Shown one piece after another: positions 1 through 35,549 of a DNA stretch of 35,549 bases. The notes under the pieces were generated by a model. The model saw nothing but the letters and a program-made list of their open reading frames with translations. It did no database searches and was not told where the DNA came from. Made by a program: the position numbers and the translations under genes. Source of the DNA: Deltaproteobacteria bacterium (GTDB taxonomy: Bacteria > Myxococcota > Myxococcia > Myxococcales > 40CM-4-68-19); assembly GCA_025358085.1 (NCBI GenBank), contig JANYKT010000183.1, positions 1 through 35,549 of the forward strand. Direction: 5' to 3'. Positions within the stretch are counted from its first letter, which is position 1, and each line of letters begins with the position of its first letter.

Positions 1-159
1 CCCGTCATCGTCGAGGAGCTTCTGCATCGTCAGTAGAGATCATGAATGGATCTCGCGTGCAATCGGCTTGGACTGTCAAATTCCTAAGCGATCGATCGCG
101 CTCAGCTTTTGCAGGCCCACTCCCTAACACAGTAGTGCTAGGCTGCGCCGAAATCGCCC
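1..159. other. intergenic left edge, no gene seen
   Basis: About 160 bases at the left edge lie beyond the terminator of the minus-strand membrane protein gene. No reading frame here has a ribosome binding site or a recognisable product. Any neighbouring gene lies outside the window. Confidence 0.4.
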
Positions 160-206
160 GGAGAAAAATCCGTGGGACGAAGGAAGAGTGATTCCTTCGT
201 CCCACG
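160..206 (-). terminator. rho-independent terminator of the membrane protein gene
   Basis: A perfect 15-bp hairpin pairs 171-185 with 192-206 around a 6-base loop. Read on the minus strand it is followed by a run of five T (complement of the A run at 164-168). It lies about 40 bases past the stop codon of the minus-strand gene at 247-1977, which is the classic layout of an intrinsic terminator. Confidence 0.9.
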
Positions 207-246
207 TTGTTCGTTGCAGTAAAAAACAGAGCGATTGATACCTGGG

Positions 247-1977
247 TTACGGGCCCGCGACGCAAGCTCCCGCGGGCGGGGCGAGACCGAAGATCCGCAC
301 CTCGGGATCTGCATAGAGTGGAACCAGCAAAGCGTGAACGCTCTCGAGCGCGAACTCTTCCTGATGGGCGTCAAACCAGTCCCGATCGATGACGAGGGTG
401 TTGACGCCGAGCCGATCTTTCATTGAGCACAGCACCGCATACTCCGGAAATCGTTGCGCCAGCTGGGCCTGGTACCGTCCATAGCCTGGAGGAAAATAGC
501 TCGAGTATCCATTGATGATGCGTTGCCGATGATTGATCTGCGCGAACATCCGCCAGGCGTCCGGCTCGTAGTCGGACACGTGGAGGCCAGCCGGTAGAGG
601 GATATGCGCGACGACCGTTGAGGCAGGCTGTTGCCGCAGCCAATCACTCCATGGAGCGCGAGAGCTGTAGGGCACCCGAAGCAGGGGCTGGGGAATCGAG
701 AGGTTCTCCACGGCGGCCAGGACGCTGACGATTGCCACCGCGCCGAGACCCCACGGCGCTTTCATCGAGTGCGCGGCGCGAGAAATCGCCAGAGCGGCGA
801 GGACCGGCAACAAGGCCTGTGCGAGGACGGCGAAGCGGAAGACACTTCGCAGCTCGAGCAGCCCGGGGAGGAATTCCCGGAGCGCGGCGTATGGCTGCCA
901 TCCAGACAGCTCCACATTCAGGCCGAGGGAGAGCAGAAAAGCGACAACGGCGCTGAGCGTCAGAAAGGCTGTCCACATGCGGGTCCGGGAGTCGAGCAAG
1001 CCGGCGAGTGCCCCCGCGCCAGCGAGCAGGGACAGAAGGATGCCGGGGAACAGGCCGCCGGTATCACCTTCGAGCGCGTTGTCGCGCAGAGGGATTGAAA
1101 GCGTCGCCGTCGCTGGCCGGGTGATGAGATCCACGGCGTGGGCCGACATCGCTTGTACGACAGCGGCCGAGCGACTGAAGCCGAGCCGCTGGTGCGCCTG
1201 CCAGACCGGGGCGACGAGCGCGGCGAGGATGATTGCTCCAATCGCGGCAACCGCTCCAATCTTTAAATACGCTCGCAGGCTCCGTCCGTGGTGCGCGAGC
1301 GCGACTGCTCCCGCGACCAGCGCGAATGGCGCGAACATGACTGCGAGCTGTTGCGAGCAGAGGTATTGACAGAGGAAGCCCGCGACAGCCCACGCGGCAC
1401 TTCTCCCGTTTCCCGAGCGCGAGAATCGGACCAGACCTTCCAGGGTCCAGAGGATGCCGAAGATGGGCAGAATGGGGAGCACTCCAAGCTGCTTTGACAT
1501 GATGGGGAGCGCCACGCCCAGCGTTCCCGCCAGCAGGGCGAAGGGGCGCTGAACGTCGAGGCTGCGGACCAGTCGATAAGTAAAGAGACCATTCAAGACG
1601 AGGATGGCGAGCAGGATCAGGTTGTAGACGAGCGCGGGCGGGGTGTTGGCAATCCACAGGGGAGCCGACAGCGCGCCCGGCAGACTCATAGGCTCGGAGA
1701 AGGTGAATACGTCCGGTTGAGGATGAAAGAACGGAGCTTCCCAATAATGGTTGAACCCGTGGGCGGCGCGGTCGCCGGCCCACCAGAGCGTCCAGAGGCT
1801 GAAGAGGGGCACGGTCGCCTCATGCTCTGTCCCGAGTGGAATCGCCGTGGCCGGCGTCCGGGCGAGCGGCCAGGTGATGCCGATGGCCGTCGCGCATAAG
1901 GTCGCCGTGGCGATGCCAACCCACCCTGAGGGCGCACGCTGCTGCGCGGCCCTTCGATCGTCAGAAGGGCCGCGCAT
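247..1977 (-). CDS. multi-pass membrane protein, GT-C glycosyltransferase-like
   Basis: A 576-residue integral membrane protein. A first helix at about 19-36 is followed by an extracytoplasmic loop (about 45-105) rich in aromatics, Asp/Glu and His. About ten more hydrophobic helices reach residue 423 or so, and a soluble C-terminal domain fills about 430-576. This architecture resembles GT-C type glycosyltransferases and related polyprenyl-sugar-dependent membrane enzymes, which act in the inner membrane with the active site outside. I see no family-specific signature, so the substrate is unknown. The chosen ATG lies 8 bases after the stop of the upstream peptidase gene, so the two are probably co-transcribed. 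A longer frame runs further upstream but only inside the peptidase gene and in an unnatural composition, so it was not used. A strong terminator follows. Confidence 0.75.
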   Translation of the reverse strand: MRGPSDDRRAAQQRAPSGWVGIATATLCATAIGITWPLARTPATAIPLGTEHEATVPLFSLWTLWWAGDRAAHGFNHYWEAPFFHPQPDVFTFSEPMSLPGALSAPLWIANTPPALVYNLILLAILVLNGLFTYRLVRSLDVQRPFALLAGTLGVALPIMSKQLGVLPILPIFGILWTLEGLVRFSRSGNGRSAAWAVAGFLCQYLCSQQLAVMFAPFALVAGAVALAHHGRSLRAYLKIGAVAAIGAIILAALVAPVWQAHQRLGFSRSAAVVQAMSAHAVDLITRPATATLSIPLRDNALEGDTGGLFPGILLSLLAGAGALAGLLDSRTRMWTAFLTLSAVVAFLLSLGLNVELSGWQPYAALREFLPGLLELRSVFRFAVLAQALLPVLAALAISRAAHSMKAPWGLGAVAIVSVLAAVENLSIPQPLLRVPYSSRAPWSDWLRQQPASTVVAHIPLPAGLHVSDYEPDAWRMFAQINHRQRIINGYSSYFPPGYGRYQAQLAQRFPEYAVLCSMKDRLGVNTLVIDRDWFDAHQEEFALESVHALLVPLYADPEVRIFGLAPPAGACVAGP

Positions 1978-1985
1978 GCTCAAGC

Positions 1986-3026
1986 TCAGTGTTCGTCTTG
2001 CGCGCGCAGCGCCTTCTTCAGGCTTGCGGAAAACTTCGCGAGGGTCTGTCCCTTCAGCGCCGTGGTGAAGCCGTCCTCGGCGGCGGGCTGGAGCCCCTTC
2101 GAGGTGACTGCGATGCGGCCCTCGGGCGACGAGACGAGGTAGGTGCCATCCTTGCGGTGCGTGAGGAACAGGACGTAGGTCTGGCCCGCCTGGTAGGGAC
2201 CATCCTCGTCGAGAATGTACTTCGCGTTGCCGGTATGAAAGAGCGCGAACTCGTCCTCGAGGTCGCCGGTGAAGGACTCCTGCACCCCGAAGGCGATGCG
2301 CTGCGTGGGGATGCGATCGACGTCGTCCTTTCCGACCGGCATGGTGAGGTCCGGCCCGGCGGAAACGCCGGTCACCGTTGCGACGACCACTGCATCGGCA
2401 TTCGCCACGGCGTCCTGCAGGCTGGTGGGCCGATAGTTCCACATAGCGGAAGCGACAGGCGCGCCAGCCGCGGGCTGCGCCGGGCTGGTCGTCGGCGAAT
2501 ATCCAAGGTTGGCATACTTCGCTGCGATGTCATCGATGTTGTGCTGGACCACCGAGTAACCGGGATAGGTCCCGATGTCGTAGTAGTAACCGCCGCCCAT
2601 GCAGCCGCCATCGTTGGAATGCGTCAGGCCAAAGAGGTGGCCGACCTCCTGGCAGAAGATTCCCTGGGCGGCGTTGGAAGAGGGATTGTAAGAGAGGTTG
2701 ACGCGCGCGTGCCCGTGCGTGATGACGCACCCGCTGCTGCTCTCGATGGACGCGAGGCCGCCCCATCCCGTGCTGCCGAAGTAGCCGTCGAAGACGCTGA
2801 TGGTCGTGTGGTACCCGACATCGTAGACCGACAGGACAGTGTTGTTGTTCCAGTCGTTGATGGCCGCGGTGGCCTCGGCCTTCATGGTCGAGTTGTTCCA
2901 GGCCTGCACGGTCCTCGACGCCTGGACCCAGCAACCCCAGTCGTGGGCCTCGGCGGCCGGCGCTGCCGCCATTGCCAGAACGATGAACGCTACTGCGAGG
3001 TGTGTTCCTCTGATCGATCGCTTCAT
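1986..3026 (-). CDS. secreted metzincin-like peptidase homologue with altered zinc motif
   Basis: 346 residues. Residues 1-27 form a Sec signal peptide ending in AEA before HDWGCW. The segment at 125-142 reads CQEVGHLFGLTH followed by a Cys-Met pair. This matches the HExxHxxGxxH zinc site plus Met of matrixin-like metallopeptidases, but the first His is Gln126; Glu127, His130 and His136 remain. Cys125 and Cys141 could form a disulfide across the site. Residues about 195-305 look like a separate beta-rich domain ending in a SPEGRIAV segment, a pattern I have seen in secreted proteins of unknown role. Start: ATG preceded by AGGAGA at good spacing. It is probably the first gene of a two-gene unit with the membrane protein downstream. 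Whether it is catalytically active is uncertain because of the Gln. Confidence 0.8.
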   Translation of the reverse strand: MKRSIRGTHLAVAFIVLAMAAAPAAEAHDWGCWVQASRTVQAWNNSTMKAEATAAINDWNNNTVLSVYDVGYHTTISVFDGYFGSTGWGGLASIESSSGCVITHGHARVNLSYNPSSNAAQGIFCQEVGHLFGLTHSNDGGCMGGGYYYDIGTYPGYSVVQHNIDDIAAKYANLGYSPTTSPAQPAAGAPVASAMWNYRPTSLQDAVANADAVVVATVTGVSAGPDLTMPVGKDDVDRIPTQRIAFGVQESFTGDLEDEFALFHTGNAKYILDEDGPYQAGQTYVLFLTHRKDGTYLVSSPEGRIAVTSKGLQPAAEDGFTTALKGQTLAKFSASLKKALRAQDEH

Positions 3027-3335
3027 GATGTCTCCTGGTTTGTCGCTCCCGGCTTTTGCCAGGGACGGCGTGATTGACTCGAGCGTGAAATCAATGAGCT
3101 TCACAGAAGCCCGCGGGATGCGGCGCGGAATGGGCGCCCATTCCAATTCATGTGCAATGGGGTGCGACAGTAGAAAATGATTTCCCACCGGGGAATCTTC
3201 AGTAACGTCGCTCAACTCGTCTGGTTTACCTTAAAGGACCTATCTAGAGAGCTATTGAGTCGATTACCGGGACGTGTGGAATGCTCGCACCGATTGGTGG
3301 ACGTACGGACTGTCTATGATCTCGTGCCTGACGTC
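3027..3335. other. intergenic region upstream of the peptidase gene
   Basis: About 310 bases between the 3' end of the copper ATPase gene and the start of the peptidase gene, both on the minus strand. It should carry the peptidase promoter. It contains a perfect 18-bp palindrome at 3127-3144 and a small TTCCC/GGGAA inverted repeat near 3182-3195. No gene and no convincing terminator were found. Confidence 0.5.
3127..3144. repeat. perfect 18-bp palindrome, possible operator
   Basis: GGAATGGGC is followed directly by its exact reverse complement GCCCATTCC. It lies about 100 bases upstream of the peptidase start, where a regulator site could be. The binding protein is unknown. Confidence 0.45.
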
Positions 3336-5651
3336 TTAAATCGCAGTCTTCCGCAGGCGGAGCGCATTGGTGATCACCGAGACCGAACTGAAGCTCATCG
3401 CCGCACTCGCGATCATGGGACTCAGCAGGATGCCAAAGAATGGATAGAGCGCTCCGGCCGCCAGGGGCACGCCGAGCGCGTTGTAAACAAAGGCCCAGAA
3501 CAGGTTCTGGCGAATGTTTCGCAACGTGGCGCGGCTGAGTTTGCGGGCGCGAACGATACCGCGCAGATCGCCTTTGACCAGCGTGATGCCGGCGCTCTCC
3601 ATGGCGACATCGGTGCCAGTTCCCATCGCGATGCCCACGTGAGCCGCGGCCAGCGCGGGTGCGTCGTTGATTCCGTCTCCGGCCATTGCGACGATGCGGC
3701 CCGCGCGGCGAAGCCGGTCCACCGCTTCGCTCTTCTGCGCGGGCATTACTTCGGCTTCGAAATCGTCGATACCCAGCTTGCGTGCGACGGCCTCTGCCGT
3801 GGTCCGGCTGTCGCCCGTCATCATCACCACCCGCACGCCCTCTTCGCGCAACAGGCGCAACGCCTCCGCCGTCGAGGACTTGATGGGGTCGGCCACGCCG
3901 AGCAACCCGGCTAGCTTCCCGTCGATGGCGACGAACAGGATGGTCTGGCCCTCGGCCCTCAGTTCTTCGGCTCGCTGCTGCGCTCTTTCGATCAGGACGT
4001 GGCCGCTATCGAGGAATTTCGGGCTCCCCACCCAGACCTCATGGTCCTCCACGCGGCCCACTACGCCCCCGCCCGTTGCCGACTTGAACGCGGCGACAGG
4101 GGCCAGCGGCAGACCGCGCTTCTCCGCACCCTGCACGATGGCGTGACCCAGCGGGTGCTCGCTCGCGCGCTCGACGCTGGCTGCAAGCCTGAGCACGTCG
4201 TTCTCGTGGAATGGTTCGTAGGCCTCGGCCGAGACGAGGCGTGGCTTGCCCTCGGTGAGTGTCCCGGTCTTGTCGACGAGCAGGGTATCGACCTTTTCCA
4301 TCGTCTCAAGCGCCTCGGCATTGCGCACCAGCACTCCCGCGGCCGCGCCGCGCCCCGTGCCCACCATGATGCTCATCGGGGTCGCGAGGCCGAGCGCGCA
4401 CGGACAAGCAATGATCAGCACCGCCACCGCATTGACGATTGCATGCGCTAGGCGCGGCTCGGGTCCGACCGTGAACCAGACAATGAAGGTCGCGATAGCG
4501 ACCCCGATCACGACCGGAACGAACCAGCCGGCGACTTTGTCCGCGAGCCGCTGGATGGGCGCGCGAGTTCGCTGCGCCTGGCCGACCATCCGCACGATCT
4601 GCGCCAGAAGGGTAGCGTCGCCGACCCGCTCGGCGCGCATCAGGAAGCTGCCCACGCCATTGACAGTAGCGCCAGTGACCTTTGCTCCCGGCTCCTTGTC
4701 GACGGGGACCGGCTCGCCCGTCACCATCGATTCATCGACCGCGCTCCGTCCTTCGATGACGACGCCGTCGACCGGAACCTTCTCGCCGGGGCGAACGCGC
4801 AGCACATCGCCCGCGACGATCTGCGCCAGCGGAACATCGTGCTCCGTGCCATCCTGCTCGACCTTGCGCGCGAGTTTGGGAGACAGGCCCAAAAGCGCCT
4901 GCAGCGCCCCGCGGGTCCGCGCCCGCGCGCGCAGTTCCAGCACCTGTCCGAGCAGCACCAGCGAGACGATGAAGGCGGCCGGCTCGAAATACACTGGCGG
5001 GAGTCCGTGCTGCAGCAGCGCCGCGGGCAAGAGACCCGGAGCCACGGTGGCGACCACGCTGAATCCGTAGGCCACACCGGTCCCGAGCGCAATCAAGGTG
5101 AACATATTGAGACTGCGATTGACGACTGAAGCCCAGCCGCGCTGGAAGAAGGGCCAGCCCGCCCACAGCACCGTGGGAGTTGCGAGCGCAAATTCAATCC
5201 ATGGCAGCCAGCGTCCCAGCGCGGACTGCACCGGCATTCCCGGAAGCAAATCACTCATACCGAGAAGGAAGACCGGCACGGTGAAGAACAGGCTGATCCG
5301 GAACCTCCGGCTCATATCGATGAGTTCCGGGTTTGGTGCTTCCTCCGCGACCGAACGCGGCTCCAGCGCCATTCCGCAAACAGGGCAGGGCATCGGGTGA
5401 TCAGACTCGACCTCTGGATCCATTGGACAGACCCACGTCGTCCCCGCGGGCGCGGCCGGCGCGGGTGGCCTGGGCGCGAGCACCTGCGCGGGGGCGGACT
5501 CGAACTTTGACTTGCACTTCGCGCTGCAGAAGCCGTATTCGCGGCCTTGGTAGTGGGCCAACCCGCCTTTCGGATGGTCGAGGTCCACCTTCATTCCGCA
5601 GACGGGGTCGATACTTTGGCGCGTAGCTTCAGCGACGCTGTGCTGTTCCAT
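3336..5651 (-). CDS. copA: P1B-type copper-exporting ATPase
   Basis: 771 residues. It pumps Cu(I) from the cytoplasm using ATP and sits in the inner membrane. Domain order: an N-terminal YHS domain (about 13-55, DPVCGMKV start), a heavy-metal-binding domain with CPMDP and CPVCGM (about 73-98), then the ATPase core. Visible motifs are TGE at 311-313, the metal-site CPC at 416-418, phosphorylated Asp460 in [11 protein letters not shown] at 499-500 and GDGINDAP from 658. The C-terminal helix carries MSFSS, typical of Cu(I) pumps. There is no ferredoxin-like HMA domain; the YHS plus metal-binding pair replaces it, which is common in this subgroup. Start: ATG preceded by GGGAG. It is transcribed divergently from the two-component genes 83 bases away, so the regulator may control it. 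Symbol by family; CopB/silver pumps are the main alternative. Confidence 0.95.
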
Positions 5652-5734
5652 TGCGTTCTCCCGCTACCAGGGCCGGCCAGCCGGCTGCGCGGACACGGCC
5701 GCACTGGTGAGCGAATGATTGTATTGTCTCCTGC
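5652..5734. promoter_or_regulatory. divergent promoter region, copper ATPase / histidine kinase
   Basis: 83 bases separate two divergent genes and must carry at least the promoters for both unless transcription enters from outside. The ATPase side has a clear GGGAG ribosome site; the kinase side has none that is convincing. No clean -35/-10 or -24/-12 pair was found by eye. Confidence 0.45.
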
Positions 5735-7183
5735 GTGAAGCGGATACTTGAAGGCACCTCGCGCCGGATCTTCGCCGCTTTCGCGGTGCTGGTCCTGCTC
5801 TTCGCGGCGGCTTCAACCTTTGCCTTCGCGGGTATGAAGGAGGTTCACGAAGGGCTGCACAACGTCCGCGCGCAAGAGGAGCAGGTGCGCACGGTCCTCG
5901 AGCTGGCCAGCGCCGCGCGGGACGTCTACGCGCATGTGGCGCACACCATCATTCTCGGCAACAGTTCGCACCGTGCACTTTTTGCCGCCGCCCGGGACCA
6001 CGCCTTGCAGCTGGCCGCCCAGGTGCAGGAGGAGCAGCGGGACCCGGCCGCTTCAGCGCTCGCGGGCAGCATTGCCACTTCACTGGAAGACCTGGACGAA
6101 GGGTTTCGCGACCGGCTCCTTCCGGCAGTGGAATCGCATGACCACGCGCGCATCGAGGCGGAGCACGCGGTCGAGCAGGCGCTGGTGGCCGACGTGCAGC
6201 AGCGGGTCGACCAGATCGCGCGCCTCACCCTCGCGCGGATCGGCGACTTTGAGCAGCATGCGAGCGCCATTCAGCACGCCACGGTTCGATGGACGTTGCT
6301 TTGCCTGGCCGGTGCTCCATTCGCTGCCATCGCGATGGGTATCTATCTCGGCCGGTCCATCGCCAGGCCTGTTGCGAGGCTCAGCGCTGGCGCGGCACTC
6401 ATCGCTAAAGGCGATCTGAGCACCCGCATCGAGCTTGGCGGCAATGACGAGTTTGCGCAGCTCGCGAGGCAATTCAACGATATGACGACTTCGCTGCAGG
6501 CCGACCAGGCCATGCTGCTGCAGAGCGAGCGGCTGGCCGGCGTGGGCCGGCTGGCCGCGGGCGTGGCGCATGAAATCAATAACCCGTTGACCGTGATCCT
6601 CGGTTACGTGAGGCTCTTGCGGCGCGACGCGCGGGGAAGGCTCGCGACCGATCTGGCGGCTGTCGAAGAGGAAGCGATTCGTTGTCAGGAAATCGTCGAG
6701 GGCTTGCTCGATTTGTCCCGCCCCCTGGCCTCGCTCGGGGAGCCGGTTGAACTGCGAGAGGTGGTTGAAGCGGTCACCTCGCGGTTGCGCGATGCCGGCC
6801 GGCTTTCCGGCGTGGCCGTGCGGATCGATGGCAGAGGCACGGTCTCCGGCAATGCAGAGCGGCTGCGCCAGGTCGCGCTGAACCTGATCAAGAACGCAGC
6901 CGAGGCGGCCGGACCGCGGGGCGAAGTGTCCGTGGAGATCGATTCCCAAGGGGATGCCGTGGTCATGCGCATCATCGATTCGGGTCCGGGCCTGACGGAC
7001 GAGCAGCGGCGGCGGCTCTTCGAGCCCTTCTTCACGACCAAGGCCGCCGGGACTGGCCTGGGACTCGCCGTGTCGCGCGCCATCGCGCACGCGCATGGCG
7101 GCGAGATTGAAGCTGCCAATGCCTCGCCGCGCGGCGCCCTCTTTACCTTGCGGTTACCGGCGATGCCGGGGAGAGCGTCATGA
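5735..7183 (+). CDS. sensor histidine kinase
   Basis: 482 residues with a GTG start. Layout: membrane helix 1 (about 12-33), a periplasmic helical sensor region (34-184), helix 2 (about 185-206), a HAMP linker (about 206-258), then HisKA with phospho-acceptor His279 in HEINNPL. The HATPase domain has an N box (NLIKNAAEA, 383-391), G1 (DSGPGL, 415-420) and G2 (GTGLGL, 439-444). It should sense an envelope signal and phosphorylate the response regulator encoded next; the genes overlap by four bases (ATGA). Its position between the copper ATPase and cupredoxin genes suggests metal as the signal, but the periplasmic region has no obvious Cys/His/Met metal cluster, so that is inference. The start lacks a good Shine-Dalgarno site, but it keeps the full first helix. 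Confidence 0.93.
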   Translation: MKRILEGTSRRIFAAFAVLVLLFAAASTFAFAGMKEVHEGLHNVRAQEEQVRTVLELASAARDVYAHVAHTIILGNSSHRALFAAARDHALQLAAQVQEEQRDPAASALAGSIATSLEDLDEGFRDRLLPAVESHDHARIEAEHAVEQALVADVQQRVDQIARLTLARIGDFEQHASAIQHATVRWTLLCLAGAPFAAIAMGIYLGRSIARPVARLSAGAALIAKGDLSTRIELGGNDEFAQLARQFNDMTTSLQADQAMLLQSERLAGVGRLAAGVAHEINNPLTVILGYVRLLRRDARGRLATDLAAVEEEAIRCQEIVEGLLDLSRPLASLGEPVELREVVEAVTSRLRDAGRLSGVAVRIDGRGTVSGNAERLRQVALNLIKNAAEAAGPRGEVSVEIDSQGDAVVMRIIDSGPGLTDEQRRRLFEPFFTTKAAGTGLGLAVSRAIAHAHGGEIEAANASPRGALFTLRLPAMPGRAS

Positions 7184-8592
7184 AGAAGGCTCGTGTTCTG
7201 CTGGTCGATGATAAAGAGTCGATCCTGCAGCTGCTCGTGCGGATCCTGGGCGACGCGTACGAAATGACGCTCGCTTCCGACGGTACCAAGGCGCTCGCAT
7301 CCATCAATGCCGCTGAATTCGATGTCGTGCTCAGCGACATCCGCATGCCTGGCGCCGACGGGTTCGAGGTGCTCCGCGCGGTCAAGGCTCGCTCGCCTCA
7401 AACCGCGGTCGTGCTGATGACCGCCTTTGCCTCGGTGCCCAAGGCAGTCGAGGCGATGCAACTCGGGGCCTTTGACTACCTGCAGAAACCGTTCGAGCCC
7501 GATCAGGTGGCATTGGTCATCGCGCGCGCGGCCGACAGCCGGCGGTCGCTCGATCAAGCCTTGTCCGCGCCGGGCAGCGAGCCCGACCCCGCGACGGGAT
7601 ATCACCGGTTGATCGGGAAGAGCGCTCGGATGCAGGAGGTCTACGCGCTGCTGCGGAAAGCGGCGCAACTCGATATCACGGTGCTGCTCAGTGGGGAGAG
7701 CGGCACGGGAAAGGAGCTGGCGGCGCACGCCCTCCACTCCGCGAGCGCACGCAGTGCCGGCCGTTTCATCGCCGTGAATTGCGGCGCGCTTCCGCAAGAG
7801 CTGATCGAGAGTGAGCTGTTTGGCCATGCCAGGGGCGCGTTCACCGGCGCCTCGCTCGCCAAGGCCGGGCTGTTCGAGGAAGCCGCCCGAGGTACCATCT
7901 TCCTCGACGAAATCGGCGAGTTGCCGCTGGCCGCGCAGGTCAAACTTAACCGTGCGCTCCAGGAGCGCGAGATCCGGCGGGTCGGCGATAACAGCTCGGT
8001 CAAGATAGACGTGCGCGTCATTACCGCGACCCACCGCGACCTGAAAGCCGACGCGCAGGCGGGACGCTTTCGCGAGGATCTCTACTACCGGCTCAACGTC
8101 TTTCCGGTCCGCCTGCCGCCGCTGCGCGAACGGGTCGAGGATCTACCGCTGCTGGCCGCTCATTTTCTCGACAAGTACGCCCGCATCTACCAGCGTCAAT
8201 TCGAAGGGTTCGACGCCGAGGCGACCAGCGCGATGGCTGCCTATGGCTGGCCGGGCAACGTTCGAGAGCTCGAGAACGTGATCGAGCGCGCGGTCGCAGT
8301 GGCTTCTCCGCCACTCCTTCTCCGGGCGGACCTGACGGCCGAGCTCCGGCTGACGTCAGACGTGGCGCTGCCTGTGGAGTCCCTCGTCAAGATGCCGTAT
8401 CGCGAGGCGGTCGATATCGGGCGCGAGCGGGTCTCCCGGGAATACCTCAGCGCGCTCTTGCGCGAATTCAATGGCAATGTGACACGTGCCGCCGAGCGCG
8501 CGGGCATGGAGCGCGAGAGCCTGCATCGCTTGCTGCGGCGCTATTCGCTGCAATCGGAAGACTTCAAAAGCCCCGAACAAAAATCAGAATGA
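7180..8592 (+). CDS. NtrC-family sigma-54-dependent response regulator
   Basis: 470 residues. The receiver domain spans 1-120, with acidic residues Asp10/Asp11, phospho-acceptor Asp53 and Lys103. The AAA+ sigma-54 interaction domain spans about 142-375: Walker A GESGTGK (172-178), the sigma-54-contacting GAFTGA loop (219-224), Walker B at about 240-246 and an arginine-finger region near 298-304. A Fis-type helix-turn-helix lies at about 420-455. All key residues of an active enhancer-binding protein are present. It is translationally coupled to the kinase, so the two form a cognate pair. The likely targets are nearby sigma-54 promoters; a good one lies in front of the cupredoxin gene just downstream. 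The convergent cupredoxin gene ends 51 bases after this gene. Confidence 0.95.
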   Translation: MKKARVLLVDDKESILQLLVRILGDAYEMTLASDGTKALASINAAEFDVVLSDIRMPGADGFEVLRAVKARSPQTAVVLMTAFASVPKAVEAMQLGAFDYLQKPFEPDQVALVIARAADSRRSLDQALSAPGSEPDPATGYHRLIGKSARMQEVYALLRKAAQLDITVLLSGESGTGKELAAHALHSASARSAGRFIAVNCGALPQELIESELFGHARGAFTGASLAKAGLFEEAARGTIFLDEIGELPLAAQVKLNRALQEREIRRVGDNSSVKIDVRVITATHRDLKADAQAGRFREDLYYRLNVFPVRLPPLRERVEDLPLLAAHFLDKYARIYQRQFEGFDAEATSAMAAYGWPGNVRELENVIERAVAVASPPLLLRADLTAELRLTSDVALPVESLVKMPYREAVDIGRERVSREYLSALLREFNGNVTRAAERAGMERESLHRLLRRYSLQSEDFKSPEQKSE

Positions 8593-8643
8593 GCGACTCC
8601 TGCATGAATCGTTTCAAGCGCCGCAATCGGCGAGCCTCCCTGC

Positions 8644-8952
8644 TTACTCGACGAGCAGAACTCCGGAGGCCATATCCATGCCGCAGGCGTAACGGATCTC
8701 GCCCGTCTTCACCGGCGTGAAGTGGACCTCGACAGGCTTGTTCAAAGGCAGGTCTTTGCTCACGCTCGCGTCCTTGATGACGAGCTTCTTGGCACAGGTC
8801 TGGTCGGTTGTGCGGGTGAAGATGAGCTTGAGCGGCTCACCCTTCTTGACGCGCACCTTGGCTGGTTCGAAGCCGTTCGAGTCGACCTTCAGGTTGACGG
8901 TCCGGGGTACCGCGGTAGCGAGCAACAGGAAGGCGGTGAGTGCGAAGTTCAT
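8644..8952 (-). CDS. small periplasmic cupredoxin-like protein
   Basis: 102 residues. A short signal peptide (about 1-15) is followed by a single cupredoxin-like domain of the EfeO/Cupredoxin_1 type. The C-terminal CGMDMASG segment supplies a Cys and Mets, and an earlier Cys lies in QTCAKK. Such domains bind copper or other metals in the periplasm and often lie next to P1B ATPases. Start: ATG preceded by AAAGGAG. A well-matched sigma-54 type promoter (9004-9019) lies about 40 bases upstream of the predicted leader. A role as copper carrier or sink within the copper region is inference from context. Confidence 0.85.
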   Translation of the reverse strand: MNFALTAFLLLATAVPRTVNLKVDSNGFEPAKVRVKKGEPLKLIFTRTTDQTCAKKLVIKDASVSKDLPLNKPVEVHFTPVKTGEIRYACGMDMASGVLLVE

Positions 8953-9003
8953 GGGGTCTCCTTTGCGCTTGAGATGTGGCAAACGCGGTGTGGATTCACT
9001 CCT

Positions 9004-9019
9004 TGCATGGACGGTGCCT
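9004..9019 (-). promoter_or_regulatory. sigma-54 type -24/-12 promoter of the cupredoxin gene
   Basis: Read on the minus strand the site is AGGCAC, five bases, then ATGCA. The consensus is TGGCAC-N5-TTGCA. The invariant GG and GC are ten bases apart as required. It lies between the zinc-ribbon gene stop and the cupredoxin ATG, giving a leader of roughly 40 bases. A sigma-54 activator gene sits just downstream of the cupredoxin gene, which supports a functional link. Confidence 0.65.
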
Positions 9020-9022
9020 ATC

Positions 9023-9943
9023 TCATCGCGCCGCATCCGAGCCCGACGCGAGACACCTCGTCGACGACACTTTCCGGCCGGCGCAAAACGGACAGCCGCG
9101 CTTGCGGCCCACGCGATCGCGCGGAGCCGCTTGCCAGCGGTGGTCGCTGCCTGCGGGGCATTTCCACCAATGCTTGCGGGTCGAGGCCGCGGAGGTCGTG
9201 TGCGGAGTGGCAGTGCCATTCCTCCGGGCATCCCATTCGGTGACCAGGGCAGGCGCCATCGTGGCCAAGGAATTGGTGACCGACAGAGCCTGATTCGCAC
9301 AAGCCGGGCAGCCGTTGCCACTGACCGTTCTGCTATTTGCTTGCGCTCGCCATACATGGTCGGGTCCTTTCGGACATAGCCACCAGATGCCCAGAGTCGA
9401 GCCAGCAGGCACATCGTCTGGAGTCAGCGACGCGTTCAAAGTGGGGTGCCACTGCAAAGTCAGATCCGGATAGAGCGTCCGAAGTGAATTGGTCACCGAC
9501 GCGAGTCGCCCCGCGCAGAAGGGACAACCGGTCTTGAGGCAGGTCCTGCTGTAGACGAGGGCGCTCCAATCGTGGTCCGGCCCGGCGGCGCAGACCCAAT
9601 GGCCGCGTACTCCGGACCCGTAGCTGATGTGCCGTGGATCACGGCCTAGATTCTTGTGAGGATGCCATTCGGCCATCAGCCTGGGGTATCCCCCCAGCCA
9701 TCGTTTGGACGGAAACGGAATGAGCTGCCGGGCAAGGTCGCGCGCCTCGCGATTGCCGAGAGGGCCAGCAAGGTCCGTCCACCGATACCAGCGGTCCCCC
9801 CCGCGGCGAAAAGAGTGCAGGGTGCTGACGAGTGCCTCGAACTCGCCATCCGCGAGGCCCAGCATTGCCTTCAGGCGCCTGGCGGCCACGGAGCCTCGCA
9901 GCGGGAAAGCAGTGGTCTGCCGGCTTGAAGTTTCCGGTGCCAT
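9023..9943 (-). CDS. tandem zinc-ribbon repeat protein (DUF4379-like)
   Basis: 306 residues. After an N-terminal region (1-84, no domain recognised), three repeats of about 60-75 residues follow (about 85-143, 155-214, 231-287). Each has a tryptophan-rich stretch, one Cys with a downstream His, and a CP-x-C knuckle: C118/H124/C140/C143, C190/H196/C212/C215 and C262/H268/C284/C287. This matches the probable zinc-ribbon family DUF4379, of unknown function and sometimes linked to nuclease-like proteins. Residues after 290 start a fourth repeat (SSTRCLAS against SVTNSLAT) that ends at a stop, so the 3' end looks cut short. It is unrelated to copper and sits between copper genes, suggesting an insertion. 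The start is uncertain: the ATG at 9943 lacks a clear ribosome site, and Met27 is an alternative. Confidence 0.7.
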   Translation of the reverse strand: MAPETSSRQTTAFPLRGSVAARRLKAMLGLADGEFEALVSTLHSFRRGGDRWYRWTDLAGPLGNREARDLARQLIPFPSKRWLGGYPRLMAEWHPHKNLGRDPRHISYGSGVRGHWVCAAGPDHDWSALVYSRTCLKTGCPFCAGRLASVTNSLRTLYPDLTLQWHPTLNASLTPDDVPAGSTLGIWWLCPKGPDHVWRAQANSRTVSGNGCPACANQALSVTNSLATMAPALVTEWDARRNGTATPHTTSAASTRKHWWKCPAGSDHRWQAAPRDRVGRKRGCPFCAGRKVSSTRCLASGSDAAR

Positions 9944-10006
9944 ATCGTGCTGTGGCTGTAGCAAGCGGAAAGCCAGACACGTTCGGCCAGCAGCCTTGCC
10001 CGGGCG

Positions 10007-10022
10007 GGACCAGGTTTTGCAG
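10007..10022 (+). promoter_or_regulatory. possible sigma-54 promoter of the copper operon
   Basis: GGGACC, five bases, then TTGCA. The -12 element is exact and GG/GC spacing is correct, but the -24 element matches poorly beyond GG. It lies 26 bases upstream of the cytochrome ATG, so the leader would be short. In GC-rich DNA such a match can be chance. Confidence 0.3.
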
Positions 10023-10048
10023 CGCGCCAAACACAGGAGGTCATGGTG

Positions 10049-10675
10049 ATGAAAAGGCTGGAGCGAGCGCTGGCAATCCTCGGTGGTGTTTTGCTGCTTG
10101 CGCTCCTGGGTGCGATAGCTGCGGGCGTCGGCCTCGTCCGGCGGGGCCTGAGCGCCCGCGCGCAGCCGACCCGCATGGAAGAAATGATGGCGTTGCAGAT
10201 GCGGTCCATGGCAACCCCGGCGCGGGTTCGGGATCTCAAGAACCCCGTTCAGCCTGATGCCGCGCTCCTCGCGGGCGGACGCCATCACTTCGCCGACCAC
10301 TGCGCTTCCTGCCACGCCAATGACGGAAGCGGCGCAACCGAAATGGGGAAGAACTTGTACCCGAAGGCTCCCGATCTCCGTGCCCCGCGCACGCAGGAGC
10401 TGACCGACGGCGAAATTTTCGCAATCATCCAGAATGGGATCAGGCTCTCGGGGATGCCGGCCTGGGGCGAGGAACACGGGGATGATCGCGAAAGCTGGGC
10501 TTTGGTCTCATTCATCCGGCATCTGCCGAAGCTCAGCCCTGAAGAGCAACGGGAGATGGAGGATCTCAACCCCAGAGGCCCCGGCGAGCGCGGCGAAGAC
10601 CAGGACGAGCAGGAATTCTTGCAGGGCGGCGACGAGAAAGCAGCCGATCCGGCGATGCCCGGCATGAAGCACTGA
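10049..10675 (+). CDS. membrane-anchored cytochrome c
   Basis: 208 residues. A single N-terminal membrane helix (about 8-30) anchors a periplasmic domain. Haem is attached at CASCH (85-89), and Met136 in SGMPAW is the probable sixth ligand. The C-terminal tail (about 155-208) is acidic and low in complexity. Class I c-type cytochromes like this carry electrons in the envelope; here it could accept electrons linked to copper or multicopper oxidase chemistry. An exact AGGAGG at 10035-10040 is only two bases from an in-frame ATG at 10043 but eight bases from the ATG at 10049, so the later start is preferred. First gene of a co-directional group to 14303. Confidence 0.88.
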   Translation: MKRLERALAILGGVLLLALLGAIAAGVGLVRRGLSARAQPTRMEEMMALQMRSMATPARVRDLKNPVQPDAALLAGGRHHFADHCASCHANDGSGATEMGKNLYPKAPDLRAPRTQELTDGEIFAIIQNGIRLSGMPAWGEEHGDDRESWALVSFIRHLPKLSPEEQREMEDLNPRGPGERGEDQDEQEFLQGGDEKAADPAMPGMKH

Positions 10676-10849
10676 GGCGAGCGGGGCAACGCCGGGACGT
10701 TTTCGACAGGCTCGCGGGCCGTGGCCGCATCGGTCACAGTGTCGCCCAATGAGTTCCGCTTTTTGCGCGGCGCCGGAGTGGCGGCGAATGGCCTGCTTTC
10801 TGCTTTGCAATTCGTTGCCGCGACACCCACCGTCGCGCAGAAAGTCACC
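10676..10849 (+). promoter_or_regulatory. gap with weak sigma-54-like site at 10789-10804
   Basis: 174 bases between the cytochrome gene and the next start. An open frame crosses it but has no ribosome site and an unnatural composition. TGGCCT, five bases, CTGCT at 10789-10804 has the GG-N10-GC spacing of a sigma-54 promoter, 46 bases from the next ATG, but the match is only partial. Confidence 0.25.
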
Positions 10850-11215
10850 ATGACGACACGAAGCTGGTTCAGGAACGGAATGCTGGCTGCTGGAGTTCTC
10901 GCTTTCGCGCCGCTTGCGCTCGCGCACGGCGGAATGGAACACGTGATGGGCACGGTGGTGTCCGCCGACGCGAAGTCCATTGTCGTGAAGACCCCGAAAG
11001 GCGTGGAGACCACCATTCAAGTGGACGAAAAGACCAAGGTGGAACGAAGCGGAGCCGAGGCGAGGGTGACGGACCTTGCGGCTGGTGAGCGCGTCGTGGT
11101 CCATGCGCACAAAGGCGAAGCAGGGCTGACCGCGATGATGATCAAGGCCGGCGCGACGAAAGCCGGAGGCGCGGTCAAGGCCACCGGTACACCTGCCCAC
11201 CACCACTCGGACTGA
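10850..11215 (+). CDS. small exported beta-barrel-like protein
   Basis: 121 residues. A signal peptide of about 25 residues ends in ALA before HGG. The mature protein is a short beta-rich domain (MGTVVSAD...IVVKTPKG...TKVERSG...GERVVVHA) of the kind grouped with DUF5666-like OB folds, and ends in a His-rich HHH tail. No catalytic motif is seen. His residues at both ends of the mature protein and its place directly upstream of the multicopper oxidase gene suggest a copper-related periplasmic role, by inference only. The ATG at 10850 was chosen because it starts the signal peptide; the ribosome site is weak. Confidence 0.75.
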   Translation: MTTRSWFRNGMLAAGVLAFAPLALAHGGMEHVMGTVVSADAKSIVVKTPKGVETTIQVDEKTKVERSGAEARVTDLAAGERVVVHAHKGEAGLTAMMIKAGATKAGGAVKATGTPAHHHSD

Positions 11216-11230
11216 CTCGGAGAACTCCCC

Positions 11231-12634
11231 TTGGCGAACGATTCAAAAGTAGTTTCCCGCCGGGGGCTTCTCGGCCGCGGCACGTTGCTCGGCGGCGCGG
11301 CGCTGCTGGCCAGCCGCGAAGCCGGCGCGGCTGGCGTCCCGGGGGCGAAGGGCGCACGACCCGATTCGGCGGCGGCCACGGGCAGCGATCCTGCGTCGCA
11401 GGCGGCGCAGGCGCCGGGCCGCGCGAACCTGGATTACCGCCCGGTCATCGTGCCGAACGGCGCGAAGGCCCCGTGGAAGATCGTTGATGGCGTCAAGGTG
11501 TTCCACCTTGTCGCCGAGGAAGTCGAGCACGAGTTTGCGCCCGGCCTGAAGGCCAAATGCTGGGGATACAACGGCCGTGTGCATGGACCGTTGATCGAGG
11601 CCGTCGAACACGAGCGGGTTCGCATCTACGTGACCAATCGCCTCAAGGCCTCCACCACGGTGCATTGGCACGGCGTTTTGCTGCCCAATGGCATGGACGG
11701 CGTGGGTGGCCTGAATCAAAAAGCGATTCAACCGGGCGAGACTTTCAAATACGAGTTCACCACCCGGCAGCACGGCACCATGATGTACCACTCGCATCAT
11801 GACGAGATGACGCAGATCGGGATGGGCATGACGGGCCTTTTCGTCATTCATCCTCGCAGGCCCCGGGTCCATTTCGACCGCGACTTCGCCATCATGCTGC
11901 ACGAGTGGCGCATCGACGTGGGCTCGGGCCGGCCCAATCCCAATGAAATGACCGAATTCAACCTGCTGACCATGAATGCGAAGGCGTTCCCGGGCACCGC
12001 GCCGCTGGTGGCCAGGAAAGGGGACCGGGTTCGAATCCGCATCGGCAACCTGAGCCCGATGGACCACCACCCCATTCACCTGCATGGATATCAATTCAAG
12101 ATCACCGAGACCGACGGCGGGCAGATCGCGGAGAGCGCGCAGCAGCCGGGGACGACGGTGCTGGTGCCCGTGGGAACCACTCGAACCATTGAGTTCGTGG
12201 CGAACGAGCCGGGCGATTGGGCCATGCATTGCCATATGACTCACCATGTGATGAATCAAATGGGGCACAAATTTCCCAACCTCGTCGGAGTTGATGCAGG
12301 AGACCTCGACAAGCGCGTGCGGAAGCTGCTGCCTGGCTATATGACCATGGGGCAGAGCGGCATGGCGGAGATGGGCGACATGGGCATGCCCGTCCCGGAG
12401 AACAGCATTCCCATGCTGGGCGGCGCTGGCAAGCACGACTACATCACCATGGGCGGAATGTTCACCGTTCTGAAAGTGCGCGATCACCTCAAGTCTTATG
12501 CCGACCCGGGATTCTACGAGAATCCGCCTGGCACGCTGGCCAGCGCCGCAAGCGGGCATGACCTTCGGCGCGATGGAGTCGATCCGGCGAACCCAATGCG
12601 GATCGAGACCGATTCGGAAGACGCCAGCACCTGA
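11231..12634 (+). CDS. Tat-exported multicopper oxidase (copper resistance type)
   Basis: 467 residues with a TTG start behind a GGAGA site. A Tat signal (SRRGLLGRGTLLGG, 9-22) leads to the periplasm. All four copper-binding segments are present: HWHG (145-148), HSHHDE (187-192), HPIHLHG (280-286) and HCHMTHHVMNQM (333-344). The last contains the type 1 Cys335 and the axial Met. Residues 371-387 hold many Met (MTMGQSGMAEMGDMGMP), the Met-rich insert typical of cuprous oxidases such as CueO and CopA of plasmid copper systems. The family oxidises toxic Cu(I) to Cu(II) with oxygen. The gene starts 15 bases after the previous one and is followed by a Met-rich lipoprotein and a TolC-type channel. 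Confidence 0.95.
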   Translation: MANDSKVVSRRGLLGRGTLLGGAALLASREAGAAGVPGAKGARPDSAAATGSDPASQAAQAPGRANLDYRPVIVPNGAKAPWKIVDGVKVFHLVAEEVEHEFAPGLKAKCWGYNGRVHGPLIEAVEHERVRIYVTNRLKASTTVHWHGVLLPNGMDGVGGLNQKAIQPGETFKYEFTTRQHGTMMYHSHHDEMTQIGMGMTGLFVIHPRRPRVHFDRDFAIMLHEWRIDVGSGRPNPNEMTEFNLLTMNAKAFPGTAPLVARKGDRVRIRIGNLSPMDHHPIHLHGYQFKITETDGGQIAESAQQPGTTVLVPVGTTRTIEFVANEPGDWAMHCHMTHHVMNQMGHKFPNLVGVDAGDLDKRVRKLLPGYMTMGQSGMAEMGDMGMPVPENSIPMLGGAGKHDYITMGGMFTVLKVRDHLKSYADPGFYENPPGTLASAASGHDLRRDGVDPANPMRIETDSEDAST

Positions 12635-12651
12635 CTCGTGGGGGAGCCGTG

Positions 12652-12933
12652 ATGAAAATGATCGCAGTGATGTCGCTGCTGCTCGTGGCTTGTGTTGGGT
12701 CTGCACCGCCGGTGCGACCGGGCGGGCCAGCGGACCCGCGTGCCCCCGAGGGGCCGGTGACCGTTGCATCACCGGAGCTATCGAATGACTCCGGTATCGA
12801 GAGATACGAGAGCGGAAGCGCGCCCATGATGGGAAACATGCAGACGACGGACGGAGGAGGAATGCAGCCCGGCAGGGGCGGCACGCAGAAGGGCGATATG
12901 GGCAACATGTCAATGGACGGGGGAACGCGGTGA
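12652..12933 (+). CDS. small Met/Gly-rich lipoprotein
   Basis: 93 residues. A lipoprotein signal ends in LVAC (Cys14). The mature chain is disordered-looking: a Pro-rich stretch, then a Met/Gly-rich tail with MMGNM, GGGM and DMGNMSMDGG. Met-rich segments bind Cu(I) in other periplasmic copper proteins, so a copper-buffering or chaperone role is a reasonable inference. The ATG at 12652 has GGGGAG at ideal spacing; a GTG one codon earlier is the alternative. Its stop overlaps the start of the TolC-family gene by four bases. I recognise no named family. Confidence 0.75.
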   Translation: MKMIAVMSLLLVACVGSAPPVRPGGPADPRAPEGPVTVASPELSNDSGIERYESGSAPMMGNMQTTDGGGMQPGRGGTQKGDMGNMSMDGGTR

Positions 12934-14303
12934 ATCGACTGGCACTCCTGTTCGCGCTCGCAGGCGGCTGCGCGTCGGTGCCACGCGACGCCGGGTTCAA
13001 GGACGTGAACGCGATGGCCCGCGAGCGCGTCGGTCACGATCTGCGCTGGGACCGCGGCGGGCCGGAAGACGCGCAGGTTCGCGAGCGGGTGCACGCTCTT
13101 CTGGCGGCGCCGCTGAATCCGGAGAGTGCGGTCGAGGTGGCCCTGCTCCGCAATCGCGGAATCCAGGCAACTTATGAAGACCTCGGTATCGCGCAGGCCG
13201 ATCTGGTCCAGGCAGGGCTGCTGCGAAATCCCACGCTGGGCGCCACCGCGCGCTTGCCCAACCGGGCGGGCGGATCGCTCGAGTATGAATTCTCCATTGC
13301 GCAGGACTTCATCGATCTTTTCACGCTGCCACTCCGCAAACACGTGGGAGAAGTTCAATTCGAGCAGGCGAAACTGCGCGTCGGCAGCCAGGTCCTTCGG
13401 CTGGCCGGCGATGTCCGCACCGCATACTTCAGCCTGCTCGCGGCGCAGCACCTGAGCACTATCCTCCGCGATATCTCGCAAGGCCACGACGCATTGAGCG
13501 AGCTGGCGCAGCGCCAGCGCGAGGCCGGAAACATCAATGACCTTGAATTGTCGCTCGAGGTGGATGCGGCCCAGAACGCGCGCGCGGTGGTTGCCCGGTC
13601 TGACGGCGACATCTTGACGGCACACGAGCGGCTTGCGCGACTGCTGGGCGTCTTCGGTGCGGATGCGGCATTCAAGACGGAAGAGCTGTTGCCTGAGCTG
13701 CCCGACACGGATCCTCCGCTCGATCATCTCGAGTCGATCGCGATTGAACGGCGGCTCGACCTCGCCGCGGTGCGCTCTGAGAGGGACGTTCTCGGGAGCC
13801 TGCTCTCGACCGCGCGCGGAACGCGCTACTTCCCTGCCTTGCAGGTCGGCGTTGCCACCGGGCACGACACCGAGGGGAACGGCACCACAGGCCCCACGGT
13901 CAGCCTGGAGCTTCCCATCTTCGACCAGGGACAAGCGCGCATGGCGCGGCTCGAAGCGCAAGCGCGCCAGGCGGACGACCGGCTGGAAGAATTCGCCGTG
14001 CGGGTCCGCTCGGAAGTGCGGGAGGCGCGAGGCCGGCTGGTGCAGGACCGGGGAATCGTCGAATTCTACCGGCGCTCGGTCCTGCCAGTCCGCGAGCGCA
14101 TCCTCAAGCAGAGCCAGCTTCATTACAATGCAATGCAGATCGGCCTGGTGCAGCTGCTCAACGCGCGTCAAGGTCAGACCAATGCCTATCGCGAATATGT
14201 CGAGGCGCTCCGTGATTACTGGACCGCAAGATCCGATCTTGAGTTGGCGGTCGGTGGCCGGATGGCGAGCGGCGCGACGGCGGCACCCAAAGCTGGCCTT
14301 TGA
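12930..14303 (+). CDS. TolC-family outer-membrane efflux lipoprotein
   Basis: 457 residues with a GTG start in a GTGA overlap with the previous stop. A lipoprotein signal ends in AGGC (Cys14). Two outer-membrane-efflux repeats follow (about 65-240 and 260-435), with long helical hairpins and the usual repeated small segments (RNRGIQATYEDLGIAQADL early, SEVREARGRLVQ late). These proteins form the trimeric channel of tripartite exporters. In this operon it is most like CusC/CzcC-type channels for metal efflux. No membrane-fusion protein or complete RND pump is encoded beside it; the only RND gene in the window (33933-35309) is truncated. Confidence 0.9.
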   Translation: MNRLALLFALAGGCASVPRDAGFKDVNAMARERVGHDLRWDRGGPEDAQVRERVHALLAAPLNPESAVEVALLRNRGIQATYEDLGIAQADLVQAGLLRNPTLGATARLPNRAGGSLEYEFSIAQDFIDLFTLPLRKHVGEVQFEQAKLRVGSQVLRLAGDVRTAYFSLLAAQHLSTILRDISQGHDALSELAQRQREAGNINDLELSLEVDAAQNARAVVARSDGDILTAHERLARLLGVFGADAAFKTEELLPELPDTDPPLDHLESIAIERRLDLAAVRSERDVLGSLLSTARGTRYFPALQVGVATGHDTEGNGTTGPTVSLELPIFDQGQARMARLEAQARQADDRLEEFAVRVRSEVREARGRLVQDRGIVEFYRRSVLPVRERILKQSQLHYNAMQIGLVQLLNARQGQTNAYREYVEALRDYWTARSDLELAVGGRMASGATAAPKAGL

Positions 14304-14329
14304 TGGCCGGCGCGGTTCGAAGAGCGTTC

Positions 14330-14390
14330 CGCGGGCGCTCGTTCCAAGCACCTCCGACCTTCGTTAAACTTGCTTTCGTGAGCGCCCGCG
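14330..14390. repeat. 11-bp inverted repeat after the copper operon
   Basis: CGCGGGCGCTC at 14330-14340 is repeated in reverse complement at 14380-14390. The long loop and lack of a T run argue against a simple intrinsic terminator. Confidence 0.4.
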
Positions 14391-14460
14391 TGAGGTTCGT
14401 TTCCTCAGTGTTTCCGCGATGTCACAGGCCCACACCCCGTCAAATGGACGATGGGACCAA

Positions 14461-14480
14461 GACCTACCTTGACCTACCTT
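14461..14480 (+). repeat. 10-bp tandem direct repeat
   Basis: GACCTACCTT occurs twice in a row, about 138 bases before the phosphoesterase ATG. It could be a regulator half-site pair or chance. Confidence 0.4.
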
Positions 14481-14617
14481 CATAGACAAGCCGCCGGAAT
14501 CGCTTGCAATGGCGCCGCCGGAAAAGATTGGAGCCAGAAGCCCTACAGGTCGCACTCGATTGCGGGATAGCCATCCGTCAAGCAGATGAGCCCGGTCCCC
14601 CTGTCCAAGGAGAGAAA

Positions 14618-17347
14618 ATGCGTCCCCCGCTTCTCAAACTCGTCCTTCCGCTGCTCGTCTTCGCCTGCACGAGTCGACCCGTCGCCCCGCTTTCCACGGC
14701 GACCCAATCCCTCAGCACCACGATCACCAACGGCGGATTCGAGTCCGGCAACCTCACCGGCTGGACCGCGACGGGCTACAGCTCGGCCATCACCAGCCCG
14801 CACAGCGGCTCGTACGCGGCCTCGGTTGGCGATACGCAGCCCTCCACCGACAGCTCGGTTTCGCAGAGCTTCACCGCGCCCGCGGGCGGCGCCACGCTGT
14901 CGTTCTACTACCAGGTCCACTGCCTCGACACCGTCACCTACGACTGGGCCAGCGCAACCCTCGCGGACACCACGGCCGGCACCACCGCGACCTTGCTCTC
15001 CAACACCTGCACCAACTCTGGCGCCTGGGTGAAGGTCACCTCGGGCGCGCTGACCGCGGGCCACAACTACACAATCAAGCTCGCGAACCACGACGACAAC
15101 TACGCGGGCGACGTGACCTACACGCTCTACGACGACGTCACTCTCACCGGCGGCACGCCTCCTCCCGTCAACGATTTCTCGCTCGCGCTCAGCCCCTCGA
15201 GCGCGTCGGTCGCGGCGGGCTCGTCGGTCGCCTATTCCGTCACCACCGCCGTCACCTCCGGCAGCGCGCAGAGCGTTTCGCTTTCAGTGAGCGGGCTCCC
15301 TGCGGGCGTCACTGGCTCGTTCAGTCCCGCGTCGGTCACCGCCGGCGGCAGCTCGACCCTGACGCTCGCCGCCGCAAGCTCCGCGGCTGCCGCCAGCAGC
15401 ACCTTCACCGTGACCGGCGCAGCCACCTCGGGCTCGCACGGCGCCACCGCCAGCGTCACGGTCACCGTGACGGCGCCGCCTCCGGGCGGAATCACCAACG
15501 GCGGCTTCGAGACCAGCAACCTGAATGGCTGGACCAGCAGCGGTATCACCGCCGTCAGCACCACCTCGCACTCGGGGACCTACGCGGCCGAGATCGGCAG
15601 CTCGGCTCCGTCCACCGACAGCTCCATCTCGCAGACCTTCTCCACGCCCGCGGCGGGCGGGACGCTGAGCTTCTGGTTCCGCGTCGTCTGTCCCGACACC
15701 GTCCAATACGACTGGGCCACGGCCACGCTGACCAACAACGCGACGAGCGTCGCCACGGTGATCCTCTCGGACACCTGCTCGAATAGCGGCTCCTGGGCGC
15801 AGGTCACCTCGGGTGCGCTCGCGGGCAGCACGAGCTACACGCTCAAACTCGCCAACCACGACGACAACTACTCGGGCGACCCGACTTACACGCTCTATGA
15901 CGACGTTGCGCTGAGCGGCAGCACGCCTCCGCCCGTCAACGACTTCTCGATTTCGGTGACGCCCGCGAGCGCGACCGTCGCGCGGGGCAGCAGCGCCTCC
16001 TTCACCGTCAGCACCGCGGTGACGAGCGGCAGCGCGCAGTCCGTCTCGCTGTCGGTCGCCGGGCTGCCGTCGGGCGTGACCGGTTCATTCAATCCGGCCT
16101 CGGTCACCGCGGGCCAGAGTGCGACGCTGACGGTCAGCGCCAGTTCCACCGCCTCGGGCACCTCGACCTTCACCGTGACCGGCTCCGCCACCTCGGGCAC
16201 GCACACCGCCACTGGCACGGTCACCGTCTCGGTGCCGACGGCAAACGACTTCTCCGTCTCGGTCAGCCCCGCGAGCCAGAGCGTGGCGCAGGGAGCGCAG
16301 GTCAGCTACTCGGTCGCCACCGCGGTGGTCAGCGGCAGCGCGCAGACCGTCTCGCTGTCGGCGAGCGGCTTCCCCTCTGGCGTCACGGGGTCGTTCAGCT
16401 CGGCCTCCGTCTCGGCGGGCCAGAGCTCGACGCTGACGGTGAGCGCCAGCGCTTCGGCCACCGGCAGCGCCACCTTCACCGTCACCGGCGCGGCCACCTC
16501 GGGTAGCCACGCCGCTACGGCCACGGTCTCGGTCAGCGCCGCCGGCACCGGCATCGGCCCCACCGGCGGTTCGGTCGATCACCTCTACTTCGCGGTGGTC
16601 GGCGACACGCGGCCCGGCACGCTGGACCAGACGTCCAGCTACCCGACGGCGATCATCACCAAGATCTACCAGGAGATGCAGGCGCTCAATCCGCGGCCGC
16701 AGTTCGTGGTCGGCACCGGCGATTATATGTTCGCCAGCACCACCGGCACCGAAGCGCAGGCGCAGATGAACCTGTATCTCGGGGCGCAGCAAAACTACAC
16801 GGGGACGACCTTTGCCTCGATGGGAAACCACGAGTGCGATGGCTACACCGCCGACAACTGCACGCCGGGCCAGACGACGAACTACAACGTCTTCATGGCC
16901 GGCCTGGTGACGCCGCTCGGCTACAACACGCCCTACTACAGCATCCCCATCCGCGCGACCGACAACAGCTGGACCGCGAAGCTCGTGATCGTTGCCTGCA
17001 ACCAGTGGGACGCCACGCAGCGGACCTGGCTCACCAACCAGCTCGCTTCCTCGACGACGTACACCATCCTCGCGCGGCACGAGCCGGCCGCATCCAGCAC
17101 CGGGCCCTGCGTCACCGACGCCGAGAATCTCATGACCCAGTACCCGTACAACCTTAACCTGGTCGGCCACACGCACACTTTCGGGCTGACGGCAAAGCAG
17201 GTCATTGTCGGGACCGGCGGCGCGCCCATCACCACCTCGGGTGTGCCCTATGGCTTCGCCACGGTGGAGAAGATCTCCACCGGCTGGCAGGTCAAGCAGT
17301 ACGACTACTCGACGGGGCTGCCAATCAACACCTACGTCGTCCCGTAG
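14618..17347 (+). CDS. repeat-rich lipoprotein with C-terminal metallophosphoesterase
   Basis: 909 residues. A lipoprotein signal ends in VFAC (Cys17). Two carbohydrate-binding-like beta modules starting NGGFE (34-178, 292-435) alternate with three Ig-like modules starting NDFS (185-286, 441-540, 543-642). The C-terminal calcineurin-like phosphoesterase (655-909) keeps the dimetal ligands Asp663, Asp702, Asn737-His738, His821, His851 and His853. The family hydrolyses phosphomono- or diesters. Surface display on repeated modules suggests it acts on extracellular or bound substrates. The ATG at 14618 is preceded by AAGGAG; a longer frame upstream lacks a ribosome site. The modules are duplicated at DNA level too, so internal recombination is likely. 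A good terminator follows. Confidence 0.9.
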   Translation: MRPPLLKLVLPLLVFACTSRPVAPLSTATQSLSTTITNGGFESGNLTGWTATGYSSAITSPHSGSYAASVGDTQPSTDSSVSQSFTAPAGGATLSFYYQVHCLDTVTYDWASATLADTTAGTTATLLSNTCTNSGAWVKVTSGALTAGHNYTIKLANHDDNYAGDVTYTLYDDVTLTGGTPPPVNDFSLALSPSSASVAAGSSVAYSVTTAVTSGSAQSVSLSVSGLPAGVTGSFSPASVTAGGSSTLTLAAASSAAAASSTFTVTGAATSGSHGATASVTVTVTAPPPGGITNGGFETSNLNGWTSSGITAVSTTSHSGTYAAEIGSSAPSTDSSISQTFSTPAAGGTLSFWFRVVCPDTVQYDWATATLTNNATSVATVILSDTCSNSGSWAQVTSGALAGSTSYTLKLANHDDNYSGDPTYTLYDDVALSGSTPPPVNDFSISVTPASATVARGSSASFTVSTAVTSGSAQSVSLSVAGLPSGVTGSFNPASVTAGQSATLTVSASSTASGTSTFTVTGSATSGTHTATGTVTVSVPTANDFSVSVSPASQSVAQGAQVSYSVATAVVSGSAQTVSLSASGFPSGVTGSFSSASVSAGQSSTLTVSASASATGSATFTVTGAATSGSHAATATVSVSAAGTGIGPTGGSVDHLYFAVVGDTRPGTLDQTSSYPTAIITKIYQEMQALNPRPQFVVGTGDYMFASTTGTEAQAQMNLYLGAQQNYTGTTFASMGNHECDGYTADNCTPGQTTNYNVFMAGLVTPLGYNTPYYSIPIRATDNSWTAKLVIVACNQWDATQRTWLTNQLASSTTYTILARHEPAASSTGPCVTDAENLMTQYPYNLNLVGHTHTFGLTAKQVIVGTGGAPITTSGVPYGFATVEKISTGWQVKQYDYSTGLPINTYVVP
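15170..16543 (+). repeat. intragenic module repeats (three Ig-like copies)
   Basis: Three copies of a roughly 300-bp unit (15170-15475, 15938-16237, 16244-16543) encode near-identical Ig-like modules inside the phosphoesterase gene. A second unit, the NGGFE module, is duplicated at 14717-15151 and 15491-15922. The composite (NGGFE plus Ig) is therefore present twice, followed by one extra Ig copy. Confidence 0.85.
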
Positions 17348-17365
17348 TCAGAAACGCAGTGCAGC

Positions 17366-17403
17366 AAAGCGGGGGTCGCGGCGCTTGCCGCGGCCCCCCT
17401 TTC
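17366..17403 (+). terminator. rho-independent terminator of the phosphoesterase gene
   Basis: GGGGGTCGCGGC (17371-17382) pairs with GCCGCGGCCCCC (17387-17398) around a GCTT loop, followed by CTTT. It begins within 30 bases of the stop codon and separates the lipoprotein gene from the membrane-protein operon. One G-T wobble pair. Confidence 0.85.
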
Positions 17404-17425
17404 ATTGAGAAGGTGCGCGCCTCGA

Positions 17426-17899
17426 ATGCCCCACGTCTTCCTCGACGGATACGCGAAGCCGCTGCTGGTCCTGCACGCGCTCGCGGCCTTCGCCCTGTTC
17501 GGCGCCTGCACGCACCAGGCGGTCATCGGGGTCGGGCTCTTGCGCGGGCGCTTGCATCTGGGACGCCAGGCGCGGATCTACGCGCAGCTGATCGGCGCGC
17601 TGTTCGTCGTTGCGTTCGGCGTCGGCTTATTGATGTATCCGCACTATCGCTATCATGTCCGCGGGCTCTTCCTCGACCGCTACGAGCCCTGGGCGTCGAA
17701 CCTCTTCGATATGAAAGAAAACCTGCTCGCGCTCGCGCTGCCGTTCGCGCTCTGCCTCTTCGCGATCGGCCGCCGCTTCGACCCGCGCGAAGAGCCGGTG
17801 CTGATCCCGTTCTTTGCTTTTGCCTCGCTTGCGCTCTGGGCGCTGGTCACTTTCGGCGTGATCTCGGGCCTGGTGATCACCAGCGTGCGGGGCGTCTGA
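17426..17899 (+). CDS. four-helix membrane protein of the radical SAM operon
   Basis: 157 residues, no family recognised. Four hydrophobic helices are seen (about 13-38, 52-71, 97-115, 126-150). His17 and His30 lie in or near helix 1, and a loop with HYRYHVRG and a basic/acidic stretch (residues 73-99) joins helices 2 and 3. The buried His residues could bind haem or metal, but nothing proves this. First gene of a tightly packed five-gene run that ends with a radical SAM/SPASM enzyme; the next gene starts 3 bases after its stop. The ATG at 17426 was preferred over an in-frame TTG at 17405. It starts just after a strong terminator, so the operon promoter must be very close or inside the first codons. 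Confidence 0.75.
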   Translation: MPHVFLDGYAKPLLVLHALAAFALFGACTHQAVIGVGLLRGRLHLGRQARIYAQLIGALFVVAFGVGLLMYPHYRYHVRGLFLDRYEPWASNLFDMKENLLALALPFALCLFAIGRRFDPREEPVLIPFFAFASLALWALVTFGVISGLVITSVRGV

Positions 17900-17902
17900 A
17901 GA

Positions 17903-18289
17903 ATGCAGAAATCGCTCGCCCGCGCCGTCCCACCGCTCTGCGGCGCTGCCGCCTATCTCGCGGCGTGGTTCCTCTCCACGGCGCTGCCGACGCGGCTGCT
18001 CTGGCATTTGCCGGTGGAGCATCGCTTCACCTTCGAGGTCCACCCGCTCACGTTGGGGGCCGACTTCTACGGCCGGTTGGTGCTCTGCCTCGGCGTGGGC
18101 GCCCTGGCCGCCACCGCTGCGGCGGTTTCCATCAAGCTCCGGAAGTTCGAGCTGCGCGCAAGCTGGCTCCGCGCGCTGCTCATCTGGACCTTCGGCCTCT
18201 TGCTCTTCACCTCGGGCATGTACCTCAACATCCTCGCCTCGCGCCGCCCCATCGCCGCGCCGCTGCCGCCCGGTTATGTGGCCCGCTAG
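17903..18289 (+). CDS. three-helix membrane protein of the radical SAM operon
   Basis: 128 residues. Hydrophobic helices at about 8-29, 57-78 and 88-109; a loop with HLPVEHRFTFEVHP (35-48) holds three His and lies between helices 1 and 2. No known family. It starts 3 bases after the previous stop, and its last 14 bases overlap the next gene, so the three membrane genes are translationally linked. Confidence 0.72.
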   Translation: MQKSLARAVPPLCGAAAYLAAWFLSTALPTRLLWHLPVEHRFTFEVHPLTLGADFYGRLVLCLGVGALAATAAAVSIKLRKFELRASWLRALLIWTFGLLLFTSGMYLNILASRRPIAAPLPPGYVAR

Positions 18290-19085
18290 CCTGCTGGCGG
18301 TACTGGTGGTTTCAGCCACCGCGGCCCCCGTAGCCGCGGCGGCTCCCGGGTTCGACGACATCGTCTCCGCCGTCACCGCGCAGAACCACGACGACTCGTG
18401 CGCGGCGATGCAGGGCTGGCTCAGCGCGCACGCGAGCGATCCGCGGGCGGCACAGGGTCTGGTGTGGATGGCGCGGCTGCGGACCACCGACCGCCACTAC
18501 GCCCAGGCACGCGCGCTCCTTTTGCAGGCCCTGCGCGAACCGCCGCAGGCCGAGTGGCAGCTGCACGCAAAGAAAGCGCTGGGCGATCTCGATCTCGAGA
18601 GCCACCGATTCGCGCCCGCCATTGCGGCCTTCGACGAGCTTGCCAAGAGCCCGCTTCCGCTCTGGCGCTACGTCGGCAGCAACGCCGCGGAGAACGCGCG
18701 CGGCGAGCAGTCGCGCTTCCGCATCATGCTGGGGCTCCTGGCCGCGCTGCTCCTGCTCTGGGTCTTTCGCGTGCGCGCGCTGCGCCCGCTCTTCCCGCCC
18801 CCGATGGAGCTTGTCTACGCGCTGCCGGTGCTGCTTTTGGTGGTGCTGGCCGCCGGGTCGCAGGAAGAGCCCGAGGCGCACGCGCTGGTCACGTTGGGGG
18901 CCGGCTCGGCGGTGTTGCTCTGGCTGAACGGCGCCTGGGCTCGCGCGCAAAAGCCGCGGGGCCGCGCGCGGTGGGCATACCTGCTCGTCGGCGCGCTGCA
19001 GGCGGGCGCCATGCTCTACTGCGCCATGATCGGCAATGGACTCTGGGAGAAGTTGAAGGACACCATCGCGATTGGAGCCGAGTGA
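18276..19085 (+). CDS. TPR-like and four-helix membrane protein of the radical SAM operon
   Basis: 269 residues. An N-terminal signal peptide or anchor (1-23) is followed by an alpha-helical, TPR-like region (about 27-135; Ala-rich paired helices with WMARLR, YAQARALLLQAL and FAPAIAAFDEL). Four membrane helices follow (about 149-168, 177-194, 203-221, 231-251). TPR regions bind partner proteins, so this could be the docking part of a membrane complex made with the two preceding proteins. Family not recognised. It overlaps the previous gene by 14 bases and touches the next start (TGATG). Confidence 0.75.
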   Translation: MWPASLLAVLVVSATAAPVAAAAPGFDDIVSAVTAQNHDDSCAAMQGWLSAHASDPRAAQGLVWMARLRTTDRHYAQARALLLQALREPPQAEWQLHAKKALGDLDLESHRFAPAIAAFDELAKSPLPLWRYVGSNAAENARGEQSRFRIMLGLLAALLLLWVFRVRALRPLFPPPMELVYALPVLLLVVLAAGSQEEPEAHALVTLGAGSAVLLWLNGAWARAQKPRGRARWAYLLVGALQAGAMLYCAMIGNGLWEKLKDTIAIGAE

Positions 19086-19300
19086 TGCACAAGGATCTGG
19101 ACGGCAGGCCGCGCGTGCTCGGCATCCGCTTCGGCGTCAATCCGAACTCGAGCTCGCTGGGCGTCGATGTGACTTACCTGCTCTTCGGCGGAACGCTCGC
19201 GGTCATCGCCTCGATGGCCATCGGCGCGTGGCTGCGGACCCTGCGCAGCTCGGCGCAGGAGTACGGCGCACCGCCGCCGCCGCCCGAAAGCCAGCCTTGA
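19085..19300 (+). CDS. 71-residue single-helix protein upstream of radical SAM enzyme
   Basis: 71 residues. The N-terminal part (1-29) is polar and holds FGVNPNSSSLG; one membrane helix follows (about 30-50); the tail is polar and ends in a Pro run with QEYGAPPPPPE. It starts in a TGATG overlap with the previous stop, and its own stop overlaps the TTG start of the radical SAM gene (TTGA). A short protein translationally coupled to a SPASM maturase is the usual layout of a modified peptide and its enzyme, so it is a candidate substrate, although it has no Cys and no Gly-Gly leader site. It could instead be a structural subunit of the membrane complex. Confidence 0.75.
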   Translation: MHKDLDGRPRVLGIRFGVNPNSSSLGVDVTYLLFGGTLAVIASMAIGAWLRTLRSSAQEYGAPPPPPESQP

Positions 19301-20478
19301 AAGTTCGCGCCGAATGGTTTGGCGGCATCGTCTCGCTCGAGCGGCCGCGGGCGCTGGTGTCGATCAACCGCGCCATGATGCGGCTGCTCGGATTCGCGGA
19401 CAGCGCTCGCTGGCGCGGCCCCGAGACTGACCAGCTCTCGGCCCCCACCGAGGTCCACGTCGTCCTCTCCAAGCGTTGCAGCGCGGGCTGCACCAGCTGC
19501 TACGTCGACGCCACTCCGCAAGGCGCGGCGCTGTCGCTGCAGGATGCGAAGGCCGCGCTCGACCGGCTCGCCGCGCACGGCGTCTTCCATGTCGCGCTCG
19601 GTGGCGGCGAGGCCATGGACCTCGACTATCTCTTCGAGGTGGCCGACCACGCGCGCTCGGTAGGCATCCTCCCCAACCTGACCACCGCGGGGCTCAACAT
19701 GACGCCCGCGCTGGCCCGGCGCTGCCGTGTCTTCGGCCAGATCAATGTCAGCGTCGACGGCGTCGGCGAGCGCTATCGCGAGGCCCGCGGCTTCGACGGC
19801 TTCGCGCTGGCGGAGAAGGCGCTCCGGCTCTTGCGCAAGGAGAAGCGCGAGGTCGGCATCAATACGGTGGTCTCGCGCAGCTCGTACCCGCACCTGGGCG
19901 AGATCGTGGCGCTGGCGAAGCGGCTGCGGCTCAACGAAGTGGAGCTCTTGCGCTTCAAGCCCTCGGGCCGCGGGGCCGCGAATTTCGAGAGCGAGGACCT
20001 CACGCCCGAGCAGGCGCGCGGCATCTTCCCCAAGGCGCAATGGCTCACCGTGCGGCACCGCATGCGGGTCAAGCTGGACTGCTCGTTCGCGCCCATGGTC
20101 TTCTGGCATCGCCCGCGCCGCTGGGTGGCGAAGTTCTTCGGGGTGGTCGGCTGCGAGGGAGGCAACCTGCTTGCCTCGGTACTACCCGACGGGTCCATCA
20201 CCGGCTGCTCGTTCGGCGGCCCGGACGAAGGCAGCATCCTTGATCCGGCGGCCACGCGGCGCGCGTTCGAGAGCGGCTTCTCGGCGTTCCGCAGCTATGT
20301 CGCGCGCGCTCCCGAGCCCTGCAATACCTGCGACTACCTGGCCCTGTGCAAGGGCGGCTGCCGGGTGGTGGCGAAGGCCAAGGGAGACTGGTGGCAGCCC
20401 GACCCGGGCTGTCCCCGCGTAATGGAATGGCGCGCGACGCAGCCGGTGCGCCGCTCGCCGTTCAAAATCCTCTCTTAG
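19297..20478 (+). CDS. radical SAM/SPASM domain protein
   Basis: 393 residues from a TTG start. The radical SAM 4Fe-4S motif is C61-x3-C65-x2-C68, and GGGE at 102-105 is the SAM-binding segment of the barrel. The C-terminal SPASM region has many Cys: C286, C304, C342, C345, C351, C355 and C372. The CNTC...CKGGC pattern is typical of proteins that carry auxiliary iron-sulfur clusters. Such enzymes modify peptides or proteins, for example by cross-linking side chains or in cofactor synthesis (PqqE, sactionine and mycofactocin maturases). The four upstream genes are linked by overlaps or a 3-base gap; the immediate neighbour encodes a 71-residue protein. No radical SAM substrate class is recognised, and there is no RiPP recognition element I can identify at the N-terminus. 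A TTG start in a 4-base overlap fits translational coupling. Confidence 0.9.
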   Translation: MKVRAEWFGGIVSLERPRALVSINRAMMRLLGFADSARWRGPETDQLSAPTEVHVVLSKRCSAGCTSCYVDATPQGAALSLQDAKAALDRLAAHGVFHVALGGGEAMDLDYLFEVADHARSVGILPNLTTAGLNMTPALARRCRVFGQINVSVDGVGERYREARGFDGFALAEKALRLLRKEKREVGINTVVSRSSYPHLGEIVALAKRLRLNEVELLRFKPSGRGAANFESEDLTPEQARGIFPKAQWLTVRHRMRVKLDCSFAPMVFWHRPRRWVAKFFGVVGCEGGNLLASVLPDGSITGCSFGGPDEGSILDPAATRRAFESGFSAFRSYVARAPEPCNTCDYLALCKGGCRVVAKAKGDWWQPDPGCPRVMEWRATQPVRRSPFKILS

Positions 20479-20950
20479 TCAGCAGATGAGCGAGCCCCCG
20501 CCTGGAGGGGATCAATGCGGAGGCTTCGCTACGCGGGACGGCGACAGTCTCGGCGCACCTCCGGCCGCGAGGGTCCTTGAATGTGCGGCGGCCTCCATCG
20601 CGTTCGGAGACGGCGCGCTTCATCGAATCCGGAATAGGACGCGATGTAGATCCGTCCGCATTATTCGCGGGCTCGGTCCGCGATTTCCGTCCCGTCGCGA
20701 ACCGCTCTTTCTTGACCTCTTGAATCAGCAGGTGGACCGCCCTTTCAATGACTGCCGCCAGGTCTCCGTCGGGCAGCCGTGCCAAAGGGTCTTGCGCCTG
20801 GCGCAGCTTGTCGCGAAGCGCGCGCGTGCCGGCAAACTGAAACTTGAAGGTATCGGCGGTGAGCGGCGCGATCATAGGCCGGTGCTCCTCCGGCCGCCGC
20901 GCACTTTCCCGAGCGAAGCACAAGAAGGTCGGCAAAGATGGGGGAACCAC
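20462..20950 (-). pseudogene. HNH endonuclease remnant
   Basis: The segment at about 20546-20899 on the minus strand encodes RRPEEHRP, then TADTFKFQFAG, a KLRQAQD helix and SERDGG...RRCAET. I recognise this as the linker and start of the HNH domain of DUF222/HNH-type endonucleases common in myxobacterial genomes. Both ends are missing: the N-terminal half is replaced by unrelated codons, and the frame breaks just after CAET, before the catalytic His residues. The first zinc Cys position is Arg (GGRRTF). It overlaps the end of the radical SAM gene by 17 bases. No product is expected. Confidence 0.7.
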
Positions 20951-23439
<2,489 letters not shown>

Positions 23440-23450
23440 GAATCAATCAG

Positions 23451-23487
23451 CTGGCGGCGGCGCTGGAAACCTCGGCGCCGCCGCCGG
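23451..23487. terminator. hairpin between convergent catalase and CIA30 genes
   Basis: GGCGGCGGCGC (23453-23463) pairs perfectly with 23475-23485 around an 11-base loop, extendable by two pairs (one wobble). It lies in the 53-base gap between two convergent genes and could end transcription both ways, though neither side has a good T run. Confidence 0.5.
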
Positions 23488-23492
23488 TCGTC

Positions 23493-23981
23493 TCAATACG
23501 CCGCTGCCGCGATCGTGGAGAGCTCAAGTCGAAACACGCCCGCCTGCCTGTCCGAGATCAAAACCCCCAAGCTGGTCACGTGCGCAGGGTTAAGAGTTCC
23601 CGGTGCGACCCGGCCGCGGAATCGCGGGACGAAGGCCGCGAAAGCCAGTCGCGCAGTCTGCCAGATTGCAGATTGGGTCTCGAAGCTGGCCTGATACACG
23701 ACGCCGTCGAAATCGGCGGAAGAGCGCAAGTTGAACTTGGTACGTTTTCCATCGCCGCGTAGCCGCAGCTCGATCACGTCAAAGGCAGAGAGATCGACAG
23801 GTTGGTCGCGCCTGCGCACGGACGCAAAGCCGCCGTCTCTCTCGAGCGAAAGCCTGCCGGCAAAGACTCCGACCCCGTCGCCGGTGAACATGGCGCTTGC
23901 CGACTGTCCTCCCATGACGACGTCATCGATCGACTGCCATCTCCCAGGCTCAGCGCGATCGTTGAAATCGGCGAGCAGCAT
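23493..23981 (-). CDS. CIA30-family protein
   Basis: 162 residues, no signal peptide. The N-terminal FNDRAEPGRWQSIDDVVMGG and the later beta strands (FAGRLSLERDGGFASVR, IELRLRGDGKRTKFNLR) match the CIA30/NDUFAF1-like galactose-binding-type fold. The mitochondrial member helps assemble respiratory complex I; bacterial members have no firm role. The ATG at 23981 is 26 bases from the divergent DUF2071 start, and a GGAG site precedes it. A longer in-frame extension upstream would run into the divergent gene and was rejected. Confidence 0.85.
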   Translation of the reverse strand: MLLADFNDRAEPGRWQSIDDVVMGGQSASAMFTGDGVGVFAGRLSLERDGGFASVRRRDQPVDLSAFDVIELRLRGDGKRTKFNLRSSADFDGVVYQASFETQSAIWQTARLAFAAFVPRFRGRVAPGTLNPAHVTSLGVLISDRQAGVFRLELSTIAAAAY

Positions 23982-24007
23982 TCTTGTCGGCTCCAGAGGA
24001 CCAGTGT

Positions 24008-24769
24008 ATGGCACGACCTCGGATGGATCGCCTCTCCCCCACCCAACGGCCGCCCGATCGAGCGGCGGGCTTTCAACGCTGGCGCAACCTTCTTTTCCTG
24101 CACTGGGAAATGCCCGCGGACGCACTTCAGCGCCTGGTCCCGCCGAAGCTGAGCATCGACACCTTTGAGGGGCGTGCCTATGTCGGCCTGGTTCCTTTCA
24201 CGATGCGGGATGTCAGCCCATGGTGGTCGCCGAGCGTTCCCGGCCTCTCCAACTTTCACGAGGTCAACGTCCGCACCTATGTCCACAAAGGCGGAGAACG
24301 GCCGGGGGTCTGGTTCTTCAGCCTCGACGCGGCGAACTCCATCGCAGTGCTCGCGGCGCGTGCCGGCTGGCACCTGCCCTACCACCGCGCCGCGATGAAG
24401 TGTCATATCGATAATCAATCCGTTGAATACACGAGCCGACGCCTCTGGCCTGGGCCGAAGCCAGCCGCACTCGCAGTGAAGTATCAGTTTGGAGAAGGCC
24501 TGGGACCCGCCGCGGCTGGCTCATTCGAGCATTTTCTTGCCGAGCGGTATCTCCTGTATGCGAGGACGCCAGGGGGCCTCGCGCTCGGGCAGGTCCATCA
24601 CGCGCCATACCCGCTTCGACGTGCAGAGGTCACCGACCTGTCCGAGAGCCTGGTCAGCGCAGCCGGTCTCCCCGCGCCGAAGGGCCCGCCGCACGTGCTC
24701 TATAGCCCCGGGGTGGACGTGGACGTGTTCACGCTGCGGAGCACGCAGCCCGGGCTGGTCGCCGGTTGA
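24008..24769 (+). CDS. DUF2071 (YqjF-like) protein
   Basis: 253 residues, cytoplasmic. The pattern RNLLFLHWEMPADALQRLVP near the N-terminus and GLVPFTMRDV, NFHEVNVRTYV and the later YLLYAR segment are typical of DUF2071, a family distantly related in fold to acetoacetate decarboxylase; its reaction is unknown. GAGGA 8 bases before ATG 24008 favours this start over a TTG at 23984 that would overlap the divergent promoter. It shares a 26-base divergent region with the CIA30 gene and is followed by a terminator. Confidence 0.85.
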   Translation: MARPRMDRLSPTQRPPDRAAGFQRWRNLLFLHWEMPADALQRLVPPKLSIDTFEGRAYVGLVPFTMRDVSPWWSPSVPGLSNFHEVNVRTYVHKGGERPGVWFFSLDAANSIAVLAARAGWHLPYHRAAMKCHIDNQSVEYTSRRLWPGPKPAALAVKYQFGEGLGPAAAGSFEHFLAERYLLYARTPGGLALGQVHHAPYPLRRAEVTDLSESLVSAAGLPAPKGPPHVLYSPGVDVDVFTLRSTQPGLVAG

Positions 24770-24783
24770 ATCAAGTCTGACAA

Positions 24784-24819
24784 AAGGAAGGAGCCCGGGG
24801 AATGCCCCCGGCCCCTTTT
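24784..24819 (+). terminator. terminator after the DUF2071 gene
   Basis: GGAGCCCGGGG pairs with CCCCCGGCCCC around AATG with two mismatches; the flanking A run and TTTT extend the stem and give the T tail. It is 14 bases after the stop and lies between convergent genes, so it may also serve the DUF4091 gene. Confidence 0.75.
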
Positions 24820-24853
24820 CTAGCCGCTCATCAATGGCACTCCTGGTCGCCGG

Positions 24854-26788
24854 CTAATTGCCGATCAGCGCGGCAAGTTTCTGCCGTGCGTCCTCGATCG
24901 CCGCCGGTGTCGCGTTGGATTGATAGGTCCTTGCGAAGACACTGCGCGCGATGGCAGCGGCCTCGGCTCCGTGACCGGCATTCCTGGCGAGGACCATCAG
25001 CTCATAGTCCTGCTCGCCGTCGCGAATGCCCTTCATGCGCAAGGATTCCACCGGGATCTCAGTCTGCCCGCCAATTTTCTGCGGCGTGCCGGGATAGAAC
25101 AGGTTGCCGTCACCCCAGCCGCCGTATTCGTCCTGATTCACCCACGGGTCGCCTTTGCTATAGGCGTAGGTCGTCTCGAAATAGAACATACCCGAGAGCC
25201 CATATTCGAAGGAAAGCCATTCCTGCGCGCGATACCTGCTTCCGTCGGTATCAACCTGCATGGTCGGCCAGCCGGTAAAGTAGTTGCGTCCCCAGTCGTC
25301 GGTGGGCCGGGTACAGCCGTGGGTCATGCAGCTCTGGTACCACCAGACGGTGTTGCCATAGTTGCCGCGCTGCGAGCCTTCATAGGTCCCGCCGTCGTCG
25401 GCCTTGTCTTCCATCCAGTTGACGATGGGCGCGTAAAGGTCAATTCCCTCGAGCCCGTTCTGCTGACCGCGCGTAATGGAGGTCGTAACCAGATTGGGAA
25501 TCCACGGATCACCCTGCTTCAGCGCCTGCACGCGCGGATTGATATCGGAGAAGGCGCACTTGATGGGCGGCTCGTCACAGGGGAAGTTGTAGAGCACGGA
25601 GAACCAGCCGCGATCGCGGAAGTGCTGGCCCCAGGCACGCGCCGCCGCCGCGGCGGTGTTGTTGGCGCCGGGCGTGACGACGCGGACCGAAGTCAGGCGC
25701 GCGCCAGGCAGGCGGGTCTCTGCGGTGCCGTCGAGGAATGGACCCACCGTGGCGTCGAACTCGGGCCAGGTCGTGCGGCCGTCATCGAGCACTGGCGAGC
25801 CGAGCTCGGGCTGGTCAATGCTGAAACGGTTGTCGAGCGCCGCAGTCACATAACGATTGCGTAGCCTGGTCTCGCTCGCGACATTTCCGCAGCTGCCATC
25901 ACCGTGACCTAGGCAGGGTCCATTCCAGGTCATTCCAAAGGCTGTGCGCAGCGTCGCGGTGGAGGGGATGGCGAAGTTCCACACTTTGAGTGTGACGGGC
26001 ACCGACGACCAGATATCGCCGCTGATCTGCACTGAGCCGCTGTACGTGCCGGCCGGAGTATTTTGCGGGATGTGAACGTCGACCAGAACCGCACGGCTCT
26101 CCCCGCCCGGAACCGAGAAGGGAAAGGCATTGCGCTTCTCGCCGACGAAGGAGTCCACATCGGGGACCAGTGCGTCCGGCCATTGGCCGCTGGCTCCATC
26201 GCCGCCGGTGGGCGACCAGACGTTGGTGAGGACCTCGCGGTAGAGGACGATATCGCGCCCGCCGATCTGGTGGCCATAGCCGTCGGACAGCCCGGGCAAG
26301 GACATGCTCAGATCGCCCGCGGCGCCGGTGACCACCACCTGGAAAGATTGAAACTCGTTCTTCGCGCCGGAGAGTTGGGCGTTGCTGCGAGCGTCCGCGG
26401 GCTTCTGGATCCCGGGCCGGATCTTGGTGGTAGGCGGCGCAACCCAGACACGGCTCTCCGCGGCGAGAGCGGGGGAGGCGGAGCCGGAGTCCGCGGCGGG
26501 GCCGGCAGCGGAGCCGGAGTCTGCGGCGGGGGCGGCAGCTGAGCCGGCGTCCGCGGCGGGAGCGGCAGCGGAGCCGGCGTCCGCGGCGGGGGCGGCGGCG
26601 GAGCCGGCGTCCGCGGCGGGGGCAGCGGATCCGGAGTCTGTGGGCGCGGCCGGGGCTGGTACGGGCGGCGGTGCTTTGGCGCCCACAGGGAAAGAACCGC
26701 CGCACGCGGCGAGCGCGCAGGCGAGGAGTCCCGGGATGAACTTGAATCCAGCGTTCGTTGGAGCATTGCTGCACTTGCACTGCGACAT
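24854..26788 (-). CDS. DUF4091 lipoprotein
   Basis: 644 residues. A lipoprotein signal ends in LAAC (Cys29). Residues 51-108 are a repeat of about ten residues (SAAAPAADAG type) forming a low-complexity stalk. The rest (about 112-640) is a beta-rich N-terminal domain followed by a TIM-barrel-like region with glycoside-hydrolase-type features and the C-terminal DUF4091 signature LRMKGIRDGEQDYELMVLAR (about 588-607). Proteins of this family are surface glycan-related and often act with carbohydrate-degrading enzymes, but the reaction is not established. GAAAGG precedes the ATG at 26788. It stands alone, with no carbohydrate operon beside it. Confidence 0.88.
   Translation of the reverse strand: MSQCKCSNAPTNAGFKFIPGLLACALAACGGSFPVGAKAPPPVPAPAAPTDSGSAAPAADAGSAAAPAADAGSAAAPAADAGSAAAPAADSGSAAGPAADSGSASPALAAESRVWVAPPTTKIRPGIQKPADARSNAQLSGAKNEFQSFQVVVTGAAGDLSMSLPGLSDGYGHQIGGRDIVLYREVLTNVWSPTGGDGASGQWPDALVPDVDSFVGEKRNAFPFSVPGGESRAVLVDVHIPQNTPAGTYSGSVQISGDIWSSVPVTLKVWNFAIPSTATLRTAFGMTWNGPCLGHGDGSCGNVASETRLRNRYVTAALDNRFSIDQPELGSPVLDDGRTTWPEFDATVGPFLDGTAETRLPGARLTSVRVVTPGANNTAAAAARAWGQHFRDRGWFSVLYNFPCDEPPIKCAFSDINPRVQALKQGDPWIPNLVTTSITRGQQNGLEGIDLYAPIVNWMEDKADDGGTYEGSQRGNYGNTVWWYQSCMTHGCTRPTDDWGRNYFTGWPTMQVDTDGSRYRAQEWLSFEYGLSGMFYFETTYAYSKGDPWVNQDEYGGWGDGNLFYPGTPQKIGGQTEIPVESLRMKGIRDGEQDYELMVLARNAGHGAEAAAIARSVFARTYQSNATPAAIEDARQKLAALIGN
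26481..26640. repeat. 30-bp tandem repeat in DUF4091 gene
   Basis: About five copies of a 30-bp unit (starts at 26481, 26511, 26541, 26571 and 26601) plus a partial sixth, differing by a few bases, encode the Ala/Pro/Asp/Ser stalk. The unit is a multiple of three, so copy-number change would keep the frame. Confidence 0.9.
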
Positions 26789-27589
26789 TGAAACCTTTCG
26801 AGCAAGGGACGCGGACAGGCCGCGCCGTGGTGAGTGCCCGAGGAACGATGCTCGGGCGCGATGCCTTCCCCGGAAATTCGCGAGCGCAATGCGGAAGAGC
26901 GCGTGCTAACGCATTGGCGGGCGCGCTCTCTGTTGGGAACCGAGCGGCGGTGGTCTTGCTGGCGGGCGGCAGTTTGCAGCGTCTGACGCGGCGGGATGCG
27001 CGACAGTGAACAGGCGGGGGCTGCCGTGTTGTAGGGCGAGGAGACGTCCTCCCGATCGGTAAAGTATTTTGGATTTTTTCTGCGGACGGGGGGTACGGAC
27101 CCTCTCCTGCGCTCAAGACTTCTTGCGGGTCCGAACCTACGTGCTGGATGGCCGCACTTTCACCGCGCCGATTCCGCTCGGTTCGCTGCGGCAGCGCTGG
27201 TGCGGGTCCCCCTGCTGAACTCGTACGGAAAGCGCTGACTTCGAGACGTGAAGTTGTGTCGAGTTCCCCCTGTGACCGTTCTCAGGGCGGAGCACGGGCG
27301 ACCCACCTCCCCGCAACGGATCGCTGGTGGCGAATGCCTACGCGCGACTGTGTCCGCGCCGAGGAACGCGGCGAGGTCGCCCATCGTTGCGTGGGCTGAG
27401 CGCCGCGACTCCCGAACTCGTCGGTGCTCGCTCGCCGGAGGCGCGAGTTCGTGGATAGAGACTCACTGGAGTTCCCCGCCCTGTGCTGGCCGCTGCTGCG
27501 CGAACTTGAAGCGGGGCGTGTCGCTTACGGCTTTCAGTGGTCGCCGAAGCGATTGACTCAATCGATGCAGGAAGTGAATTTCACTTCAT
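26789..27589. other. non-coding or degenerate region
   Basis: About 800 bases with no gene I can support. Several short frames on both strands have arginine/serine-rich, unnatural products. A T-rich stretch lies at 27060-27080. The part next to the DUF4091 start should carry its promoter. The motif GAGTTCCCC occurs twice (near 27262 and 27471), perhaps decayed mobile DNA. Confidence 0.5.
27571..27587. repeat. short palindrome just past the transposase stop
   Basis: GAAGTGA, three bases, TCACTTC: a 7-bp perfect dyad starting three bases past the stop of the minus-strand transposase gene. It may be a REP-like or element-end hairpin, or a weak terminator. Confidence 0.4.
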
Positions 27590-28228
27590 TCAAAGCAGGC
27601 GCGGGGGGCCGGGCGCAGTTGAGCGCAGCCATCCCACGCGCAGCAGCCAGGTCTTTGCGTCCGCAACCGGTGCTGCGGTGCCCGGCGCAGTCGACAGGTA
27701 ACGCACCGAGGAGAATGGATCGATGAAGGTGCGGCCCAGCTTCTCCCCCCAGGACTTGGCGTGGTGCGCAAAGTTCATCAGCACATAGTGCAGCGCGCGC
27801 GCCGTCTCCCGCGGTGTCTTGAGGATATGGGCGTGATACCGGTCGCCGAAGACGCGGCCCTTCCGCCGCATCATCCGGTTGAGGCCGCGGGCAGCCCGCA
27901 CCGCAAGTCCTTTCATTCCCCGCGCGAGAGACTCTTTACCCTCTGCCTCGACCACCAGATGCAGATGATTTCCTTGCACCGAGTAATGAATGAGCCGGAA
28001 GCCGAACCGGTCGCGGCCTGCGTGGAAAGCTGCCTCGAGGACTCGCAGCGCCCGGTGGCTTCGCAGGTTCCAGCAGCCCTTCGCCACCCGCAGGGTGGCA
28101 TGGACCGGGTATCGCGCAGCCAGTTCCGCGCGACGTAGATGGGGCATCCCCGAATCAATGGAAGGCTTGCGGCCGGCCCCTGGCCGTAAGCCGCCATGAG
28201 AACGAAAGCCCGATCCGCCTTTAACCAT
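27590..28228 (-). CDS. RAYT-type transposase (Y1_Tnp)
   Basis: 212 residues. A basic N-terminal tail (SHGGLRPGAGRKP) precedes a REP-associated tyrosine transposase domain: HUH motif in NHLHLVVEA (His88, His90) and catalytic Tyr131 in RYHAHILKTP. Such single-copy enzymes are IS200-related and often act on REP hairpins rather than on themselves. No terminal repeats or second copy define a full mobile element in this window. A near-consensus promoter puts the transcript start at about 28229, so the ATG at 28228 may be leaderless; in-frame ATGs at 28234 and 28249-28252 would begin at or upstream of that point. An isolated gene in a poor-coding region suggests acquisition. Confidence 0.85.
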   Translation of the reverse strand: MVKGGSGFRSHGGLRPGAGRKPSIDSGMPHLRRAELAARYPVHATLRVAKGCWNLRSHRALRVLEAAFHAGRDRFGFRLIHYSVQGNHLHLVVEAEGKESLARGMKGLAVRAARGLNRMMRRKGRVFGDRYHAHILKTPRETARALHYVLMNFAHHAKSWGEKLGRTFIDPFSSVRYLSTAPGTAAPVADAKTWLLRVGWLRSTAPGPPRLL

Positions 28229-28235
28229 GCTCATG

Positions 28236-28263
28236 ATTATAGCGAACATCATGGAAAAGTCAA
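28236..28263 (-). promoter_or_regulatory. near-consensus sigma-70 promoter for the transposase
   Basis: On the minus strand TTGACT (28263-28258), 16 bases, TATAAT (28241-28236). The -10 is exact and the -35 is 5 of 6. The expected transcript start is within a few bases of the ATG at 28228. Confidence 0.65.
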
Positions 28264-28823
28264 ATGCGTGTGCAGCCCGGGGACATCGCTGACACCCAGA
28301 CCGGAGACTTCGCTGACCGGCACGAGTGCGACGGAGGTTCCGGTGCCCTGGGAGAGGTGCAGACAGGCGCGGCAAGAACTTGACGCGCGAGGTCTGGGCA
28401 AGCCTCCCGCCCGGTAGCAGCGATAGCGCTCGTCGACGGCTTTGCGTGATGTCAAATCGCGCTGTCTACGCGGTTCCGGGGGTGCTCGCGCTGGAGCTGT
28501 CTACCCGAGCTGTCTGCCCGAGCTGTCTGCCGCTGGCGGGACCCCGGCTGAGCGCGCATTCATCGTCTCGTCTGCCTGGCGCTCCGGCTCTGCGGGCTTG
28601 AGCTGCCGGGGTGGGCCGACCGCACGCTCCAATCGGCGATTCATCCAAAGACAGGTGCGCCCCGCCGTTTCGGCGCGCAGTTGTTCTGGCCGGGACTCGT
28701 CCCGGGACAAGTTGAACAGGGTTCGGCGACTGGCATCTTCCCGGTCTCGATCGGCGGAGCAGTGAAGGAGGGTCATTGCCACCTTGATTGACTTCCGGGA
28801 GTCAGAGAGGGCATCTGATCCCT
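28264..28823. other. non-coding region with 13-bp tandem repeats
   Basis: About 560 bases without a supportable gene. Three direct copies of a 13-bp unit (GAGCTGTCTGCCC type) lie at 28494-28532, and short imperfect repeats near 28280-28320 share the core CGCTGAC. The downstream end should carry the promoter of the molybdoenzyme gene. Confidence 0.5.
28494..28532 (+). repeat. three 13-bp tandem repeats
   Basis: GAGCTGTCTACCC, GAGCTGTCTGCCC and GAGCTGTCTGCCG follow one another directly, differing by one or two bases. Confidence 0.7.
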
Positions 28824-29948
28824 ATGTCGAATGCCAGCCGCAGGGACCTGTTGAGACTGGGGCTTCTCACCTCGCTCGCCTCGCGGATGTCGTTTGCGCG
28901 AGCCGGGGCCCCCCCATTGATCGTCCGCAATGAGCGGCCGCTCGACCTCGAGACCGAGGTCTCGGTCTTCACCGAGGAGTTCACACCCAATGCCCAGTTC
29001 TTCGTGCGCAGCCACTTCGGTGCGCCGATACTCGACCCTGCGAGTTGGTCTCTGCACGTCGAAGGTTTGGTGGATAGGCCCTCGCAGTTGTCGATGGCCA
29101 CACTGCAGTCGCTCGCCAGGACTTCCGCGCCAGCGGCGCTGCAGTGCGCGGGCAACGGTCGAGCGCTCTTCCGGCCCAGGGTGGCAGGCGCGCAGTGGGC
29201 GCGCGGTGCGGTGGGGCAGGCGCAGTGGGCCGGAGCGCGGCTGGGCGAGGTGCTCGACCGCGCGGGAGTGAAGCCGGAAGCGCGCTTTATTACGTTCATT
29301 CCGGGCGACCATCCGCTGGGCGAAAAGGTGCCGGCATTTTACCGGAGCATTCCAATCGAGAAGGCGCGCAAGGACGTGCTGCTGGCGTGGGAAATGAATC
29401 AGCAGCCACTTTCTATCCTGCACGGGGCGCCGCTCCGGGCGGTGGTGCCGGGCTGGGCCGGTGACCATTGGGTCAAGTGGCTGCGCGGCATCCGCGTGGA
29501 CGCGCAGGAGGACCCGGGCTTCTATATGCAGACTGGCTATAAGGTACCGACCGAGACTATCGCTCCGGGCGCGGTTCCCAAGGCGGTGAAGTCGCTGACC
29601 GCGCTGCCGGTCAAGTCCATCATCGCCCGGCCGCTGGACGGCGCGGTGCTGAAGCCGGGACGGGTCGAGGTGCGCGGTGTGGCATTCGGTGGCGCGGGCG
29701 CCATCTCGGAAGTAGAAATTTCCCTCGATGACGGCGCGACCTGGACCCCGGCGAAGGTTGCGAAGAGCCGGGCGGAGGGGGCGTGGCAACCGTTCCGCGG
29801 AGAAGTCGAACTAAAGCCCGGTGCGTACACCATCCGCGCGCGCGCTACCGATAGCGCAGGCACTGCGCAGCCACGCGAGCCGCTGTGGAATCCAGGTGGA
29901 TATCTTTATAACGCCTGGGACTCGGTGCAGTGCGAGGTCCGGTCGTGA
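28824..29948 (+). CDS. Tat-exported sulfite-oxidase-family molybdoenzyme
   Basis: 374 residues. A Tat signal (SRRDLLRLG, 5-14) leads to the periplasm. The molybdopterin domain (about 55-250) has Cys108 in QCAGNGR, the Mo ligand of the sulfite oxidase family, and a conserved GWAGDHWVKW segment. An Ig-like Mo-co dimerisation domain fills about 265-374. The family oxidises sulfite to sulfate or acts as SoxC. The next gene, overlapping by four bases, encodes a dihaem cytochrome c lipoprotein, matching the SorA-SorB pairing of sulfite dehydrogenases. No other sox genes are nearby, so sulfite detoxification is more likely than full sulfur oxidation. The ribosome site of ATG 28824 is weak. Confidence 0.9.
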   Translation: MSNASRRDLLRLGLLTSLASRMSFARAGAPPLIVRNERPLDLETEVSVFTEEFTPNAQFFVRSHFGAPILDPASWSLHVEGLVDRPSQLSMATLQSLARTSAPAALQCAGNGRALFRPRVAGAQWARGAVGQAQWAGARLGEVLDRAGVKPEARFITFIPGDHPLGEKVPAFYRSIPIEKARKDVLLAWEMNQQPLSILHGAPLRAVVPGWAGDHWVKWLRGIRVDAQEDPGFYMQTGYKVPTETIAPGAVPKAVKSLTALPVKSIIARPLDGAVLKPGRVEVRGVAFGGAGAISEVEISLDDGATWTPAKVAKSRAEGAWQPFRGEVELKPGAYTIRARATDSAGTAQPREPLWNPGGYLYNAWDSVQCEVRS

Positions 29949-30700
29949 TCCGGTGCGCGCTGGTGGCGGCGCTGCTCTTTGCCTGTTCGTCCGGCAATGC
30001 CGAGCGGACCAGCGCTCCGCCGCCGACAACGCCTCCCCCGGGGCGAGCGAATCCAGCGAATCAAACTAGCTCAGCTGCTCCATCGAACTCAGCTGCTCCA
30101 TTGAACCCGGCTGCTCAATTAAATTCGACGGCGGCGCCCGGAGCGCCCGCTGCATCCGCGCCCGCAGCGCCGGCCGAGCCGCTCGGTCCGAAAGAGGGCG
30201 GCGCGCTCTTCGCCACCGCCTGCACCTCCTGTCACACGAGCGGTTTCATCGAGGGCAGCCGCATCCCGGTAAAGGCCTGGACCGCCGAAGTCACCAAGAT
30301 GCGCAAGTGGGGCGCGCTCGTCGATGAAGAGCAGGTGGCGCCGTTCGCGGCCTGGCTCGCGCTAAAGTTCCCGATCGCCGAGGACGCGCCCAAAGCGCCG
30401 CGGATGTCCGCGAAAGCGGCGCTCGCCACGGTCAAGAGGCATCCTGCTGGCGGTCCGCCCGGCGACCCGAAGCACGGCAAGGAAGTCTATGCGCAGTCCT
30501 GCGCGTCCTGTCACGGAGCCTCTGCGCTGGGAGCCGGCGGCGGTCCGTCGCTGGTGGAGAATCCGGCGCTGGGCCAGGAAGCTCGCTTCGCGCTGCTGAT
30601 TCAAAAAGGGAAGGGCCGGATGCCGGGCTATGACGACTTGAAATCAAACGACATCGCGAGTCTGCTCGCTTACCTGCAAGGAATCTCCGGCGTTCACTAG
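29945..30700 (+). CDS. dihaem cytochrome c lipoprotein
   Basis: 251 residues from a GTG in a GTGA overlap with the molybdoenzyme stop; GAGG lies seven bases upstream. A lipoprotein signal ends in LFAC (Cys14). A long Ala/Pro/Ser/Asn linker (20-80) is followed by two haem sites, CTSCH (93-97) and CASCH (186-190); Met226 in GRMPGY is the likely ligand of the second. It is the probable electron acceptor of the sulfite-dehydrogenase-like enzyme. Its last 57 bases overlap the convergent Lgt-like gene. Confidence 0.88.
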   Translation: MIRCALVAALLFACSSGNAERTSAPPPTTPPPGRANPANQTSSAAPSNSAAPLNPAAQLNSTAAPGAPAASAPAAPAEPLGPKEGGALFATACTSCHTSGFIEGSRIPVKAWTAEVTKMRKWGALVDEEQVAPFAAWLALKFPIAEDAPKAPRMSAKAALATVKRHPAGGPPGDPKHGKEVYAQSCASCHGASALGAGGGPSLVENPALGQEARFALLIQKGKGRMPGYDDLKSNDIASLLAYLQGISGVH

Positions 30701-31456
30701 ATCTCCGGCAGGCCGGCGGCGACCCAGGCTGAACAGACCCCAGGCAATCAAAGCCAACGATGCGTACTGCGCAGGAGTCAGGCCGAAGTAACGGGCGTCC
30801 GCGTAGGACACGTCGGTGGCGCGCAGGAAGTCGAGCAGGAAGCGCGAGCTGCCGTAGAGGAGCGCGAGCAACGGAAGCAGCCTGTCGCGCAGCGCGTGCC
30901 GCCGGTCGAGCGCGAAGAGAATGATTGAGATGCAAGCGAGCGCGATCGCGTCGTACAGGCCCAGGTCGTGGCGCGCGCCGCCCGGGAACGCGACGGCGAG
31001 AGGGAAGTTCGTCAGCACGCCTGGGTGATCGTGGACGGAGAAGCAGCCGAGTCGCGCCACCATCCAGCCCGGTGCTACCGCGAGCGCGAATACGTCGCCG
31101 AATTGCAAGAAGCGGAGATGTCGAGTCCGGAAGAATGCCAGTATCGCGATGAGCCCGCCCAGAACTCCTCCGGTGGAGGAGAGGCCGTCCCAGACTTTGA
31201 ACAGCTGGAGCAAGCCGCCTTCGCGCAATTCCTCTGGGTGGTAAAAGAGCAAGTGCACGAGGTGGCCGCCGATCAGCCCGCCAAGAAGCGCCCAGCTGGC
31301 GGCCTTCTCGAGCGGTTGCGGATCAAGCCCGCGCTGTACCGCCTTGCGCACCAGGAGCCTGCTGGTGAGGTAGATGCCGGCCGCGGCCAGGATGCCAAAG
31401 GGCTGCAGCGCGAGCGGACCCAGGTGCAGCGGCGGGATCACGAACCAGGGAATCAT
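30644..31456 (-). CDS. Lgt-like prolipoprotein diacylglyceryl transferase homologue
   Basis: 270 residues, about seven membrane helices. The fold-defining segments of Lgt are there: VWDGLSSTGGVLGG (88-101), VARLGCFSVHDHPG (133-146) and SSRFLLDFLR near the C-terminus. In true Lgt the first has an essential His (SFHGG) and the second reads GRxGNF; here the His position is Thr95 and Asn is Cys138, while Arg135 is kept. It is therefore a divergent homologue that may not lipidate prolipoproteins. It is 34 bases downstream of the DUF302 gene on the same strand. The tail overlaps the convergent cytochrome gene. Confidence 0.82.
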   Translation of the reverse strand: MIPWFVIPPLHLGPLALQPFGILAAAGIYLTSRLLVRKAVQRGLDPQPLEKAASWALLGGLIGGHLVHLLFYHPEELREGGLLQLFKVWDGLSSTGGVLGGLIAILAFFRTRHLRFLQFGDVFALAVAPGWMVARLGCFSVHDHPGVLTNFPLAVAFPGGARHDLGLYDAIALACISIILFALDRRHALRDRLLPLLALLYGSSRFLLDFLRATDVSYADARYFGLTPAQYASLALIAWGLFSLGRRRPAGDLVNAGDSLQVSEQTRDVV

Positions 31457-31490
31457 CGCCTCAAGACCCCGTCTCCCGCTGCATATTCAA

Positions 31491-31895
31491 TCAGAGGTGC
31501 TCCAAAACCCGCTTGAGCTTTGTGTCCACTTCGGCGGCGAGTGCCTCGATGCCGGGCTTGTGGACGACCTCGAACATGGATGCAGGCTTGATCATCTGCA
31601 CCACAGTCTGCCCATCGTCGCCTTCGAAGACGGTCACGTTGCAGGGGAGCAGGAGGCCGAGGCCCAAGTCTGATGAGAGTGCGCGGTGGGCGAGTTCCGG
31701 ATTGCACGCGCCCAGGATCACATAGCGCCTGAAGTCCGCGCCGATCTTCTTCTTCAGCGTCTCTTTGACGTCGATGGTAGTCAGGACGCCAAAGCCCTCA
31801 GTCTTCAGAGCCGTGGTGGCGCGCTCGACCGCCTGATCGAACGAGACGCCGCGCAGCTCGCGGGTGTAGCCGTAGGAGACGTCGTAATTGGGCAT
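31491..31895 (-). CDS. DUF302 protein
   Basis: 134 residues. YTRELRGVSFDQAVERATTALKTEGFGVL-type opening and the NPELAHRALSSDLGLGLLLPCNV segment (about 65-87) are typical of DUF302, a small soluble domain of unknown role often encoded near redox or metal genes. The conserved Cys in LLPCNV is present. The ATG has GGAGG at ideal spacing. Likely co-transcribed with the Lgt-like gene downstream. Confidence 0.9.
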   Translation of the reverse strand: MPNYDVSYGYTRELRGVSFDQAVERATTALKTEGFGVLTTIDVKETLKKKIGADFRRYVILGACNPELAHRALSSDLGLGLLLPCNVTVFEGDDGQTVVQMIKPASMFEVVHKPGIEALAAEVDTKLKRVLEHL

Positions 31896-31912
31896 GGATA
31901 CCTCCGCCAGGG

Positions 31913-32037
31913 TAGAGCCAGTTTGTTGCGGCCAGGGTTCGCGCCGCGGGCTAAAGATTCGCGTTGCTCCGTGGGATTCGTGCTCCCGCAGCGGGATCGG
32001 CCGCGGGCGCGAACCCTCAGCCACCGGGCCGGCTCTA
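31913..32037. repeat. MITE-like imperfect inverted repeat
   Basis: Two matched arm segments are nested: TAGAGCC (31913-31919) with GGCTCTA (32031-32037), and AGGGTTCGCGC (31934-31944) with GCGCGAACCCT (32007-32017). The spacers between the segments are 14 and 13 bases. The whole 125-bp unit could fold as one long hairpin. It sits upstream of the DUF302 gene and may hold its promoter. Confidence 0.55.
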
Positions 32038-32043
32038 ACGGCC

Positions 32044-32133
32044 ATGGCCGACTTCATGCTGTTCCTGCTCCTCATGGTTGGTTGGTTCGTCCTGCAGCGC
32101 GTAGTCTTTCCGCGCCTCGGAATACCGTCCTGA
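32044..32133 (+). CDS. 29-residue membrane microprotein candidate
   Basis: 29 residues: one membrane helix (about 4-20) followed by a basic, Pro-containing tail (QRVVFPRLGIPS). The composition is natural for a small membrane protein, unlike the surrounding shadow frames. No convincing ribosome site precedes it. It may be a conserved partner of its neighbours, but this rests only on appearance. Confidence 0.4.
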   Translation: MADFMLFLLLMVGWFVLQRVVFPRLGIPS

Positions 32134-32192
32134 GTAGCTCCGCGGACCCCGGGCGGGCCCGTCAAGAGCAGCGATACCATCGAGCCCCGGCG

Positions 32193-32846
32193 GTGACTAA
32201 AGTGAGCCAGCCGCACGAGAATCAGCACGAGCCCAAGCACCGGCACCCTGAACGCGAGCACGACCTGCACCGCAATCCGCACGACCTGCCGGATTACCTG
32301 CAGCGCCTCGAAGGCAGCGAGCGCGAGGCCTGGCAGAAGCCCGACGAGGTGGTCTCTGAGCTCGGGCTGCGTCCGGGCAACGTCGCCGCGGAAGCTGGCG
32401 CGGGGCCTGGGTACTTCTCGCTGCGGCTCGCGCGCGCGGTGGGCCCGGAGGGTCACGTCTTCGCGGCGGACGTCGAGCCGAGAATGCTGGAGGCGCTGTG
32501 CGAGCGCCTCGTCGCAGCGCGGATCGGGAACGTCACCCCGGTCCTTTCCCTGGCCGGCGACCCGCTCTTGCCGCCATCGAGCTGCGATCTGGCGCTCATC
32601 GTCAACAGTTTCCATCATTTCCCGGATGGCAAAGGATACCTGCGCCGCCTCCAGCGCGCGCTCAAGCCGGGCGGGCGCATCGTGAATATCGACTTCTTCG
32701 AGGGGGAGCTGGCGGTCGGTCCGTCTCCCGAGCACAAGCTGTCGCGCGATGCTTTCCTGCGCATGGCCACCGAAGCGGGGCTCGCGCTCGAGAGCGAGAA
32801 GACCTTCCTCCCTTACCAATATTTTCTCATCCTGCGCCCACGCTGA
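32193..32846 (+). CDS. class I SAM-dependent methyltransferase
   Basis: 217 residues from a GTG. The N-terminal 30 residues are rich in His (HENQHEPKHRHPEREHDLHR). Motif I is EAGAGPG (about 65-71), followed by VFAADVEPRML as the SAM acidic loop and LIVNSFHHFPDG as motif IV/V. The fold belongs to the Methyltransf_11/25 group; the substrate is not predictable. The His tail could bind metal. A second GTG at 32202 is an alternative start, and neither has a strong ribosome site. It is convergent with the ECF sigma gene. Confidence 0.85.
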   Translation: MTKVSQPHENQHEPKHRHPEREHDLHRNPHDLPDYLQRLEGSEREAWQKPDEVVSELGLRPGNVAAEAGAGPGYFSLRLARAVGPEGHVFAADVEPRMLEALCERLVAARIGNVTPVLSLAGDPLLPPSSCDLALIVNSFHHFPDGKGYLRRLQRALKPGGRIVNIDFFEGELAVGPSPEHKLSRDAFLRMATEAGLALESEKTFLPYQYFLILRPR

Positions 32847-32895
32847 GCGACGTCCAAAGCTCGCCCCGGATACGCGCGCATTGCCGCGGCGCCGT

Positions 32896-33684
32896 TCACC
32901 CAGCGGCGGCGCGACGCAGCGCCGCGCGCACCGCGGCCCGCACGGGAGCGGGCACCTGTCCTCCGGGGATCTGCCGGCAAAGCGAGGTTGCCTCCCGCAG
33001 CGCCTCGCACGCGCCCGTGCAGCGCGCGCATCGCTTCAAATGCTCATCGATGCTGGCGCAGATGGCCTGATCGATAGTACCCGCCGCATACGCCGTGAAA
33101 TGCTGCGCGAGCTCAGGGCAGGCGCTGGCGATTGGGTCGATCCCCGCCAGCCGCTTGCGCAGCTGCAGGCGGGCGCGGTGGAGCCGGCTCTTGAGCGCAG
33201 GGACGTCCACTCCCGCGACCCGCGCCGCCTCTTCCGCGGAGAGCCCCTCGACATCGCGCAGGACGATGACTTCGCGCGAGGCCTTGGGCAGGGCGAGGAT
33301 CGCGGTCTGCAAGAGCTTTCCGATCTGGTGGGCCTCGGCGCGAAGGTCCGGACCCGCCTCGTTGGATTCCACCCGCTGCACCTCGGGAGCGTCGAGCGCG
33401 ACATGGCTTTGTGGCTCGCCCAGGCCGCGCCGCCGGCTCTTGACGCAGAAGCTGCGCTCGATTTGATAGAGCCAGGTGGAGAGCGCGGCGTCGCCGCGAA
33501 AGTCGTGCAAGCCCTTGAAAGCGGCGAGCAAGGTTTCCTGCAGGACGTCGCGGGCCGCGTCCTCGCTGCCGCACATGCGAAGCCCAAAACGGTACACCTG
33601 CTGTTCGTGGCGGCCGAGCAGCTCCTCGACCGCCGCGGCGTCGCCTCCCCGTGCGGCGGCAAGAAGCTCCTGCTCGGTCTGCAT
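32896..33684 (-). CDS. ECF sigma factor with C-terminal Cys-rich domain (CorE-like)
   Basis: 262 residues. Sigma region 2 (about 20-90) has DVLQETLLAAFKGL and WLYQIERS; region 4 (about 122-178) has REVIVLRDVEGLSAEEAARV and a LKSRLHRAR helix. The C-terminal domain (185-262) holds six Cys (189, 209, 219, 222, 226, 236) and His215 in an HxxxCxxC zinc-binding pattern. Sigma factors with such a fused Cys-rich domain include the ECF44/CorE group of Myxococcus, which switch on copper genes when the domain binds copper; the resemblance is by layout, not alignment. Fused zf-HC2-like anti-sigma domains are the alternative. No separate anti-sigma gene is seen. It lies 45 bases after a DUF2892 gene that follows the RND remnant. 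Confidence 0.85.
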   Translation of the reverse strand: MQTEQELLAAARGGDAAAVEELLGRHEQQVYRFGLRMCGSEDAARDVLQETLLAAFKGLHDFRGDAALSTWLYQIERSFCVKSRRRGLGEPQSHVALDAPEVQRVESNEAGPDLRAEAHQIGKLLQTAILALPKASREVIVLRDVEGLSAEEAARVAGVDVPALKSRLHRARLQLRKRLAGIDPIASACPELAQHFTAYAAGTIDQAICASIDEHLKRCARCTGACEALREATSLCRQIPGGQVPAPVRAAVRAALRRAAAG

Positions 33685-33729
33685 CCCGCCAGTGTATCGA
33701 ACCGGCGTGCAGGGCGCGCCGGGATTTCG

Positions 33730-33936
33730 TCAGGTCCAGGCGCTCGCCTCCTCGCGCACTCCCAGCCGGCGGAGAATGCGCGCCAGCAGGCACCAGCGAG
33801 TGAACGCGCTCTGCAGCAGGTTCGCGCCCACGAATACGGCAATGAGCAGGAAAGTGGGCGCGACGAACCAGGCGAGGGCGGCGCTGAGCAGAACGAGTGC
33901 TCCGGCGAACGCGGGGACGAACCGCTGGATGGTCAT
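33730..33936 (-). CDS. DUF2892 small membrane protein
   Basis: 68 residues, two hydrophobic helices, the second carrying [15 protein letters not shown]. This is the YgaP-like DUF2892 domain, often next to metal or RND efflux genes; its function is unknown. Its ATG overlaps the stop of the RND remnant by four bases, so it was translationally coupled to the complete pump gene. Confidence 0.88.
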
Positions 33937-35309
33937 GAGAGGCTCCGGGCAAAAGCCGGCTTGAGTACCGGCGGCAATGAAGTGATTTCCTCGGCAGGCA
34001 ACGACGAGCGCTGGAGCTGAGCGGCGCGGCCTCTGCGGGCGACGAGAAAATAGAGGACCGGCACCGCGATGCGCGAGAGCAGCGTCGCCGCCACCTCGCC
34101 GCCCATCAGGCTGATGGCGAGGCCCTGGAAGATGGGGTCCGCGAGCATCACCGCGCTGCCCGCCAGCACCGCCGCGGCCGTGAGCAGCATGGGCCGGAAG
34201 CGCACCACGCCGGCTTCTTCGACCGCGAGCGCGAGCGGCATTCCTTCGCGCAGCTTCAGCTCGATGAAGTCGACCAGGATGATGCTGTTGCGCACGATGA
34301 TGCCGGCGCCGGCGATGAACCCGATCATGCTGGTGGCGGTGAAGAACGCGCCCAGCAAGCCGTGCAAGGGAAGGATGCCGATCAGGCTGAGCGGGATGGG
34401 CACCAGGATGACGAGCGGAATGCTGAAGCTCTCGAACCAGCCGACCACCAGCACATAGATGAGGATGAGCACTGCGGCGAAGGCGAGGCCGAGATCGCGA
34501 AAGACTTCCAGCGTGATGTGCCACTCTCCGTCCCACTTGAGCGACAGCTCGTCGGTGCCTTCTGGCAGCGAGAGGCCATAGCGTGGCACCGCGGTTCCGG
34601 TCTTTGCGGCGATGGCATCGAGCTTCTGGTTGAGCGCTTTGAGAGCGTAGACCGGGCTTTCTATTGCGCCCGCCAGATCTCCGAAGACGTAAGCGACGGG
34701 CAGCAGATTCTTATGGAAGATCTCCGCGTCCTCACGCTCGTGCGCGACCTGCACCAGCTCGCCGAGCGGCACGGGCCCGCGCTGGCCGGGGACGGTGAGC
34801 TGCAGCAGATCTTCCAGCCGGCTGCGCCGCGCCGCCGCGAGCTGGAGCAGGGCCGGGACCTGCGCTGCGCCGCGCTCGACATGCAGCGTGCCGAGCGAGA
34901 GCCCTTGCGCGGCCATGGAGACCGTCTGCGCGATCGCGTCGGGAGCGACGCCGTGCAGCGCGGCCTTCTCCTTGTCGATCTGCAGCGAGAGCTTGGGGGC
35001 GGTCGCGACCAGCGACGAGTCCACGTCGACCACGCCCGGCGTGCCGCGGAAGGCCTCGAGCACCTGCTGCGCGTAGGCGTCGCGGTCGGCCGCCGAAGGT
35101 CCGTAGACCTCGGCGACCAGGGTGTCCAGCACCGGCGGGCCGGGCGGGATTTCAACTAGCTTGAGGCGCGCTCCCGAATCGCGGGCGATGGCTTCCAGCG
35201 CGGGCCGGACGCGGGTAGCGATGCCGTGGCTCTGCGCCTTGCGCGCTCCCTTGGGGACAAGGTTCACCTGGATGTCGACCTGCGCCGCCTCGCCGCGGAG
35301 GAAGACCAT
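33933..35309 (-). pseudogene. 5'-truncated RND efflux pump
   Basis: 458 codons from the first Met inside homology. It encodes the second periplasmic loop ([29 protein letters not shown]) and the last five membrane helices of an HAE1/HME-type RND transporter, with the usual [22 protein letters not shown] and [15 protein letters not shown] segments. Full-length pumps have about 1000 or more residues and twelve helices; the first seven helices and the first periplasmic domain are absent. Frame upstream of about 35310 encodes unrelated residues and no ribosome site precedes the Met. The pump cannot work alone. The family exports metals or drugs through a TolC-type channel. Confidence 0.8.
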
Positions 35310-35499
35310 AGGAACTTCAAGCCGCGAGCAGGGTCCGATAGGAATCGTTCTGTCCACTCGCGCCTGCCATCCGGGTGGTAGCCTACTCGAAACGGCCCGC
35401 CGCGCAGGAGTGGCGGTACCTGGAAGATGTTCGATGAAAATGGCAATCGACTCGGAACGTACAATTCGGACCTCTCCGTGCGAATTGGAGACTAGACTC
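35310..35499. other. foreign-looking sequence beyond the RND truncation
   Basis: About 190 bases between the RND break point and a possible plus-strand start. A minus-strand frame runs through it without RND homology. Nothing else recognised. Confidence 0.4.
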
Positions 35500-35549
35500 A
35501 TGTCCGGCAAACCGATGGCAGAGTGGTTAAAGTACTGGCCGGCGTGCCC
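35500..35549 (+). CDS. possible start of a gene cut by the right edge
   Basis: An ATG at 35500 follows GGAG by nine bases and opens [17 protein letters not shown] before the window ends. Too short to identify. The string resembles a tRNA D arm only superficially. Confidence 0.25.

Follow-up and report, generated by a model that had tools for sequence, protein, structure and literature searches.

A conserved Myxococcota locus pairing a radical SAM/SPASM enzyme with a single-helix miniprotein, its possible substrate

SPASM enzymes are makers of peptide-derived cofactors and natural products, and the systems most similar to the locus described here are those of SkfB, SuiB, CteB, PqqE and MftC. 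These share with it the radical SAM barrel, the SPASM cysteines and a gene for a small protein just upstream of the enzyme gene. In contrast to these peptide maturases, however, the small partner in our locus (D) is near-invariant and carries a hydrophobic segment, three further genes (A, B and C) are without counterpart, and the enzyme (E) shows no PqqD or RRE by sequence and stays far under the equivalog cut-offs. Haloarchaea also have a pairing of this sort, in which a small conserved protein, the candidate RiPP Htur_1727, accompanies a protein of SPASM type, the TIGR04347 pseudo-SAM/SPASM protein. Yet E reaches only ~26% identity and 81 of 525 bits in that comparison and has an intact CX3CX2C motif, while D is without a family match. 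The combination of a SPASM enzyme and a small partner was thus already known, whereas this E family, the membrane partner D and genes A–C are new to the libraries and papers that we searched. Literature searches found nothing relevant on either the D motif or a system of a SPASM enzyme and a membrane peptide, and a plasmid search gave distant SPASM proteins only. None of the family libraries and papers searched has a name for the A–E system, so it is undescribed as far as we found; the original prediction, likewise, knew of no named system with this layout.

The locus lies within the window, i.e. the whole stretch of 35,549 nucleotides that was analysed, where positions 17426-20478 hold five tightly packed genes, all on the + strand, downstream of a hairpin:

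17371..17398, + strand: G+C hairpin of 12 pairs, which may terminate the gene before it (z -3.65; poor T tract)
17426..17899, + strand: gene A, 157 aa, four-helix membrane protein (conserved residues; co-occurrence with E)
17903..18289, + strand: gene B, 128 aa, small polytopic membrane protein (pairing with A)
18276..19085, + strand: gene C, 269 aa, with a signal-like segment, a soluble part resembling TPR and, C-terminally, three TM segments (hydropathy; co-occurrence with E)
19085..19300, + strand: gene D, 71 aa, GVNPNSSSLG and, after it, one hydrophobic segment; probably a substrate or partner of E (conservation; fusions to E)
19297..20478, + strand: gene E, 393 aa, enzyme of the radical SAM/SPASM type with Cys sets for two auxiliary clusters (profile matches; fold)

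These coordinates match the original prediction of five co-directional genes linked by overlaps or a 3-base gap: the gap separates A from B, and is followed by overlaps of 14 (B/C), 1 (C/D) and 4 bases (D/E). The C/D overlap reads TGATG, and the TTG start of E, a start site that alignment places identically in relatives, overlaps the stop of D as TTGA. The strong terminator that had been proposed upstream was borne out in part, in that the 12-pair hairpin folds far better than shuffled sequences (z -3.65) but its T tract is poor (CTTTCATT). The presence of three polytopic membrane proteins was upheld by hydropathy, with four TM segments in A, two clear ones and a likely weaker N-terminal one in B, and three at the C-terminus of C in addition to its signal-like segment; E is without a TM segment.

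All five families are conserved in other genomes and are linked there as well, so that the A–E arrangement goes beyond chance. The order A-B-C-D-E is found in the window and in G012, but it is one layout of several. The order D-E-A-B occurs in G003-G005, G007, G010 and G015, C-D-E in G019, G024, G028 and class f11/f18, and C-D-E-B-like-A in G538 and G569. In the source genome, contig C62 (L004) bears a further cluster, D'-E'-A'-B', the E' of which is 62% identical, and contig C112 another full-length C. Whole-genome searches usually locate the parts absent from a cluster elsewhere in the same genome, and A still adjoins B when both are apart from C-D-E (L251, L252, L254, L257 and L258). A–B and C-D-E act like two separate modules, often at a distance from each other. 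The idea that C is absent from genomes with layout-I clusters was rejected, since whole-genome search places C elsewhere in most of them. At the genome level, full-length C (E<=1e-22) is present in 28/30 E-positive versus 1/28 E-negative genomes (Fisher p 8e-13), and A (E<=1e-6) in 22/30 versus 1/28 (Fisher p 2e-8), where class f11/f18 accounts for seven of the eight E-positive genomes that lack A. A failure of the genes to co-occur had been named in advance as a refutation of a joint system; what was found is that A, C, D and E track each other across genomes. Because this co-occurrence holds even when the genes are scattered, and because of the linkage, A–E is one real system rather than a set of chance neighbours.

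D lies immediately 5' of E in most genomes, mostly with one D per E. Among 195 genomes of the same phylum, with thresholds of E<1e-40 for E and E<1e-9 for D, E was present in 20, and D in 19 of these 20 and in no other; the remaining one, G011, has its E cut by a contig end. A second group comprised 379 genomes from the phylum of G195, one locus of which (L041) is labelled Myxococcota. Here E was found in 83/379, and every genome with a strong D match also carried E (29/29; p 8.5e-22, not corrected for shared ancestry), while the weaker D matches were mostly diverged proteins of the Cys form, encoded immediately before E. Some of the locus sets show one genome twice (e.g. L034 and G004), so locus counts are not independent. 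In ten distinct relatives, from at least 10 genomes, D and E form a single ORF without an intervening stop, D being the N-terminal domain of E in this fused clade. These fusions mark D as the closest partner of E and strongly indicate joint action of the two. Across much of Myxococcota, a SPASM enzyme is linked to a membrane miniprotein and three further membrane proteins.

That E is a radical SAM enzyme with a Cys-rich SPASM region, as originally predicted, is confirmed by matches to Pfam Radical_SAM (E=1.6e-11, 45.1 bits over a cut-off of 29.5), SPASM (E=1.4e-8) and TIGR04085 (35 bits over a cut-off of 27). Alignment with relatives shows invariant columns for CX3CX2C, CX12GX4C, CX2CX5CX3C and the last Cys; over 61 distinct full-length E proteins, CX3CX2C and CX2CX5CX3C are both present in 61/61, and CX9-16GX4C in 60/61. 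E nevertheless scores below the cut-off of every named NCBIfam SPASM equivalog, the best being the MftC model (95.2/265 bits), with GeoRSP at 86.8/400 and PqqE at 68.4/381 bits. An AlphaFold model of a natural D-E fusion (L137; pLDDT 90.5, pTM 0.90) gave SkfB (Z 27.7, 312 residues aligned, 3.2 A) and SuiB (Z 27.4, 362 residues, 3.3 A) as best fold matches, followed by CteB (Z 25.3), PqqE (Z 25.0) and anSME (Z 24.5). The predicted fold of E is thus closest to that of peptide and RiPP maturases such as SkfB, SuiB and PqqE. The original prediction would have been refuted by E falling in a clade of known function unrelated to its neighbours; instead, E sits structurally among peptide maturases. 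A PF05402 (PqqD) match was absent in G000, and comparing the N-terminus of E with PqqD/RRE gave an HHalign probability of 0.5%, i.e. no support from sequence. In the fusion model, the N-terminal strands do have aligned counterparts in SuiB and SkfB, in an alignment that begins close to the first residues of these two proteins.

As had been described from the sequence, D is a protein of 71 residues with one hydrophobic segment, and GVNPNSSSLG (residues 17-26) directly precedes this segment. The proposed alignment of its family, 56 distinct proteins, revealed the near-invariant motif G-x-[NASG]-[PA]-N-[SC]-S-[SA]-x-G, in which the first Gly, the Asn and the Ser (6th) are found in 56/56 and the last Gly in 55/56. 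Position 5 is Ser in 39 proteins, all of which have N-P-N-S-S-S here, and Cys in 17, which have [AGS]-[PA]-N-C-S-[SA]. Outside the motif the sequence of D drifts, and the hydrophobic helix is variable. In a tree of E, the lineages with the Cys form and those with the fusion make up one nested clade (support 99/92). The fusion model of L137 predicts a beta strand for D residues 3-8 (block pLDDT 80) and a helix for residues 22-43, with the motif at low confidence (about 51-55). Standalone D has positive charge on both the N-side and the C-side of its segment, a pattern that favours neither orientation in the membrane. Searches of A-D against Pfam, NCBIfam and PHROGs found no family over cut-off, and a PDB sequence search with D no credible match.

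The near-invariant motif, the strict co-occurrence, and the adjacency or fusion to an intact SPASM enzyme make maturation of D by E the best reading. We regard it as about evenly balanced whether A–E is, in full, a conserved Myxococcota membrane system in which D is matured by E and stays in the membrane with A–C. The ten-residue stretch of D hardly changes, and chemical alteration by E is the probable reason. New D would bear a short basic stretch at its N-terminus, R-x-[LIV]-x-[VI], which E may recognise. The enzyme, reduced and SAM-bound, would then take a hydrogen within G-x-x-P-N-[Ser/Cys]-S-S-x-G, leaving an oxidised or cross-linked residue; the most likely site would involve either the invariant Asn/Ser or the position that holds Ser or Cys. 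Matured D would be held in the membrane by its hydrophobic segment and, as their co-occurrence suggests, may form an envelope complex with C and the A–B pair, the TPR part of C probably being periplasmic. In the fused clade, substrate (or subunit) and enzyme would be permanently tied.

Several observations argue against maturation. D carries a hydrophobic segment, unlike most RiPP precursors; with a single-span D and a cytoplasmic E, the motif in the fusions would lie outside, away from the active site; sequence gives no support for a PqqD/RRE domain at the N-terminus of E; and the motif is of low confidence in the fused model. The main rival reading is that D is not modified at all, but serves as a membrane anchor or docking subunit for E, which would act on C, or on a cofactor or lipid held by A–B. 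The D-E fusions, the presence in most genomes of a single D for each E and the basic flanks of the hydrophobic segment would all fit such an anchor, as does the PqqE/MftC/AhbC-type scoring of E, a scaffold that also serves small molecules. Conversely, an anchor has no need of nine near-invariant polar or small residues before a helix that is itself variable, and in some genomes D is far from E, near a TRAP transporter cluster. We consider this reading rather unlikely, though it is the strongest of those competing with maturation.

In a classical RiPP pathway, D would be a precursor from which the core is excised and exported, to act as a natural product or cofactor. A SPASM enzyme directly 3' of a small peptide gene is what one would expect of such a pathway, and the mycofactocin and PQQ maturases are among the closest enzymes to E. 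However, the gene maps show no consistently linked protease, PqqD or dedicated exporter, the motif is near-invariant rather than diversified and lies N-terminal of the hydrophobic segment, and one clade has D fused to E, which together leave this explanation quite improbable. The swap between Ser and Cys at one position (39/17) is reminiscent of sulfatases and raises the question of whether E, with anSME among its fold matches (Z 24.5), could convert this residue of the putative target motif into formylglycine, a catalytic aldehyde. In anSME, the Asp after the GX4C cysteine is the catalytic base. While the aligned anSME reads CDF at this point, all E proteins (61/61) read CSF, with Ser in place of Asp; moreover, D is without the sulfatase motif [CS]-x-[PA]-x-R, and the switch from Ser to Cys is confined to one nested clade, so formylglycine formation appears very unlikely. 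That A–E are chance neighbours without joint function is scarcely credible, given that A, C, D and E co-occur at the genome level and that their linkage is conserved, even though A–B is far from C-D-E in many genomes.

If D is indeed matured by E, the altered residue would reside in a standing membrane protein instead of a released peptide, and the fusions would be natural enzyme-substrate fusions. A more specific version, which we think improbable, holds that the radical SAM enzyme turns the fixed Asn-Ser/Cys-Ser of a subunit with one helix into an integral peptide cofactor, which the A-B-C membrane module then uses; this would be a self-maturing membrane cofactor protein, with the enzyme in the same polypeptide in some lineages.

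The model of A is a confident four-helix structure (pLDDT 93.3), for which Foldseek found no significant relative and VIA nothing beyond generic helical bundles. Over 24 relatives, His17, Tyr74, Arg75, Phe94 and Lys97 are invariant, and His30 and Glu98 near-invariant. A four-helix membrane bundle with conserved His is shared with one half of the heme A synthase COX15/CtaA, but the Pfam scores of this family are weak in four relatives of A and stay below the curated cut-off (best E=3.3e-5, 23.5 of 29.9 bits), and the A model has no significant structural match. One might guess that A binds heme. For C, the TPR-like part noted in the original prediction is sub-threshold in the window protein (TPR_21 E=0.069, YbgF E=0.0084), while a distant relative matches TPR_19 at E=2e-4; its C-terminal membrane part is conserved together with the TPR part.

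Because A keeps membrane His residues, and D is beside a TRAP transporter cluster in four genomes, one could also guess that the complex is an electron- or substrate-handling membrane module. The genomes in question are G274, G462, G521 and G550, where D adjoins TatT and TatP, a placement that is not general. Besides this adjacency, the weak DctQ score of A is a likeness to the TRAP system TatT-TatP-TatQM, but the five-gene set is without DctP or DctM. A was accordingly rejected as a TRAP DctQ subunit, its score of 19.2 bits being under the cut-off of 28.3. Another clue from the neighbourhood is a PPDK-regulatory-type kinase/pyrophosphorylase, located downstream of E in about a dozen genomes.

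The part of the window from 3336 to 12634 is a metal-handling neighbourhood, encoding a heavy-metal-type P-type ATPase and a cytochrome c-like protein, both recognised from their own sequences, together with a cupredoxin-like protein (PF13473) and a multicopper oxidase (PF07732). Two further window genes lie on either side of the set A-E:

14504-17347, large protein that has a calcineurin-like phosphoesterase at its C-terminus (PF00149, E=6.8e-6) and, in addition, repeated stretches resembling beta domains
21061-23439, catalase-peroxidase (PF00141) with an apparent N-terminal lipoprotein signal

Given this signal, the catalase-peroxidase is perhaps exported. The phosphoesterase gene ends just upstream of the set, and phosphoesterase-like proteins are also encoded near the set at loci L043 and L041.

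Elsewhere, members of the set keep other company, at the following loci:

L185:7424-9716, L183:5871-8200, L181:8022-10484 and L226:7066-9398, D-type gene after TatT/TatP
L175:9311-10120, PF03618 kinase/pyrophosphorylase after E (E loci L115-L128, L132)
L102:2499-7989, L104:5448-10823 and L105:2426-8835, NADH dehydrogenase- or antiporter-like gene sets
L004:8469-9390 (second cluster of the window's own genome) and relatives L048-L052, genes after B in the D-E-A-B layout

In four genomes, the genes for TatT (PF16811) and TatP (DctP) of a TPR-associated TRAP transporter are directly followed by a D-type gene, with a fused DctQM gene nearby in at least three of them, and E is located elsewhere in the genome. 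The PPDK-regulatory-type kinase/pyrophosphorylase gene lies directly 3' of E in about 12 genomes. Adjoining D-E in three genomes of class f11 is a set of genes for membrane subunits that, judged by eye, resemble those of NADH dehydrogenase or of antiporters. In genome G018, in which E, D and full-length C were not found, an A-B pair is present (L258:6810-7690). Finally, several genomes with the D-E-A-B layout carry two more uncharacterised genes 3' of gene B; one product, of about 140 aa, is rich in Cys and resembles a lipoprotein, and the other has 160 aa.
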